Positions 1-58,499 of a stretch of DNA of 58,499 nucleotides are shown here, in pieces. The number at the start of each line of letters is the position of its first letter. Position 1 is the stretch's first letter. The notes under the pieces were generated by a model, which was given only the letters and a program-made list of their open reading frames with translations, did no database searches and was not told the DNA's origin. The position numbers were made by a program, and so were the translations under genes. Source of the DNA: Sphingopyxis sp. (GTDB lineage Bacteria > Pseudomonadota > Alphaproteobacteria > Sphingomonadales > Sphingomonadaceae); NCBI GenBank assembly GCA_013821905.1, contig PNJO01000002.1, positions 1 to 58,499 of the forward strand, read 5' to 3'.

Positions 1-746
1 CGCAGTACGATATCGTCGGTCTCGAAATAGGCCTTGAGGAAGGTTTCGAGCGTCCATTTGAGGTGCCCCATATGGATGCCGCGGTCGATGACGAGACCTT
101 CGACCTGGTGGAACATCGGCGTGTGCGTCGCGTCGCTGTCGCTGCGATAGACGCGGCCTGGCGCTATGATGCGGATCGGCGGTTCCTGCGTCATCATCGT
201 GCGGATCTGCACCGGCGAAGTGTGCGTGCGCAGCAGCATCGCGCGGCCTTCGGCATCCTGGTCGGGGAAATAGAAAGTGTCGTGCATCGCCCGCGCCGGA
301 TGTGTCTCGGGAATGTTGAGCGCGGTGAAATTGTGCCAGTCGTCCTCGATCTCGGGACCGGTCGCGACCGCGAAGCCCATGTCGGCGAAGATTTCCGCAA
401 GCTCGTCCATCACCTGGCTCACCGGATGGACGCTGCCTTTGGGCGCGGCTTCGGCGGGGAGCGTCATGTCGAGCCGTTCGGCGCCGAGCTTCGCTTCGAG
501 CGCGGCGCCGTCGAGCGCGGCCTTGCGGACGCCAAGCGCCGCGGTCACCGCTTCGCGCAGCCCGTGGATCTGCGGGCCGACCGACTGGCGCTCCTCGGGG
601 GTCAGGCCGCCGAGCGTCTTGAGCAGGCCGGTGACGCTGCCCGTCTTGCCGAGCGCGGCGACACGCAGCGCCTCCAGCGCGTCGCCGTCGGCGGCGGCCT
701 CGATCTCGCTTAGCAGCTGCGCCCGCAGGGCCTGAATGTCGCTCAT
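1..746 (-). CDS. pheS: Phenylalanyl-tRNA synthetase alpha subunit, partial (C-terminus beyond window edge)
   Basis: The gene reads leftward from an ATG at 746 and runs off the window at base 1, leaving about 248 of roughly 360 residues. The N-terminal part is the helical tRNA-binding region. It is followed by the start of the class II synthetase core, with the family stretches [15 protein letters not shown] and HDTFYF and then [12 protein letters not shown], which belongs to class II motif 2. PheS pairs with PheT in a tetramer that charges tRNA-Phe in the cytoplasm. The neighbouring rpmI and rplT match the usual infC-rpmI-rplT-pheST order, although an AraC-type gene sits between rplT and pheS here. 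pheT would be expected just beyond base 1. Identification is secure. Confidence 0.96.
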
Positions 747-886
747 CGTCACAATCCTGTTCCGGCGCGCACCTTGCCGCCGGCCTTTTTGCCATGGTTT
801 TCCGGATACGGCGGCAGCCCGCCCGCCCGCTGCCCGCGCTTGCACCGAACGCGCGGCGCGGGTCAAGCCTTCTGGCGGTTTCGGGG

Positions 887-1789
887 TCAGGCTTCGGGCT
901 TGTGCAGCGCCTGCATCGCCGCGCCGGCCGCGGCGGCGCGCGCAAAGGCGGCGGCGCCGAGGATCGGTTTCGGCCGTGTGGCATAGTCGCGCGGACTCAT
1001 CCCCATGAAGCGCTGGAAGTCGCGCGTGAACTGCGCCTGGTCGTAATAATGATAGTCGAGCGTATCGATCCACGCCATCGACGGGTCGAGCATGAAGCGC
1101 GCGAGACTGCGCAGGAAGCGCTGGCGCCGGATCAGCAGCTTGGGAGAAAATCCGAACGCGCGCAGGCTCAGCCGCTCGACCGAGCGTTCGGACAGGCCGA
1201 GCCGCCCGGCCAGTTCGGCGACGCTGGCGAGGTCGTCGTCGACGAGCGCGGCGTGCGCGGCGAGAATCTCGGGATCGTCGCGCGGGGCGCCCGCGAGATG
1301 CGCGACGAAATGATCGTCGATCGTCCGCGCGGCGGCCGCGACGTCGTTGGTCGCACGCAGCCGGTCTAGGAGCGGCGCAAAGGCAGCAAAGGCGGGATGC
1401 ACCGCGCCGTCGCACAGCCGGTCGGCGAGCTCTTCGGCGGGAAGGGCGAAGAATTTGGCCCAACCCGCCGGCAGGATGCCGATCCCCCACAGGCGCATCG
1501 TGCCGGCCGAGAAATAGCTCGCGTGGCTCGTCGGCCCGGTGACGATGAAGCGCGGCGCGTGGGCGGGCTCGGCATCGCCGATCGCCGCCAGCGGCGCCTC
1601 GCCATCGACGAAGCGCAGATTCGCCCATTCAGGGTGGAGATAATCCTCGACGCGCGTGCCCGGCGGCGCCTCGATCTCGGTCAGATAGATGGTGCTGGCA
1701 TAGCGGCGCAGCGCGTCGGACACCGGAAAGAAGCGGGTCAGGACGCGCGCGCGGGCGCTTTCGGCCGGATTTGGTCCAGAATCCGCCAT
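887..1789 (-). CDS. AraC-family transcriptional regulator
   Basis: The C-terminal third (about residues 188-272 of 300) is an AraC-type double helix-turn-helix. The first helix pair is around [18 protein letters not shown] and the second around [20 protein letters not shown], which ends in the usual family signature. The N-terminal region resembles the sensor-like domain found in many short AraC proteins (DUF6597-like). The reading frame is open further upstream, but that stretch has an atypical composition, so I place the start at the ATG at 1789. The ligand and targets are unknown. It is transcribed with pheS and lies after the rplT terminator, so it probably has its own promoter in the 1790-2067 gap. 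Confidence 0.85.
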
Positions 1790-2067
1790 GCCCCATTTTG
1801 GGAAAGCGCGCGCAAAAAAACAACAATTTAAGCGGGGTCCGTGTCGGGTTTTTACAATTTTCACGGCCACCGCGCGCGCATATGTCGCGCCAGAGGGAAA
1901 CTTCGACCGGCCGGCGGCTATCTGCGACCCACGGCATTCGGTTCGGGCGGAGGGGGGCGATGGTTTCACTGGACCATTGTCGAAGCGGCGCGGGACCTAT
2001 CCTGCGCCGCTTCTTCTTTGTGCCGGCCACGGGCCTGGGCGCCGTCCCCAGAGCAAGTCCGACAACG
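1790..2067. other. Intergenic gap with a plus-strand terminator-like hairpin
   Basis: No convincing gene is seen between the AraC gene and the rplT terminator. On the plus strand 1982-1991 (GAAGCGGCGC) pairs perfectly with 2004-2013 (GCGCCGCTTC), and the right arm runs into a T-rich tail, TTCTTTG. This resembles a weak Rho-independent terminator for a plus-strand transcript, yet no plus-strand gene lies upstream. A smaller hairpin (ATGGT with ACCAT) lies just before it, near 1959-1977. The rest should contain the AraC promoter on the minus strand. Whether a small RNA is made here is inference. Confidence 0.35.
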
Positions 2068-2100
2068 AAAAAGGGCGGCCCCGTCGGGACCGCCCTTTTG
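2068..2100 (-). terminator. Rho-independent terminator after rplT
   Basis: Bases 2073-2082 pair with 2086-2095 (GGGCGG and CCC against GGG and CCGCCC) around a three-base loop. Read on the minus strand, the stem is followed by TTTTT at 2072-2068. It lies 22-54 bases past the rplT stop codon and fits the end of the rpmI-rplT transcript. Confidence 0.85.
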
Positions 2101-2121
2101 CTTTAGCGATTGCCTTGAGGC

Positions 2122-2487
2122 TCAGGCGGCCTTGGGCAGCGCCGCCTTCGCCTGCGCGATGATCGCGGTGAAGACACCACCTTCGTTCATCGCGAGGTCG
2201 GCCATGACCTTGCGGTCGAGTTCGATGCCGGCGAGCTTCACGCCGTGCATGAACTGCGAATAGGTCAGGCCTTCGGCGCGGACCGCGGCGTTGATGCGCT
2301 GGATCCACAGGGCGCGGAAGTTCCGCTTCTTGACCTTGCGATCACGGTAAGCGTACTGGCCGGCCTTTTCGACGGCCTGCTTGGCGATGCGGATCGTATT
2401 CTTGCGACGGCCATAATAGCCCTTCGCCTGTTCCAGAATCCGCTTGTGCTTGGCGCGCGTGGTCGTGCCGCGTTTGATACGGGACAT
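2122..2487 (-). CDS. rplT: 50S ribosomal protein L20
   Basis: This 121-residue basic protein starts [18 protein letters not shown] and has the L20 signatures [30 protein letters not shown] and LTYSQFMHG, at the normal length for the family. L20 binds 23S rRNA early in large-subunit assembly and, in several bacteria, represses translation of its own operon. It lies 13 bases after rpmI and is followed by a clear terminator. Identification is certain. Confidence 0.98.
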
Positions 2488-2500
2488 GGTCTAGCGCTCC

Positions 2501-2704
2501 TTACTTCAGGCCATAGGGCGCCCAGAGGCGCACATGGGCCGCATCCGAATCGCTGAGCACGCTGGTGCCGCGGTTGGTGCGGATATATTTCGAATTGTGG
2601 CTGATCAGGCGGTGACGCTTGCCGGCGACGCCGTGCTTCACCTTGCCCGAGGCGGTGAATTTGAAGCGCTTCTTCACACCGCTCTTGGTCTTCATCTTGG
2701 GCAT
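2501..2704 (-). CDS. rpmI: 50S ribosomal protein L35
   Basis: This 67-residue protein begins [17 protein letters not shown] and contains the family stretch [18 protein letters not shown] with slight variation, at the standard L35 length. The reading frame stays open upstream, but the ATG at 2704 is the conserved L35 start and is preceded by an AAGGAG-like sequence (read leftward). It is the first gene of the pair with rplT. infC, which commonly precedes rpmI, is absent here. Confidence 0.97.
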
Positions 2705-2833
2705 TTTCGTCTCCTTGTTTAGCGACGATATCGACCGGCCCTGGCAGCCCTTGTCGCCAGGCAGGTCCGCTTGTCTATCGTGCGAAGGGGCGCGCCTAGA
2801 CGGATTCGCGCCGAAATGCAAGCGTTGCGCGCG

Positions 2834-3184
2834 TCAAAAGCTGGCGCCGTCGACCTTGTGGATGATGAGGGCCTCGAGGTCGGCGCCGGGGACGCAGCGC
2901 AGGTTCACCGCCGCCATTTTCGAGCCGTCGGGCCCGGTCCCGACCGAAAAGCTCTGGCAGCCGCATGTCGTGCAGAATTGATGGTCGATATGATGCTTGT
3001 TGAACCTGTAGCTTTCGAGCTTGTCCGCGCCGCCGGTCAGCCGGAACCGGTCGATCGGCACGAAGGCGAGCAGGAAGCCCTTGCGCCGGCAGTGCGAGCA
3101 GTTGCAGCTCATCGCCGTCGCCGGAACGTCGCCTTCGACCGTCCAGGTCACCGCGCCGCAGTGGCAGCTGCCTTCGAATGCCAT
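2834..3184 (-). CDS. GFA/CENP-V family zinc-binding protein
   Basis: The 116-residue protein has the cysteine pattern of the glutathione-dependent formaldehyde-activating enzyme (GFA) fold: C7-H-C9, C27-N-C29 with C32, and C71, C74 and C76. These cysteines bind two zinc ions in characterised members. GFA-fold proteins may bind glutathione adducts, but most bacterial members have no proven reaction, so the substrate is left open. The ATG at 3184 has a good AGGAG ribosome site. It lies 16 bases downstream of hisN on the same strand and may be co-transcribed with it. Confidence 0.88.
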   Translation of the reverse strand: MAFEGSCHCGAVTWTVEGDVPATAMSCNCSHCRRKGFLLAFVPIDRFRLTGGADKLESYRFNKHHIDHQFCTTCGCQSFSVGTGPDGSKMAAVNLRCVPGADLEALIIHKVDGASF

Positions 3185-3200
3185 GATCTGCTCCTCTTTG

Positions 3201-3983
3201 TCAGTGGTGGCAGGCGAGCCCCTCGATCACATCTTCGAGCCGGGCCGGATCGCCGAGCGCGATCACATGGCCCGAGCTGTCGGCGTTGAGCGGGTCGCCG
3301 TTCCAGTCGCACATCGTCCCGCCGGCGCCTTCGACGACCGGCACGAGCGCGGCGAAGTCGTGGAGCTTTAGCCCCGCCTCGACCACCAGGTCGATATGCC
3401 CGCCGGCGAGCAGGCCATAATTATAGCAGTCGCCGCCGAAGACCATCCGCTTGTGCGCGGTCTTCGCGGCGAGCGCCATGAAATGTTCGCCGTCATGGTC
3501 GCTGAAATATTGCGGCCCGGTCGTCGCGAGCACCGCGTCGGCGAGGTTGCGGCAGGTGCGCGTCGCCGCAGGCTGCCCGTTGAACAGCGTCGGCTGCCCC
3601 ATCGCGCCGACCCAGCGCTCGCCCGAAATCGGCTGGTCGATGATCCCGAGCAACGGCCAGCCGTCCTGGAGCAGCGCGATCAGCGTGCCGAAGATCGGCC
3701 GGCCGGCCATGAAGCTTACCGTGCCGTCGATCGGGTCGAGCACCCATTGGCGCGCGGCGTCGGCACGCTCGGCACCATATTCTTCCCCGATGATGCCGTC
3801 GCGCGGTGCCTCGGCATCGAGCAGCCGGCGCATCGCCGCCTCGGCGGCGCGGTCGGCCTCGGTCACGGGCGAGGCGTCGGCCTTCGCCTCATGGGAAAAG
3901 GCGGCGCGGAAGAGCGGGCGGATCGCCGCGCCGGCGGCGTCGGCGAGGCGGTTGGCGAGGGCAAGGTCCGATGCGAGCGACAT
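3201..3983 (-). CDS. hisN: Histidinol-phosphatase, inositol-monophosphatase family
   Basis: This 260-residue protein shows the magnesium-dependent monophosphatase motifs: GEEYG with E67 and E68, LDPIDGTVSF with D83 and D86, and a C-terminal LHDFAALVPVVEGAGG that supplies the last metal ligand. In alphaproteobacteria this subfamily is the HisN-type histidinol-phosphate phosphatase, the penultimate step of histidine synthesis. A broader inositol- or sugar-phosphatase activity cannot be excluded from sequence alone. It is divergently arranged with the TetR gene, and the intervening 116 bases hold a palindrome that could control both. Confidence 0.85.
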   Translation of the reverse strand: MSLASDLALANRLADAAGAAIRPLFRAAFSHEAKADASPVTEADRAAEAAMRRLLDAEAPRDGIIGEEYGAERADAARQWVLDPIDGTVSFMAGRPIFGTLIALLQDGWPLLGIIDQPISGERWVGAMGQPTLFNGQPAATRTCRNLADAVLATTGPQYFSDHDGEHFMALAAKTAHKRMVFGGDCYNYGLLAGGHIDLVVEAGLKLHDFAALVPVVEGAGGTMCDWNGDPLNADSSGHVIALGDPARLEDVIEGLACHH

Positions 3984-4064
3984 GCAACTCCGCTAGCCCA
4001 GCCCCGGCCTCGCCGCCAGCCCGCGCGACCCGATCGGCGGCCCCGCGGCAAGGTTTTTATCAGT

Positions 4065-4090
4065 TTTACAAAGATCATATAAATTGTAAA
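4065..4090. promoter_or_regulatory. Palindromic operator candidate in front of the TetR gene
   Basis: TTTACAA at 4065-4071 is the exact reverse complement of TTGTAAA at 4084-4090, with an AT-rich spacer of 12 bases. The site ends 9 bases before the TetR start codon, in an AT-rich island within a very GC-rich region. TetR proteins commonly bind such palindromes next to their own gene, so autorepression is the natural inference. Confidence 0.5.
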
Positions 4091-4099
4091 GTCGCGGCA

Positions 4100-4642
4100 A
4101 TGCCGGGCGAATTTCCCCTCGAACCGATCGTCGCGACCTTCGCGCGCTACGGGCTGCGCAAGACATCTATGGAAGATGTCGCCGCGGCGCTCGGCGTGTC
4201 GCGCCAGGCGCTCTATCTGCGCCACGGATCGAAGGGCGCGTTGATCGCCTGGGCGACCAAGGGGCTGACCGACAGCTCGCTCGCCGCCGCGCTCGCCAGC
4301 ATCGAGCAGCCGGGAAAGACGCTGGCCGAACGGTTGACCGACGCGCTCGACGCGTGGGTCGGCCGGCATATGGCGGCGCTGCAGGCCTCGCCGCACGGTG
4401 CCGAAATCGCCCCGATGCTCCGGCGCGAGCTCCCCGACGCGGTGCGCGCGGCCGAGCGCCGGCTGGTCGCCGCGATGGCCGATGCGATCCGGCTCAGCGG
4501 GCCCGGGTCGGCGGTCGCGCGCGCCGGGAGCGTGGCGCAGGCGCTGTGCTGGACCGCGCGGGGGCTGGTTCATGCGGTGCCCGACCATGCGGGTTTTCGG
4601 CGGCAGCTCGACCATATCGTCGGCGCGCTCGTCGCGCGCTGA
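4100..4642 (+). CDS. TetR-family transcriptional regulator
   Basis: This 180-residue protein starts MPGEFPLEPIVATFARYG. It has a TetR N-terminal helix-turn-helix at about residues 10-50 (KTSMEDVAAALGVSRQALY, then LRHGSKGAL), followed by an all-helical ligand-binding region. The frame is open for a long way upstream, but the start at the ATG at 4100 gives a normal TetR length and lies just after the palindrome at 4065-4090. The ligand is unknown. Its stop codon directly abuts that of the convergent VOC gene. Confidence 0.86.
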   Translation: MPGEFPLEPIVATFARYGLRKTSMEDVAAALGVSRQALYLRHGSKGALIAWATKGLTDSSLAAALASIEQPGKTLAERLTDALDAWVGRHMAALQASPHGAEIAPMLRRELPDAVRAAERRLVAAMADAIRLSGPGSAVARAGSVAQALCWTARGLVHAVPDHAGFRRQLDHIVGALVAR

Positions 4643-5056
4643 TCAGTCCCGAAAGCGATAGTCCCACTGGCCGGCATTGGCGCCGATGCCCTGGCCGAAG
4701 GTGACGAGATTGCCGTCGGGATCGCGCACCCAGAATTCGCGCTGGCCGTAGGGCTGGTTCTTGGGCGGTCCCCAGCGCCCGGCGGGCAGTTCGCGAAGCC
4801 GCCCCTCATATTCGGCAAAACGGGCGTCGGCGTCGTGGACGTCGAGATAGATATGCGAACAGCCCGGCGGATTGAGCGCGTCCGCTTCGAGCTGGAGGAG
4901 GCGCAGGCCGACCCGCTCGCGCTCGACATAGGCATAGCCGCCTTCGTCGACATGGACGGTGAAGCCGAGCAGGTCGCGGTAGAAGGCCAGCGCAGGCTCC
5001 ATCGCGGCGACCCCCAGAAAGGGCGTCACCTGGATGAAGGCGGGCTGGCCGGCCAC
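4643..5056 (-). CDS. VOC (glyoxalase/bleomycin-resistance) family protein
   Basis: The 137-residue protein begins with the typical beta-alpha module ITPFL-like (IQVTPFLGVAAMEPALAFYRD), then GFTVHVDEGGYAYVERE, and ends with FWVRDPDGNLVTFGQ. These are the two halves of a vicinal oxygen chelate domain. The reaction is not predictable; related proteins include glyoxalases, dioxygenases and antibiotic-binding proteins. I chose the GTG at 5056, one base after the prs stop codon, because it gives a complete domain, and this implies translational coupling to prs. A later ATG at V-A-A-M would cut the first strand. Confidence 0.78.
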   Translation of the reverse strand: MAGQPAFIQVTPFLGVAAMEPALAFYRDLLGFTVHVDEGGYAYVERERVGLRLLQLEADALNPPGCSHIYLDVHDADARFAEYEGRLRELPAGRWGPPKNQPYGQREFWVRDPDGNLVTFGQGIGANAGQWDYRFRD

Positions 5057-5057
5057 G

Positions 5058-5993
5058 TCAGTCGAAGAGCGAGGAGACGCTCGTTTCGTCGGCGATGCGC
5101 TTGATCGCCTCGCCGAGCAGCGGCGCAACGGTGAGCGCGCGGACCTTGCTGCTGTCGTTCACCGCGTCGGTCGGCTGGATCGAATCGGTGATGACAAGTT
5201 CGGTGAGTTCGCTCGCATCGACGCGCGCAACCGCGCCGCCCGACAGCACGCCGTGGGTGCAATAGGCGACGACGCCCTCGGCGCCCGCGGCCTTCAGCGC
5301 GGCGGCGGCGTTGCACAGCGTGCCCGCCGAATCGACGATGTCGTCGATCAGGATGCAGAAGCGGCCCTTCACGTCGCCGATGATGTTCATCACCTCCGAT
5401 TCGCCGGCGCGCTCGCGGCGCTTGTCGACGATCGCCAGCGGCGCGTTGTCGAGGCGCTTGGCGAGCGCGCGCGCGCGCACGACGCCGCCGACGTCGGGCG
5501 ATACGACCATCAGATTCTTGTCGCCGAAGCGCGCCTGGATGTCGGCGCTCATCACCGGCGCGGCATAGAGATTGTCGGTCGGGATGTCGAAGAAGCCCTG
5601 GATCTGTCCCGCGTGCAGGTCGATCGCAAGCACGCGGTCGGCGCCCGAGGTCGTGATGAGGTTCGCGACGAGCTTGGCCGAGATCGGGGTGCGCGGGCCG
5701 GGCTTCCGGTCCTGCCGGGCGTAGCCGAAATAGGGCACGACCGCGGTGATGCGCTTCGCCGAGGCGCGGCGCAGCGCGTCGGTGATGATCAGCAGTTCCA
5801 TCAGATTGTCGTTCGCGGGGAAGTTGGTCGGCTGGACGACGAACACATCCTGGCCGCGGACATTCTCGTGGATCTCGACAAAGACCTCTTCGTCGGCGAA
5901 GCGGCGGACGCTGGTGTCGGTCAGCGGCAGCTCGAGATAATCGGCGATCGCGCGGGCCAGCGGCAGGTTGCTGTTGCCGGAGATGAGTTTCAT
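5058..5993 (-). CDS. prs: Ribose-phosphate pyrophosphokinase (PRPP synthetase)
   Basis: At 311 residues this is a normal class I PRPP synthetase. It begins [13 protein letters not shown] and has the ATP-binding loop NDNLMEL, the catalytic-site segment [11 protein letters not shown] (H127), [14 protein letters not shown], and the PRPP-binding loop [14 protein letters not shown] (217-225). The enzyme makes PRPP from ribose 5-phosphate and ATP for purine, pyrimidine, histidine, tryptophan and NAD synthesis. hisN and nadE, which use PRPP-linked pathways, lie nearby. A TTG codon nine bases earlier is also in frame, but the ATG at 5993 matches the family start. Confidence 0.97.
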
Positions 5994-6120
5994 GGGGTGC
6001 AAGGCCCTTTCGCGCGGTTGGGATTGCGCGCCCCCTTAGCCAGCGCGGGCGCGGAGGGGAAGGGGTTAAAGCCACCTCTTTCGCCGGGGGTCGCATCGGG
6101 TCACCAATGATCATTTTTCC

Positions 6121-6197
6121 GTCATCCCCGCGAAGGCGGGAATCTCGCTTTTTCCTTTGCCGTCGCCAAGCGGGATCCCCGCCTTCGCGGGGATGAC
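6121..6197. repeat. 77-base REPIN-like palindromic repeat, copy 1
   Basis: The element begins GTCATCCCCGCGAAGGCGGG and ends with the reverse complement of that sequence, with an asymmetric middle. It is the same length as the element at 10739-10815 and nearly identical to its reverse complement (about 8 differences by eye). Two inverted REP-type hairpins in a fixed-length unit match the REPIN definition. It occupies the divergent gap between prs and nadE (5994-6288), which otherwise must hold both promoters; no other structure is seen there. Confidence 0.8.
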
Positions 6198-6288
6198 GAA
6201 CGAAGGGGCAGACGGGGGCTGTTCCACCCGCCAGTGGACGATCGCGGTCGGCTGTTGAAATCGGGGCGGCAGCGCCTAAACCGCTCGC

Positions 6289-7977
6289 ATGACCGAAGCG
6301 CTCTCCATCGTCCTGTCGCAGATGACCCAGGCGGTCGGCGACCTCGCCGCCAATGCCGACGCGATGCGCGCCGTGCGGGCGCGGCACATGGACGCCGACC
6401 TGATCCTCTATCCCGAATTCCAGCTGATCGGCTATCCGCCCGAGGATCTGGTGCTGAAGCCTGCGCTCGCGACACGCGCCGCCAGGCTGCTTGCGGAGCT
6501 TGCCGCCGAGACCGCCGATGGCGGCCCCGCGATGCTGGTCGGATCGGTCGAGCGGGCCGAGAACGAAAATGGGGGAGCGGACCTTTACAATATCGTCGCG
6601 CTGCTCGACGGGGGCAAAATCGTCGCGACGCGCAGGAAGCACGAACTTCCCAATTATGGCACCTTCGACGAAAAGCGCATTTTCGTCCCCGGCCCGCTCC
6701 CCGACATCGTCGAGTGGCGCGGGGTGAAGCTCGGCCTGCCGATCTGCGAGGACGGCTGGCTGCCGCAGGTGAGCGCGCATCTCGCCGCGCAGGGAGCCGA
6801 GCTGCTGATTTCGGTCAACGGCAGTCCCTATGAAATCGACAAGGACGAACGCCGTCTGACGCAGGTCTTCGCCAGCCGGGTCGCCGAAACCGGATTGCCG
6901 CTCGTCTTCCTCAACCGCATCGGCGGGCAAGACGAGCTGGTGTTCGACGGCTGCTCCTTCGTGCTCAACGGCGACGGGTCGACCGCGCACCGGCTAACCG
7001 ACTGGGAGGCGGAGGAGCGCGTGACGCGCTGGACGAAGGGCCCGGGCACTGGAGAGGGCGGCGGCTGGACCTGCGAAGCCGGTGCGATCGCCGAATGGGA
7101 GGCGCACCCGGCCGACATCTACAGCGCGATGATCCTGAGCTTGCGCGATTATGTCGAGCGCAATCGCTTCCCCGGCGTGGTGCTCGGTCTGTCGGGCGGG
7201 ATCGATTCGGCGATTTGCGCAGCGATCGCCGCCGACGCGCTGGGGCCGGACAAGGTGTGGTGCGTGATGCTGCCGAGCCGTTTCACCAGCCAGGAAAGCC
7301 TCGACGACGCGCGTGGTTGCGCGGAGATGATCGGTTGCCGCCTCGACACTATCCCGATCGTCCCCGCGGTCGAGGCGTTCGACCTCATGCTCGCGGACAG
7401 TTTTGCCGACCGGAACGTCGATACGACCGAGGAGAATGTCCAGTCGCGCATCCGCGGCGTGACCTTGATGGCGCTCAGCAACAAGTTCGGGCCGATGCTG
7501 CTGACGACGGGGAACAAGAGCGAGATGAGCGTCGGCTATGCGACCATCTATGGCGACATGGCGGGCGGCTATAATCCGCTGAAGGACGCGTACAAGATGA
7601 CGGTGTTTGCGGTCGCGAAGTGGCGCAACGAAAATGTGCCGCGGCTGTCGCGCAACCCGGTCTTTCCGGTCATGCCCGATCGCATCATCACCAAGCCGCC
7701 GAGCGCAGAGCTGCGGCCCGACCAGAAGGACGAGGACAGCCTGCCGCCCTATGCGGACCTCGATCGTATGCTCCATATGCTCGTCGAGGAGGAAGCGAGC
7801 GTCGACGATGTCGTCGCACGCTATGGCTTCGATCGCGACGCGGTGGTGCGGATCGAACGACTGCTGGCGATCGCCGAATATAAACGCCGCCAGGCGCCGC
7901 CGGGGGTCAAATTGTCGACGCGCAATTTCGGACGCGACCGGCGCTATCCGATCACGCACGGCTTTCGGACGGCCTGA
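6289..7977 (+). CDS. nadE: Glutamine-hydrolysing NAD+ synthase
   Basis: The 562-residue protein has two domains. Residues 1-270 are a nitrilase-type amidase with the Glu-Lys-Cys triad visible as YPEFQLIGYPPEDL (E43), RKHELPNYGTFDE (K117) and LPICEDGW (C153). Residues 285-562 are the NAD synthetase domain with the pyrophosphate loop GLSGGIDSA. The enzyme amidates nicotinic acid adenine dinucleotide with ammonia released from glutamine, the last step of NAD synthesis. The order of domains and length are normal for a single-chain glutamine-dependent NadE. gltX follows 36 bases later and may share the transcript. Confidence 0.97.
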   Translation: MTEALSIVLSQMTQAVGDLAANADAMRAVRARHMDADLILYPEFQLIGYPPEDLVLKPALATRAARLLAELAAETADGGPAMLVGSVERAENENGGADLYNIVALLDGGKIVATRRKHELPNYGTFDEKRIFVPGPLPDIVEWRGVKLGLPICEDGWLPQVSAHLAAQGAELLISVNGSPYEIDKDERRLTQVFASRVAETGLPLVFLNRIGGQDELVFDGCSFVLNGDGSTAHRLTDWEAEERVTRWTKGPGTGEGGGWTCEAGAIAEWEAHPADIYSAMILSLRDYVERNRFPGVVLGLSGGIDSAICAAIAADALGPDKVWCVMLPSRFTSQESLDDARGCAEMIGCRLDTIPIVPAVEAFDLMLADSFADRNVDTTEENVQSRIRGVTLMALSNKFGPMLLTTGNKSEMSVGYATIYGDMAGGYNPLKDAYKMTVFAVAKWRNENVPRLSRNPVFPVMPDRIITKPPSAELRPDQKDEDSLPPYADLDRMLHMLVEEEASVDDVVARYGFDRDAVVRIERLLAIAEYKRRQAPPGVKLSTRNFGRDRRYPITHGFRTA

Positions 7978-8013
7978 CTCGCATCGGACGCGAAAAGGAC
8001 TATAGGCGCGCCC

Positions 8014-9324
8014 ATGACCGTCGTTACCCGTTTTGCTCCCTCGCCGACCGGCAGCCTTCATGTCGGCAATGTCCGCACCGCGATCCACAACTGGATGTGG
8101 GCGCGCAAGGCTGGCGGGCGCTTCCTGTTGCGCATCGACGACACCGATCTCGAACGCTCCAAAGAGGAATATGTGGGCGGCATCCGGGCCGATCTCGCGT
8201 GGCTGGGGCTCGATGTGGACGGCGAGGAGCGTCAGTCGGCGCGCTTCGCGCTCTATGAGGCCGAGTTCGCGAAATTGAAGGCGGCGGGGCGCGTCTATGC
8301 CTGTTACGAGGCGCCCGAGGAGCTCGATATCCGCCGCAAGGTTCTGCTCTCGCGCGGACTGCCGCCGGTGTACGAGCGCAAGCCCGAGGGCGCGCCGGTG
8401 CCCGAGGGCGTCGCGCCGCACTGGCGCTTCCGGCTCGACCATGACGCCGCGATCGAATGGACCGACATGATCCGCGGGCCGCAGCATTTCGAGCCGAAGA
8501 CGATGTCCGACCCCGTCGTGCGCCGCGCCGACGGCAGCTGGCTCTATCTGCTGCCGAGCGTGATCGACGATATCGACATGGGGATTACCCATGTTGTGCG
8601 CGGCGAGGACCATGTGTCGAACACCGCGGCGCAGATCCAGATGTTCGAGGCGCTCGGGGCCGGGCCGCCGGCGTTCGCGCACGAGGCTTTGCTCGTCGGA
8701 ACCGAGGGCAAATTGTCGAAGCGGCTGGGATCGCTCGGCATGGCGGCGTTGCGCGAGGAAGGGATCGAGCCGGTCGCGCTCGTCGCGCTGCTCGCGCGGC
8801 TCGGGACGAGCGATCCGGTCGAGCCGGTGACCGATACCGCGCCGCTGATCGAGAGCATCGACTTCGCGCGTTTCGGCCGTGCCCCCGCGCGCTTCGACGA
8901 GGGCGAGCTGGCGCTGCTCAACCAGAAGATATTGCACCACACCGCCCATGCCGCGGTCGCGGCCCGCCTGCCCGCGGCGATCGACGAAGCGCGCTGGAAC
9001 GCGATCCGCCCGAATCTGATGACCGTTGCCGGAGCGGCCGAATGGGTGCCGGTGTTCGACGGACCCTTTGCGCCGCCCCCGGCCGACGCGGGCGACCGCG
9101 CGGTGCTCGCCGCCGCCGCCGCCGCCGCGCCCGGCATCGACTGGTCGGCCGACCCGTGGCACGCGCTCACGGGCGCGGTGAAGGCGGCGACCGGCGCAAA
9201 GGGGCGCGCACTCTTCCTGCCGCTGCGCCGTGCGCTGACGGGGCGCGACCATGGCCCCGACATGGGCGAGCTGCTGCCGCTGATCGCGAAGGATCAGGCG
9301 ATCGCGCGGCTTGCCGCGGCGTGA
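8014..9324 (+). CDS. gltX: Glutamyl-tRNA synthetase
   Basis: The 436-residue class I synthetase has the HIGH-type signature FAPSPTGSLHVGN (8-19), the conserved LLRIDDTDLERS, and the KMSKS-type loop KLSKR near residue 233. It charges tRNA-Glu and possibly tRNA-Gln, since alphaproteobacteria often carry two GluRS copies and use the transamidation route. The protein is slightly shorter than the common 470-residue form, consistent with the GluRS1-like type found in alphaproteobacteria. Which paralogue this is cannot be decided from one copy. Confidence 0.94.
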   Translation: MTVVTRFAPSPTGSLHVGNVRTAIHNWMWARKAGGRFLLRIDDTDLERSKEEYVGGIRADLAWLGLDVDGEERQSARFALYEAEFAKLKAAGRVYACYEAPEELDIRRKVLLSRGLPPVYERKPEGAPVPEGVAPHWRFRLDHDAAIEWTDMIRGPQHFEPKTMSDPVVRRADGSWLYLLPSVIDDIDMGITHVVRGEDHVSNTAAQIQMFEALGAGPPAFAHEALLVGTEGKLSKRLGSLGMAALREEGIEPVALVALLARLGTSDPVEPVTDTAPLIESIDFARFGRAPARFDEGELALLNQKILHHTAHAAVAARLPAAIDEARWNAIRPNLMTVAGAAEWVPVFDGPFAPPPADAGDRAVLAAAAAAAPGIDWSADPWHALTGAVKAATGAKGRALFLPLRRALTGRDHGPDMGELLPLIAKDQAIARLAAA

Positions 9325-9327
9325 TGC

Positions 9328-9352
9328 GGTCCCCGGCGCAGGCCGGGGCTCC
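9328..9352. repeat. Solitary REP-like hairpin after gltX
   Basis: The sequence GGTCCCCGGCGCAGGCCGGGG forms a short hairpin (CCCCGGC with GCCGGGG). It matches one arm of the element at 10844-10920, so it looks like a single REP rather than a paired unit. It could also act as a stabilising 3' end for the gltX transcript. Confidence 0.55.
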
Positions 9353-9370
9353 AATTGCCGACCGGATCGC

Positions 9371-9397
9371 TTGACAACCATAGTTATGTTATAATAT
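9371..9397 (+). promoter_or_regulatory. tonB promoter with a Zur-like half site
   Basis: TTGACA is at 9371-9376 and TATAAT at 9390-9395, but only 13 bases separate them, so they are unlikely to act as a normal pair. TGTTATAAT (9387-9395) does fit an extended -10. The overlapping segment ATGTTATAATAT (9386-9397) is identical to the first twelve positions of the Zur-box consensus known from proteobacteria, while the second half diverges. Zinc-dependent repression of the downstream TonB gene is therefore a hypothesis only. Confidence 0.42.
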
Positions 9398-9472
9398 CTC
9401 CTAGGCCTGACTTGGCCGATAGCAGTGGTCAAATCGCTGCGGGGCCGGGTCGAATTGGCAAGGAGAGAGGCC

Positions 9473-10198
9473 ATGACCCTGATTCCCTTGATTTCGGCCA
9501 TCGTCGTGGCGCCCGAAACGGCGACCGCGCCCGGCGGCGGGCCGGTGCTGCGGCGCAGCAGCTATGACGGCGGCGGCGGGCATCGCCCGCTTGCGGCGGC
9601 GCTGGCGATCGGTCTGCCCGCCGCGCTCGTCGTCGCGGTAGCGCTGTCGCCCATGATCATCGACACGCCGCCAAGGGTGATTCCCGAAGAATGGGAGTCG
9701 TTTCCGCTGCCCAAGCCGAAGCCGCCCGAACGGCAGCCCGACGCCAAGCCGCAGGAAAGGACAACCGAAACCACCCCCACCACGACCGAATCGCCGCTGC
9801 CGCCGCTGGGTCAGGACCCGCCGACCGGCCGGACCGACGGGCCTCCCGTTCCGCCTTCTGGCACCGGAACCGGCCCGACCGTCATCGTCGAGCCCGCGCC
9901 TCCGCCGCCGCTGGTTCTCGCCGAACTCGACAAGCGCTTCCTCGACGATTTCCAGCCCGACTATCCGATGCGCGAACAGCGTGGCGAGATAGAAGGCATC
10001 GCGAAAGTACGCGTGCTGATCGGTACCGACGGACGGGTGAAGCAGGTCGAACTGGTCAGCACCGACAGCCCCGGCTTTTTCGAGCAGACGAAACGGCGCG
10101 CGCTTTCCAAATGGCGCTTCAAGCCCGCGACGCGCGGCGGCGTTGCCGAGGAAAGCTGGAAGGTGATGACCGTCCGTTTCGAGATCAAGAACGCCTGA
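9473..10198 (+). CDS. TonB-family energy transducer
   Basis: This 241-residue protein has a cytoplasmic N-terminus, one membrane segment at about residues 39-58, and a periplasmic proline-rich spacer at about 66-150 (repeated KPKPPE and PPPPL elements). It ends in a TonB C-terminal domain at about 155-241 with the YPMREQRGEIEG and KWRFKPAT stretches. Such proteins carry energy from ExbB-ExbD to outer-membrane receptors. exbB and exbD are not adjacent. The ATG at 9473 has a near-ideal ribosome site (AAGGAGAG), so the longer in-frame extension is rejected. It is monocistronic, with its own promoter and terminator. Confidence 0.93.
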   Translation: MTLIPLISAIVVAPETATAPGGGPVLRRSSYDGGGGHRPLAAALAIGLPAALVVAVALSPMIIDTPPRVIPEEWESFPLPKPKPPERQPDAKPQERTTETTPTTTESPLPPLGQDPPTGRTDGPPVPPSGTGTGPTVIVEPAPPPPLVLAELDKRFLDDFQPDYPMREQRGEIEGIAKVRVLIGTDGRVKQVELVSTDSPGFFEQTKRRALSKWRFKPATRGGVAEESWKVMTVRFEIKNA

Positions 10199-10219
10199 AC
10201 ACCAACCCAGGCCCCTCCG

Positions 10220-10256
10220 GGACGGGCGGCCGGCGTGCCGTCCGTCCTTCCTTTTG
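10220..10256 (+). terminator. Rho-independent terminator after tonB
   Basis: Bases 10220-10230 (GGACGGGCGGC) pair with 10237-10247 (GCCGTCCGTCC) with one mismatch, and a T-rich tail (TTCCTTTTG) follows. It lies 22 bases after the tonB stop codon. Confidence 0.75.
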
Positions 10257-10415
10257 CTTGACAGAAGGGCCGAATCCCGCCAAAGGCGCCCGGATATTGG
10301 GGGCGGCGCCTCGTGCGCGGCCCTCTATGTTTTTTCACACCAACGTCGGGGCCCCTAGTCCCGCCGCATCCATCGGGCCTCCGGCGGATGTGCAGTTTAT
10401 TCGAGGAACAGGGCC

Positions 10416-10583
10416 ATGGCCAAGCCGACGACCGTCAAGATCAAGCTGGTGAGCACCGCCGACACGGGCTTTTTCTATGTCACCAAGAAGAACCCGCGCA
10501 CGATGACCGAAAAGATGTCGGTCAAGAAGTACGACCCGCGCGCGCGCAAGCATGTCGAGTTCAAGGAAGCCAAGATCAAGTGA
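10416..10583 (+). CDS. rpmG: 50S ribosomal protein L33, zinc-independent form
   Basis: This 55-residue protein begins [20 protein letters not shown] and has the L33 segments YVTKKNPRT and [15 protein letters not shown]. It contains no cysteine, so it is the C-minus form that does not bind zinc. A ribosome site (GAGGAAC) precedes the ATG at 10416. The gap upstream (10257-10415) should hold its promoter; I could not single out one. Confidence 0.97.
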
Positions 10584-10649
10584 CGCATTTCCCCATGCGC
10601 CGAAAGCGCGTGGGTCGGAAATGCGTCATCCCGGCGAAGCCCGGGATTC
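10582..10649. other. Hairpin at the rpmG stop codon followed by a solitary REP
   Basis: A long stem joins GACGCATTTCC, which starts inside the rpmG stop codon, to GGAAATGCGTC, with an inner stem CCATGCGC against GCGCGTGG. No run of T follows, so it is not a standard terminator, though it may protect the mRNA end. It overlaps the start of a single REP-type hairpin (10625-10649, GTCATCCCGGCG). Confidence 0.5.
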
Positions 10650-10660
10650 AGGCGATCCAG

Positions 10661-10687
10661 AAGGGCGGCCGCGTGCCGCCCTTTTTC
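10661..10687 (+). terminator. Rho-independent terminator downstream of rpmG
   Basis: GGGCGGC (10663-10669) pairs with GCCGCCC (10675-10681) around CGCGT and is followed by TTTTTC. It is 78 bases past the rpmG stop codon, on the same strand, and is the likely end of that transcript. Confidence 0.8.
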
Positions 10688-10738
10688 GTGCGCGACCGAA
10701 TGGCCGCTTTGTGATGGGGACTGACCTGCGCCTTTTTT

Positions 10739-10815
10739 GTCATCCCCGCTAAGGCGGGGATCCAGCTTGACGATGGCGAAGGAAAAAGCAGGATTCCCGC
10801 CTTCGCGGGAATGAC
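10739..10815. repeat. 77-base REPIN-like palindromic repeat, copy 2 (inverted)
   Basis: It starts GTCATCCCCGC and ends GGGAATGAC, with the inner segments aligned to the element at 6121-6197 in reverse orientation over all 77 bases. The two copies differ at about 8 positions by eye. A conserved asymmetric centre shows they share one ancestral unit and are not just independent hairpins. Confidence 0.8.
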
Positions 10816-10843
10816 GGGAAGCGGTCGTTGGCTGTCCTTGCGC

Positions 10844-10920
10844 GGTCCCCGGCGAAAGCCGGGGTCCATGAAGGGAAGGCCGTGCTCGTCATCTGGGCCC
10901 CGGCTTTCGCCGGGGATCAC
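10844..10920. repeat. Second REPIN-like family member
   Basis: The arms read GGTCCCCGGCGAAAGCCGGGG on the left and the matching CCCCGGCTTTCGCCGGGG on the right, with about 30 bases between them. It resembles the previous element in layout and length but has a distinct arm sequence (CCCCGGC rather than CCCCGCG). It lies 40 bases before the divK stop codon, in the gap 10584-10960, which holds no gene. Confidence 0.7.
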
Positions 10921-10960
10921 CAACGGATGTTACCGGCTACTTCCGGCCGCTAGCCGCGGC

Positions 10961-11323
10961 TCAGGCAAACGCCCCCACGCTCTCGATGAACTTGATCACC
11001 GAAATCGGTTTCGACACATAGGCTTCCGCGCCCGCCGCCTTGATCTGCTCCTCGTCGCCCTTGCCGGCATAGGCGGTCACCGCCATGATCGGCACAGCGC
11101 GCAAGGTCAGGTCGGCCTTCATCTGCCCGATCAGTTCGAGCCCCGATACATGCGGCAGCTGGATATCCATGATGATCAGGTCGGGCGAAATTTCGCGCGC
11201 CTTCGCCAGCGCATCGCGCCCGTCGCGCACCGGATGCGCGCGATAGCCGTGGGCGTTGAGCAGGTCGCAGAACAGGCGCAGGTTGAGCTCGTTATCCTCG
11301 ACGACCAGGATGGTCTTGCCCAT
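10961..11323 (-). CDS. divK: Single-domain response regulator, DivK
   Basis: The 120-residue protein consists only of a receiver domain. Acidic-pocket residues E9 and D10, the phosphoacceptor D53, T83 and K105 are all in place, and there is no output domain. The ILVVEDNELNLRLFCDLL start is close to DivK of other alphaproteobacteria, where DivK tunes DivJ/PleC and the CckA-CtrA cell-cycle pathway. The kinase genes are not in this window. I chose the ATG at 11323, which matches the family start. pleD, often downstream of divK, is not present. Confidence 0.9.
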   Translation of the reverse strand: MGKTILVVEDNELNLRLFCDLLNAHGYRAHPVRDGRDALAKAREISPDLIIMDIQLPHVSGLELIGQMKADLTLRAVPIMAVTAYAGKGDEEQIKAAGAEAYVSKPISVIKFIESVGAFA

Positions 11324-11413
11324 GTGCGTTCCGTTCCCCACCTTGCGCCCGCGGCCGGTTTAGGCGAAACGGCCGCGTGACACAATTGCCTCGCGGCGAA
11401 GGGATAACCGGTC

Positions 11414-11686
11414 TTGCATGAGGGTGACGAGGCGCTGGCGCTGCATGCGCTCGGCTGGATCTTGAGCGACGAGCCGCGCGCCGAACGGCTGCTCGGCATG
11501 ACCGGGCTCGACCCCGACGGGCTGCGCGCCTCGCTCGGCGAACGCGCGACGCTCGCCGCGATCCTGTCGTTCCTGACCGCGCACGAGGCCGACCTGGTCG
11601 CCTGCGCGGGAGCGCTCGACATTCCGCCCGACCATCTCGCCGCCGCGGCGCGCCGCCTCGAAGGCCATGAAAGGATTGCTCCATGA
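11414..11686 (+). CDS. DUF3572 family protein
   Basis: This 90-residue acidic protein contains ALHALGWILSDEPRAERLLGMTGLDP, which is the core of the DUF3572 family, common in alphaproteobacteria and of unknown function. The start is a TTG at 11414 preceded by GAAGGG. The nearby ATG at 11418 is out of frame. The gene ends with a four-base ATGA overlap with the HAD gene, so the two are probably translated together. It is transcribed away from divK, with a gap of 90 bases between them. Confidence 0.75.
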   Translation: MHEGDEALALHALGWILSDEPRAERLLGMTGLDPDGLRASLGERATLAAILSFLTAHEADLVACAGALDIPPDHLAAAARRLEGHERIAP

Positions 11687-12324
11687 CCCGTCCCCTCGTC
11701 ATCACCGATTGCGACGAGGTGCTGATGCACATGGTCGTCCCCTTCGCGCAGTGGGTCGATGAGGAACATGGCGTGCTCTTTCGCATGGAGGATGCGAGCT
11801 TTGCCGGCGCGCTCAAGCGCAAGGAATGCGGCACGCCGCTGGAGGCGGCCGAGGTCTGGCCGCTGCTCGACGGCTTTTTCCGCACCGAGATGGGGCGGCA
11901 GACCGAGATTCCGGGCGCGATCGCCGCGATGGCGGCGATATCGGACCATGCCGATATCGTCGTACTCACCAATGTCGGTCCCGATCATCAGGCGTCGCGC
12001 GCGGCGCAGCTTGCGGCGCTCGGGCTCCACGCGCCGGTGATCGGCAGCCGCGGCGGCAAGGGCGAACCGGTGCGCGCGCTGGTCGAAGAGCGCCGGCCTT
12101 CGGTCGCCATCTTCATCGACGATCTGCCCAATCATCATCATTCGGTGGCGCTGGAGGCGCCGGGGGTATGGCGGCTCCATTTCGTCGGCGAGCCCGCGAT
12201 CGCCGACAAGGTCCGCCCTGCCAGATATGCCCATGCGCGAATCGACGATTGGAAGGCGGCGCAGGACTGGATATTGGCGCGGCTCACCGAAAACATCCCC
12301 GCCCCGGCCCCCGAACTCGCATAA
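11683..12324 (+). CDS. HAD-superfamily hydrolase
   Basis: The 213-residue protein has the HAD motifs: I as ITDCDEVL with D9 and D11, II as VVLTNVG, III probably as SRGGKGEP, and IV as IFIDDLP. The core spans residues 5-190, with a helical cap around 30-90. HAD phosphatases act on small phosphorylated substrates, but this one gives no specific hint. It overlaps the DUF3572 gene by four bases and is followed after 11 bases by the RidA gene, so the four genes from 11414 to 13963 look like one operon. Confidence 0.82.
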   Translation: MTRPLVITDCDEVLMHMVVPFAQWVDEEHGVLFRMEDASFAGALKRKECGTPLEAAEVWPLLDGFFRTEMGRQTEIPGAIAAMAAISDHADIVVLTNVGPDHQASRAAQLAALGLHAPVIGSRGGKGEPVRALVEERRPSVAIFIDDLPNHHHSVALEAPGVWRLHFVGEPAIADKVRPARYAHARIDDWKAAQDWILARLTENIPAPAPELA

Positions 12325-12335
12325 AGGAACCCCCC

Positions 12336-12803
12336 ATGTCCGACGTCACCGCCAAACTCGTCGCCCTCGGCCTCGACCTGCCCAAGCCCGCCGCGCCCGT
12401 CGCCGCCTATGTGCCCGTCGTCGAGCAGGGCGGTCTGCTCTATGTCAGCGGCCAGCTGCCGTTCCGCGACGGCCAGGTGGTCACCGGCCGTCTCGGCGAG
12501 GATATGGATATCGCCGGCGGTCAGGACGCCGCGCAGCGCGTCGCGCTGATGCTTGTCGCGCAGATCGGGCAGGCGCTCGGCGGCGACTGGTCGCGCGTCG
12601 AGCGCGTCTTGAAGCTTGGCGTGTTCGTCAACAGCGCACCCGGGTTCACCGATCAGGCGAAGGTCGCCAATGGCGCGTCGGAGCTCTTCGAAACCCTGTT
12701 CGGCGAAGCAGGCCGCCACGCGCGCGCCGCAGTCGGCGTCGCGGTGCTGCCGCTCGGCGCGGCGGTCGAGGCCGACGCGATCGTCGCGGTGAAACCCGCC
12801 TAG
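12336..12803 (+). CDS. RidA family protein
   Basis: The 155-residue protein is a RidA/YjgF/TdcF homologue, with GLLYVSGQLPFRDG, RVERVLKLGVFVNSAPGF and ARAAVGVAVLPLGAAVEADAIVAV. RidA proteins form trimers that hydrolyse reactive enamine and imine intermediates left by PLP enzymes. Members of this longer subgroup may do other jobs, as key residues vary. The ATG at 12336 is preceded by AAAGGAAC. It fits between the HAD and FemAB-like genes, and its substrate is unknown. Confidence 0.85.
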   Translation: MSDVTAKLVALGLDLPKPAAPVAAYVPVVEQGGLLYVSGQLPFRDGQVVTGRLGEDMDIAGGQDAAQRVALMLVAQIGQALGGDWSRVERVLKLGVFVNSAPGFTDQAKVANGASELFETLFGEAGRHARAAVGVAVLPLGAAVEADAIVAVKPA

Positions 12804-12811
12804 GGACGCCC

Positions 12812-13963
12812 GTGGCCGAAGCCGATCCGCCCGCGCGCACCATCTCGCTCGGTACCGGCGTCGCCGATATCGATGCGGCGGCGTGGGATGCGCTGGCGGG
12901 CGGCGGCAACCCTTTTGTCGGCCACGCCTTCCTGTCGCTGCTCGAGCAATCGGGCAGCGTCGGGCCGGGCACCGGCTGGCAGGCGGCGCCCCTGCTGGTC
13001 GAGGACGACGGCGGGCGGCTTGTCGCCGCCGCGCCCGCCTATCTGAAATCGCACAGCCAGGGCGAATATGTCTTCGACCATGCCTGGGCCGATGCCTGGG
13101 CGCGCGCGGGCGGCGATTATTATCCGAAGCTGCAGATCGCGGCGCCTTTCACGCCGGTTCCGGGGCCGCGCCTGCTGGCGCACGGCGATGCGGATGCGAC
13201 GCTGCTGATCCGCGCCGCCGAGGCGGTGGTGCGGCAGAACGGCCTGTCGTCGGCCCATGCGACCTTCGTCGCGCCCGAACAGATGCCGTTGTTCGAGGCG
13301 GCGGGCTGGCTCGTCCGCCGCGACATCCAGTTCCATTTCGCGAACACGGGCTATCGCAGCTTCGACGATTTCCTGGCCACGCTGAACTCGCAGAAACGCA
13401 GGCAGCTTCGCAAGGAACGGCAGCGCGCGGTCGAGGGGCTGCGGATCGCCGAACTGACCGGCGATGCAATCCGCCCCGAACATTGGGACGCGATGTGGCT
13501 TTTCTATCAGGACACGGGCGCGCGCAAATGGGGGCATCCCTATCTGACGCGCGAGTCTTTCGACCTGATGGGTCAGCATATGGCCGACCATGTCATCCTG
13601 CTGATCGCCTATGACGGCGAAGAGCGGCCGGTTGCGGGTGCGATGCACTTTCTCGGCGCCGATACGCTCTATGGCCGTTACTGGGGATGTCTTGCCGAGA
13701 TTCCCTATCTGCACTTCGAGCTCTGCTATTACCGCGCGATCGACATCGCGATCGAACGCGGGCTCGCGCGTGTCGAGGCGGGCGCGCAGGGCGGCCACAA
13801 GCTCGCGCGCGGCTATGGCCCGGTCGCGACCTGGTCGGCGCATTTCATCGCCGATCCGGGGTTTCGCCGGGCGGTCGCGGACTATCTCGAACAGGAGCGC
13901 CGCGCCGAAGAGAGCGAGATGGAGTGGCTGGAAGGGCACACGCCCTTCAAGCGGAAGGGCTGA
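12812..13963 (+). CDS. FemAB/peptidogalycan-type acyltransferase (DUF482, GNAT fold)
   Basis: This 383-residue protein belongs to the GNAT-like acyltransferases once annotated DUF482. Visible family stretches are YFPKLQIAAPFTPVPG-like (YYPKLQIAAPFTPVPGPRLL), FLATLNSQKRRQLRKERQRA, FYQDTGARKWGHPYLTRE and YGPVATWSAHFI. The substrate is unknown. FemAB-related enzymes join amino acids to peptidoglycan or other acceptors, but that is not established for DUF482 proteins. The GTG at 12812 has AGGGA upstream and begins after the RidA stop, 8 bases away. It is followed by a REPIN-like repeat. Confidence 0.75.
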   Translation: MAEADPPARTISLGTGVADIDAAAWDALAGGGNPFVGHAFLSLLEQSGSVGPGTGWQAAPLLVEDDGGRLVAAAPAYLKSHSQGEYVFDHAWADAWARAGGDYYPKLQIAAPFTPVPGPRLLAHGDADATLLIRAAEAVVRQNGLSSAHATFVAPEQMPLFEAAGWLVRRDIQFHFANTGYRSFDDFLATLNSQKRRQLRKERQRAVEGLRIAELTGDAIRPEHWDAMWLFYQDTGARKWGHPYLTRESFDLMGQHMADHVILLIAYDGEERPVAGAMHFLGADTLYGRYWGCLAEIPYLHFELCYYRAIDIAIERGLARVEAGAQGGHKLARGYGPVATWSAHFIADPGFRRAVADYLEQERRAEESEMEWLEGHTPFKRKG

Positions 13964-13975
13964 CGCTTCCCCTTC

Positions 13976-14044
13976 GTCACCCCGGACTTGATCCGGGGCC
14001 CAGCTTCATCTGCCGGATGGATGCCGGATCAAGTCCGGCATGAC
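13976..14044. repeat. REPIN-like palindromic repeat of another arm type
   Basis: The left arm contains GTCACCCCGGACTTGATCCGGGG and the right arm GCCGGATCAAGTCCGGCATGAC, so two inverted hairpins are separated by about 20 bases. The arms share the central GGATCAAGTCC. The position just past the stop codon of the acyltransferase gene is typical of REP-type elements. Confidence 0.7.
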
Positions 14045-14064
14045 GAGAGAGGGATTCTGGAAGC

Positions 14065-14379
14065 TCAGGCGGCGAAGCGGCGCGCCGCCGGACGGCGGGC
14101 GGTCTCGTCGAGCCAGGCGCGCGCCTGGCGCTGCGCTTCGGCGATTTCGTCGCGGGTCATTTCGTCGGACAGGTCGGCGCGGCATTGCTGGCCTTCCCGG
14201 TTGCCGCCGAGCGCCGCGAGGTTGAACCATTTATGCGCCTGGATCAGATCGACATCGACACCGCCGGTCCCGGTGGAAAAGGCGATGCCCAGATCGAAAT
14301 AGGCATTGGCGTCGCCGCGTGCTGCATCGAGCAGCCGGCTTTCGATCAGATATTGGGCAGACTTCAGACTGTTAGCCAT
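14065..14379 (-). CDS. Small SEL1-repeat protein
   Basis: This 104-residue protein has one recognisable SEL1/TPR-like repeat around residues 30-68 (FDLGIAFSTGTGGVDVDLIQAHKWFNLAA). The rest is a helical, charged C-terminus. SEL1 repeats mediate protein-protein binding, but no partner is evident. The ATG at 14379 has a strong AAAGGGGG site. The 141-base gap before panC (14380-14520) holds its promoter, with a GTTAAC element that I could not assign. Confidence 0.72.
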   Translation of the reverse strand: MANSLKSAQYLIESRLLDAARGDANAYFDLGIAFSTGTGGVDVDLIQAHKWFNLAALGGNREGQQCRADLSDEMTRDEIAEAQRQARAWLDETARRPAARRFAA

Positions 14380-14520
14380 GATAACCCCCTTTGCCTCCAC
14401 CCCACATGGAGACCTCGGCCCCCAAATTTGCGGTTTATGGTCAACAAAGCGTTAACGATGATCCGACTTTTTTGTGGACATCGCACAAAATGCCCGAAAA
14501 TCCATCGTTTCCGGGGTTAA

Positions 14521-15360
14521 TCAGCCCACCGGCCAATTGTCGATCAGGCGCGTTTTCCCGATCCGTGCCGCGGCGAGCAGGCGCGCGGGCTTGCGAAATT
14601 CCGTCAGTCTTTCGAGGCTTTCGGCATCGGCGAGCGCGACATAGTCGACGCTGTCGAAGCCGCCCTTGACGATCGCGGCCTCGGCCTTGGCAAGCGTCTC
14701 GGCGACGTCGGCTCCGCCGGCGATCGCCTTCGCCGCGGCCTGCAGCGTCTTCGGGAAAGCGGCGGCGGCGGCGCGCTGGTCTTTCGACAGATAGGCGTTG
14801 CGCGACGACAGCGCGAGCCCGTCGTCATCGCGCGCGATCGGCGCGCCGAAAATATCGAGCGCGAAGTCGAGGTCGCGCGTCATGCGGCGGATGATCGCGA
14901 GCTGCTGCCAGTCCTTCTCGCCGAAAATCGCGACGTCGGGGCGGACCTGGTTGAACAATTTGGCGACGACGGTCGCGACCCCGTCGAAATGGCCGGGCCG
15001 CGCGGCGCCGCAATAATCGGCGCCGAGCTCGGCAACCTCGATATGCGTGCGGTGGCCGCCCGGATACATGACCGCGACGTCGGGCGCCCAGAGCAGGGCG
15101 ACGCCCTCCTCGACGAGCAGGGCGGCATCGCGCGCCTCGTCGCGCGGATAGGCGGCGAAATCCTCGTTCGGGCCGAACTGGGTCGGGTTGACGAAGATCG
15201 ACACGACGACATGGTCGGCGACGCGGCGCGCCATGCGGACAAGCGACAGGTGGCCGTCGTGAAGCGCGCCCATCGTGGGCACCAGCGCGACGCTCCGGCC
15301 GCCCTGCTTCAGTGCCGTAACGGCACGGTGCAGCATCGCGATGTCACGGATGATTTGCAC
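14521..15360 (-). CDS. panC: Pantothenate synthetase
   Basis: The 279-residue enzyme has the synthetase motifs PTMGALHDGH (HDGH at 34-37), PTQFGPNEDF (59-68), IFGEKDWQQL (GEKD at 147-150) and LALSSRNAYLS near 182-192. It makes pantothenate from pantoate and beta-alanine using ATP, forming a pantoyl adenylate, and it works as a cytoplasmic dimer. I chose the GTG at 15360, which gives the usual start QIIRDIAML; the frame remains open further upstream but without homology. It is divergent from mipZ with 84 bases between them. panB is not nearby. Confidence 0.95.
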   Translation of the reverse strand: MQIIRDIAMLHRAVTALKQGGRSVALVPTMGALHDGHLSLVRMARRVADHVVVSIFVNPTQFGPNEDFAAYPRDEARDAALLVEEGVALLWAPDVAVMYPGGHRTHIEVAELGADYCGAARPGHFDGVATVVAKLFNQVRPDVAIFGEKDWQQLAIIRRMTRDLDFALDIFGAPIARDDDGLALSSRNAYLSKDQRAAAAAFPKTLQAAAKAIAGGADVAETLAKAEAAIVKGGFDSVDYVALADAESLERLTEFRKPARLLAAARIGKTRLIDNWPVG

Positions 15361-15444
15361 GCTCGCCCGCCCTCCGATATTGGCGGCGCAAAGGCACCAC
15401 CCATGCGGCTCCCATGCGCCGCCAACAGGAAAATCGCAACGCCC

Positions 15445-16266
15445 ATGACGACTCACGCGTCGACGCCCGCACCGCATCGTATCATCTTTGCCAATGAAAA
15501 GGGCGGGACGGGCAAATCGACCTGCGCCGTGCATTTCGCGGTGGCGCTGGCGAGCCAGGGCTGGCGTGTCGCGGGGATCGACCTCGACCCCCGCCAGCGC
15601 ACCTTTCACCGCTATCTCGAAAATCGCGTGAACACTGCGAAACGCCGCGGCATCGAGCTGCCGACACCGCAGTTCGAGGTGTTCGAGGGTTCGACGATCG
15701 AGGAGCTCGACGCGCAGGTGGCAAGGCTTTCCGAAGGCGCGGACTATTTCGTCGCCGACACGCCCGGCCGCGACGATGTCTTCGCGCGCCACCTCGCAAC
15801 CAGCGCCGACACGCTCGTCACCCCGATCAACGACAGCTTCATCGATTTCGACCTGATCGGTCAGGTCGATCCCGAGACCTTCCAGGTCACCCGTCCCAGC
15901 TTCTATTCGGAGCTGATCTGGGACACGCGCAAGGCGCGCGCCAAGACCGACGGGCGCACGATCGACTGGATCATCCTCCGCAACCGTCTCCAGCATGTCG
16001 ATGCACACAATATGCGCCGCGTCGGCGAGGCGCTGACCCAGTTGTCGCGCCGCGTCGGCTTTCGTGTCATCCCGGGGCTCGGCGAGCGCGTCATCTATCG
16101 CGAGCTCTTCCCCGCCGGCCTCACCTTGCTCGACAAGGCGCATCTCGGCGGCATGGGCATCGGCCATGTCGTCGCGCGGCAGGAATTGCGCGAGGCGATG
16201 GGCGGGCTGAACCTGCCCGCGCGCGAGCGGCTGCACCCCGACGGCGACCTGTTCGCCGCCGCCTGA
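15445..16266 (+). CDS. mipZ: MipZ, ParA-like division-plane positioning ATPase
   Basis: The 273-residue ATPase has a deviant Walker A as EKGGTGKST (18-26), a switch as [10 protein letters not shown] (44-53) and Walker B as [10 protein letters not shown]. The C-terminal region with DWIILRNRL and RDRVIYRE-like ([13 protein letters not shown]) is diagnostic for MipZ rather than ParA or MinD. MipZ binds ParB at origins, forms a gradient over the nucleoid and keeps FtsZ away from the poles. parAB is not in the window. A 29-base gap separates it from pgmG, so these may be co-transcribed. Confidence 0.93.
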
Positions 16267-16295
16267 CGATCCTCCCCGCCCCAAAGGACCCAAAG

Positions 16296-17678
16296 ATGAC
16301 CCATGTCTTTCATCCGACGATGCTGCGCGAATATGACATTCGCGGCGTCGTCGGCGACACGCTGTCGGACAAGGACGCCTATGCGATCGGGCGCAGCTTT
16401 GCGACGCTGATCGCGCGCGACGGCGGCAAGCGGGTGGCGGTCGGCTATGACGGGCGGCTGTCGTCGCCGATGCTCGCCGACGCGCTGATCGCGGGGATCA
16501 ACGACGCAGGCGTCGATGCGCTCAATGTCGGGCTCGGGCCGACGCCGATGCTCTACTACGCAGCCTCAACCGAGGATGTGGACGGCGGCATACAGATAAC
16601 CGGCAGCCACAATCCCCCCGACTATAATGGTTTCAAGATGGTGTTCCGGGGCCGCCCCTTCTTCGGCGCCGACATTCAGCGGATCGGCGAACTGGCCGCC
16701 GCGGGCGACTGGGAGAGCGGCAAAGGCGCGTCGCAGAGCATCGATATCGTCGATGCCTATGTCGACCGGCTGGTCGAGGGCTTCGCCGGCGGCGCCTTCC
16801 GCATCGGCTGGGACGCCGGCAACGGCGCCGCGGGCACCGTCATCGAGAAACTCACCGCGCGCCTTCCCGGCGAGCATCACCTTCTGTTTACCGATATCGA
16901 CGGCCATTTCCCGAACCACCATCCCGACCCGACCGAGGAAAAGAATCTGGCGGACCTCAGGAAACTCGTCGCGGAGAAGAGCCTCGATTTCGGCGTCGCT
17001 TTCGATGGAGACGGCGACCGCATCGGCGCGATCGACGGTCAGGGCCGGGTGATCTGGGGCGACCAGCTGTTGCAGATTTATGCCGCCGCGGTGCTGAAGG
17101 AACGGCCGGGCGCGACGGTGATCGCCGATGTGAAGGCGAGCCAGGCGCTGTTCGACCGCGTCGCCGAACTCGGCGGCCAGCCGCTGATGTGGAAGACCGG
17201 CCACAGCTTGATCAAGGCCAAGATGAAGGAAACCGGCAGTCCTTTGGCCGGCGAGATGAGCGGGCATATCTTCTTCGCCGACACCTATTATGGCTATGAC
17301 GACGCGCCCTACGCCGCGGTGCGGCTGATCGAGGCGGCGACGAAGCTCGGCAAGAGCGTCACGGCGCTGCGCGGCGACATGGCGCCGATGGTCAACACGC
17401 CCGAAATGCGCTTCCAGGTCGACGAGACGCGCAAATTCGCCGTTGTGGATGAAGTTCTGGAACGTCTCGCGGCCGCGGGCGCGCGGGTTGACCGCACCGA
17501 CGGCGCGCGCGTGCTGACCGACGACGGCTGGTGGCTGCTCCGTGCCTCGAACACGCAGGACGTGCTCGTCGCGCGCGCCGAGGCGAAGGACGAGGCTGCT
17601 CTGGCGCGTCTGCTCGCCGCGATCGACGAACAGCTCGCCCTGTCGGGGCTCGTCCGGGGTCCGCAGGCGGGGCATTGA
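16296..17678 (+). CDS. pgmG: Phosphomannomutase/phosphoglucomutase
   Basis: The 460-residue enzyme has the phosphoserine loop [13 protein letters not shown] (S104), metal loop DGDGDR (about 236-241), sugar-binding GEMSGH and phosphate-binding RASNTQ. It isomerises mannose 6-phosphate and glucose 6-phosphate with their 1-phosphates, feeding GDP-mannose, UDP-glucose and exopolysaccharide routes. The short name follows the dual-specific sphingomonad enzyme; dual activity here is by homology. An ATG at 16296 follows AAAGG. It lies before lptB, suggesting a supply role for envelope glycans. Confidence 0.93.
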
Positions 17679-17793
17679 TCGCCGCCCGCCCGCGATATTG
17701 CATCCATACCCTGCAAAAATCTTGCCAGATTGACGTTCGCCGCGTCGCTGGGGTAACGCCGCCCGTGGGGGATAGAACGGAACCGACCAGCAT

Positions 17794-18606
17794 ATGACCG
17801 ACGAATCCACTGTGGAAACGCTTGCCGAGAGCGATCATGGCGTCGCCGAGCACAAGGCGCACGTCCGCGAGGACGCGGCGGCGGGCAACGGGCTCGCGGT
17901 CGTGTCGATCGCCAAAAGCTATGACAAGCGTGTCGTTCTTTCCGACGTTTCGCTGTCGGTCGGCAAGGGCGAGGTCGTCGGGCTGCTCGGCCCCAACGGC
18001 GCGGGCAAGACGACCTGCTTCTATTCGATCATGGGGCTGGTGAAGCCCGATGCCGGACGCATCATGCTCGACGGTTCGGACATCACCGCGCTGCCCATGT
18101 ACCGCCGCTCGATCCTCGGGCTCGGCTATCTGCCGCAGGAGACCTCGATCTTTCGCGGCATGACGGTCGAGCAGAATATCAGCGCGGTGCTCGAACTTGC
18201 CGAACCCGACAAGGTGTCGCGCGAACGGCGGCTCGAGGAATTGCTCGACGAATTCGGCCTCACCCGCCTCCGCGATGCCGCCGCGATGGCGCTGTCGGGC
18301 GGCGAACGCCGCCGCGCCGAAATCGCCCGCGCACTCGCCGCCAACCCCTCGATCATCCTGCTCGACGAACCCTTTGCGGGCATCGATCCCTTGTCGATCA
18401 GCGACATCCGCGACCTCGTCGCCGACCTCAAGACGCGCGGCATCGGCGTGCTGATCACCGACCATAATGTGCGCGAGACGCTCGACCTCGTCGACCGCGC
18501 GTGCATCATCTACGATGGCAAGGTGCTGCTTGCCGGCTCCCCGGCCGAACTCGTCGCCGACCCCGAGGTGCGTCGCCTCTACCTCGGCGAGGGTTTCTCC
18601 CTGTGA
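17794..18606 (+). CDS. lptB: LPS export ABC transporter ATP-binding protein LptB
   Basis: The 270-residue ATPase has Walker A GPNGAGKTT (66-74), a LSGGERRR signature, Walker B IILLDEPFAG and the H-loop TDHN. The segment following Walker A, with YSIMGLVKPDAGRI, is typical of LptB. It has about 32 extra residues at the N-terminus, acidic and low in complexity, compared with the usual 240. LptB drives LptFG-mediated extraction of LPS from the inner membrane. lptC and lptA, which normally precede lptB, do not, and rpoN follows directly as in many genomes. Confidence 0.95.
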   Translation: MTDESTVETLAESDHGVAEHKAHVREDAAAGNGLAVVSIAKSYDKRVVLSDVSLSVGKGEVVGLLGPNGAGKTTCFYSIMGLVKPDAGRIMLDGSDITALPMYRRSILGLGYLPQETSIFRGMTVEQNISAVLELAEPDKVSRERRLEELLDEFGLTRLRDAAAMALSGGERRRAEIARALAANPSIILLDEPFAGIDPLSISDIRDLVADLKTRGIGVLITDHNVRETLDLVDRACIIYDGKVLLAGSPAELVADPEVRRLYLGEGFSL

Positions 18607-18620
18607 TCGACTAGCCGCCG

Positions 18621-20087
18621 GTGGCGTTGGGTCCGCGCCTCGATCTCCGCCAGTCGCAATCGCTGGTGATGACGCCGCAGCTGCAGCAGGCCATCAAGCT
18701 GCTGGCGCTGTCGAACCTCGAACTTGAAGCCTATCTGGCCGAGGCGCTGGAGGGCAATCCGTTGCTCGAGACGGCGTCGGCCGACGGCGAGGGCGGCGCG
18801 GGCGATGCCGAGGGCGAGCGTGGCGACGATCTGCCCGTTGCCGAGGCGGCTTCGCTCGACGCCGACCAGGCGCTCGCATCGGACAGCGGCACGCGCGACG
18901 ACCTCGACGTCGATCTCGCCGAGGAACGGTTTCACCACGACAGCGCGAGCGACTGCGTCGGCCTGTCGGGTTCGGGCGAGGATGTCGATTTCGACAGCTT
19001 CGCCGGCGCCGAGGGCACGCTCCACGACCATCTGCTCGCGCAGGTCGGCGAGCGTTTCGGCGGTGTCGAGGCGATCGTCGCGGGCCAGCTCGTCGCGCTG
19101 ATCGACGAGACCGGCTACCTGCGCGCCGATCTTGCCGAACTCGCCGCGCAACTCGGCGTCCCGCTCGCGCTGGTCGAGGCGGTGCTGGCGGGCATCCAGA
19201 CCTTTGACCCCTCGGGCGTCGGCGCGCGCGACCTTGCCGAATGCATCGCGATCCAGGCGCGCGAGGCCGACCGTTACGACCCCGCGATGGCGACGATGAT
19301 CGCGCATCTCGACCTCGTCGCGAGAGGTGCCTTCCCGCAGCTCAAGCGCATCTGCGGCGTCGACGACGAGGATCTCGCCGACATGATCCGCGAACTGCGC
19401 GGCTATGACCCGCGGCCGGGGCTCCGATTCGGCGGCGAAGGCGCGCCCGCGGTCGTGCCCGACCTCTATATCCGCCAGACCGCGAAGGGCTGGGCGGTCG
19501 AGGTGAACAGCGGGACCTTGCCGCGCCTGCTCGTCAACCGCCGTTATTATGCCGAACTCGCGCAGGGCGCGGCGGCGAAGAGCAAGGCGTGGCTGTCCGA
19601 ACAGCTTGCCGGCGCCAACTGGCTGGTGCGCGCGCTCGACCAGCGCCAGCGCACGATCGTCAAGGTCGCGAGCGAGATCGTGAAGCAGCAGGAAGGCTTT
19701 TTCCTCCACGGCGTCGCGCATATGCGCCCGCTGACGCTACGCCAGGTCGCCGAGGAGATCGGTATGCACGAATCGACCGTGAGCCGCGTCACGAGCAACA
19801 AATATCTGAGCTGCGCGCGCGGACTGTTCGAGCTCAAATATTTCTTTTCGAGCGGGATTTCGGCGACCGAAGGCGAGGGCGCGGTGTCGGCCGAGGCGGT
19901 GAAGAGCCGGATCAAGGCGCTGATCGACGCCGAGGATGCCAAGGCGATTCTCTCCGACGAAACGATCGCGCAGAAGCTCGCGGCCGAGGGGCACGACATC
20001 GCGCGGCGCACCGTGGTCAAATATCGCGAGGCGATGGGCTACGGCTCGTCGGTGCAGCGGCGCCGGCAAAAGGCGCTCGCGGGTTAG
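18621..20087 (+). CDS. rpoN: RNA polymerase sigma-54 factor
   Basis: The 488-residue protein starts MALGPRLDLRQSQSLVMTPQLQQAI, the Gln-rich region I that binds activators. An acidic region II follows at about 55-130, then the core-binding region, and the C-terminal RpoN box ARRTVVKYREAMG near 464-476. It begins with GTG at 18621, 14 bases after the lptB stop. Sigma-54 needs AAA+ activators to open promoters of the GG-N10-GC type. The usual downstream hpf and ptsN genes are missing; a 146-base palindrome begins within the stop codon instead. Confidence 0.96.
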   Translation: MALGPRLDLRQSQSLVMTPQLQQAIKLLALSNLELEAYLAEALEGNPLLETASADGEGGAGDAEGERGDDLPVAEAASLDADQALASDSGTRDDLDVDLAEERFHHDSASDCVGLSGSGEDVDFDSFAGAEGTLHDHLLAQVGERFGGVEAIVAGQLVALIDETGYLRADLAELAAQLGVPLALVEAVLAGIQTFDPSGVGARDLAECIAIQAREADRYDPAMATMIAHLDLVARGAFPQLKRICGVDDEDLADMIRELRGYDPRPGLRFGGEGAPAVVPDLYIRQTAKGWAVEVNSGTLPRLLVNRRYYAELAQGAAAKSKAWLSEQLAGANWLVRALDQRQRTIVKVASEIVKQQEGFFLHGVAHMRPLTLRQVAEEIGMHESTVSRVTSNKYLSCARGLFELKYFFSSGISATEGEGAVSAEAVKSRIKALIDAEDAKAILSDETIAQKLAAEGHDIARRTVVKYREAMGYGSSVQRRRQKALAG

Positions 20088-20230
20088 GATCGGCTGCCAT
20101 TCGGCCCATGCCGGCCTGCAAACGGCGGCTTCTCGCGCTTCCGGTGCTCACGTACCAAAGTACGCTGCGCTCCGGGTCACGAGAATCCACCATTTTCGGC
20201 TCGGCCTGAGCCGAATGGCAACCGATCCTA
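20085..20230. repeat. 146-base imperfect palindrome, MITE-like, overlapping the rpoN stop
   Basis: The left end TAGGATCGGCTGCCATTCGGC (20085 on) matches the reverse complement of the right end TAGGATCGGTTGCCATTCGGC with about three mismatches in 31 positions. Inner segments also pair, less perfectly, up to an apex GTACCAAAGTAC near 20152-20163. No transposase is present. The left three bases are the rpoN stop codon, so the element starts exactly where the gene ends. It covers most of the gap between rpoN and rpmJ (20088-20332). Confidence 0.7.
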
Positions 20231-20332
20231 GGAAATCTGGCGACTTTTGCCTTGGAGGCAGTTGACTTTTTAGCCCCTTCCCCATAGTTGCGCCGCTTCG
20301 CGTCAACACGCCAAGATTTACGGACAGAGATC

Positions 20333-20458
20333 ATGAAGATTCGCAACAGCCTGAAGTCGCTGAAGGACCGCCACCGGGATAACCGCGTTATCCGTCGTCG
20401 TGGCCGTACCTATGTGATCAACAAGACCAACCGCCGCTTCAAGGCGCGCCAGGGCTAA
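20333..20458 (+). CDS. rpmJ: 50S ribosomal protein L36, cysteine-free form
   Basis: The 41-residue protein reads [19 protein letters not shown] and ends NRRFKARQG, the standard alphaproteobacterial L36. Positions that hold cysteines in zinc-binding L36 are other residues here, including asparagine. It has a GAGA ribosome site and a possible promoter with TTGACT (20262-20267) and ATAGTT (20284-20289). It ends directly before the HAD gene's upstream region. Identification is certain. Confidence 0.97.
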
Positions 20459-20556
20459 TGGCCCTGCCGGGGCGTTTTCCGCCCCGCGCGCATTTGCGAA
20501 GTCAGCGTAACGCCGTCGGATGCTTCCGGCGGCGCTTTCGCGTGTTCAGAGCAGCC

Positions 20557-21174
20557 ATGATTCGCCAGAGCGTGATTTTCGACGTCGGCCGCGTCCTCTT
20601 CGACTGGGACCTGCGCTATCTGTTCGCCAAGCTGATCGCCGACCGGGACGAGCTCGAATGGTTCGTGACCCACGTCGTGACGCCGCAGTGGCATTTCCAG
20701 CATGACGCGGGGCGCCCGCTGGCCGAGATGCTGCCCGAGCTGAAAGCCGAGTTTCCGGGGCGCGAGGCGCTGATCGACGCCTATGCCGCGCGCTTCAACG
20801 AGACGATCCCCGGGCCGATGCCCGGCAGCCTCGAACTCGTCGAACGGCTCGACGCCGCGGGCGTGCCGCTGTTCGCGATTACCAATTTCGGCCACGAATT
20901 CTGGGAAGGTTTCCGCCCGACCCAACCGATCTTCGACCGCTTCCGCGATATCATCGTCTCGGGTACCGAAAAGCTGATGAAGCCCGATCCCGCGATCTAC
21001 CGCCTCGCGATCGAGCGATTCGGCATTGACCCCGCGGGCGCACTCTTCATCGACGACGTTGCTGCCAATGTCGCGGGCGCCGAATCGGTCGGGATCGCGG
21101 GGCATCGGTTCGTCGACTCGGCGACGCTGGAGCGGGAACTGGTCGCGACGGGCTATCTGGCGAACTTGGCTTAG
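20557..21174 (+). CDS. HAD-superfamily hydrolase (haloacid dehalogenase/phosphatase type)
   Basis: This 205-residue protein has HAD motif I IFDVGRVLFDWD, motif II FAITNF, motif III as KLMKPDPAIY and motif IV LFIDDVAANV. Motif I lacks the second aspartate that true phosphatases have: DVG instead of DxD. This suggests a haloacid dehalogenase or a YihX-like group rather than a typical phosphatase; the substrate is unknown. I chose the ATG at 20557 because the open frame upstream encodes an arginine-rich stretch with no homology. It follows rpmJ and may share its transcript. Confidence 0.82.
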   Translation: MIRQSVIFDVGRVLFDWDLRYLFAKLIADRDELEWFVTHVVTPQWHFQHDAGRPLAEMLPELKAEFPGREALIDAYAARFNETIPGPMPGSLELVERLDAAGVPLFAITNFGHEFWEGFRPTQPIFDRFRDIIVSGTEKLMKPDPAIYRLAIERFGIDPAGALFIDDVAANVAGAESVGIAGHRFVDSATLERELVATGYLANLA

Positions 21175-21578
21175 CGCATCAGCTTTCGCAGCGACTCGAT
21201 CCAGTCACGTGAATACTCTTCCTGCGTCGCTACCGATGCCGGAATGATATCCGGCCCCTCCTCGAAAATTCCGACGAGTTCCGTGGCTTGAGCACCGGTT
21301 TCAATCTTATAGGCCTTCAAACCCCGGCCCATGTCTCGCGACATGGCGGAAGGCCAAACCTTCAGGCTCGCACCATAGCAGAAAGGGATGAGGCCCTTTG
21401 GTTCCAAAAACCGTTTGCGGATTCTTTGGAACGCCGAAAAATAGTCGGGTGCGTCGGCATGGTGGGTTTCGTTCCGCACGGTGCATGTCAGTCGGCAACT
21501 GTCGCCATCGCCGCCTTGGACAATCAGTATCTGCTCATCGTCTTCGCCGCCGATCACATAAAGCGCATGCTGTTCCAC
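21171..21578 (-). CDS. Hypothetical protein with unusually low GC
   Basis: I do not recognise this 135-residue protein. It begins GTG at 21578, five bases after the stop codon of the oligopeptidase gene, and has GGAG upstream, so it is likely translated in an operon with that gene. It has no signal peptide or membrane segment. It contains two cysteines near the start (DSCRLTCTVRNETHH) and an aromatic and charged C-terminal half. Codon choice is clearly less GC-rich than in the flanking genes. Its stop codon overlaps that of the convergent HAD gene in TTAG. Confidence 0.6.
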   Translation of the reverse strand: MEQHALYVIGGEDDEQILIVQGGDGDSCRLTCTVRNETHHADAPDYFSAFQRIRKRFLEPKGLIPFCYGASLKVWPSAMSRDMGRGLKAYKIETGAQATELVGIFEEGPDIIPASVATQEEYSRDWIESLRKLMR

Positions 21579-21583
21579 GGCCT

Positions 21584-23746
21584 TTATTTCTCCACCCCCA
21601 ACTGCGTCAGCACGAAGGCGAACTCTTCGGCGTCCTCGCGCAGCGCGCCCCAGCGGCCCGATTTGCCCGCGTGACCCGCGCCCATGTTGGTGCGCAGCAG
21701 CAGCGTCGCGTCGTTGGTACGTGTCGCGCGCAGTTTGGCGACCCATTTGGCGGGCTCCCAATAGGTCACGCGCGGATCGTTGAGCCCTGCCGACACCAGC
21801 ATCGGCGGATAGGCTTTCGCGGTCGCATTATCGTAGGGGCTGTAGCTCAGCATATAGTCGAACGCCGCCTTGTCGGTGGTCGGGTTGCCCCATTCGGGCC
21901 ATTCGCCCGGCGTCAGCGGCAGCGTTTCGTCGACCATCGTGTTGATTACGTCGACGAAGGGCACGCCTGCGAGCACCGCGCCCCACAGCTCGGGCGCCTG
22001 GTTATAGACCGCACCCATCACCTGCCCGCCCGCCGAGCGGCCCTCGATCGAGATCTTGCCCGCGCTGGTATATTGGGCGGCGATCAGCCCCTTGGCGACG
22101 TCGATGAAGTCGTTGAACGTATTCTTGCGCCGGTCGGTCTTGCCGGCGAGATACCAGGCGCGGCCCAGGTCGTCGCCGCCACGGACATGCGCGATGGCAT
22201 AGATCATGCCGCGGTCGACAAGGCTGAGGCGCGTCGTCGAGAAACCCGGCGGGACGCGATATCCGTAGCTGCCATAGACATAGAGGTGCATCGGCGCGCT
22301 GCCGTCGCGCGGCGTGCCCTTTTTATAGACGAGCGACACCGGCACCGGCGTGCCGTCGCGCGACAGCATGTGAACCAGTTCGGTTACATAGTCGTCATGA
22401 TTATAACCCGAAGGAATCTCCTGCACCTTCAGCGTCTCGAGCTTGCCGCTCGCGAGATCATAATCGAACACCGTGTCGGGGGTGACCATCGATTCATAGT
22501 CGAGGCGCAGCTTGTCCTGATGATATTCGGGATTGTCGCCGAGACCCGCCACATAGGTGGCTTCGGGGAATTGGACCCGCCCGGGGACAAGCGGCGCGTC
22601 ATATTTGCGGATATCGACCTGATCGACACCCTTCTCGCGCGATTCGAGCACGAAATAGTCGCGGAAGACGGCGAGGCCGGTGATGTAATTCTCGTCCGAT
22701 CCGGGGATCAGCGTCTTCCACGTCCCGGGCGTTTTGACGTCGGCAGTCGCGACGCGGAAATTGGGGTGTTCGTCGTTGGTGTGGATGTAGAGTGTGCCGT
22801 TCCGCTCGTCGACGCTATATTCGCGGCCCTTCTGCCGCGCCGAGACGAGTTGCATCGGGGCTTCGGGATTATCGGCGGGGAGCAGATAGACCTCGCTCGT
22901 CTCGTTATCGCCCGTCGCGATCACGATATAATTGTCGGCGGCGGTCTTGCCGATCCCGACGCCGAAACCGATGTCGGCCTCCTTGTAGAGCAATTTGTCG
23001 TCCGCGACCGGCGTGCCGAGCTTGTGCAGCCGGACATTGTCGGTGCGCCAATTCTCGTTCGCGAGGCCATAGAGGATCGCGTCGTTGCCCGAGGTCCAGA
23101 CGAGCGACGACAAGGTGCCGGGAATCACGTCGGGCAGCAGCTCGCCGGTTTCGAGATTGCGGACGCGCGCCTCGAATCGCTCGGAGCCATTGTCGTCGAA
23201 CGAATAGGCCATCAGCTTTCCGTCGGGGCTGACCGACAGTTCGGCGAGGCGGAAATAATCCTTGCCCGCCGCCATCGCGACCTCGTCGAGGATCAGCTGG
23301 GTGTCACCGGAGCCTGACGCCGGTTTCCGGTACCACTTCTTGTATTCGGCGCCTTCCTCATATTCGACCCAATAGAGCCAGTCGCCATCCTTCTGCGGCA
23401 CCGAGGAATCGGCTTCCTTGATCCGGCCCTTCATTTCCCGGAACAAAGTCTCGACGAGCGCCGCGTGCGGCTTCATCGCGGCGTCGAAATAGGCATTTTC
23501 GGCCTTCACATAGTCGAGCACATCCTTGTCATCGACCGTCGGATAGCTTGCGTCCCTCAGCCAGTGCCACGGATCGGACAGCGTCTTGCCGTGCAGCGTC
23601 ATTTCGTGCGGGCGCTTGTCGGCGACCGGAGCCGCGAGCAGGGCAGGGGTTTTGGTCAATGCAGGCTCTTTCTCTTCGGCGAAGGCGTTCGGGGACGCGA
23701 CAAGCGGGGTGGTAATTGCGGCCAGAAACATCCAAATAGCGCGCAT
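21584..23746 (-). CDS. Oligopeptidase B-type S9 peptidase, secreted
   Basis: At 720 residues this is a prolyl-oligopeptidase family enzyme of the protease II (PtrB) type. A seven-bladed propeller spans about 60-450 and the alpha/beta-hydrolase domain 460-720. The nucleophile is in IEGRSAGGQVM, the acid probably in LNDPRV, and the histidine in MGAGHAGKSGRW. It cleaves short peptides after basic residues. The ATG at 23746 starts a signal peptide (MRAIWMFLAAITTPLVA), so it probably acts in the periplasm. A longer start in the frame is Arg-rich and rejected. It is divergent from the M24 aminopeptidase gene. Confidence 0.9.
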   Translation of the reverse strand: MRAIWMFLAAITTPLVASPNAFAEEKEPALTKTPALLAAPVADKRPHEMTLHGKTLSDPWHWLRDASYPTVDDKDVLDYVKAENAYFDAAMKPHAALVETLFREMKGRIKEADSSVPQKDGDWLYWVEYEEGAEYKKWYRKPASGSGDTQLILDEVAMAAGKDYFRLAELSVSPDGKLMAYSFDDNGSERFEARVRNLETGELLPDVIPGTLSSLVWTSGNDAILYGLANENWRTDNVRLHKLGTPVADDKLLYKEADIGFGVGIGKTAADNYIVIATGDNETSEVYLLPADNPEAPMQLVSARQKGREYSVDERNGTLYIHTNDEHPNFRVATADVKTPGTWKTLIPGSDENYITGLAVFRDYFVLESREKGVDQVDIRKYDAPLVPGRVQFPEATYVAGLGDNPEYHQDKLRLDYESMVTPDTVFDYDLASGKLETLKVQEIPSGYNHDDYVTELVHMLSRDGTPVPVSLVYKKGTPRDGSAPMHLYVYGSYGYRVPPGFSTTRLSLVDRGMIYAIAHVRGGDDLGRAWYLAGKTDRRKNTFNDFIDVAKGLIAAQYTSAGKISIEGRSAGGQVMGAVYNQAPELWGAVLAGVPFVDVINTMVDETLPLTPGEWPEWGNPTTDKAAFDYMLSYSPYDNATAKAYPPMLVSAGLNDPRVTYWEPAKWVAKLRATRTNDATLLLRTNMGAGHAGKSGRWGALREDAEEFAFVLTQLGVEK

Positions 23747-23813
23747 AAGAAAAGCCCCGCAGCGTCGCCCCGATCGGGCAGGATGGCTGCGATGTAGGAA
23801 CAAGGAACCAGCG

Positions 23814-25640
23814 ATGTCCAGCCCCGTCCACGCCGAGCGGCTCGCCCGCGTCCGCGCCGAACTGAAAGCGCAGGGTCTCGACGGCTTCGTCGTGCCGATC
23901 AGCGACGAGCATATGAGCGAATATGTCGGCGCTTATGCACAGCGCATGGCGTGGCTGACCGGCTTCGGCGGTTCGGCGGGGACTGCGGCCGTTCTGCCGA
24001 CGAAGGCGGCGGTGTTCGTCGACGGGCGTTACACGGTGCAGGTCCGCGATCAGGTCGACGGCGCTCTGTTCGACTATGTCGGCGTGCCGCAATCGAGCGT
24101 CGCCGAATGGCTCGGCGCGAATGTCAGCGCGGGGCAGAAGGTCGGTTACGATCCCTGGCTGCACGGCATCGACTGGGCGCGGAGCCTCGAAAAAGCGCTC
24201 GCGGCCAAGGGCGCGAGCCTCGTCGCGGTGACCCCCAACCCGCTCGACGCCGCGTGGGACGACCAGCCCGCGCCGAGCGACGCGGTGGTGACCGTCCACG
24301 ACGCCGCGCTCGCGGGGCAGGGCGCGGTCGAGAAGCGCGCGATCATCGCCGACTGGCTGAAGGCGAAGGGTCTCGACACGACGGTGATGACCGCGCTCGA
24401 TTCGATCGCCTGGACCTTCAACATCCGCGGGACCGACGTCAGTCACACGCCGGTCGGGCTCGCCTTCGCCCTGCTCCACGCCGACGCCACCGCCGACCTG
24501 TTCATCGCGCCCGAAAAACTCACCGACGCGGTGCGCGTGCATCTCGGCAACAGTGTGCGGATCCACGACCGCTCCGCGTTCGAGGGCGCGCTGGCCGGGC
24601 TGGCGGGCAAACAAGTCGCGGTCGATCCCGACCGTGCCGTCGCGGCGATCTTCACCGCGCTCGAAACCGCGGGCGCGAAGATCGAGCGCCACCGCGACCC
24701 CGCGGTGCTGCCCAAGGCGATCAAGAACGACACCGAACTCGATGGCACCCGCGCCGCGCACGTCCGCGACGGCGTTGCGGTCGCGCGCTTCCTGAAATGG
24801 ATGGAAGAGGTGGCGCCGCAGGGCGGGCTCGACGAGCTCGGCGCGGCGGCGAAGCTGCGCGAATTTCGCGACGAGAATGGCGCCCTCAAGGATCTGTCGT
24901 TCGACACCATCTCGGCCGCCGGCCCGAACGGCGCGCTGCCGCATTACAAGGTCGACGAGACGACCAACCGCGCGATCGAGACGGGCACACTCTACCTCGT
25001 CGATTCGGGTGGGCAATATGCCGACGGCACGACCGACATCACGCGCACGATTGCGATCGGCACGCCGACCGCCGAGATGCGCCGCCGCTTCACGCAGGTG
25101 CTCAAGGGCCATATCGCGCTCGCCGTGGCGCGCTTCCCCAAGGGGACGCGCGGCAGCCAGCTCGACATTCTCGCGCGCCAGTATCTCTGGGCCGACGGGG
25201 TCGATTATGCGCATGGCACCGGGCACGGCGTCGGCACCTACCTCGCCGTCCACGAAGGGCCGCAGCGCATCGCCAAGCCCGCCGGCGGACAGGCGGGGAC
25301 CGAGGAGCCGCTGCACGCGGGCATGATCCTCTCGAACGAGCCCGGCTATTACAAGGCCGGGCATTTCGGCATCCGCATCGAGAATCTCGTCGTCGTGACG
25401 CCGCAGCGCATCGCGGGCGCCGAGGAGGAGATGCTGGGCTTCGAGACGATCACCTTTGCGCCGATCGCGCAAAATCTCGTCGACGTCGCCTTGCTTTCGC
25501 CCGCGGAAGCCGACTGGCTCGACGCCTATCATGCCGAGGTGCTCGAAAAGCTCGGCGCGGGCATGGCGGGTGAGGAGCGCGCCTGGCTCGAGGCGGCCTG
25601 TGCGCCGCTCGACCGCACCCCCGCCGCGCTCGCCGCCTGA
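23814..25640 (+). CDS. Aminopeptidase P family protein (M24B, Xaa-Pro)
   Basis: The 608-residue protein has two creatinase-like N-terminal domains followed by an M24 'pita-bread' domain at about 300-540. The metal ligands are visible: DSGGQYADGTTDITRT (two Asp), YAHGTGHGVGTYLAVHEGPQ (His) and NEPGYYKAGHFGIRIENL (two Glu). It removes N-terminal residues before proline, using two metal ions. Length matches the long bacterial and eukaryotic APP1 type, not the 440-residue PepP. The ATG at 23814 follows AAGGAACC. It is divergent from oligopeptidase B, so peptide degradation genes are clustered. Confidence 0.92.
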   Translation: MSSPVHAERLARVRAELKAQGLDGFVVPISDEHMSEYVGAYAQRMAWLTGFGGSAGTAAVLPTKAAVFVDGRYTVQVRDQVDGALFDYVGVPQSSVAEWLGANVSAGQKVGYDPWLHGIDWARSLEKALAAKGASLVAVTPNPLDAAWDDQPAPSDAVVTVHDAALAGQGAVEKRAIIADWLKAKGLDTTVMTALDSIAWTFNIRGTDVSHTPVGLAFALLHADATADLFIAPEKLTDAVRVHLGNSVRIHDRSAFEGALAGLAGKQVAVDPDRAVAAIFTALETAGAKIERHRDPAVLPKAIKNDTELDGTRAAHVRDGVAVARFLKWMEEVAPQGGLDELGAAAKLREFRDENGALKDLSFDTISAAGPNGALPHYKVDETTNRAIETGTLYLVDSGGQYADGTTDITRTIAIGTPTAEMRRRFTQVLKGHIALAVARFPKGTRGSQLDILARQYLWADGVDYAHGTGHGVGTYLAVHEGPQRIAKPAGGQAGTEEPLHAGMILSNEPGYYKAGHFGIRIENLVVVTPQRIAGAEEEMLGFETITFAPIAQNLVDVALLSPAEADWLDAYHAEVLEKLGAGMAGEERAWLEAACAPLDRTPAALAA

Positions 25641-25647
25641 AGCCCCG

Positions 25648-26109
25648 ATGACCGACATTCGCAGCGAGGTGCCGCTCGACGATTTCCGCGTGCGCGAAAC
25701 CGTGCGTGTGCGCTTCAACGAGATCGACGGCCAGAATATCGTCTTCAACGCCAATTATCTGGTCTATGCCGATATCGGCGTGACCGAATATTTTCGTGCG
25801 CTTGGCGAGGGGCAGCCGGGCCCCTATTTTCACCAATATGGTACAGACATTCGCGAGACGCATTGCGAGATCGACTATCATGCGCCGGCGCGGCTCGATG
25901 AGCTGATCACGATCGCGGCGCGGATCAGCGCCTTCGGACGCACGAGTTTCACGCTTCATTGCGGGATTTTTCGGGGGAATGAGCGGTTGACCGATATCGA
26001 GGTCGGCTATGCGCATATCGACAGCGACAGCGGGCAACCGACGCCCTTGCCGGGGAGCTTCATCGCCGAAGTGCGGCGATTCGAATCGCGGACGCCCGCA
26101 CAGGGGTGA
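25648..26109 (+). CDS. Acyl-CoA thioesterase, 4HBT fold
   Basis: The 153-residue protein has the hotdog-fold signature VRFNEIDGQNIVFNANYLVYADIGVTEYFRALG with the aspartate-containing loop that occurs in YbgC/4-hydroxybenzoyl-CoA thioesterase relatives (N-E-I-D-G rather than D-M-D-G). It then has CEIDYHAPARLDELITIAARI. Substrate is unknown; acyl-CoA is typical. The ATG at 25648 lies 7 bases after the aminopeptidase stop codon, so it is probably co-transcribed. No terminator for this direction is visible in the following gap. Confidence 0.8.
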   Translation: MTDIRSEVPLDDFRVRETVRVRFNEIDGQNIVFNANYLVYADIGVTEYFRALGEGQPGPYFHQYGTDIRETHCEIDYHAPARLDELITIAARISAFGRTSFTLHCGIFRGNERLTDIEVGYAHIDSDSGQPTPLPGSFIAEVRRFESRTPAQG

Positions 26110-26179
26110 TTCGCGAGAGGCGATTCGAACCGGTTTTGATTTCTCGACCAAAAAAGTCGGCTTTTCCGGCCAAAACGCC

Positions 26180-26206
26180 AAAAAAAGGGCCGCCCAAAGG
26201 CGGCCC
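26180..26206 (-). terminator. Strong minus-strand Rho-independent terminator with no known gene upstream
   Basis: GGGCCGCC (26187-26194) pairs perfectly with GGCGGCCC (26199-26206) and, read leftward, is followed by seven T residues (complement of 26180-26186). On the plus strand the hairpin has no T tail, so it points to a minus-strand transcript starting between here and the 26389 gene. Confidence 0.8.
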
Positions 26207-26250
26207 GTGAAAGTTTTGGGAGAGGATGCCTAAAAGGCAAGTGTGTTATT
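26180..26250 (-). ncRNA. Candidate small RNA, about 60 nt
   Basis: A minus-strand -35 like TTGCAG (complement of 26268-26273) sits 17 bases from a -10 like AATAAC (complement of 26245-26250). Transcription would start near 26238. The RNA would then have a small hairpin (TGCCT with AGGCA, 26227-26239), a single-stranded stretch with TCCTCTCCC that could pair with ribosome binding sites, and the perfect terminator ending at 26180. The promoter match is weak; the layout is convincing. The whole gap 26110-26388 has no protein gene. Confidence 0.45.
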
Positions 26251-26388
26251 GCACTGCACAATGAATGCTGCAACTGCGAAAAGAGCATCCGCAATTGCAT
26301 TTTTTGCAATCGAGAACGTTATCACCGATCATCCCATGCAATCCTGCGCCCTCTCGCAAATCGCCGCGACATCGCCTAAATTGGCGCC

Positions 26389-26862
26389 ATGAGGATGTTT
26401 CAAAAACCCGATATCGGTGGCGGGGTATCCGACTTCTGGAGCTATATCCGCGAACCCAAGCCGCACCGCTGGGCGATCTGGGGTGTCGCGCTCGCGATCA
26501 CCTGGCTCGTCTTCAACGGGGTCGAAAAATATCTGATCCCCGTTGAGGAGCCGAAGGCGCAGATCATCTATTTCGAGAATTGGACCGCGAACCGCGGCGA
26601 CGCCGAGGCGCGTGCCGACTGGGTCGAGCGCGCCAAGGAAGAGACGCGGCGCAACGCCAAGAAGCGCGCCGAATATCAGCGCTTCGCCGACAGCCTCGGC
26701 ATCGAATATGATTCGACCGAGGCCGACAAGGTGACGCGCGAGACGCTGGGCGAGGAAGAGGCGGCCGCGGCAAAGAAAAAGCCCGAGCCCGCGCAGCTGC
26801 GCTCGACGCTCGCCGAACGCGCCGCGCGCGGGCCGCAGCCGGCACCCCAAACGCAGCGCTGA
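26389..26862 (+). CDS. Hypothetical single-pass membrane protein
   Basis: This 157-residue protein has a short N-terminus, one membrane segment around residues 28-46 (WAIWGVALAITWLVFNGV) and a periplasmic or cytoplasmic region of charged helix (50-115, rich in Arg, Glu, Ala) and a proline-rich tail. The C-terminal region may form a coiled coil. I do not recognise a domain. The stop codon TGA overlaps the ribD start in TGATG, so it is likely in the same operon as ribD and ribE. The start could be at either of two ATG codons (26389 or 26395). Confidence 0.65.
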   Translation: MRMFQKPDIGGGVSDFWSYIREPKPHRWAIWGVALAITWLVFNGVEKYLIPVEEPKAQIIYFENWTANRGDAEARADWVERAKEETRRNAKKRAEYQRFADSLGIEYDSTEADKVTRETLGEEEAAAAKKKPEPAQLRSTLAERAARGPQPAPQTQR

Positions 26863-27866
26863 TGCAGCGCTCGCCCCTTTCGCCCGGCTTGCCGGCGCCC
26901 CGGGCAAGCGACGCCGACTGGATGGCCGCCGCCATCGCCCTGTCGCGGCGCGGTCGTCCGGCCTCGGCGCCGAATCCCAATGTCGGCTGCCTGCTCGTCA
27001 AGCAGGGCAGGGTCGTGGCGCGCGGCTGGACGCAGGCGGGCGGACGCCCGCATGCCGAGGCGATGGCGCTCGCGGCCGCGGGCGACGCAGCGCGTGGTGC
27101 GACCGCCTATGTCACGCTCGAGCCCTGCGCCCATGCGAGCCCGCGCGGCCCCGCATGCAGCGACCTGCTGATCGCTGCGGGGGTCGCACGCGTCGTGATC
27201 GCGGCGCAGGATCCCGATCCGCGCACCGACGGCAAGGGGATCGCGCGGTTGCGGGACGCGGGGATCGAGGCTGTGGCGGGTGTCCTGCACGCCGAAGCGC
27301 GCGCCGCGATGGCGCCTTGGTGGACGCGGCGGACCGCGGGCCGCCCCTATGTGACGCTCAAGCTCGCGACGTCGCTCGACGGCTGCATCGCGCGCGCCGA
27401 CGGATCGAGCCGCTGGATCACCGGCGTCCGCGCCCGCGCGCACGGCCATCTCGAACGCGCGCAGCACCAGGCGATCCTCGTCGGGCGCGGGACGTTCGAC
27501 GCCGATGCGCCGCAGCTCGACGTGCGCCTGCCGGGGCTCGAGGACCTCAGCCCGAAGAAACTGCTGTTGACCCGTGGCGCGGCACCCGAAGGCTGGACCG
27601 CCGTCGCATCGCCCGATGCCGTCGGCGATGTCGATTCGCTGCTCGTCGAGGGCGGTGCCGGTGCCGCATCGGCGTTCCTCGCTGTCGATCGCGTCGACCG
27701 GCTGCTACTCTATCGCGCGCCGATCCTGATCGGCGGCGGCAAGCCGGCGCTCGGCGACATCGGTCTTGCCGACCTCGCCGACGCGCATGACCGTTGGCGC
27801 CTCGCCGACAGCCGCCTGCTTGGCAGCGACCGGCTCGACGTTTACGAGCGCATCAGGACAGATTGA
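26862..27866 (+). CDS. ribD: Bifunctional riboflavin deaminase-reductase
   Basis: The 334-residue protein has a CDA-type deaminase domain (about 18-150) with the zinc motif HAEAMA, PCAHASPRGPACSD, and a reductase domain (about 160-330) starting YVTLKLATSLDG. It performs steps two and three of riboflavin synthesis. The ATG at 26862 overlaps the previous gene's stop. It is followed by ribE 10 bases later; the ribBX and ribH steps are encoded at 35.3-37.0 kb. No RFN-type riboswitch is recognisable before this gene. Confidence 0.95.
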   Translation: MQRSPLSPGLPAPRASDADWMAAAIALSRRGRPASAPNPNVGCLLVKQGRVVARGWTQAGGRPHAEAMALAAAGDAARGATAYVTLEPCAHASPRGPACSDLLIAAGVARVVIAAQDPDPRTDGKGIARLRDAGIEAVAGVLHAEARAAMAPWWTRRTAGRPYVTLKLATSLDGCIARADGSSRWITGVRARAHGHLERAQHQAILVGRGTFDADAPQLDVRLPGLEDLSPKKLLLTRGAAPEGWTAVASPDAVGDVDSLLVEGGAGAASAFLAVDRVDRLLLYRAPILIGGGKPALGDIGLADLADAHDRWRLADSRLLGSDRLDVYERIRTD

Positions 27867-27876
27867 GGACCTCTGC

Positions 27877-28506
27877 ATGTTCACCGGAATCATCACCGAC
27901 ATCGGCACCATCCTGACCCGCGAGGATCGCGGCGACACGCGGCTCGTGATCGGGACCAGCTACGACATCGACAGCATCGACCTTGGCGCGTCGATCGCCT
28001 GTTCCGGCGCCTGCCTGACCGTGGTCGACAAGGGAGTCGCGGCGAACAGTAACGGGCCCGGCGGCTGGTTCGCGATCGACGCGAGCGGCGAAACGCTCGC
28101 GCGCACCGCGCCGGGGATGTGGGATGCGGGGCGCCGCCTCAACCTCGAACGCGCGCTCAAGATCGGCGACGAGCTCGGCGGTCACATCGTCACCGGCCAT
28201 GTCGACGCAGTCGGGCGCATCGTCGCGGTCGAGCCCGTCGGCGACAGCGTCAAGGTCACGGTCGAAACTCCCGCCGAGCTTGCCCCGCATATCGCGCCCA
28301 AGGGCTCGATCACCCTCGACGGCGTGTCGCTGACGGTGAACGAGGTGACCGACCAGCCCGACGGGACGGCGCATTTCACGCTCAACATCATCCCGCACAC
28401 GCAGGAGATGACGACGCTGAACGAAGCGGCGGCGGGACGGCCGGTCAATCTGGAGATCGATATCCTCGCGCGCTATCTGGCGCGGATGCAGGCGCGGCGC
28501 ATCTAA
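27877..28506 (+). CDS. ribE: Riboflavin synthase
   Basis: The 209-residue protein begins MFTGIITDIGTI and has two repeated lumazine-binding barrels, with SIACSGACLTVVDK in the first and GSITLDGVSLTVNEV in the second, plus GGHIVTGHVDAVG. It dismutates two molecules of dimethylribityllumazine into riboflavin as a homotrimer. The GAGGA ribosome site precedes the ATG at 27877. Ten bases separate it from ribD; together they form the second riboflavin operon of this window. Some genomes call this gene ribC. Confidence 0.96.
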   Translation: MFTGIITDIGTILTREDRGDTRLVIGTSYDIDSIDLGASIACSGACLTVVDKGVAANSNGPGGWFAIDASGETLARTAPGMWDAGRRLNLERALKIGDELGGHIVTGHVDAVGRIVAVEPVGDSVKVTVETPAELAPHIAPKGSITLDGVSLTVNEVTDQPDGTAHFTLNIIPHTQEMTTLNEAAAGRPVNLEIDILARYLARMQARRI

Positions 28507-28542
28507 CCGTCGCCCCGCCTTCGCGAGGGGCTATGCTTCCGT

Positions 28543-29007
28543 TCAGGCCCATCCCAGTCCGAGATCGGGGTCGGCGGCAATCATCGAACGGCGCATCGCG
28601 AGGCGGCCGATGCGGAGCAGTTCGGCCTTGCGCCGCGCGGGCGCGAGCGCCTGCGTCGCGGCTTCGCGGATCACCGCTGCGCCATAACGGTCGGCGACGA
28701 TCAGTCCCGAGCTTTCGGGGCGATAGTCGGGGGTCTCGAGGATCGCGGGGTCGAGCCCGGCGGCGAGCGCCCAATAGAAGCGGTCGCACCAGTCGCAATA
28801 GTCGGGCCATTTGCCGTCGCCGTGCAGGTCGGCGCGGCTGACCTTGATCTCGACGATGGTGATGTTGCCCTTCGCATCGATCGCGGTGAGGTCGGTGCGC
28901 CGTCCGTTGGGCAAGGTGACTTCGGGGATGGCGACCAGCCCCTGCTGCACGAACAGACGGCACACGCCGCGCGCGACGTCCGCGGCGGTCAGCAGGTCAC
29001 TCGCCAT
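28543..29007 (-). CDS. mmcB: MmcB family DNA-repair protein
   Basis: The 154-residue protein has the conserved block RRTDLTAIDAKGNITIVEIKVSRADLHGDGKWPDYCDWCDRFYWA, here spanning about 36-81; the D and E-I-K pattern is of the restriction-endonuclease (PD-(D/E)XK) type. MmcB is an alphaproteobacterial protein that is induced by DNA damage in Caulobacter and helps survival of mitomycin C. Its biochemical action is unproven. ssb lies directly upstream (12 bases), so the two may be co-expressed during repair. Confidence 0.85.
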   Translation of the reverse strand: MASDLLTAADVARGVCRLFVQQGLVAIPEVTLPNGRRTDLTAIDAKGNITIVEIKVSRADLHGDGKWPDYCDWCDRFYWALAAGLDPAILETPDYRPESSGLIVADRYGAAVIREAATQALAPARRKAELLRIGRLAMRRSMIAADPDLGLGWA

Positions 29008-29019
29008 CGATCAAAGGCC

Positions 29020-29568
29020 TCAGAAGGGAACGTCGTCGTCCAGATCGTCGTCGAACGGTGGGCGTCCGCCGCCCGACGAACCGCCACCGCCCTGGTTCCA
29101 GCCGCCGCCCGAGCTTCCGCTCCCGGAGGAGCCGCCGCCGCCCTGATCCCAGCCGCTACCCGAGGAGCCGCCGCCCTGCGACCAGCTGTCGCCGCCGCGC
29201 GATCCGCCGCCGCCGGGCGCGCCGTCGAGCATCGTCAGCGCGCCGCCCATGCCCGCGATCACCACTTCGGTCGTGTAGCGGTCGTTGCCGTCGCGGTCCT
29301 GCCACTTGCGGGTACGTAGCGAGCCCTCGATGTAAACCTTCGAGCCCTTCTTGAGGTAGCGTTCGACGACCCCGACCAGCCCGTCGCCATTGATGACGAC
29401 ATTATGCCATTCGGTGCGCTCCTTGCGCTCGCCGGTCATGCGGTCCTTCCACTGTTCGCTGGTCGCGATGCGGATATTGGCGATCTTGCCGCCGTTCTGG
29501 AACGACTTGATTTCGGGGTCGGCGCCGAGATTGCCGATGAGAATTACCTTGTTGACACTGCCAGCCAT
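29020..29568 (-). CDS. ssb: Single-stranded DNA-binding protein
   Basis: The 182-residue protein has the OB-fold at 1-115 with [22 protein letters not shown] and GSKVYIEG. It ends with a glycine-, serine- and glutamine-rich linker and the acidic tip DDDVPF, the docking site for repair and replication proteins. It is longer than average because of the repetitive GGGSSGSG linker. It is transcribed toward mmcB with 12 bases between the genes, which gives a sensible DNA-repair context. Confidence 0.97.
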
Positions 29569-29601
29569 CCGCCGCTCCGCTCCGCTATAAAGTTGGGAGG
29601 A

Positions 29602-31461
29602 TCAGCCGAGTCCGAAGGCGACGGCCGTCCAGTAAGTGATACCAGCAGCGGCATAGGCGAGCAGGAACAAATAGCCAACCATGAACATTGGCCATTTCCA
29701 CCCGTTCGTTTCGCGGCGCGTGATCGCGATCGTCGAAATGCACTGCGGTGCGAAGACGAACCAGGCGAGAAAGGCGAGCGCGGTGGCGATGCTCCAGCGG
29801 CCCGCAATGCGGTCGCCGAGCGCCTCGGCCATCGCCTCCTCGTCGTCGCCCGCGTCGATGGCATTGGCGGTCGCCATCGCCGACACCGCGACCTCGCGCG
29901 CCGCCATCGCGGGGATCAGCGCGAGCGCGATGTCGTGGTTGAAGCCGATCGGCTTGACGACGACCTCGAGCCCGCTCGCGATGCGGCCGCCGACGCTGTA
30001 TTCGACTTGGCTCTGCCCAGCGGGGGCCTGCGGAAAGGTGAGCAGCAGCCACAGGACCACCGTCGTCCCGGCGATGATCGTGCCGGCGCGGCGCAGGAAG
30101 ATCCACGCGCGCTGCCACAAGGCGATGAGGATGTCGCCCGCGCGCGGCCATTGATAGCGCGGCATCTCCATCATGAAGCCCGTCGCATTACCCTTGGTCA
30201 CCGAACGGCGGAGCACGAAGGCGACCAGCAGCGCGCCGACGATGCCGCTGAGGAACAGGCCGAACAGCACGAGGCCCTGCAGCCCGATGGGCGTCCCGCC
30301 GACCTTTTGCGCCGGAATGAAGGCGCCGATGATCAGCGTATAGACGGGCATGCGCGCCGAACAGGTCATCAGCGGCGCGATCAATATCGTCGTCAGCCGG
30401 TCCTTCTCGTCGGGGATCGCGCGCGTCGCCATGATGCCGGGGACGGCGCAGGCGAAGCTCGACAGCAGGGGGATGAAGCCGCGTCCCGACAGCCCGACGC
30501 GGCCCATCAGCCCGTCCATCAGAAAGGCCGCGCGCGTCATATAGCCCGACGCTTCGAGCAGCAGGATGAAGAGGAAGAGGATCAGTATCTGCGGCAGAAA
30601 GACGACGACCGCGCCGACGCCGGCGAGCAGGCCCTCGACGATGAGGCCGCGCAGGAAATTGTCGGGGAAGCTGTCGACGACCCAGCTCTGCAGCACGCCG
30701 ACCCCGGCTTCGAGCGCGTCGGCGAAGGGCGTCGCCCAGGAAAAGACCGCCTGGAACATCACGAACATCAGCGCGACGAGGATGACGAGGCCGCCGACCG
30801 GGTGGAGCACGACATTGTCGACGCGCTGCGTCCAGCGGCGCACCGGCGTTTCGGTGAGGATCGCGGCTCTGGCGAGCGCGCGGGCGCGCTGGTGGAGCGA
30901 GGCATCGTTCGCCGGCGCGGCGACCGCCTCGCGCGGCTGATGCGAGCGGATCGCGTCATCGACCGCCGCGAGCAATTCGGCGAGCCCGCGCTTGCGCACC
31001 GCGACCGTCGGCACGACGGGCACGCCCAGTTCGCGCGACAGCCGCCCGGCATCGAGCGTCAGCCCGTCGCGCTCGGCAAGGTCGACCATGTTGAGCGCGA
31101 TCACCGTCGGTAGGTTCAGCGCCAGCAGCTCGAGCGCGAAGCAGAGATGATTGTCGAGATTCGCCGCGTCGAGCACGACGAGCAGCGCGTCGGGGCGCGT
31201 CTCGCCCGCCTGCTTGCCGAGAATCACGTCGCGCGTCACCGCCTCGTCGAGGCTCGCGGGGGTCAGGCTGTAGGTGCCGGGCAGGTCGATCAGCGACAGC
31301 GGTCGGCCGTCGGCGAAGCTCGCATGGCCCGCCTTCCGTTCGACGGTAACGCCTGGATAATTGGCGATCTTCTGCCGCGCGCCGGTCAGCGCGTTGAACA
31401 GGCTCGACTTGCCGGCATTGGGATTGCCGACGAGCGCGATCGAGGGGATGGCGGCGGTCAT
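29602..31461 (-). CDS. feoB: Ferrous iron transporter FeoB
   Basis: This 619-residue protein has an N-terminal G-protein domain with G1 GNPNAGKSS (12-20), G3 DLPGTYSL and G4 NMVD. About eight membrane helices with two Gate-type domains follow (FACAVPGIMATRAI, then REVAVSAM). It moves Fe2+ across the inner membrane in a GTP-linked way. No FeoC-like gene follows. It overlaps feoA by four bases (ATGA), and the operon probably starts at feoA. The C-terminal end lacks the long tail found in some FeoB proteins. Confidence 0.96.
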   Translation of the reverse strand: MTAAIPSIALVGNPNAGKSSLFNALTGARQKIANYPGVTVERKAGHASFADGRPLSLIDLPGTYSLTPASLDEAVTRDVILGKQAGETRPDALLVVLDAANLDNHLCFALELLALNLPTVIALNMVDLAERDGLTLDAGRLSRELGVPVVPTVAVRKRGLAELLAAVDDAIRSHQPREAVAAPANDASLHQRARALARAAILTETPVRRWTQRVDNVVLHPVGGLVILVALMFVMFQAVFSWATPFADALEAGVGVLQSWVVDSFPDNFLRGLIVEGLLAGVGAVVVFLPQILILFLFILLLEASGYMTRAAFLMDGLMGRVGLSGRGFIPLLSSFACAVPGIMATRAIPDEKDRLTTILIAPLMTCSARMPVYTLIIGAFIPAQKVGGTPIGLQGLVLFGLFLSGIVGALLVAFVLRRSVTKGNATGFMMEMPRYQWPRAGDILIALWQRAWIFLRRAGTIIAGTTVVLWLLLTFPQAPAGQSQVEYSVGGRIASGLEVVVKPIGFNHDIALALIPAMAAREVAVSAMATANAIDAGDDEEAMAEALGDRIAGRWSIATALAFLAWFVFAPQCISTIAITRRETNGWKWPMFMVGYLFLLAYAAAGITYWTAVAFGLG

Positions 31462-31706
31462 GCGGCCGACTCGACTTCGATCGCCGCCGCCTGCCGCGCG
31501 CGGATGATCACCTTCATGCGCCCGATTGCGAGCGCGAGCGGATCGCGGGACAGGATGCTGCCGCGGTGCAGCGGTGTGACTTCGCAGCCCTCCATCAGGC
31601 CGAATTCACGGAGGCGGCGCCCCTCGTCGGCCGACATGGCGTCCCAGTCGATGCGGGCGATCCGCACCCGGGCGCCCAGCGGCGCCTTGTCGAGCAAAGC
31701 AGTCAT
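31458..31706 (-). CDS. feoA: FeoA family protein
   Basis: The 82-residue protein is an SH3-like FeoA domain with the typical LREFGLMEGCEVTPLHR and DPLALAIGRMKVIIR stretches. FeoA assists FeoB-dependent iron uptake. It precedes feoB with a four-base overlap. No ribosome site is seen before the ATG at 31706; a GATAAT -10-like element ends 9 bases ahead, so the mRNA may be leaderless. A Fur-like box overlaps that element. Confidence 0.93.
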   Translation of the reverse strand: MTALLDKAPLGARVRIARIDWDAMSADEGRRLREFGLMEGCEVTPLHRGSILSRDPLALAIGRMKVIIRARQAAAIEVESAA

Positions 31707-31708
31707 TT

Positions 31709-31727
31709 GCGAGCGATTATCAATATC
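31709..31727. promoter_or_regulatory. Fur-like box at the feoAB promoter
   Basis: Position 31709-31727 (GCGAGCGATTATCAATATC) matches 13 of the 19 positions of the classical Fur consensus by eye, with the right half best. It lies directly before the feoA start and over the putative -10. Iron-responsive repression fits feoAB biology in general. The gap from 31707 to 31763 is the whole upstream region. Confidence 0.45.
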
Positions 31728-31763
31728 GACCCGCCAGCGCCAGCCCTGCTTTGTAATTAATGA

Positions 31764-32429
31764 TTACCGCCCCGGATAGCGCAGGCGGCCGACGAAGCGC
31801 GCGAGGCTCGGGCGTTCGGCGCTGCGCGCGGCGCGGCGGTGCTTCCAGCTTTCGAAGCGCATCACCCGGTCGATGCGGCGCGCGAGAAAGGCGCGGGTTT
31901 CGGCGAAATTCTCGCTCTCGTCGTTCAGGAACACCGCCATCGTCGATCCATAGACCGCACCGAGGATCGCGCGTTTGCTGTAGTGATTATAGTCGGTCGC
32001 GGTGTCGCCCGCGAGGCGCCACATATGGTCGGCGGCGCGCCAGCCGAGCCGCGCAGCGTGCGGCGCGTTGGTCGGCAGGGCGAGCAGCGCGAGCGCGCGG
32101 CGCAGCGATTCGCGATACGGCGCGACGAGCGTGATGCGCGCTTCGACGAGCGTTGTGATCCGTTCGCGGATCTTGAGCGCGGCGAGCTTGTCGGCAGGCC
32201 AGCGTTGCTCCATCGCCGCGTCGATTCCGGCGAACCAGGCATCGACCATGTCGCGCGCGCCGCCCGGAAAGGCGAGCCGCGCGACGTCGATATCCACCCC
32301 CACCCGCGCGGCGGCATCGGCGAGCGCGGCTTCGCCGAAGCCGTCGAAGGCGGCATTCTCGGCGATCAGCGGCGCGAGCGCGGCGCGAATCTCTTCGAGG
32401 GTCGGGTCGGCGGGAAGGATCGAGGCCAT
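31764..32429 (-). CDS. COQ9 family protein
   Basis: This 221-residue protein contains DMVDAWFAGIDAAM and the helical block DHMWRLAGDTATDYNHYSKRAILGAVYGSTMAVFLNDES that is diagnostic for COQ9, a lipid-binding helper of ubiquinone biosynthesis. Bacterial homologues occur in alphaproteobacteria and are structurally like TetR proteins without DNA binding. The start is ATG at 32429, 5 bases after the stop codon of the EamA gene upstream on the same strand, so the two form an operon. Its exact bacterial role is inferred from mitochondria. Confidence 0.85.
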   Translation of the reverse strand: MASILPADPTLEEIRAALAPLIAENAAFDGFGEAALADAAARVGVDIDVARLAFPGGARDMVDAWFAGIDAAMEQRWPADKLAALKIRERITTLVEARITLVAPYRESLRRALALLALPTNAPHAARLGWRAADHMWRLAGDTATDYNHYSKRAILGAVYGSTMAVFLNDESENFAETRAFLARRIDRVMRFESWKHRRAARSAERPSLARFVGRLRYPGR

Positions 32430-32434
32430 AGGCG

Positions 32435-33349
32435 TCAGATAGGCCGCGCCGCGCGGTTCGGCAACCGGATCAGGACGAGCGATGCGGCGACCATCGCGCC
32501 GCCGAAAATCTCGATCGCGCTCAGCAGCTCGCCGAAGATCAGCCAGCCCGCGACCGCGGCGACCACCGGCTGGACGAGCAGGGTCAATCCGACGACGACC
32601 GGCGAGAAGCGCGGCAGTGCCCAGATGAGCAGCCCCTGCCCGACGATCTGGCTCATCAGCGCGAGGGTAATCAGCGGCGTCCAGTTGCCCGGCACGATCG
32701 TCTCGCCGAGCGCGACCGCGGCGGCGAGCAGGATCGGAATGCCCGCGGCGGACGCGATGGCGAGCGCCGACCAAGGGCCGATTTCGCCGCGCACGCGCTG
32801 CATCATCAGCACATAGCCGGTGTAGAGCGCGCCCGCGAGCAGGCTCAGCAAGTCGCCAACCAGATAGGCCGACGAGGCTTCATAGCTTTGTCCCATCAAC
32901 AGCGCCGAGCCGACGAAGGCGAGCAGGATTGCGAGCGCCTGCCAGCCGCGCGGCAGCGCGCGCGACAGCATGATGCCCCAGACGACCAGCAGCAGGCTGG
33001 CGCTGTTGCCGAACAGCGTCGCATTGGCGACCTTGGTCTGGAGGATTCCGAGGTGCCAGGCGGCGAGGTCGAGCCCGAAAAAGACGCCCGCGCCCGCGGC
33101 GATCGAGAGGGCGCGCGCCGATGGCAGGCGGCCGACGGTCTCGCGCCGCATCAGGAACAGCAACACCGGTAGCGCCAGCGTCAGCCGCCACACGCCGACC
33201 GCCATCGGCCCGACATCGTCGGCAAAGCGGACGACGAGCGCGGTGAGCGACAGCGCCAGATTGCCGCCGACGAGCGCTGCGAAGGCCCAGCGGCTCGCCT
33301 GCGGAGCGGGAGCGGCGCGGTCGTCGAGGCTTTCGATCTTGGCTGTCAT
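32435..33349 (-). CDS. EamA-family DMT transporter
   Basis: The 304-residue protein has ten predicted membrane helices in two EamA repeats, as in drug/metabolite transporters. Typical features are the glycine- and alanine-rich helix pairs and a conserved SALLMGQSYEASSAYLVGDLLSLLAG. The cargo cannot be predicted. The gene runs divergently from the Old Yellow Enzyme gene with a gap of 113 bases that holds the promoters, and it precedes the COQ9 gene by 5 bases. Confidence 0.88.
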   Translation of the reverse strand: MTAKIESLDDRAAPAPQASRWAFAALVGGNLALSLTALVVRFADDVGPMAVGVWRLTLALPVLLFLMRRETVGRLPSARALSIAAGAGVFFGLDLAAWHLGILQTKVANATLFGNSASLLLVVWGIMLSRALPRGWQALAILLAFVGSALLMGQSYEASSAYLVGDLLSLLAGALYTGYVLMMQRVRGEIGPWSALAIASAAGIPILLAAAVALGETIVPGNWTPLITLALMSQIVGQGLLIWALPRFSPVVVGLTLLVQPVVAAVAGWLIFGELLSAIEIFGGAMVAASLVLIRLPNRAARPI

Positions 33350-33462
33350 TTAGATTTTCTTTTGCTACCCACCATTGTGCCGGCCCCGCAGCGTCCATAG
33401 CTTCGCGGGCCATAGCGACGACCGGTGGGGTCGTCGCGAAGAAAGTGAAACGTGGAGGAACC

Positions 33463-34548
33463 ATGGCCGTATCACTGTTCGATCCGATCAAATTGGGCGC
33501 GATCGACGCCCCGAACCGCATCATCATGGCGCCGCTGACCCGCGGCCGGGCCGGACCGGGCTTTGTGCCCAACGAACTTGCGCTCGAATATTATCGCCAG
33601 CGCGCCTCGGCGGGGCTGATCATTTCCGAGGCGACGGGCATCTCGCAGGAAGGCCTCGGCTGGCCGAGCGCGCCGGGCCTGTGGACCGATGCGCAGGTCG
33701 AAGGCTGGAAGCCGGTGACCGACGCCGTCCACGCCGCCGGCGGCCGCATCGTCGCGCAGCTCTGGCACATGGGCCGCGTCGTCCATTCGGTGTTCAACGA
33801 CGGCAAACCGCCCGTCTCGGCGTCGGCGACGCAGGCGCCCGGCAAGGCGCACACGCCGGTCGGCCGGCTCGAATATGAAGTCGCCCGCCCGCTCGAACTG
33901 GGCGAAATCCCGCGCGTCATCGCCGATTATGCCAAGGCCGCCGAAAACGCCAGGCGCGCCGGCTTCGATGGCGTGCAGTTGCACGGCGCCAACGGCTATC
34001 TGATCGACCAGTTCCTGCGCGACGGGTCGAACCTGCGCGACGACGATTATGGCGGCCCGGTCGAAAACCGAATCCGCTTGCTTCGCGAAGTAACCGAGGC
34101 GCTGATTTCGGTCTGGGGCGCCGACCGCGTTGGTGTCCGCCTGTCCCCCAATGGGGACACGCAGGGCGTCGACGACAGCGCGCCCGAAAAGCTGTTCCCG
34201 GCGGCCGCCGCGGCGCTCGATGCGCTCGGCATCGCCTTCCTCGAACTGCGCGAACCGGGCCCCGACGGCACCTTTGGCAAGACCGACGTGCCCAAGCAGT
34301 CGCCCGCGATCCGCCAGGTCTTCAAGGGTCCGCTGATCCTCAACAGCGACTATGATGTCGCGCTTGCCGAAGCGGCGCTCGCCGACGGCGCGGCCGATGC
34401 CATCGCCTTCGGCCGCCCGTTCATCGGCAACCCCGATCTCGTCGAGCGCATTCGCGCCGGCGCCGACTGGGCGGCGGACAATCCGCAGACCTGGTATGCG
34501 CCGGGCCCCGAGGGCTATACCGACTATCCGGCGCTCCAGCCGGCGTAA
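33463..34548 (+). CDS. Alkene reductase, Old Yellow Enzyme family
   Basis: The 361-residue protein is a flavin-bound ene-reductase. It has the (beta/alpha)8 fold, with IIMAPLTRGRA near the start, a Y-rich binding site, the substrate pair within LHGANGYLIDQFL (His and Asn), and DDDYGGPVENRIRLL. It reduces activated C=C bonds or nitro groups in the cytoplasm. The ATG at 33463 has a perfect GGAGGAA ribosome site. A longer start at a GTG at 33445 is less likely. Natural substrate is unknown. Confidence 0.92.
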   Translation: MAVSLFDPIKLGAIDAPNRIIMAPLTRGRAGPGFVPNELALEYYRQRASAGLIISEATGISQEGLGWPSAPGLWTDAQVEGWKPVTDAVHAAGGRIVAQLWHMGRVVHSVFNDGKPPVSASATQAPGKAHTPVGRLEYEVARPLELGEIPRVIADYAKAAENARRAGFDGVQLHGANGYLIDQFLRDGSNLRDDDYGGPVENRIRLLREVTEALISVWGADRVGVRLSPNGDTQGVDDSAPEKLFPAAAAALDALGIAFLELREPGPDGTFGKTDVPKQSPAIRQVFKGPLILNSDYDVALAEAALADGAADAIAFGRPFIGNPDLVERIRAGADWAADNPQTWYAPGPEGYTDYPALQPA

Positions 34549-34555
34549 GGCTTGA

Positions 34556-34691
34556 TCCTCCCTGTGGCGAAGCCATGGGGAGGTGGCAGCGGCATAGCCT
34601 CTGACGGAGGGGCGATGGCGCGGCGTCGCCAGCCCCTCCACCATTCGCTTCGCGAACGGTCCCCCTCCCCACCGCTTCGCGGCAGGGAGGA
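34556..34691. repeat. 136-base palindromic repeat after the alkene reductase gene
   Basis: The left end TCCTCCCTGTGGCGAAGCC is matched by the reverse complement of the right end (TCCTCCCTGCCGCGAAGCG). Both arms then carry GGGGAGG followed by a less perfect stretch and a GTGGAGGGGC-like centre. It ends 8 bases before the stop codon of the convergent gene at 34699. No coding sense is seen. The left half is less well paired than the ends. Confidence 0.6.
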
Positions 34692-34698
34692 ATTTTCC

Positions 34699-35337
34699 CT
34701 AACCCTGCTCGGCCAGCGCCTTGTCGATCAGCGATGCGCCGATCGGCCCCAATATGGTGCCGCCGAAGCGGAACAGGACAAAGGCGCCGGCGAACAACAA
34801 CAGTGGCTCGACGAACAGCGCCACGATCGCCACGATCAGCGCGACGAAGAAGAGCGTGACGAAACCGCTGCTCAGCACCTGCTGACCCTTGGCGCCGAGC
34901 TCGATGGTGCGCGGGCCTTTGGCATCCCACCACTTGCCGGTGACGATCGTCTTGTGCGCGATCGCGCGCCCCGTTTGCGGCGCCGGACGCTGAGGGATGC
35001 GCGCGGGCTGTGGCGGGGTGACCGTGCTGCGCGGTTTCGCGCCGTCGGTCCAGGGCCGTTTCTTGTTGTTGTTCATCGCTGCAACCGCAGCGGCCATCCG
35101 GTCGTTCGGCAGCCGCGGCGGGTCGCGTTCCGGCGCCGGGGCGGTTTCGACGATTGCGGCCGGCTCCACCACGACCCGTGTCGCAGGCCGGCTTGGTTCG
35201 ACCCCCATCCGGCGATCATGGGCATCCATGCGCTCGGCGGCGGTCGGCGGCGTCTGGCCGGTTTCCCTGTCGATCACCACCAGCCGCCCGCCGCGTTCGA
35301 CGACGGAAAAACGGCTGGGAGGCGGGCGGTCAACCAA
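34699..35337 (-). CDS. Hypothetical membrane protein downstream of ribH
   Basis: The 212-residue protein has a long hydrophilic N-terminus (proline- and arginine-rich, with [22 protein letters not shown]) and one or two membrane segments between about 157 and 197 ([28 protein letters not shown]). I do not recognise a family. The start is TTG at 35337, overlapping the ribH stop codon by 8 bases, with AAGGAA spaced 9 bases ahead; this is the only well-placed start. It is therefore likely translated with the rib operon. Confidence 0.65.
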
Positions 35338-35755
35338 TACCGAATTGTTCCTTCAGGGCCAGCATCGCGAGCGCGGCCTTCGCCGCTTCGCCGCCCTTAT
35401 CCTTGCGCGTCTTGTCGGCGCGCGCAAGCGCCTGTTCTTCATTCTCGACGGTGAGGATGCCGTTGCCGATGGCCAGGCCGTCGAGCGTCAGCGCCATGAT
35501 CCCGCGCGCGCTCTCGTTCGACACGACCTCGAAATGATAGGTTTCGCCGCGGATCACCACGCCCAGCGCGACATAGGCATCGTAGCGCCCGCTGTCGGCG
35601 GCGAGCGAGATCGCTGCCGGCACTTCGAGCGCGCCGGGCACCGTCACCGTCTCGTGGCTGTGGCCCTCGGCCTCGAGTGCGCTGCGTACGCCGTCGAGCA
35701 GCATGTCGTTGAGGTGGCTGTAGAAACGGGCTTCGACGATCAGGACGTGCGCCAT
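35330..35755 (-). CDS. ribH: 6,7-dimethyl-8-ribityllumazine synthase
   Basis: The 141-residue enzyme starts [17 protein letters not shown] and has [29 protein letters not shown] and [12 protein letters not shown]. It condenses the DHBP product of RibBX with the ribityl-aminopyrimidine made by RibD and a phosphatase. It lies immediately downstream of ribBX, with one overlapping base at TGATG, so the two proteins are coupled. The position of conserved His in GETYHFE matches catalysis. Confidence 0.96.
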
Positions 35756-37029
35756 CAGGCTTCTCCGGGAATGGGGCGTTCGCCGACGACCGACAGGCCA
35801 TAGCCTTCGAGACCGACGATATTGCTGTGGGTGGGGGTGAGCAGTTCCATCGCATGGACGCCAAGGTCGGCGAGAATCTGTGCGCCGATGCCATAGGTGC
35901 GCAGGTCCATGCCGCCGGTCGGCGGCGGGAGCGCATCGGCTTCGGCCGAGCCGGGCAGCGGGCGCATCAGCATCACGATGACGCCCGCACCCGCCTCGCC
36001 GATCGCATCCATCGCGCGCTGCAGGCGGCGCTTCTTCGGTCCCGGCCGTCCCATGACGTCGTCGAAGAGCGACACGGGATGCATCCGCACCAGCGTCACG
36101 CCCGCGGGATCGACCGGGCCTTTCTGCAGCACCAGATTGACCGTGCCGTCGATCTTGTTGCGATAGGATTTGAGCCGCCAGTCGCCGCCATAGTCCGACT
36201 CGAACGGTTCGTCGGCGACGCATTCGACCAGCCGGTCGGTGCGGTTGCGATAGGCGATCAGGTCGGCGATCGTGCCGATCTTCAGCCCGTGGCGCCGGGC
36301 GAAGGGGACGAGATCGTCGAGCCGCGCCATCGTGCCGTCGTCGTTCATGATCTCGCAGATCACGCCCGAGGGGTTGAGCCCGGCGAGCCGCGCGATATCG
36401 ACCGACGCTTCGGTATGGCCGGCGCGCACGAGCACGCCGCCGTCGCGCGCGATCAGTGGAAAGACATGGCCGGGGGTGACGATGTCGTCGCGGCTCTTGC
36501 CCGCGTCGATCGCCACCGCGACGGTGCGCGCGCGGTCGCCCGCCGAAATGCCGGTCGTCACGCCTTCGCGCGCCTCGATCGAGGTGGTGAAGGCGGTTTC
36601 GTGCCGCGTGCCGTTGTTCCGGCTCATCAGCTCGAGCCCGAGTGTGTCGACGCGTGCCTTGGTGAGCGTCAGGCAGATGAGGCCGCGGCCGTGCGTCGCC
36701 ATGAAGTTGATCGCGTCGGGGGTCGCCATCTGCGCGGGAATGACGAGATCGCCCTCATTCTCGCGATCCTCGTCGTCGACGAGGATGAACATGCGGCCGT
36801 TGCGCGCCTCGGCGATGATCTCTTCGGGGGTCGCCATCGGTGACAGGTCGCTGCCGTTCGCCAGCCAGTTCTCGAGCTTGCGCAGCGTCTCGGCGGTGGG
36901 GTTCCAGCCGGGCGAATCGAGATCGCGCAAGCTGTTGGCGTGAAGACCCGCGGCCCGGGCGAGGCCTGAACGGGACATGGCCCCGTCGTCGACGATGGCG
37001 CGGATGCGATCGATGAGCTGTGTGGACAT
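35755..37029 (-). CDS. ribB: RibBX-type 3,4-dihydroxy-2-butanone 4-phosphate synthase with N-terminal HTH
   Basis: The 424-residue protein has three parts. Residues 1-60 form an XRE-like helix-turn-helix ([20 protein letters not shown], then [12 protein letters not shown]). Residues 65-265 are a full DHBP synthase with [35 protein letters not shown] and [11 protein letters not shown]. Residues 275-424 resemble GTP cyclohydrolase II but lack the three zinc cysteines and the RQEGR-type catalytic segment, so that activity is probably lost; the domain matches the described RibBX variant. A separate ribA is expected elsewhere. The upstream gap carries a palindrome. An operator-binding role for the HTH is inference. 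Confidence 0.9.
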
Positions 37030-37035
37030 GGCACC

Positions 37036-37064
37036 CGAATATCACACCACAGTGTGATCGTCAA
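37036..37064 (-). promoter_or_regulatory. ribBX promoter with palindrome in the spacer
   Basis: On the minus strand TTGACG (complement of 37059-37064) is separated by 17 bases from TATTCG (complement of 37036-37041). The palindrome ATCACAC-CACA-GTGTGAT at 37041-37058, with 7-base perfect arms, fills the spacer. A repressor bound there would block RNA polymerase. The -10 match is weak (3 of 6). Confidence 0.5.
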
Positions 37065-37084
37065 ACGTCATATCACATTTTGAG

Positions 37085-37708
37085 CTATTTGGGCCCGAAG
37101 ACCGCGCCATTGTCGCGCAGCGCGCCATCGGGCTTGGCGTCGAGCAGCGCGAGGATCTGGCCGGTCCGGTCGTCGCGCTTGGCATAGGCGCGCGCCGACA
37201 TTCCCGCGATATGGTCGGCCTTGTCGGGATTGGCGCCGCGGCGCACGAGCAGGCGGACCATCGCGTTGTTCTTGCCCTGCACCGCGAGGATCAGCGCGGT
37301 CTCGCCGCGCCGGTTGGTCTGGTCGACCGGCGCGCGGTCGTCGAGGATCGCTTCGGCGCCGTCGGTGAAATTGATCAGCGCGGCGTGCATCAGCGGCGTC
37401 ACCCCCTGCCGGTCGGCGATCGAGGGGTCGGCATCCTTGCTCAGCAGGAAGCGCACCCACTGGATATCGCGCCGCTTGGTCGCGATCGCGAGCGCGGTTT
37501 CGCCGCGGTCGGGGTGGCGCGTGTTGACCAGCGTCGGATCCTCCTTCAGCGCGTCGGTCGCCTTGCTCCCGTCGCGGTTCTCGACCGCCTGCAGAAAGGC
37601 GAAGCCGCCGCGGAACTGGGCGAGCGCGGGCGCCGCCGTGAGCGCGCCGGCGGCGGCACCGGCAACCAGAAGAAGCGAAGCGAGACGGATTCCGGCGCGA
37701 CCGAACAT
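37085..37708 (-). CDS. Secreted ankyrin-repeat protein
   Basis: The 207-residue protein has a signal peptide (1-30, LLLVAGAAAGALTAAPALA) and four or five ankyrin repeats in 40-185, with typical GETALAIATKRRDIQWVRFLL and GETALILAVQGKNNAMVRLL stretches. It probably binds another protein in the periplasm. The frame is open upstream, but that stretch is not homologous. It is separated from ribBX by 55 bases, which contain the rib promoter; the gene ends with an LRDNGAVFGPK tail. Confidence 0.85.
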   Translation of the reverse strand: MFGRAGIRLASLLLVAGAAAGALTAAPALAQFRGGFAFLQAVENRDGSKATDALKEDPTLVNTRHPDRGETALAIATKRRDIQWVRFLLSKDADPSIADRQGVTPLMHAALINFTDGAEAILDDRAPVDQTNRRGETALILAVQGKNNAMVRLLVRRGANPDKADHIAGMSARAYAKRDDRTGQILALLDAKPDGALRDNGAVFGPK

Positions 37709-37765
37709 GGCGGATTGACCCTTTGAAGGTTGATTTTCGGCGGCTAGCCGACCAAGGCTGGCCGC

Positions 37766-38410
37766 ATGATGAACATCGCAAATATGGGACAAAGCTTTGT
37801 CCGTGCAAGCCTGATCCTCGCTTTTGGTGCCGCGCTTGCGGGTTGCGGCGCGCCGGGCGATGCGCCGGCCGCGCGTCCGCCGCTCGAAGGCGCGCGCATC
37901 GGCGGTCCCTTCACGCTGACCGACCAGAACGGCCGGACGGTCAAGGACAGCGATTTCGCAGGCCAATATCGCCTCGTCTATTTCGGCTACAGCTTCTGTC
38001 CCGACGTCTGCCCGGTCGACCTGCAGAAACTGATGCGCGGCCTGGCGCAGTTCGAAAAGAGCGATGCCGCGCGCGGCGCCAAGGTCCAGCCGCTCTTCAT
38101 CAGCGTCGATCCCGCGCGCGACACGCCCGCCGCGCTGGGGCCCTTCGTCGCACGCTATCACCCGCGCCTGCTCGGCCTGACCGGAACCCCCGAACAGGTC
38201 GCCGCCGCCGCCAAGGCCTATGTCATCACCTATAACAAGGTCGAAGGTTCGGCCCCCGACCGCTATCTGATGGCGCACACCCAGCTCGCCTTCCTGATGG
38301 GTCCCGACGGCAAGCCGCTTGCGCTTCTTCCGCTCGACGATCCGCGCACCGACGTCGACGAGGGCGCGCCGGCCGCGGTCGCCGCCGAACTCGCGAAATG
38401 GGTGGCGTGA
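37766..38410 (+). CDS. SCO1/SenC-type copper chaperone
   Basis: The 214-residue lipoprotein has a lipobox LAGCG (C27) and a thioredoxin-like domain with the copper pair CPDVCP (C78 and C82) and the distal His in MAHTQL (H171). SCO proteins deliver copper to cytochrome c oxidase or act in redox defence. Three ATG codons lie near the start (37766, 37769, 37784); the last gives a compact signal peptide. It overlaps the YcgN gene by 13 bases, so an operon is likely. Confidence 0.93.
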   Translation: MMNIANMGQSFVRASLILAFGAALAGCGAPGDAPAARPPLEGARIGGPFTLTDQNGRTVKDSDFAGQYRLVYFGYSFCPDVCPVDLQKLMRGLAQFEKSDAARGAKVQPLFISVDPARDTPAALGPFVARYHPRLLGLTGTPEQVAAAAKAYVITYNKVEGSAPDRYLMAHTQLAFLMGPDGKPLALLPLDDPRTDVDEGAPAAVAAELAKWVA

Positions 38411-38844
38411 GCGCGGCGCCGAATTTCTGGGAGGCGCCGCTCGCCAGCCTCGACGCGGGTCAATGGGAAGCCTTGTGCGACGGTTGCGGCAAATGCTGCC
38501 TGCACAAGCTGGAGGACGAGGACAGCGGCCGCATCTATCCGACCAATGTCGCCTGCCGCCTGCTCGACCTGACGACCGCGCGCTGCGGCGATTACAAGCA
38601 CCGCCGCCGCCATGTCCCCGATTGCCTGACGCTGACCAAGGCCAAGGTCGCCGACATCGAATGGCTGCCGCAAAGCTGCGCCTATCGGCTGCGCGCGGAG
38701 GGTCGGCCGCTCCCCGACTGGCATTATCTGGTCAGCGGCGATCGCGACGCGGTGCACCGCGCCGGCCAGTCGATCGTCGGCTGGACGGTCGGCGAGGATA
38801 TCGCGGGCCCACTGGAGAATCACCTTGTCGAACGCGTCGTCTGA
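38398..38844 (+). CDS. YcgN-like cysteine-cluster protein
   Basis: The 148-residue protein has CDGCGKCCLHKLEDE near the start and further cysteines in ACRLLDLTTARCGDYK and VPDCLTLT, matching the UPF0260/YcgN cluster pattern. Function is unknown, though the cluster may bind zinc or an iron-sulfur group. A GTG nine bases later (38407) overlaps the SCO stop as GTGA and may be the real start. It is followed by the YgjP-like gene with 20 bases of overlap. Confidence 0.82.
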   Translation: MGGVSAAPNFWEAPLASLDAGQWEALCDGCGKCCLHKLEDEDSGRIYPTNVACRLLDLTTARCGDYKHRRRHVPDCLTLTKAKVADIEWLPQSCAYRLRAEGRPLPDWHYLVSGDRDAVHRAGQSIVGWTVGEDIAGPLENHLVERVV

Positions 38845-39556
38845 CCTCCGCGACGAACGCCCGACGATCCGGGTCGGCGGGACGCCGTGGCCGGTGCGGC
38901 TCGTTCACCACGCGCAGTCGCGCCGCTACAAGCTGATCTTCGACGGCGCGCGCGGCGAGCTGCGCCTGACCCTGCCGCGCCGCGCCAGCGCCGCGCGCGC
39001 GCTCAAATGGGCGAGCGAGCAGCAGGAATGGCTGATCGAACAGGTCGGCAAGGGCGCCGCGCCGCTGCTCGTCGGTCCCGGGGCGTCGGTGCCGCTGTTC
39101 GGGATCGAACGCCGGATCGACTGGTTGCCGTCCGCGCCGCGCGCGGTGCGGCTCGACGAGGATGTTTTGCGCGTCGGCGGGCCCGCCGAGACCGTCGGCC
39201 GCCGCGTCGAACGCTGGCTGAAGGGCGAGGCGCTGGCGCTGATGGAAAGCGAAAGCCGCGCGATCGCGGCGCGGGCGGGGCTCAGCGTCGGCCGTGTCGG
39301 CGTCGGCGACCCGCGCAGCCGCTGGGGCAGCTGCACCCATGACGGCGACCTGCGTTACAGCTGGCGGCTGGTGATGGCGCCCGACCATGTCCGCCGCGCG
39401 ACGGTTGCGCACGAGGTCGCGCATCTGCGCCACATGGATCACGGGCCCGCTTTCCACGCGCTCGTCGACGAGCTGCACGACGGCGACGTCGCCGCCGCGC
39501 GCGGCTGGCTGCGCCGCGAAGGGCGCGGGCTGCATCGTTATCGCTTCACCGCCTGA
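38825..39556 (+). CDS. YgjP-like (DUF45) metallopeptidase
   Basis: The 243-residue protein has the zinc motif VAHEVAHLRHMDHGPAF (HEVAH near 193-197, plus a third ligand) and the SRWGSC signature, both hallmarks of the DUF45/YgjP group. Substrate is unknown. The start is TTG at 38825, inside the previous gene; a later GTG is possible but would cut the SRRYKLIFD strand region. It ends close to the convergent PBP1A stop, 16 bases away. Confidence 0.85.
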   Translation: MSNASSDLRDERPTIRVGGTPWPVRLVHHAQSRRYKLIFDGARGELRLTLPRRASAARALKWASEQQEWLIEQVGKGAAPLLVGPGASVPLFGIERRIDWLPSAPRAVRLDEDVLRVGGPAETVGRRVERWLKGEALALMESESRAIAARAGLSVGRVGVGDPRSRWGSCTHDGDLRYSWRLVMAPDHVRRATVAHEVAHLRHMDHGPAFHALVDELHDGDVAAARGWLRREGRGLHRYRFTA

Positions 39557-39571
39557 CGGCGGCGTGCCGGG

Positions 39572-41743
39572 TCAATAGATGCCGTCGCCGTCGGGATCGC
39601 GCCCCTTAGACGCGGGCGGCGGCCGGTTCGGCAGCGTCGAGGCCTTGGGTGTCGCGCTCTTGGGTTCGGGCTGCGGGCGACGCCCGCCCGTCTGTTCATC
39701 GACCCACTGCTGGTCGAGCACCGGAGCATCCTCCTGCGGCGGCTGGGGCACGTCGCTGATGATCGACGGCGCGCCGGGCAGCTCGATCGGCATGCCATTC
39801 TCGTCGACCAGCCCCTCTTCGCCGGGCTCGCCCAGATAGGCTTCGCCCTCGTCCTCGAGCTGCCAGTCGGGCAGCTTGACCTCGGTATCGAACGCCTCGA
39901 CCGGGCGCCGCGCGACCGCGATGCGCATATAGTCGGCAAAGGCCTTGGCGGGCGCGCGGCCGCCCTGCAGCCCGCCGACGGGCTTCGCATCGTCGCGGCC
40001 CATCCACACGCCCGTCGTCAGCCCGCTCGAAAAGCCGAGGAACCAGCCGTCCTTGTTGCTCGACGTCGTCCCGGTCTTGCCCGCGACGGGGCGGCCGATC
40101 TGCGCCGCCTTGCCGGTGCCGGTGTTGACCGCGGTCTGGAGCAGGTCGGTGATCCCCGCGGCGACCCAATTGTCGACGAGCACCTGCCCGCGCTCGACGG
40201 GCCGCTGATAGAGCAGCTCGCCGCTCGCAGTCGTGACCTTGGTGATGCCATAGGGCTGCACCGACACGCCCTTGCGCGCAACCGCGGCGAAGGCGGCGGT
40301 CATGTCGATCACCCGCACCTCGGCGCTGCCGAGCACCATCGAGGGGTGGGTGTTGACCGGCGTCGTGATGCCGAAGCGCCGCGCCATGTTGGCGACCGAC
40401 GAAAAGCCGATCTCGTCGCCGAGCTTCGCCGCGACGGTGTTCACCGAATAGGCGAAGGCGGTGCGCAGATCCATCGCGCCCGCAAAGCGGCCCGACGAGT
40501 TGCGTGGGCTCCAGCCGTTGATCGTCACCGGTTCGTCGACCACCTCGTCGTCGACCTTATAGCCCGCCTCGAGCGCGGCCATATAGACGAACAGCTTCCA
40601 CGCCGATCCCGGCTGGCGCAGCGCCTGCGTCGCGCGGTTGTAGTTCGACGTCACATAATCCTTGCCGCCGACCATCGCGCGCACCGCGCCGTCGCGGTCG
40701 AGCGACACCAGCGCGCCCTGCACGCCCGCCGGCGTATCGGACTGGATCGCCGCGGTCGCCGCGCGCTGCATGCCGAGGTCGATCGTCGTATAGACGTCGA
40801 GGGCCTCGCTGCCCTCGTCGATCAGCATGTCGAGCTGCGGCAGCGCCCAGTCGCTGAAATAGCGCGCGCTGTTCTGCCCCGTTTCCTTGGCGAGCTGGAC
40901 GTTTGCGGGCTCGGCGGCATCGGCCTGCGCGCGCGTGATCACGCCGGCATCGACCATCACGTCGAGCACGACGTCGGCGCGGCCGAGCGCGGCCTGCGCG
41001 TCGGCGGTCGGCGAATAGCGCGACGGCGCCTTGACGAGCCCCGCGACGACGGCGGCTTCGGACAACGACATCTGCGTCGCGCTATGGCCGAAGAAGCTGT
41101 TCGACGCGGCGTCGATGCCATAGCTGCCGCCGCCGAAATAGACCTTGTTCAGATAGAGTTCGAGGATCTCGTCCTTGGAGAATTTCCATTCGAGCGCCAT
41201 CGCGAGCACCATTTCGCGCAGCTTGCGCGTCCAGGTGTAGCTGTTCGACAGGAAGATGTTGCGCGCGAGCTGCTGGGTAATCGTCGAGGCGCCCTGCATG
41301 CGGCGCCCGGTGCCGCGGTTCTGCACCGCGACGGCGGCGGCGCGCGCCATGCCGACGGGATCGACGCCGGGGTGGTAGCGAAAGCGGCGGTCCTCGACCG
41401 CGACCATCGCGTCCTGCATCACCTGCGGCGTTTCGCGCAGCGTCAGCCAGCGGCCGTAGTTCGGCCCGAGCGACAGGAAGACGGTGCCGTCGGCGGCGCG
41501 GACGCGGATCGTCTGGCCCGCGGGCGATTTCTTGAGCTCCTCGAAGCTCGGCATCCGCTGCACCGCGATGCCGACCGCGACGGCCAGCGCGACGAGGCCG
41601 ACAACCGCGAGGCCAAGCCCCCAGCGGAATATCCGGCGCAGCCAGACGCGCCAACGCGGCGGCTCGCCCGGTCCGGACGAACCCCCGCGTTTCGCGCTAG
41701 CCTTTGATTGTCCCGACGAAGCTTGCTCTCTTTCGCGGCGCAA
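39572..41743 (-). CDS. Class A penicillin-binding protein (PBP1A type)
   Basis: The 723-residue protein has a cytoplasmic Arg-rich start, one membrane helix (41-62), a glycosyltransferase domain (70-250, catalytic VEDRRFRYHPG with E117, and ASTITQQLARN) and a transpeptidase domain (about 320-600, SxxK as PGSAWK, SxN as YSVN, and KTGTTS). The C-terminal tail is acidic and proline-rich. It polymerises and crosslinks peptidoglycan in the periplasm. The only reasonable start is TTG at 41743. It is monocistronic, convergent with the YgjP-like gene. Confidence 0.94.
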   Translation of the reverse strand: MRREREQASSGQSKASAKRGGSSGPGEPPRWRVWLRRIFRWGLGLAVVGLVALAVAVGIAVQRMPSFEELKKSPAGQTIRVRAADGTVFLSLGPNYGRWLTLRETPQVMQDAMVAVEDRRFRYHPGVDPVGMARAAAVAVQNRGTGRRMQGASTITQQLARNIFLSNSYTWTRKLREMVLAMALEWKFSKDEILELYLNKVYFGGGSYGIDAASNSFFGHSATQMSLSEAAVVAGLVKAPSRYSPTADAQAALGRADVVLDVMVDAGVITRAQADAAEPANVQLAKETGQNSARYFSDWALPQLDMLIDEGSEALDVYTTIDLGMQRAATAAIQSDTPAGVQGALVSLDRDGAVRAMVGGKDYVTSNYNRATQALRQPGSAWKLFVYMAALEAGYKVDDEVVDEPVTINGWSPRNSSGRFAGAMDLRTAFAYSVNTVAAKLGDEIGFSSVANMARRFGITTPVNTHPSMVLGSAEVRVIDMTAAFAAVARKGVSVQPYGITKVTTASGELLYQRPVERGQVLVDNWVAAGITDLLQTAVNTGTGKAAQIGRPVAGKTGTTSSNKDGWFLGFSSGLTTGVWMGRDDAKPVGGLQGGRAPAKAFADYMRIAVARRPVEAFDTEVKLPDWQLEDEGEAYLGEPGEEGLVDENGMPIELPGAPSIISDVPQPPQEDAPVLDQQWVDEQTGGRRPQPEPKSATPKASTLPNRPPPASKGRDPDGDGIY

Positions 41744-41798
41744 AGCTGTGTTTTCCTTCCCTCACTGCGCCCCTGATGCGTCAGTGCCGGCGGGTTGG

Positions 41799-42206
41799 TC
41801 AACTTTCGCCGGTCTGCGCCTCATCCTGCCCGCGGTCGGCGAAGTCAAGCGCCGCGCTGTTGATGCAGTAGCGCAGCCCCTCGGGGCCGGGGCCGTCGGG
41901 GAAAACATGGCCGAGGTGGCCTTCGCATCGGGCGCAGCGCACCTCGGTGCGGATCATGCCGTGGCTCGCGTCGCGATGCTCGGTCACCGCGGCGTCGCCT
42001 GCCGGAGCGGTGTAGCTCGGCCAGCCCGAACCGCTGTTATATTTGGTGCTGCTGTCGAACAGCGGCGCGCCGCATCCGGCGCAATGATAGACGCCGTCGC
42101 CCTTGTGATCGGTATATTTACCGGTGAAGGCGCGCTCGGTACCGCCTTCGCGCAGCACATGGCGCGCCATTGGGTCGAGTTCCTTGCGGATGGTCGGGTC
42201 GGTCAT
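41799..42206 (-). CDS. msrB: Peptide-methionine (R)-S-oxide reductase
   Basis: The 135-residue protein has two zinc pairs (HCAGCGAPL and [12 protein letters not shown]), the SGSGWPSY segment and [11 protein letters not shown], whose cysteine is catalytic. It repairs methionine-R-sulfoxide. The ATG at 42206 is preceded by a near-perfect AAGGAGA ribosome site. It is located 88 bases downstream of the polyketide operon's last gene. Confidence 0.97.
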
Positions 42207-42295
42207 CGGATATCTCCTTGCAAACGGGCCCGCAGGCACCGTTTTCCTGTCCATAATATTGGTTGCGGGGCGCGCTGCCGCAAGAGGCGACGGGG

Positions 42296-43411
42296 TCAGT
42301 CGCCGCGGATGCGCGTCGTTCGCGATGCTATTCGGGCCAAAGCGGGAAAAAGTGACACCGCCGCCGTCATCGCCCCGGCGGTGCGCGGATTCTCGCCGAG
42401 CCGCCACAGCAGATTCGCCATGGCAAAAGGCCGCCTCATGCGCGCGGCGAGCGCGCGCTGGAACTCCGGCGCCGCGCCGCCGCCGCTGTGACGCCACGCC
42501 GCCACCGCCGCGCCGGCGCTGGCGATCGCGAGCCCCATGCCCTCGCCCGCGAGGCTGGGGATCACCCCCGCCTGGTCGCCGAGCCGGAACAGGCCGGACC
42601 CGGTTTCGACGGTGCGCCAGCCATAGGGCACATGGCCGATTGCATCGACGCCGCGCGACCAGTCGGCAGCGGCCAGCCGTTCGCCCAGATGCGGGAGCGC
42701 ATCGCCGAGCAGCCGGAGCAGCGCCGCCGGATCGCCCCCCGCTTCGTCGAGCCGCGACTTGTGGACCGCGAGGCAGAGGTTGCCGCTGCCGTCCTCCTGC
42801 CGCACGAGCCCGGCATAGCCGCGGTCGAACAGATGGAGCTCGACGGCATCGCCGACCAGCCGGTCGAGCGCGGGGTGCGCGGGCAGCCGCAGCCGTAGGC
42901 CCATGACGGGATCGCTACGCTGCCATGCGGCCGGCTCGCGCGGAAAGCCGCGAAAGCCATGCTTGCCGGCTGCGAGGAAAATGGCGGGAGCGGCAAGCGT
43001 CCCGCCGTTGCGCGTCTGCACCGCGCCGGCGTCGATTGCCGTCGCATGGACGCCGCGTTCCAGCCCCGCGCCCGCGGCGACGGCGGCCGTCTGCAGCAGG
43101 CTGTCGAGCCGGCGCCGCGACACGCCCAGCGCCTTGCCCGGCAGCATCGTCTCGCTCTGGAGCAACCCGGCGAACAGCCGCACGCGCGCGACGTTCTGTC
43201 CGCCGAGCACGGCGCGACCGATGCCGAGCGCTTCAAGCCGCGCCAGCGTCTGCCAGCTCAGGAATCCGCCGCACAGCGCGTCGCCCGTTTCGCGCGCGCG
43301 ATCGAGCAGCAGCACTTTGGCCCCGCCGCGCGCCAGCCCGATCGCCGCCGCCGACCCGGCCGGTCCGGCGCCGACGACAATCACGTCGGTCCGGGCCCCC
43401 GTCACCGTCAT
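42296..43411 (-). CDS. FAD-dependent oxidoreductase of a type III polyketide operon
   Basis: The 371-residue protein starts with an FAD-binding [20 protein letters not shown] and has a second motif [22 protein letters not shown] typical of the geranylgeranyl reductase/UbiH-like group (lipid-hydroxylating and reducing flavin enzymes). It probably oxidises or reduces the product of the upstream polyketide synthase. It begins four bases after the methyltransferase gene. Product specificity is unknown. Confidence 0.82.
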
Positions 43412-43415
43412 GGCA

Positions 43416-44129
43416 TCACCGGATATGCTCGACGCAGAGGCGATAGGGAAAGCTGCGGAAGATGCGGCATGCGCTCGCCGCTTCGGGCAGCGTGTCGGCC
43501 AGCATCGCCGACCATTCGGCGCGGCGAAAGCTGCGCCCGACCGATAATTGGCCGTCGCGCCGGACGATCGGATCGACGAAGGCCAGCGTGGCGAGCAGTG
43601 GAAAGCCCGCGAACGGCAGCCGCTGGCGATGGAGATCGTTGACCAGCCAGCCGCGCGCCGCTTCGCTTTCCATGAAGCGCAGAAATTCGGCGCGCTGCGC
43701 CGGCGTCATATGATGGGTGACAAGGCTGGACAGGATGATGTCCCAGCCCTGCCCCGCGAGATCGCGATAATCGCCGGTGACCAGCCGCGCTTGTCCGCGG
43801 AGCCGCGCCGCGGCGACGGCCTCGCTCTTCGGGTTGAGATCGACCCCGGCAAGGTCGAGCGCCACCCCGCGCCGCGCGCCCCAGCGCGCGATCCGCGCGA
43901 GCATGTCGCCCGCGCCGAAGCCGACGTCGAGGATGCGCCACGGCCTCGAGCCGGTGCCGCGCCTGCGGACCCGCTCGAGAAACCCCAGCGTCGGGCGCGG
44001 TGCCAGCGTCAGCGCATTGATCCGCGACAGGTCGGCGAGCACCTTTGCATAGCGCGCGGGTGGCAGCTCGGCCGCGTCCATCTCCTCCTCGCGCGCGATC
44101 GGTTCGGCGAGGCGGGCGAAGGGGTTCAT
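43416..44129 (-). CDS. SAM-dependent methyltransferase of a type III polyketide operon
   Basis: The 237-residue protein has a class I methyltransferase fold. Motif I is ILDVGFGAGDML (about 67-78), followed by the acidic motif II region VDLNPKSE. It probably O- or C-methylates the polyketide. It overlaps the synthase gene by four bases (ATGA) and is followed by the flavin enzyme, so the three form one operon. The gene order synthase-methyltransferase resembles bpsA-bpsB in Bacillus. Confidence 0.85.
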   Translation of the reverse strand: MNPFARLAEPIAREEEMDAAELPPARYAKVLADLSRINALTLAPRPTLGFLERVRRRGTGSRPWRILDVGFGAGDMLARIARWGARRGVALDLAGVDLNPKSEAVAAARLRGQARLVTGDYRDLAGQGWDIILSSLVTHHMTPAQRAEFLRFMESEAARGWLVNDLHRQRLPFAGFPLLATLAFVDPIVRRDGQLSVGRSFRRAEWSAMLADTLPEAASACRIFRSFPYRLCVEHIR

Positions 44130-45196
44130 GCCCGGAACCGGATCGCCTCGGCGGCGAGGCCGGGGCCGAAGGCGATCGCCAGGCCCTCGCCGCGCGCACC
44201 GCGTGCCATCATCTCGGCGAGCACGAAGAGGATCGTCGCCGACGACATATTGCCGAAGCGGGCGAGCACCGACCGGCTGTCGGCAAGCGCAAGCGGATCG
44301 ACGCCGAGCGCATGTTCGACCGCGTCGAGCACCGACCGGCCGCCCGCGTGGACCGCGAGCAGCGGCGGCGCGCCATGGTTGCCGAACAGTGTGCGCTGCA
44401 CGCCGTCATCCGACAGCGTCTCGCGCAGCCGCCCCGGCACCTCGCCCGACAGCGTCATCTCGAATCCCCTGTCGCCGATGTCCCAGCGAATCAGCTCCGC
44501 GCTGTCCTCCAGCGCAAGGCTGCGCCCTTCGCCGAGCACGAGCCCGCGTCCGTGGGCCGAGACAATGCCTGCCGCCGCGCCGTCGCTGAACTGCAGCATC
44601 GCGAGCAAGGGTTCGGGTTCGTCGGCAAGGCTGAGGTGCAACGTCGACAGCTCGACGCTGACCACCAGCACGACGGCACCGGGTTCGGACCGCACGATAT
44701 GCCGCGCGGTGCGCAGCGCCGTCACCCCGGCGTAACAGCCCATGAAGCCGATCAGCACACGCTCGACGGTCGAAGACAGTCCCAGCCGGCGTGCGAGAAT
44801 CTGGTCGATTCCCGGTGCGACGAAGCCGGTGCAGCTCGCGACGACGATATGGGTGATCCGCGCGGCATCGAACGCCTCGCCGAGCTTTGCCACCGCGCGC
44901 ATCGCCAGATCGGGCGCATGGTCTGCATAAGCCGCCATGCGCGTCGAGGTCGGCGGCAGGCCGGGAACGTCGTAAAAGCCGCCCGGCGCGACCGGCGACC
45001 CGCCCTCGGCGGTCGGCGGCAGCACCGACCAGCGATGCGCGATTCCCGACCGTGCCGCCATGCGCGCGAACAGCGCGCGCAGACGCTCGTCGGCGAGGCG
45101 CGGCGTTGCCCAGTCGATGAAGGCGGTGTGGATGTCGTGCCCCGGCACTGCCGTTGCGAGGGCATTGAGCCGGGGGGACGGCGCATCGTCGGTCAT
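44126..45196 (-). CDS. Type III polyketide synthase
   Basis: The 356-residue enzyme has the chalcone-synthase fold with catalytic triad C122 (VVASCTGF), H283 (LLAVHAGG) and N316 (RFGNMSS). It uses coenzyme A esters directly to make aromatic or pyrone products. Length is slightly below the plant enzymes. The operon also encodes a methyltransferase and a flavin enzyme, suggesting an alkylpyrone, alkylresorcinol or alkylquinone. It has ATG at 45196. The divergent gap (45197-45330) contains a hairpin GCCGCC-CTTC-GGCGGC. Confidence 0.93.
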   Translation of the reverse strand: MTDDAPSPRLNALATAVPGHDIHTAFIDWATPRLADERLRALFARMAARSGIAHRWSVLPPTAEGGSPVAPGGFYDVPGLPPTSTRMAAYADHAPDLAMRAVAKLGEAFDAARITHIVVASCTGFVAPGIDQILARRLGLSSTVERVLIGFMGCYAGVTALRTARHIVRSEPGAVVLVVSVELSTLHLSLADEPEPLLAMLQFSDGAAAGIVSAHGRGLVLGEGRSLALEDSAELIRWDIGDRGFEMTLSGEVPGRLRETLSDDGVQRTLFGNHGAPPLLAVHAGGRSVLDAVEHALGVDPLALADSRSVLARFGNMSSATILFVLAEMMARGARGEGLAIAFGPGLAAEAIRFRA

Positions 45197-45330
45197 CGCG
45201 CGGGTGTGACCGAAAAGCAGGGCGCTGACCAGTGGATTAAGGCACAGAGGGTCGCCGCCCTTCGGCGGCCCACGATATCGGCGCCTTTACCGGCAATTAA
45301 CCCTGTTTCGGCTATCGGAAGGGCGTGAAA

Positions 45331-45840
45331 ATGCGCCTTTTCCTTGGTCCGGTCCTGATGCTGGCGGGCACGCCCGCCGCCGCGGCGCAATGTCTGCTCT
45401 GCGCGCCGGACGGCCCGGCGGGGGCGGCCTCTGCGCGCAAGGGGGATATTCCGCTCCGCGTCGATATCGAAACCCAGCTCGACATGGGCCGCGTCGCGGT
45501 CGGCGCCATGGGCGGCGAGGTCGAGATCGACCCTGCCTCGGGCGCGCGCCGCGTGCGCGGCGACGTCGTCGACCTGGGCGGTTTCGCGCTCACCGGCACC
45601 GTCCTGGTGCGCGGCGAGCCCGGCGCCGAAGTCCGCGTCATCCTGCCCGCGACGGTCGATCTCGAAGGCGGTCGCGGCCGCACCGCGCGCGTCACCGGGC
45701 TCGTCACCGATCTTCCCGCCGCCCCGCGGCTTGGCCCCGACGGGCGGCTGCAATTCCGCTTCGGCGGCCGGTTGCAGATCGCCGGACTCGACGACGGCGA
45801 TTATCGGGGGCGCATTCCGGTGACGGTCGAATATCAATAA
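45331..45840 (+). CDS. DUF4402-type secreted protein
   Basis: The 169-residue protein has a signal peptide (LFLGPVLMLAGTPAAAA), then a small beta-rich domain. The pattern DMGRVAVGAMGG followed by VDLGGFALTGTVLVRG and a final IPVTVEYQ fits DUF4402. Function unknown; some members are pilus-like structural or surface proteins. I chose the ATG at 45331, which has GGAAGGG seven bases ahead. A GTG six bases earlier is too close to that site. A next gene lies 44 bases away. Confidence 0.75.
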   Translation: MRLFLGPVLMLAGTPAAAAQCLLCAPDGPAGAASARKGDIPLRVDIETQLDMGRVAVGAMGGEVEIDPASGARRVRGDVVDLGGFALTGTVLVRGEPGAEVRVILPATVDLEGGRGRTARVTGLVTDLPAAPRLGPDGRLQFRFGGRLQIAGLDDGDYRGRIPVTVEYQ

Positions 45841-45884
45841 CGAAGACTGCCGGAACGCTGCCCGGCAACCGACAGGGGAGATTT

Positions 45885-46448
45885 ATGCGATATCTGCGCT
45901 GCGCGCCGGCAATGCTCATGGCGGCTTTGGGTGCTTCGGTCCCCGCATCGGCAAGCGATGCGGACAGCCATGTCTGTCCGCCCCGCAATCTTCCCGCGCC
46001 GCCCGTTCCGCCGCAGGGGCAGACGGTCACGAAACCGGCCGACGGATCGGAGCTGGTGATGGGATGTCTCGAACGCGCCTATCCGCTTACCCGCATTGCG
46101 CTGAAAGGCGCGAAGCGCGCAGTCGCGATCGCCGAAGAGCCCAATTCGATCGCTGCCCTCTTCGTTTACAGGACAAGCGCCGGGCGCGACACGCTGATCC
46201 GCGAGTGGATGCGCCGCTGGGCGCCCGACGATCTCACGCCGCCGCAGCCGATGACCTTCTTCATCTCCGGCCACGCCAGTTCGGGTTGGCGCCTGCCCGA
46301 CGGCAGCAGGGTCCATGCTCTTTATCCCGAGAAAGGCGAAGCGGCGTCCCTGTGCATCGTGCGCGCCGACGGACGGGCGCTGCACGACGCTCTCCCCATC
46401 CTCAACAACTGGTGCATGGACCGGCTCGGCCTCTGGCGTAAAGACTGA
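45885..46448 (+). CDS. Hypothetical secreted protein
   Basis: The 187-residue protein starts with a signal peptide (PAMLMAALGASVPASA), followed by a mature region with one Cys pair (HVCPP and VMGCLE) and another Cys at each of SLCIV and NWCMD. These could form disulfides in the periplasm. No known domain is recognised. It sits 44 bases downstream of the DUF4402 gene and is probably in one operon with it. GGGGAG precedes the ATG at 45885. Confidence 0.68.
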   Translation: MRYLRCAPAMLMAALGASVPASASDADSHVCPPRNLPAPPVPPQGQTVTKPADGSELVMGCLERAYPLTRIALKGAKRAVAIAEEPNSIAALFVYRTSAGRDTLIREWMRRWAPDDLTPPQPMTFFISGHASSGWRLPDGSRVHALYPEKGEAASLCIVRADGRALHDALPILNNWCMDRLGLWRKD

Positions 46449-46471
46449 CGGCGCAGCCTAGGGTCAGGACC

Positions 46472-47134
46472 CTAGTCGCGCGCGCCGAACAGCGCGGTGC
46501 CGACGCGCACATGCGTCGCGCCGAGCATCACCGCCGTCTCGTAATCGCCGCTCATCCCCATCGACCGCATCGGCAGGCCGTGGCGTTCGGCGAGTTCGTC
46601 GAGCAGCGCAAAATAGGGCGCGGGTTCGATATCCGCCGGTGGGATCGCCATCAGCCCGTCGATCGCCAGTCCTGCCGCCTTTGCTTCGGCAAGCAGTGCG
46701 GGCAGCTCGGCGACCGCGCAGCCGCCCTTCTGCTCCTCGTCGCCGACATTGACCTGGACGAAGAGTTGCGGCTGCTTGCCAGCCTTGGCGCACGCCTTAG
46801 CGAGCGCCTGCACCAGCGACGGGCGATCGACCGAGTGGATCGCGTCGAACAGCGCCACGGCTTCCTCGGCCTTGTTCGATTGCAGCTGGCCGATCAGGTG
46901 GAGCGCGATGCCGGGCGTTGCGGCGCGCAGTTCGGGCCATTTGGCGGCGGCTTCCTGCACCCGGTTCTCGCCGAAATCGCGTTGCCCCGCGGCGATCAGC
47001 GGGCGGATCGCGTCGGCGTCGTGCGTTTTCGACACCGCGATCAGGCGGATGTCGGCGGCGTTGCGCTTCGCGCGCTTCGCCGCGTCCGCGATATTCGCCT
47101 TCACTTCGGCCAGCCGGCCCGCCGCATCGCTCAT
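46472..47134 (-). CDS. PLP homeostasis protein, YggS/PLPBP family
   Basis: The 220-residue protein has a TIM-barrel PLP-binding fold with AVSKTHDA (K36, which holds PLP), FGENRVQEA, HLIGQLQSNK and MGMSGDYETAV. It binds PLP without catalysing a known reaction and keeps vitamin B6 balanced. It is 59 bases from the divergent ThiE-like gene. The reading is complete at normal length for the family. Confidence 0.94.
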   Translation of the reverse strand: MSDAAGRLAEVKANIADAAKRAKRNAADIRLIAVSKTHDADAIRPLIAAGQRDFGENRVQEAAAKWPELRAATPGIALHLIGQLQSNKAEEAVALFDAIHSVDRPSLVQALAKACAKAGKQPQLFVQVNVGDEEQKGGCAVAELPALLAEAKAAGLAIDGLMAIPPADIEPAPYFALLDELAERHGLPMRSMGMSGDYETAVMLGATHVRVGTALFGARD

Positions 47135-47193
47135 CTGCTTTTCCCTATAGGGCGCGCGTTGCGCGGGCCCGCGACGCGCCTATAGAAAGGGCG

Positions 47194-47817
47194 ATGGTCC
47201 GACGCCACCCCCCGCCCGCCTTGCCCCGCATATGGCTGTTCAGCGATGAACGGCTGGGCGCCGGATGGGCGGCGCTCGCGGTGCTGCTCCCGCCGGGCAG
47301 CGGCATCGTGCTGCGCCACGACAGCCTTGCGCCCGGTGCACGCTGGCGCTTGCTGCGGCGGCTGATGCGGACGGCGCAGGTGCGGCGGCTGACTGTTCTG
47401 CTCGCCGCGTCGCCCGCGCTCGCACGGCGCTGGGGCGCCGACGGCGTCCATCTCCGCCAGCCGCTCGCGCATCGCGCCGTGGAGGCGCACCGGCTGGGCC
47501 TGTTGCTGACGATGCCGGTCCATGATGCGCGCGAGGCGCGCCGCGCGCGCCGCGCCGGGGCCGCGGGCGCCTTCATCTCGCCGCTGCATCCGACGCGCTC
47601 GCATCCCGGCGCCCCCGCACTGGGCCATGCGGCGTGGCTGCGCCTCGCGCGCCAAGCCGGCGGCCGGCCGATCGCGCTCGGCGGCATGACAGCCGCGCGC
47701 GCGCGCGCGCTCGACCGCGCCAGCCGGATCGGGGCGGGTTGGGCCGCGATCGATGCATGGGAAGAAAAAGCGGCGAGACGCCGAACGCGTCAGAAGCGGA
47801 ACGCCGTCCCGACATAG
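47194..47817 (+). CDS. ThiE/TenI-like protein, catalytic residues partly lost
   Basis: The 207-residue protein has the outline of a thiamine phosphate synthase barrel: WLFSDERLG, WGADGVHLRQPL and GAFISPLHPTRSHPGAPALG, then PIALGGMT. However, the conserved phosphate-binding asparagine and the T-x-T-K loop are replaced, so it is uncertain whether it makes thiamine phosphate. The tail is Arg-rich. Its 3' end overlaps the convergent gene by 28 bases. The start ATG at 47194 follows GAAAGGG. Confidence 0.6.
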   Translation: MVRRHPPPALPRIWLFSDERLGAGWAALAVLLPPGSGIVLRHDSLAPGARWRLLRRLMRTAQVRRLTVLLAASPALARRWGADGVHLRQPLAHRAVEAHRLGLLLTMPVHDAREARRARRAGAAGAFISPLHPTRSHPGAPALGHAAWLRLARQAGGRPIALGGMTAARARALDRASRIGAGWAAIDAWEEKAARRRTRQKRNAVPT

Positions 47818-48503
47818 ACGGCCTGGCTGTCGCGGCGCGAATCGGTCAGCGGCTCGAGGCGGTCGTCGCTCTTGTACCGGACGCCGGCGGTGACATCGAT
47901 ATTCTTGGTCAGGCGATAGCTGCTGACGACATCGACGGTCTGGTCGCTGCCCGGTGCGGTCAGGCGGTCGGTCGCGCCCGCGGGGTCGCTCGGCCGGTTG
48001 ACCATGCGCGTCGCGAAACGCGACTTCTTTTCTTCCTGCTCGGGCGCCTTGGCGACCGGCAGGTTCTTGAGGTCGACGCCGCGCGGCAGCGCGGGGGTGA
48101 CGAATTTCTCGAAGCCGACCGACGCGCCCAGATTATAGGCAACCGGTGCGATCGCGATCGGCGCCTTGGCGCGGCCGGCGGCCAGCGCAGCGGTGCGCGC
48201 GGCACTCGAATCGTCGCCGGCGCGAATCACGACGGTGATCGCGCGATTCTTGCGATTGTCGTCGGTGAGTGCGGGCGTGAAGCTGAAGCCGCGGCGCTGT
48301 TCGGCCGACATCTTCGCATAGCGCGCGATCAGCCGCGGATCGCCCGAAGCCGGTGTGAACTGGCCGAGCAATGTCTCGGAAAGCGAGGTGTCGCGGATGC
48401 GGTCGGCGCGCGTCATCGCGGCGAGGGCGGGCGGCAGGGCGAGCGAAACCACCGCCAGAACGGCGAGACTCCCTCTCCAGAAATGCCGAGATTTCCGCAC
48501 CAT
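47790..48503 (-). CDS. Hypothetical secreted protein, possibly outer-membrane associated
   Basis: The 237-residue protein has a signal peptide (SLAVLAVVSLALPPALA) and a mature part that ends VDVTAGVRYKSDDR and SQAVYVGTAFRF, a closing phenylalanine and alternating pattern like those of outer-membrane beta-barrel proteins. The middle is a low-complexity linker rich in Ala. No family is recognised. It overlaps the ThiE-like gene's end by 28 bases on the opposite strand. Confidence 0.62.
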   Translation of the reverse strand: MVRKSRHFWRGSLAVLAVVSLALPPALAAMTRADRIRDTSLSETLLGQFTPASGDPRLIARYAKMSAEQRRGFSFTPALTDDNRKNRAITVVIRAGDDSSAARTAALAAGRAKAPIAIAPVAYNLGASVGFEKFVTPALPRGVDLKNLPVAKAPEQEEKKSRFATRMVNRPSDPAGATDRLTAPGSDQTVDVVSSYRLTKNIDVTAGVRYKSDDRLEPLTDSRRDSQAVYVGTAFRF

Positions 48504-48781
48504 TGCTCTGCGACTCCAACCCCAATCGAGTCCGCAGATAGGACGGTGGGCGCGACAATTCCAGTGATTCCCGACCGATTAATCGCTGCCGGCGAGCTTT
48601 TCGCCGAAATTGTTGCGCGATCACCACAGTTTGCCCGCTGTCTGACCAGAGGATGAACCGGAAGAACACAGAAATTGCCGCGCTTGCCGGACGCGGGCAA
48701 GGGCGATAGAGACGCTGGAAATTCCAGCATGCGCGGTGCGGTTTCGATGTCCGGCGGCGCTTTCAAGATAAGGTGTTTCGG
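48504..48781. promoter_or_regulatory. Divergent promoter region with two palindromes
   Basis: This 278-base gap separates two divergent genes. It contains the perfect palindrome GCTGGAA-A-TTCCAGC at 48714-48728, 54 bases before the DUF3576 start, and a hairpin CTTGCC with GGCAAG near 48683-48701. Either may be an operator or part of an mRNA leader. Nothing else could be identified. Confidence 0.35.
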
Positions 48782-49243
48782 ATGCCCAAGCTTACCGTCC
48801 TTGCTCTGACCGGTCGCCGTACGGCTACGCTCGCGCTCGTTGCGATGGCCGCAGCCGGCCTGTCGGCGTGCGGCGGCAAGGAACGGCCGCGGTCGGACCT
48901 CGCGGCCAGCCAGGTGACGACGATCGGCGTGAACAGCTATTTGTGGCGCGCCTCGCTCGATGCGCTGTCGTTCATGCCGCTGCTCCAGGCCGACAGCTCG
49001 GGCGGCGTCATCATCACCGACTGGTATGCGAACCCCGGCAATCCGAACGAGCGGATGAAGGTCACCGTGTCGATTCTCGACCGGGATCTGCGTGCCGACG
49101 CGCTCCGTGTCGCGGCGTCGCGGCAGGTTGCGCAGGGCGGGACCTGGGTCGACGCGCCGGTGCAGGCCGCGACGGTGCAGAAGCTCGAGGAAATCATCCT
49201 CACCCGCGCCCGCGACCTCCGCCGCAGCGCCATCGAAGGCTAA
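48782..49243 (+). CDS. DUF3576 lipoprotein
   Basis: The 153-residue protein has a lipoprotein signal peptide with lipobox GLSACGG and a domain with VNSYLWRASLDALSFMPLLQADSSGGVIITDWYANPGNPNERMKVTV (the DUF3576 core spans about 50-100). Function unknown; it occurs widely in alphaproteobacteria. The ATG at 48782 has AAGG ahead, and it is 45 bases upstream of leuS, followed by lptE, so it may be part of an envelope-linked operon. The alternative GTG at 48773 is less likely. Confidence 0.82.
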   Translation: MPKLTVLALTGRRTATLALVAMAAAGLSACGGKERPRSDLAASQVTTIGVNSYLWRASLDALSFMPLLQADSSGGVIITDWYANPGNPNERMKVTVSILDRDLRADALRVAASRQVAQGGTWVDAPVQAATVQKLEEIILTRARDLRRSAIEG

Positions 49244-49288
49244 TCCCGGCGCGGACGCGCGCCCACAGACAGACAGGGTATTTAAGGA

Positions 49289-51838
49289 ATGACCCGCGAA
49301 ACGCGCTTTGGCGCCCTCGCCGCCGACGCCCGCTGGCAAAAGGCGTGGGAGGCGGCGAACAGCTTTGCCACGACCGACACGGCGGAAAAGCCCAAGGCCT
49401 ATATCCTCGAGATGTTCCCCTATCCCTCGGGGCGCATCCACATGGGCCATGTCCGCAACTATGCGATGGGCGACGTCCTCGCGCGCTTCAAGCGGATGAC
49501 CGGCCACGACGTGCTCCACCCGATGGGCTGGGACGCCTTCGGCATGCCAGCCGAAAATGCCGCGATGGAAAAGGGCGTGCACCCCGGCGGCTGGACGCGC
49601 GACAATATCGCCTCGATGCGCGGCCAGCTGAAGCGGCTCGGACTCGCGATCGACTGGAGCCGCGAGCTCGCGACCTGCGAGCCCGACTATTATGGGCAGG
49701 AACAGTCGCTGTTCCTCGACCTGTTCGCGCACGGCCTCGTCACGCGCAAGGAAAGCTACGTCAACTGGGACCCCGTCGACATGACCGTGCTCGCCAACGA
49801 GCAGGTGATCGACGGCCGCGGCTGGCGCTCGGGCGCGCTGGTCGAGAAGAAAAAGCTGTCGCAGTGGTTTTTGAAGATCACCGACTTCGCCGACGAGCTG
49901 CTCGAAGGGCTGCAGAGCCTCGACAAATGGCCCGACAAGGTGCGGCTGATGCAGGAAAACTGGATCGGCAAGTCGCAGGGCCTCGAATTCAGCTTCAAGA
50001 TGGTCGGCGGCGCGCCCGGGTTCGACGTCTTTACGACGCGTCCCGACACGCTGTTCGGCGCGAGCTTCGCGGCGATTTCGCCCGACCATCCGCTGGCCGA
50101 GAAACTGGCGAAGGATTCGCCCGAACTCGCAGCGTTCATCGAGGAATGCCGCCGGCAGGGCACCGCCGCCGAACAACTCGACACCGCCGAGAAGATGGGC
50201 TTCGACACCGGCCTGTCGGTCGAGCATCCGCTCGATCCGAACTGGCATCTGCCCGTCTGGGTCGTGAACTATGTGCTGATGGACTATGGCACCGGCGCGA
50301 TCTTCGGCTGCCCGGCGCACGACCAGCGCGACCTCGACTTCGCGCATAAATATGAGCTGCCCGTTCACCGCGTGATCGCTGACGGCGACGAAACCGCGCA
50401 GCATTTTACCGGAACCGAGGCCTACACCGGCCCCGGCCGCCTCGTGAACAGCCATTTCCTCGACGGCATGACGATCGACGAGGCGAAGGCTGCGGTTATT
50501 GCGCGCGCCGAGCATGAGAGCTGGGGCAAGGGCACGACCGTGTGGCGCCTGCGCGACTGGGGCGTCTCGCGCCAGCGCTATTGGGGCACGCCGATCCCCT
50601 TCATCCACTGTCCCGCGTGCGGCATGGTGCCGGTGCCGAAGAGCCAGCTTCCCGTCGTGCTGCCCGAGGACGCCGATTTCTCGGTCCCCGGCAATCCCTT
50701 GGACCGCCATCCGACGTGGAAACATGTCGCCTGCCCGTCGTGCGGCGGCGAAGCGGTGCGCGAGACCGACACGCTCGACACTTTCGTCGATTCGTCCTGG
50801 TATTTCCTGCGCTTCGCGTCGGCGCCGTCGGACAAGCCGTTCGACCCCGACGTCATCCGCCGCTGGCTGCCCGTCGATCAATATATCGGCGGCATCGAGC
50901 ATGCGATCCTCCACCTGCTCTACGCGCGCTTCTGGACGCGCGCGCTGAACAAGCTCGGCATGATCGACATCAAGGAGCCCTTCGCCAGCCTTTTCACCCA
51001 GGGCATGGTGACGCACGAAACCTACAGCCGGCCGCAGGGCGAGGGTCTGCCCGCGCTCTTCTTCACCCCCGACGAGATTCTCCGGTCGGCCGACGGCGCG
51101 ACGCTGGAGGCCGATGGCGCGCCGGTCGAGATCGGCCGCGTGATCAAAATGTCGAAGTCGAAGAAGAATGTCGTCGATCCCGACGCCATCCTCGACCAGT
51201 ACGGCGCCGATGCCGCGCGCTGGTTCATGCTGTCCGACAGCCCGCCCGAGCGCGACCTGCCGTGGAGCGAGGCGGGCATCGAGGGCGCCTGGCGTTTTGT
51301 CCAGCGCCTGTGGCGCCTGTTCGGCGAGACCGAAGATAGCGGCGACGGGGCGGAAGACAAGGCGCTCGCGCGCAAATTGCACCAGGCGATCGCCGGGGTT
51401 GCGACCGACATCGAATCGCTCGGCTTCAACAAGGCGGTGGCGAAGATCCACGCGCTCGCGAACGAGATCGAAAAGGCGAAGCCCTCGGCGACCCGCGCCG
51501 AGGCGTGCCGCATCTTGATCCTGCTCGTCGCGCCGATGATGCCGCACCTTGCCGAAGAAGCCTGGGCTGCATTGCCCGAAAGCCAGCGCCCGACGGCGAT
51601 GATTGCCGACGCCGCATGGCCCGCCGCCGATCCGGCACTGCTCGTCGATGACGAGGTGACAATCGCGATCCAGATGGCGGGTAAGCTGCGCGATACGATG
51701 ACGATCGCCAAGGGCCTCGACAAGGATGCGACCGAAGCCGCGGCGCTTGCGCGCCCGCGCATCGTCGAACTGCTCGCCGGCGCGACGCCGAAGAAGGTGA
51801 TTGTCGTGCCCGACCGTTTGGTGAATATCGTTCCCTGA
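49289..51838 (+). CDS. leuS: Leucyl-tRNA synthetase
   Basis: The 849-residue class I enzyme has the HIGH motif [13 protein letters not shown] (45-57), the CP1 editing domain (about 225-420, with [12 protein letters not shown]), and KMSKSKKN (about 619-626). It charges tRNA-Leu and edits mischarged amino acids. It is the usual length for the family. lptE begins at its stop codon in TGATG, so the leuS-lptE-holA order, found also in other Proteobacteria, holds. Confidence 0.98.
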
Positions 51839-52386
51839 TGCGCAGCCTTCTCGTCTCCGCCCTTGTCGCAGCCTCGCTCGCCGTCGGCGGTTGCGGGCTA
51901 CGGCCGCTCTATGCCAACGGCAGCAAGGGTGCGGTGGCGCAGATACTGGCCGACGTCGACGTCGCGCCGATCGAGGGGCATAGCGGCTGGCTCGTCCGCA
52001 ACGCGCTCCGCGACCGGCTGCAGGCGACGCAGGGCGGCGCGGGAGCGGGCAAGCGCCTGCGGCTCGATGTGCGGCTCGAAGATTCGATCACCGGCTTCGG
52101 CGTCCGCGCCGACGATGCGGTGACGCGCGAGCGCCGCACCCTGCGCGCGCGCTACCAGCTCGTCGATGCCGCGAGCGGCGAGGTGCTCGTCGACGCGACG
52201 GCCTTCTCCGACGCCGGGATCGACGTCGTCGGCAGCGAATATGCGACGATCGCCGCCGAATCCTCGGCGCTCGAGCGGCTGTCGTCGGCGGTTGCCGACC
52301 AGATCGTCGCGCGGCTCGCGGTCTTTGCCAACCGCGGCGGCGGGCAACCGGCCGCCGCGCCCACCCCGACGCCTTCAGGGCAATGA
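51838..52386 (+). CDS. lptE: LPS-assembly lipoprotein LptE
   Basis: The 182-residue lipoprotein has the lipobox VGGCG (C19) and the LRPLYA-like start after it (GLRPLYANG). It plugs the LptD barrel in the outer membrane. Sequence similarity within the family is low, but the position between leuS and holA and the overall size support the call. It overlaps holA by four bases (ATGA). Its C-terminus is Pro-rich. Confidence 0.9.
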   Translation: MRSLLVSALVAASLAVGGCGLRPLYANGSKGAVAQILADVDVAPIEGHSGWLVRNALRDRLQATQGGAGAGKRLRLDVRLEDSITGFGVRADDAVTRERRTLRARYQLVDAASGEVLVDATAFSDAGIDVVGSEYATIAAESSALERLSSAVADQIVARLAVFANRGGGQPAAAPTPTPSGQ

Positions 52387-53414
52387 AGAGCGTCAAGCCG
52401 ACCGAACTCGAACGGCTGACGCGCCTCGACCCCGCGGTTCGTTTCACCCTCCTCACCGGTCCCGATGAAGCGACGATGGAAGCCGTCGCGCACCATCTGA
52501 TCGGCCTCGCGGGCAAGGATGCCGAACGGCTCGACCTGACGGGTTCGCAGCTCGCGCAGGATCCGTCGCTGCTCGCCGCCGAGGCGGCGTCGATGTCGCT
52601 CTTCTCGTCTGCGCGCGTGATCCGCCTCGAACTGTCGGGCAGCGGCGACGACAGCCTCGCCGCGGTCGAGGCGCTGCTGGCCGCCGACACCGCGATCAAT
52701 CCGGTGATCGCGACCGGTGCCTCGGTCACCGCCAAGTCGAAGCTCGTCAAGCTGGTCGAGGGCGCCGGCCATGCGGTCGCCGCGATCTGTTACCAGCCCG
52801 ATCGCCGCGCGCTCGTCGGCATCGCGATGGCGGCGGCGCAGGAGCAGGGGCTTCGCCTCGCCAATGCCGAAGCGCAGTTGCTCGTCGATCTCGTGTCGGG
52901 CGACCAGGCGCTGATGCGCCGCGAGATCGAGAAGATCGCGCTCTATCTCGACGCCGCCGCCGACCGCCAGCGGCAGGTCACCGCCGCCGATATCGCGGCA
53001 CTCGGCGCCGCGACGCACGAGGAGGATGTGAGCGAGTGCATCAATGTCGCGCTCGGCGGCAAGGTGCGCGAGCTGCCCGAGATGCTGAGCACCGCCGCCG
53101 CGGTCGGCATCGCCGAAATCCGCATCATCCGCGCCCTCGCGATCCGCGCGATGGCGCTCGCACGCCTCCGCGCCGAGGTCGATGCCGGCGCGCATCCCGC
53201 GACCGTCGTCGCGGCGAAGAGCAGCGGCATTTTCTGGAAGGAGCGTGACGCGGTCACCGCGCAGCTCCACATCTGGGATTCGGTGCGCGTTGCGCGGCTG
53301 ATGACGCGCCTGCTCGACTGCGAGCGTGCGCTGAAAGCATCGGGGACCGCGGGCGGCGTGCTGTTCCGCAAGCTGATGACCGACATCGCTTACCAGGCCG
53401 CGCGGGCGCGCTGA
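52383..53414 (+). CDS. holA: DNA polymerase III delta subunit
   Basis: The 343-residue protein starts MKSVKPTELERL and has FTLLTGPDEATMEAV, ARVIRLELSGSGDDSL and a C-terminal clamp-loader domain. It opens the beta sliding clamp as a part of the gamma complex. It lacks a full Walker motif, as expected for delta. It overlaps lptE, and no terminator follows closely; the next 200 bases contain a repeat and the TonB receptor's terminator. Confidence 0.94.
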   Translation: MKSVKPTELERLTRLDPAVRFTLLTGPDEATMEAVAHHLIGLAGKDAERLDLTGSQLAQDPSLLAAEAASMSLFSSARVIRLELSGSGDDSLAAVEALLAADTAINPVIATGASVTAKSKLVKLVEGAGHAVAAICYQPDRRALVGIAMAAAQEQGLRLANAEAQLLVDLVSGDQALMRREIEKIALYLDAAADRQRQVTAADIAALGAATHEEDVSECINVALGGKVRELPEMLSTAAAVGIAEIRIIRALAIRAMALARLRAEVDAGAHPATVVAAKSSGIFWKERDAVTAQLHIWDSVRVARLMTRLLDCERALKASGTAGGVLFRKLMTDIAYQAARAR

Positions 53415-53415
53415 A

Positions 53416-53559
53416 TTTTTCGCACGAAGACGCGAAGACGCGAAGAGGTAGCGCCGGCCGCGAAGCGGCCTTTCATCTCACCCTTGCGACATATTGCATC
53501 GCCGAAGGAGACACCGGCCTGACGGTCCGAGCCGACCTTCTTCGCGCCTTCGCGTGAAA
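53416..53559. repeat. Imperfect inverted repeat after holA
   Basis: TTTCGCACGAAGACGCGAAGACGC near the left edge and the reverse complement of the right edge (TTTCACGCGAAGGCGCGAAG) match with few mismatches over about 20 bases. The left part also contains an 8-base direct repeat (GACGCGAA twice). It is about 140 bases long, without coding potential, in a convergent gap of 205 bases. Confidence 0.5.
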
Positions 53560-53597
53560 CAAAAAGAAACCGCCCGCTCGCCGAAGCGAGCGGGCGG
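53560..53597 (-). terminator. Rho-independent terminator of the TonB-dependent receptor gene
   Basis: CCGCCCGCTCG (53570-53580) pairs perfectly with CGAGCGGGCGG (53587-53597), an 11-base stem with a 6-base loop. Read leftward, the sequence continues TTTCTTTTTGTTT. It is 23 bases past the receptor gene stop codon. Confidence 0.85.
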
Positions 53598-53619
53598 TCC
53601 CCGATAACTCTCTGCGCGA

Positions 53620-56448
53620 TCAGAATTTGCCGCGCAGCGTCACGCCATAGGTCCGCGGTTCGGCGAGGAACTGCGAGAAGAGCTGGCGGCCGCCCGGATA
53701 TTGCGGGTCGGCGAAGGCGGTCGTCGTCGAGGTGCCGCCTTCCTGGAACGGCGAGTTGAACGCGACCTGGGCATATTGCTTGTTGAACAGGTTCTGCGCC
53801 CAGAGTTCGATGCCCCATTTCTCGTCGGGGCCGCGAACGCCGATACGCGCGTTAAAGATCGCATAGCCGTCCTGTTCTTTCTGCGGGAACAGATCCGAAC
53901 CGGTGTTGTAATCGCTGGTCATACGGCCATCGATATAGACGAGGCCGCTGAGGCCGCTGCTACCGATGTCGGGGGTCCAGGCAATGCTGCCGGTGGCGAC
54001 CAGTTCGGGCGCGTTCGACAGATTGTTGCCCGGCAGCAGGCGCAGCGCCTGGTCGAGCGGCGCACCCGAATTGTTGCCGACCAGATTGTTGCGATATTTG
54101 GTGTTCGCATAGGTCAGGCCAGCCGTCATGCGGAAGCTGCGCGCCGGGACAAGCGACGCTTCGAGCTCGAAGCCTTCCGACCGGACGCCGTGGCTGACAT
54201 CGTCCGCCGCGCAGGCGCCGCTCGCCGCCGCCCCCGCATTATAGTTCGGAGCGCCGGTGAACTTGCTCTGGTCGCGGTCGCCGCCGTTCAGGCTGCTGTC
54301 GCACCCGTTCACATTCTGGACGAGGAAAACCGTGCCGTTGAACGTGTTGAGCTGGAAGCTCGAGAAATCCGACCGGAAGAAGGTCAGCCCCAGGCTGAAC
54401 GGACCGGTCGCATATTTGGCGCCCAGTTCGTAGCTGTGCACCTTTTCGGGGTCGAACTGCAAATTGCCCACGAGCGACTGTGCGCCGCCGGGGGTCGCCG
54501 CGAACGGCAGGATCGGCGATTTCAGCGCCGAGCGGTCGAGGTTGAAGCCGCCCGCCTTGTAGCCGCGCGAATAGCTCGCATAGAGCATCAGGTCATCGAC
54601 CGGCTTGTACGACAGGATCGCGGTGCCGGTGAACTCGTCCTCGCTGCGCTTGTCGTTGATCGACACATTGTTGAGCTCGGCGGTCGAATTGCCCTGGCAG
54701 GCGAGGCCGATGAGGCCGCCCGCGAGTGCGCGCGCGGTAGCGATCTGCGCCGGCGTACCCGCGGTCGTCGTCGTCAGATCGTCCAGAACAAGGCCCTGGA
54801 CAGTGGTGCAGACGGTGTTGTCGTTGGTGAAGGTCGCCGCGAACTTCTTCTTGTCGTTGGTGTAGCGGACGCCGAAGGTGAAATCGAGCTTGTCGGTGAT
54901 GTGGAAGATATTGTGCGTGAACAGCGCCCAATTCTTGCCGTTCTGGCGATAGACATCGTTGATGCTGCCGCGGTCGCTGAGCCCGTCGAGCGCGGTAAAG
55001 GCCGCGACGATATCGGCGCCCGATGCGCCGCTTGCCCCCGCGATCGTCGCAGGCCCGACGCCGGGCGCCACGCAAAGCGGGTTCGTCGGCGAATAGAGGC
55101 CGGCAAGACCGCCGCCCGAGATGATGCGGCAGGTCGCGAAGCGGCCGTATTGGGTGCCGAAACGCAGATTGTCGCGGACCGTCAGCTTTTCATTGGCGTA
55201 GAAGCCGCCGACGAGCCAGTCGAGCTTGCCGTCGAAGGCTTCGCCCTGCAGGCGCAGTTCCTGCGTGAAGGTGTGGAACTGGCGATAGGCGTCGTCGTCG
55301 GGCGCGCGGTAAAGGATATCGACCGCATTATAGTCGACGTCGCCCGCCTGGCCCGAACGATATTCGCGATAGGCGGTGATCGACGTCAGCGTCGCACCGC
55401 CGAAATCATAATCGATCTGGCCCGAGAAACCGTAATCCTTGGTCTTGCCCGCATAGCTGCGTCCCGGGGTGACCCAGATGTTGCGGTCATAGCCCTGGTT
55501 GAACGCCGCGAGCGGCTGGCCGAGGTCGCGCAGCACGTTGACGATATTATTCGTCGTCGCGGTCGGCGCCACGCCGACGGTGCTCGGATTGTTGAGGTTG
55601 CCGATATAGGGATTGACGGTCGGGCCGACATAGGTCGCGCCGCAGCATTCCTCGTCGCGCGATGTATAGTCGGCGATCAGACGCACCGACAGCGCATCGG
55701 TCGGTTCGAACAGCAACTGGCCGCGCAGGAAATAGCGGTCGCGGTTGTTGATGTCGCGGTTGTTGTTGGTGTCGCGCAGGAAGCCGTCGCGCTTGACCCA
55801 GACGCCGTCGAGCCGCGCGGCGATGGTTTCGCTGAGCGGGCCGGTCACGCTGCCGGCGAGGCGCCAGAAGTCGTAATTGCCGTAGGTGATCTCGCCCGTG
55901 GCGCCGAAGTCGAAATCGGGCTTTTTCGAATAGATGCTGATCAGGCCCGCCGACGAGTTGCGGCCGCCGAGCGTGCCCTGCGGGCCGCGCTGCACTTCGA
56001 TGCGGTCGATCTCGCCGAGTTCGTTGAGGCCGATGCCCGAGCGCGAGCGATAGACGCCGTCGATGAAGACGGGGACCGAGCTTTCGAGGCCGGGGTTGTC
56101 GCCGACGGTGCCGATGCCGCGGATACGCGCCGAGCCGTTCGCTTCCGAACCCGTCGACGAAACGAGCAACGAGGGGGCGACCTGGTTCAGCTGGCGGATG
56201 TCGTTCGCGCCGCTGTTCTGCAGCGTTTCGGCGCTCACCGCCGAGATGGCGACCGGCACGTCGGACAGGAGCTGCGAACGGCCCTGCGCGGTGACGACGA
56301 TCGGCGCGTCGTCGGCATATTCGTCGGTGCTGTCCTGCGCCGCGGCGTCCTGCGCGAAGGCGGGGGCCGATACGGCGACGATGGCGAGCGAAACGCCCAG
56401 CGCGCTCGTGCGCAGCAGGCGGGCAGGCAGAAGGGAAGAAGATTTCAT
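53620..56448 (-). CDS. TonB-dependent outer-membrane receptor
   Basis: The 942-residue protein has a signal peptide, a short TonB-box-like segment APIVVTAQGR (about 46-55), a plug domain (60-170) with LNELGEIDRIEVQRGPQGTLGGRNS, and a 22-strand barrel ending in TLRGKF. The class resembles the FecA/CirA-like receptors that dominate sphingomonads. The ligand is unknown. It has GAGGAG before the ATG at 56448 and is alone in its transcript, with no obvious partner genes. The palindrome upstream may control it. Confidence 0.94.
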   Translation of the reverse strand: MKSSSLLPARLLRTSALGVSLAIVAVSAPAFAQDAAAQDSTDEYADDAPIVVTAQGRSQLLSDVPVAISAVSAETLQNSGANDIRQLNQVAPSLLVSSTGSEANGSARIRGIGTVGDNPGLESSVPVFIDGVYRSRSGIGLNELGEIDRIEVQRGPQGTLGGRNSSAGLISIYSKKPDFDFGATGEITYGNYDFWRLAGSVTGPLSETIAARLDGVWVKRDGFLRDTNNNRDINNRDRYFLRGQLLFEPTDALSVRLIADYTSRDEECCGATYVGPTVNPYIGNLNNPSTVGVAPTATTNNIVNVLRDLGQPLAAFNQGYDRNIWVTPGRSYAGKTKDYGFSGQIDYDFGGATLTSITAYREYRSGQAGDVDYNAVDILYRAPDDDAYRQFHTFTQELRLQGEAFDGKLDWLVGGFYANEKLTVRDNLRFGTQYGRFATCRIISGGGLAGLYSPTNPLCVAPGVGPATIAGASGASGADIVAAFTALDGLSDRGSINDVYRQNGKNWALFTHNIFHITDKLDFTFGVRYTNDKKKFAATFTNDNTVCTTVQGLVLDDLTTTTAGTPAQIATARALAGGLIGLACQGNSTAELNNVSINDKRSEDEFTGTAILSYKPVDDLMLYASYSRGYKAGGFNLDRSALKSPILPFAATPGGAQSLVGNLQFDPEKVHSYELGAKYATGPFSLGLTFFRSDFSSFQLNTFNGTVFLVQNVNGCDSSLNGGDRDQSKFTGAPNYNAGAAASGACAADDVSHGVRSEGFELEASLVPARSFRMTAGLTYANTKYRNNLVGNNSGAPLDQALRLLPGNNLSNAPELVATGSIAWTPDIGSSGLSGLVYIDGRMTSDYNTGSDLFPQKEQDGYAIFNARIGVRGPDEKWGIELWAQNLFNKQYAQVAFNSPFQEGGTSTTTAFADPQYPGGRQLFSQFLAEPRTYGVTLRGKF

Positions 56449-56489
56449 AGCGGCTACTCCTCTCAACATTTCGTTGTTTTTATTGGGGT

Positions 56490-56506
56490 CGATTCATACC
56501 GAATCG
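56490..56506. promoter_or_regulatory. Palindromic operator candidate before the TonB-dependent receptor
   Basis: CGATTC (56490-56495) and GAATCG (56501-56506) are exact reverse complements, with a 5-base spacer. It lies about 40 bases before the start codon, in the 159-base gap between the receptor and pdeM. It does not look like a Fur box. Regulator unknown. Confidence 0.4.
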
Positions 56507-56607
56507 GTCGCGCCGATCCAGCCGGGGGCGCGCTTTTGTGCGATTCTTCGCCGGGGTGATGTATTTCTGCCACAGCGGAAAATTCCGCGCTTTCGGGGCG
56601 TTATGTC

Positions 56608-57324
56608 TCAGCGCGCGGCCGCGACGGTGCTTGCCGTAACGTCATCGTGGCCCGCGCGGACGCAGGGAAAGGCCAGAAGGCGGCCCTGCGCGACCAGCAT
56701 CGCGCGATAATCCCCGGAAAAATTCGCCGCGATGGCGGGGTCCGCGGCGTCGAGCCCGCCCGTCAGGCTGCCGAAGGCCGGCAGGATCAGCCGCCGGTCG
56801 TCGCCCGCGAAACAGGCGCGCGCGACGTGGCGGCCGCGGACGTTGCGCCGCAGCTTGGGATGGAAATGACCCGATATTTCGGGGCGGACCTCGGCCGGAT
56901 CGCTCTGGTGGCGCAGCACGATGCCGTCGACGACCATCTCGTCGGCGACTTCGCCGCCCCAGCCGCCGCCCGTCAGGCCGTCGTGGTTGCCCGCGATCCA
57001 CACCAGCTTCGCCGCCGCCGCCTGCCGGTGCAGCCGGTCGGCGACCGCGGGGACGATACGGCTTGCGGCGTCCCGGTCGTGGAAACTGTCGCCGAGGCAC
57101 CAGATCGCGCGTGCGCCGGTCTGCGCGGCGAGGCGCGCGAGGCGGTCGAGCGTGTCGTGGCTGTCATAGGGGGGGAGCGGCTGGCCGTGCGCGGCATACC
57201 AGCTCCCCTTTTCGAGATGCAGGTCGGCGACGATCAGCGCGCCGTGGCGCGGCCAGAACAGCGCGCGATCGGCGAGCGCGAGAAAATGGTGCCCGGCAAA
57301 ATCGAGGGCGGGAGCGGAGGCCAT
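56608..57324 (-). CDS. pdeM: PdeM, ligase-associated DNA-damage phosphoesterase
   Basis: The 238-residue protein has the metallophosphoesterase motifs VADLHLEKG, LGDSFHDRD, IAGNHD and SGHFHPKL. PdeM genes usually sit with the lhr helicase and ligB in a DNA-repair cluster. That cluster is not visible next to this gene, although the neighbours beyond the window are unknown. It is transcribed toward the receptor gene, whose promoter lies between them. The enzyme's substrate is unconfirmed. Confidence 0.87.
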   Translation of the reverse strand: MASAPALDFAGHHFLALADRALFWPRHGALIVADLHLEKGSWYAAHGQPLPPYDSHDTLDRLARLAAQTGARAIWCLGDSFHDRDAASRIVPAVADRLHRQAAAAKLVWIAGNHDGLTGGGWGGEVADEMVVDGIVLRHQSDPAEVRPEISGHFHPKLRRNVRGRHVARACFAGDDRRLILPAFGSLTGGLDAADPAIAANFSGDYRAMLVAQGRLLAFPCVRAGHDDVTASTVAAAR

Positions 57325-57364
57325 GCGACGGCTATGGCGACGCGGCCGCCGCGCGGCAAGCGCG

Positions 57365-58405
57365 CTATTTCGCCGGGGGGAAATAGGCGGCGAAGCGCTG
57401 GCGATTGTCGCGCGACGCGCCGCTCGGCAATTCGAAGATCACGCGCTTGTTCGGAAAGTCGATCTCGACCCGGTCGAACAGCGACAGGCTGTCCATGCCG
57501 AGCAGCAGCGCCGGGCGCTCTTCGAGGTCGAGCGCGCGAAACGCCTGGCTGTCGGCGAAGCTGACGGGCAGGTCGTTGACGTCGACGCCGTTGATCTTGA
57601 TCCGCTTGATTCCGGTGCGCGTCGCGGGGACCGCTTCGCCCGACACCGCGTTCAGGACCGTCGGGAAGAAGGGAAAATTATTCTGCCGCCGCGCGGCGAC
57701 CAGCTTTTGCAGCGCGGGATTGCCGACGCTCGTCTGCGCGCCGGTATCGACGATGACGTCGACCCTTTTGCCGTCGATCCGCGCATCGGACAGGATCAGC
57801 CGCCCCGCCATGTTGCGCGCGGTGACGACGATCGCGTCGCCGTCGTCGATGATCGGCCGCGCGCGCCGCCGGGTTTCGAGAATCTGCATCGTCTCGGCAC
57901 GGAAATCGATCAGCACGCGCCGGTTTTCGAGCATGTCGACGCCGATCAGCCCCGCCGCGCCGATATGGCGACCGGCAAAGGCGGGGGCGTCGAAGGGGGT
58001 CATGTGCAGCCCCGTCATCGACAGCGCGGCGACGCGGTAGCTGGTCACGACGGTCGAGCTGCCGATCGTCGCGAGCCGCAGCTTCGCGCCCTCGACCAGC
58101 CCCAGCCGTTCGGCGAGTTCGCGCGCGATCACGGTGCGCTCGGCGCCGGTATCGACGAGGAAGGAAAAGGGACCCCGGCCTTCGACCATGACGTTCACCG
58201 CCATGCGCTGCGTGGCGTCGAGGTCGAAGGGCTGGATGAAGGGCGTCACCTCGCCGCTGCTGGTGATCGGCGGGGTCGCCGGCGGCGGTGCGGAGGCCGG
58301 GACCGGAACGACGGGCGGCGGTGCGGGCGCGGGCGTCGCGCCGACCAGCAGCGGCGCGCCGGCGAGCAGCGCCAAAAGGACCGACCGCTTCGTAACATGG
58401 GTCAT
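57365..58405 (-). CDS. Double-domain retropepsin-like aspartyl protease
   Basis: The 346-residue protein has a signal peptide (1-24) and a Pro-rich linker (25-50). Two retroviral-type aspartyl-protease repeats follow, with FLVDTGAERT (D85) and VIVDTGAQTS (D220). Each half has the DTG active-site loop, so a single polypeptide could form a pepsin-like pair. Substrate unknown; the periplasm is the likely location. A longer start exists but the ATG at 58405 gives the signal peptide. The last 94 bases of the window hold no gene that I can support. Confidence 0.85.
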   Translation of the reverse strand: MTHVTKRSVLLALLAGAPLLVGATPAPAPPPVVPVPASAPPPATPPITSSGEVTPFIQPFDLDATQRMAVNVMVEGRGPFSFLVDTGAERTVIARELAERLGLVEGAKLRLATIGSSTVVTSYRVAALSMTGLHMTPFDAPAFAGRHIGAAGLIGVDMLENRRVLIDFRAETMQILETRRRARPIIDDGDAIVVTARNMAGRLILSDARIDGKRVDVIVDTGAQTSVGNPALQKLVAARRQNNFPFFPTVLNAVSGEAVPATRTGIKRIKINGVDVNDLPVSFADSQAFRALDLEERPALLLGMDSLSLFDRVEIDFPNKRVIFELPSGASRDNRQRFAAYFPPAK

Positions 58406-58499
58406 TGCTGGCATCCTCAATCTGCTTATCTTTTGGCGCAATCTACGCCTCGCGGCGGTTCGCGGCAAGCGGAAGGCGGTCTGGGCCCCTGGCCCTAGC

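Follow-up and report, generated by a model that had tools for sequence, protein, structure and literature searches.

The riboflavin-synthesis enzyme RibBX of Sphingomonadaceae carries an N-terminal helix-turn-helix (HTH) domain that co-occurs with a palindrome in the promoter of its own gene, and a stand-alone version of this HTH with the same sites is present in a prophage. We consider it probable that a phage-derived, cro-like HTH was fused together with its operator to RibBX, which would make the enzyme its own repressor. The gene was studied in a 58,499-nt stretch of Sphingopyxis sp. DNA (contig PNJO01000002.1, assembly GCA_013821905.1), hereafter the window, whose host family is Sphingomonadaceae of the order Sphingomonadales according to the GTDB lineage of the source. 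Feature coordinates are collected in Table 1.

Table 1. Features of the HTH-ribBX locus, in window positions; operator and promoter boxes are predicted.
Feature	Position	Strand	Details
Ankyrin-repeat gene	37088-37660	-	Upstream neighbour; gap from its end to ribBX 55 bp
Distal half-site ATGTGAT	37072..37078	-	In register with the proximal site, at a distance of about 31 bp
Possible -35 box TTGACG	37059..37064	-	TTG at this place in 63/87 loci
Proximal operator (predicted)	37041..37058	-	Palindrome ATCACAC-TGTG-GTGTGAT in promoter spacer; two mismatches to family consensus
Possible -10 box TATTCG	37036..37041	-	TA at this place in 50/87 loci; ends 6 bp before ATG
HTH-RibBX coding sequence	35755..37029	-	424 aa; ATG at 37029, stop 35757-35755
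XRE/Cro-type HTH, residues 1-60	36850..37029	-	Assigned via relatives; putative recognition helix about GLHANSLRD, residues 28-36
RibB (DHBP synthase) domain, residues 69-260	36250..36825	-	Pfam PF00926 DHBP_synthase, 279.7 bits, E 1.2e-83
GTP cyclohydrolase II-like (RibX) domain, residues 271-418	35776..36219	-	Pfam GTP_cyclohydro2, E 2.3e-29
ribH (lumazine synthase)	35330..35755	-	Pfam DMRL_synthase, E 4e-44

The RibB part of the protein scored above the curated cut-off (TIGR00506, 232.7 vs 177.45 bits), whereas the RibX domain fell far under that of RibA (TIGR00505, 34.2 vs 205.85 bits). Despite a score below its cut-off of 513, the RibBX model NF010626 (PRK14019) was the top-scoring bifunctional model for the whole protein (444.4 bits). 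The ribBX stop codon and the ribH ATG share one base, and the two genes therefore probably belong to the same operon. The window's own genome contained a single RibB match (assembly 90% complete, 362 contigs), and the nearest named relative of the protein, 92% identical, comes from a Sphingopyxis MAG. A full-length structure model reached a pTM of 0.59, which is too weak for judging the dimer. Elsewhere in the window, a suhB/mmgR-like small RNA was detected (Rfam RF00519, 26172-26245, minus strand, 54.8 bits).

Pfam left residues 1-66 of the full window protein without assignment. When N-termini were scanned singly, relatives matched the Cro/C1 model HTH_26 in 41 of 55 cases and HTH_3 in 39 of 55 (E ≤ 1; top E-values 1.7e-4 and 4.8e-7, respectively); the window's own N-terminus gave HTH_30 alone, at E 0.17 and under the cut-off, with no Pfam HTH above it. 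The XRE-like HTH that a sequence-only reading had placed at the N-terminus of RibBX is thus probable, with support coming through the Cro/C1 model matches of its relatives. Across 102 aligned N-termini the putative recognition helix was nearly invariant, GLH-(A/P)-N-(S/T)-LR, its fourth residue being A or P in 96%. A structure model of residues 1-70 (mean pLDDT 79.9) resembled HipB, SinR, C.Esp1396I, DdrO and P22 c2 in Foldseek (top probability 0.99, none at E ≤ 0.001), although residues 28-45, where the recognition helix is expected, were modelled without a helix. A profile search of PDB sequences with the HTH returned no convincing relative, the best match being a T4 lysozyme chain (E 0.069) and the first XRE protein following at 0.44. 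The dN of the HTH was well under its dS in 13 of 13 close pairs, and in every pair it exceeded the dN measured for RibB; purifying selection appears to act on the domain.

The two mismatches between the window palindrome and the family consensus TCACAT-N4-ATGTGA form a symmetrical pair. Within the window it was the sole match at ≤3 mismatches to its own arms (shuffles average 0.77), and its exact copy was unique in the window's genome; conservation in relatives, more than these window statistics, lifts it beyond chance. The consensus was drawn from the upstream DNA of 30 loci, not all of them oriented, and then applied to 130 oriented loci (102 with and 28 without the HTH), leaving out further listed family matches (13 with and seven without). 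At ≤2 mismatches and ≤150 bp upstream of the start, the site was present in 100 of the 102 HTH-bearing loci, a count that is partly circular because the 30 consensus loci belong to this set, compared with 0 of the 28 HTH-less loci. The HTH-bearing loci had 0, 1, 2 and 3 mismatches in 52, 31, 17 and 2 cases (n = 102, 150 bp). Sites were absent from the HTH-less loci even at three mismatches, the best fits having 4, 5 and 6 mismatches in 3, 15 and 10 loci, and dinucleotide shuffles of the HTH-bearing upstream regions came within two mismatches in 0.9% of cases and within three in 6.3%. The co-occurrence of HTH and palindrome anticipated by the sequence-only reading was therefore found in the homologue comparison. 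That reading had also named HTH homologues lacking the palindrome as evidence against it; none of the 102 was fully siteless, and two needed three mismatches.

Given this partial circularity, fairer evidence comes from named records and from an exact scan of whole genomes. All 13 named HTH-bearing records had the site at ≤2 mismatches, although the set had already included at least two of these contigs (L151, L157). The exact palindrome occurred at 64 places in 62 of 149 whole genomes, and 60 of these places preceded an HTH-ribBX gene by no more than 150 bp, while the reversed control pattern occurred at none; the four places away from HTH-ribBX were in G103, G104, G101 and G017. A search for a wider regulon with ATCACATTNNAATGTGAT at ≤2 mismatches in 30 HTH-bearing genomes found one place each in 24, of which 22 coincided with the ribBX promoter and two, in G103 and G127, lay elsewhere, and none in six genomes including the window's own; with a control pattern, two genomes had a single place each. 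The ribBX promoter itself seems to be the sole predicted target. Two other identities of the palindrome were dropped: a CRP site, whose half-sites are oriented oppositely in the consensus, and an RNA hairpin, given that the palindrome sits in the promoter spacer.

The spacer position proposed by the earlier reading was confirmed for the possible -35/-10 pair of the window, in which the palindrome fills the 17 bp between TTGACG and TATTCG. For the 87 loci whose proximal site was good, TTG was found 6-9 bp ahead of it in 63 and was absent there in 24, while TA directly followed the right arm in 50 and was absent there in 37. The operator thus appears usually to fill a predicted spacer of about 16-18 bp, and its overlap with the gene's own putative promoter is the arrangement expected of an autorepressor. 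In 44 of the 87 loci an exact second half-site, ATGTGA, had an offset between -23 and -20 relative to the proximal site; the proximal arm aside, it recurred in two or more loci at no further offset. A half-site 20-23 bp before the proximal site implies a second site 30-33 bp upstream. A two-site model fitted 101 of 102 loci at ≤9 of 24 mismatches, mostly with a spacing of 31 or 32 (reversed controls, 0 of 102), but the half-site count is the better evidence because the proximal site alone yields part of this contrast; both distal halves were missing at one mismatch in 17 of 102 loci.

With 6 bp separating the predicted -10 box from the ATG, transcription would start at or beside it, and the ribBX mRNA is probably leaderless, which would leave no room for a riboswitch ahead of the gene. 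In agreement with the earlier reading, no FMN riboswitch (RF00050) was detected in the window, in the window's genome or in 149 host-family genomes, the last searched with stricter filters and ≤20 candidates scored per genome.

Among the sampled genomes, the fusion of this HTH to RibBX is confined to one family. A profile search matched the HTH in at least 327 of 397 host-family genomes. In the order sample, a 70-aa HTH query matched RibBX in none of 83 genomes from other families and matched other proteins in three cases; full-length RibBX matches from these families started mostly near residue 55-70 (G225 at 21, G202 at 40). In the class sample, the HTH was found on RibBX only in the window's genome and one family member, with two weak matches on other proteins. 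One N-terminal match (L165, 3-421) was discarded as a run-on within a different reading. When mapped on a tree of 138 RibBX cores, presence of the HTH required 11 changes, four of them forced by well-supported branches. Four independent pairs could be placed on such branches, and the operator went with the HTH in 4.0 of them on average over 200 pairings (sign test, p 0.125, four pairs being too few for significance). Some genomes that carry HTH-RibBX have second RibBX copies lacking both HTH and operator (L107-L111, in G122, G133 twice, G127 and G085). Many of the HTH-less copies L112-L134 seemingly lie directly after ribE, as judged by eye in their upstream sequences, and loss of HTH and operator may be linked to the entry of ribBX into the ribE operon.

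The HTH and its operator were also found together apart from the enzyme. In G017, both RibBX copies lack the HTH, yet the genome holds a free gene for a 68-aa HTH protein (profile E 6.8e-23) with the helix GLHPNTLRD, and an IMG/VR viral contig encodes an identical protein (prophage gene: G017, L302/L310). This gene faces one for a CI-like repressor (phrog_4, E 7.1e-17); the same element also encodes a phage primase at a greater distance (phrog_6088, E 3.7e-109). Within 20 kb of G017 and 10 kb of the viral contig, four sites at ≤1 mismatch formed two pairs with a 31-bp spacing in each; one of the pairs is directly ahead of the stand-alone HTH gene. A CI-like gene opposite a small HTH gene, with paired sites, matches the typical arrangement of cro/cI immunity regions. 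Because the prophage gene carries the same sites, the HTH is tied to the operator without RibB. A plasmid search found no relative of the stand-alone HTH, and the one match among phage records, in Pan3, was rejected since it overlaps genes annotated on the opposite strand. In G101, a stretch judged prophage-like by eye (L301 11185-11315, contig 21) has one exact and two near-exact sites, and no HTH relative was found in 20 kb.

More distant relatives differ in helix and in site. Those with the helix DT(T/V)LR (L303, L312, L305, L141, L320) fitted TCGCAT-N4-ATGCGA at one mismatch and TCACAT-N4-ATGTGA at two or three, while L302 showed the reverse (one mismatch to TCACAT-N4-ATGTGA vs two to TCGCAT-N4-ATGCGA) and L313, with the helix HPN, fitted both patterns poorly (three and three). 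The core CAT-N4-ATG, a pattern chosen after these sequences had been viewed and reached in 2.6% of mononucleotide shuffles, lay within 110 bp upstream in 8 of 15 relatives without RibB and was absent in seven. A recognition code in which DT pairs with ATGCG, and AN or PN with ATGTG, is possible. The promoters of the small stand-alone HTH genes L320 (G753), L141 (G159), L305 and L312 hold as many as three CGCAT-N4-ATGCG-like sites. CoaBC, too, bears a related XRE HTH at its N-terminus in two genera from a sister family (L139 in G177, 991-2463, minus strand; L140 in G218), which makes 2 fusions among the 114 genomes where CoaBC was matched (L139, TIGR00521, 423.3 bits); no clear palindrome was seen by eye in these two promoters.

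Self-repression, as the sequence-only reading had suggested, would be the natural reading of the HTH-palindrome pairing, the site in the promoter spacer and the absent FMN riboswitch. In the mechanism we propose, the Cro-like N-terminus would recognise TCACAT-N4-ATGTGA. RibB is a dimer; as RibBX dimers accumulate, they would occupy the proximal site, with the distal site assisting in what may be cooperative binding, and bound RibBX would exclude RNA polymerase from the ribBX-ribH promoter. Plain feedback by protein amount would suffice to explain the data. The sequence-only reading did not anticipate the distal site, the stand-alone prophage HTH with its matching sites or the confinement of the fusion to one family among the sampled genomes. 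As to origin, a cro-like gene most likely landed in frame before ribBX in the family ancestor and brought along its promoter and operators, with HTH and operator later being lost jointly in some lineages.

A refinement of this scheme, in line with the flavin or substrate sensing proposed by the sequence-only reading, would add a ligand, with binding tuned by FMN, riboflavin, GTP or ribulose 5-phosphate at the RibB site or at the degenerate RibX. The GTP cyclohydrolase II-like domain has been kept though it scores far below the RibA cut-off and could act as a sensor, and a passage of PMC8305020 gives archaeal RbkR the two roles of regulator and enzyme. However, the HTH-less copies keep RibX as well, so that it is not kept for sensing alone, and the stand-alone prophage HTH lacks an enzyme part; we regard ligand gating as possible but on the doubtful side. 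It is very unlikely that the HTH activates its own promoter: the best site starts at least 43 bp before the ATG in 14 to 23 HTH-bearing loci, a place compatible with an activator, but most commonly it falls within the roughly 16-18 bp spacer, and a protein bound there would obstruct polymerase.

The sites of the prophage-like stretch in G101, with no HTH relative found in 20 kb, could suggest that the palindrome serves another regulator and that the HTH is idle or merely aids dimerisation. We hold this to be extremely improbable, given that none of the 28 HTH-less copies has kept the palindrome and that a stand-alone HTH gene bears the same sites. It also seems unlikely that the transfer ran the other way, with the prophage acquiring HTH and operator from an HTH-ribBX gene. 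Such a direction would agree with the ATGTGA-operator version being seen in only one element, in contrast to the common occurrence of the RibBX fusion across the family; against it, several more distant stand-alone relatives occur in viral contigs or other genomes, some opposite a CI-like gene, and the phage-like site pairs fit an immunity region. Capture of a phage-derived HTH by ribBX, followed by self-repression, is the reading we prefer.

Proteins that are both enzyme and repressor of their own pathway, with ligand control established, include PutA, BirA and NadR; these are other enzymes with other DNA-binding folds or arrangements, and for RibBX ligand control would be no more than a possibility. 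Compared with the small Cro/C1-type repressors of phages, the HTH of RibBX is alike in being, probably, a small XRE domain with two sites 31 bp apart, and in the CI-like gene opposite its prophage relative, but unlike them it forms the N-terminus of an enzyme and sits at the promoter that it is predicted to control. HTH-less RibBX proteins (NF010626, TIGR00506) share the RibB-RibX domain order and, unlike HTH-RibBX, those of the family lack the operator (0 of 28). The HTH class and operator of RbkR differ from those of RibBX. According to the accessible text of PMC8305020, RbkR of archaea joins an HTH to a CTP-dependent riboflavin kinase and is regulator and enzyme in one; it resembles the predicted RibBX system in being a flavin-synthesis enzyme with an N-terminal HTH as regulator, whereas RibBX is a DHBP synthase rather than a kinase, is bacterial rather than archaeal and seems to target its own promoter only. 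A term search of the available text of two riboflavin reviews (PMC12542839, PMC13028884) gave no mention of RbkR, helix-turn-helix or Sphingo, and PMC3766115 names groups without FMN regulons, with no mention of Sphingomon in its accessible part. Among the matches listed in our literature search, which covered few subscription papers, there was no report of HTH-RibBX self-repression. Enzyme-repressors are thus already known, and the RibBX version, with its probable phage origin, would be a new variant.

More speculatively, a phage Cro-type repressor and its operator could have been domesticated for vitamin B2 regulation in a riboswitch-less family, with the enzyme half sensing metabolites, and separately the CoaBC-fused HTH could point to a recurrent module that turns coenzyme-synthesis enzymes into self-repressors; we consider this rather doubtful. 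For the family itself, our findings predict how B2 synthesis would be controlled in a large group of bacteria without a detected FMN riboswitch and supply an exact predicted operator. A likely one-step route from enzyme to repressor would be the capture of a cro-like phage gene along with its promoter.
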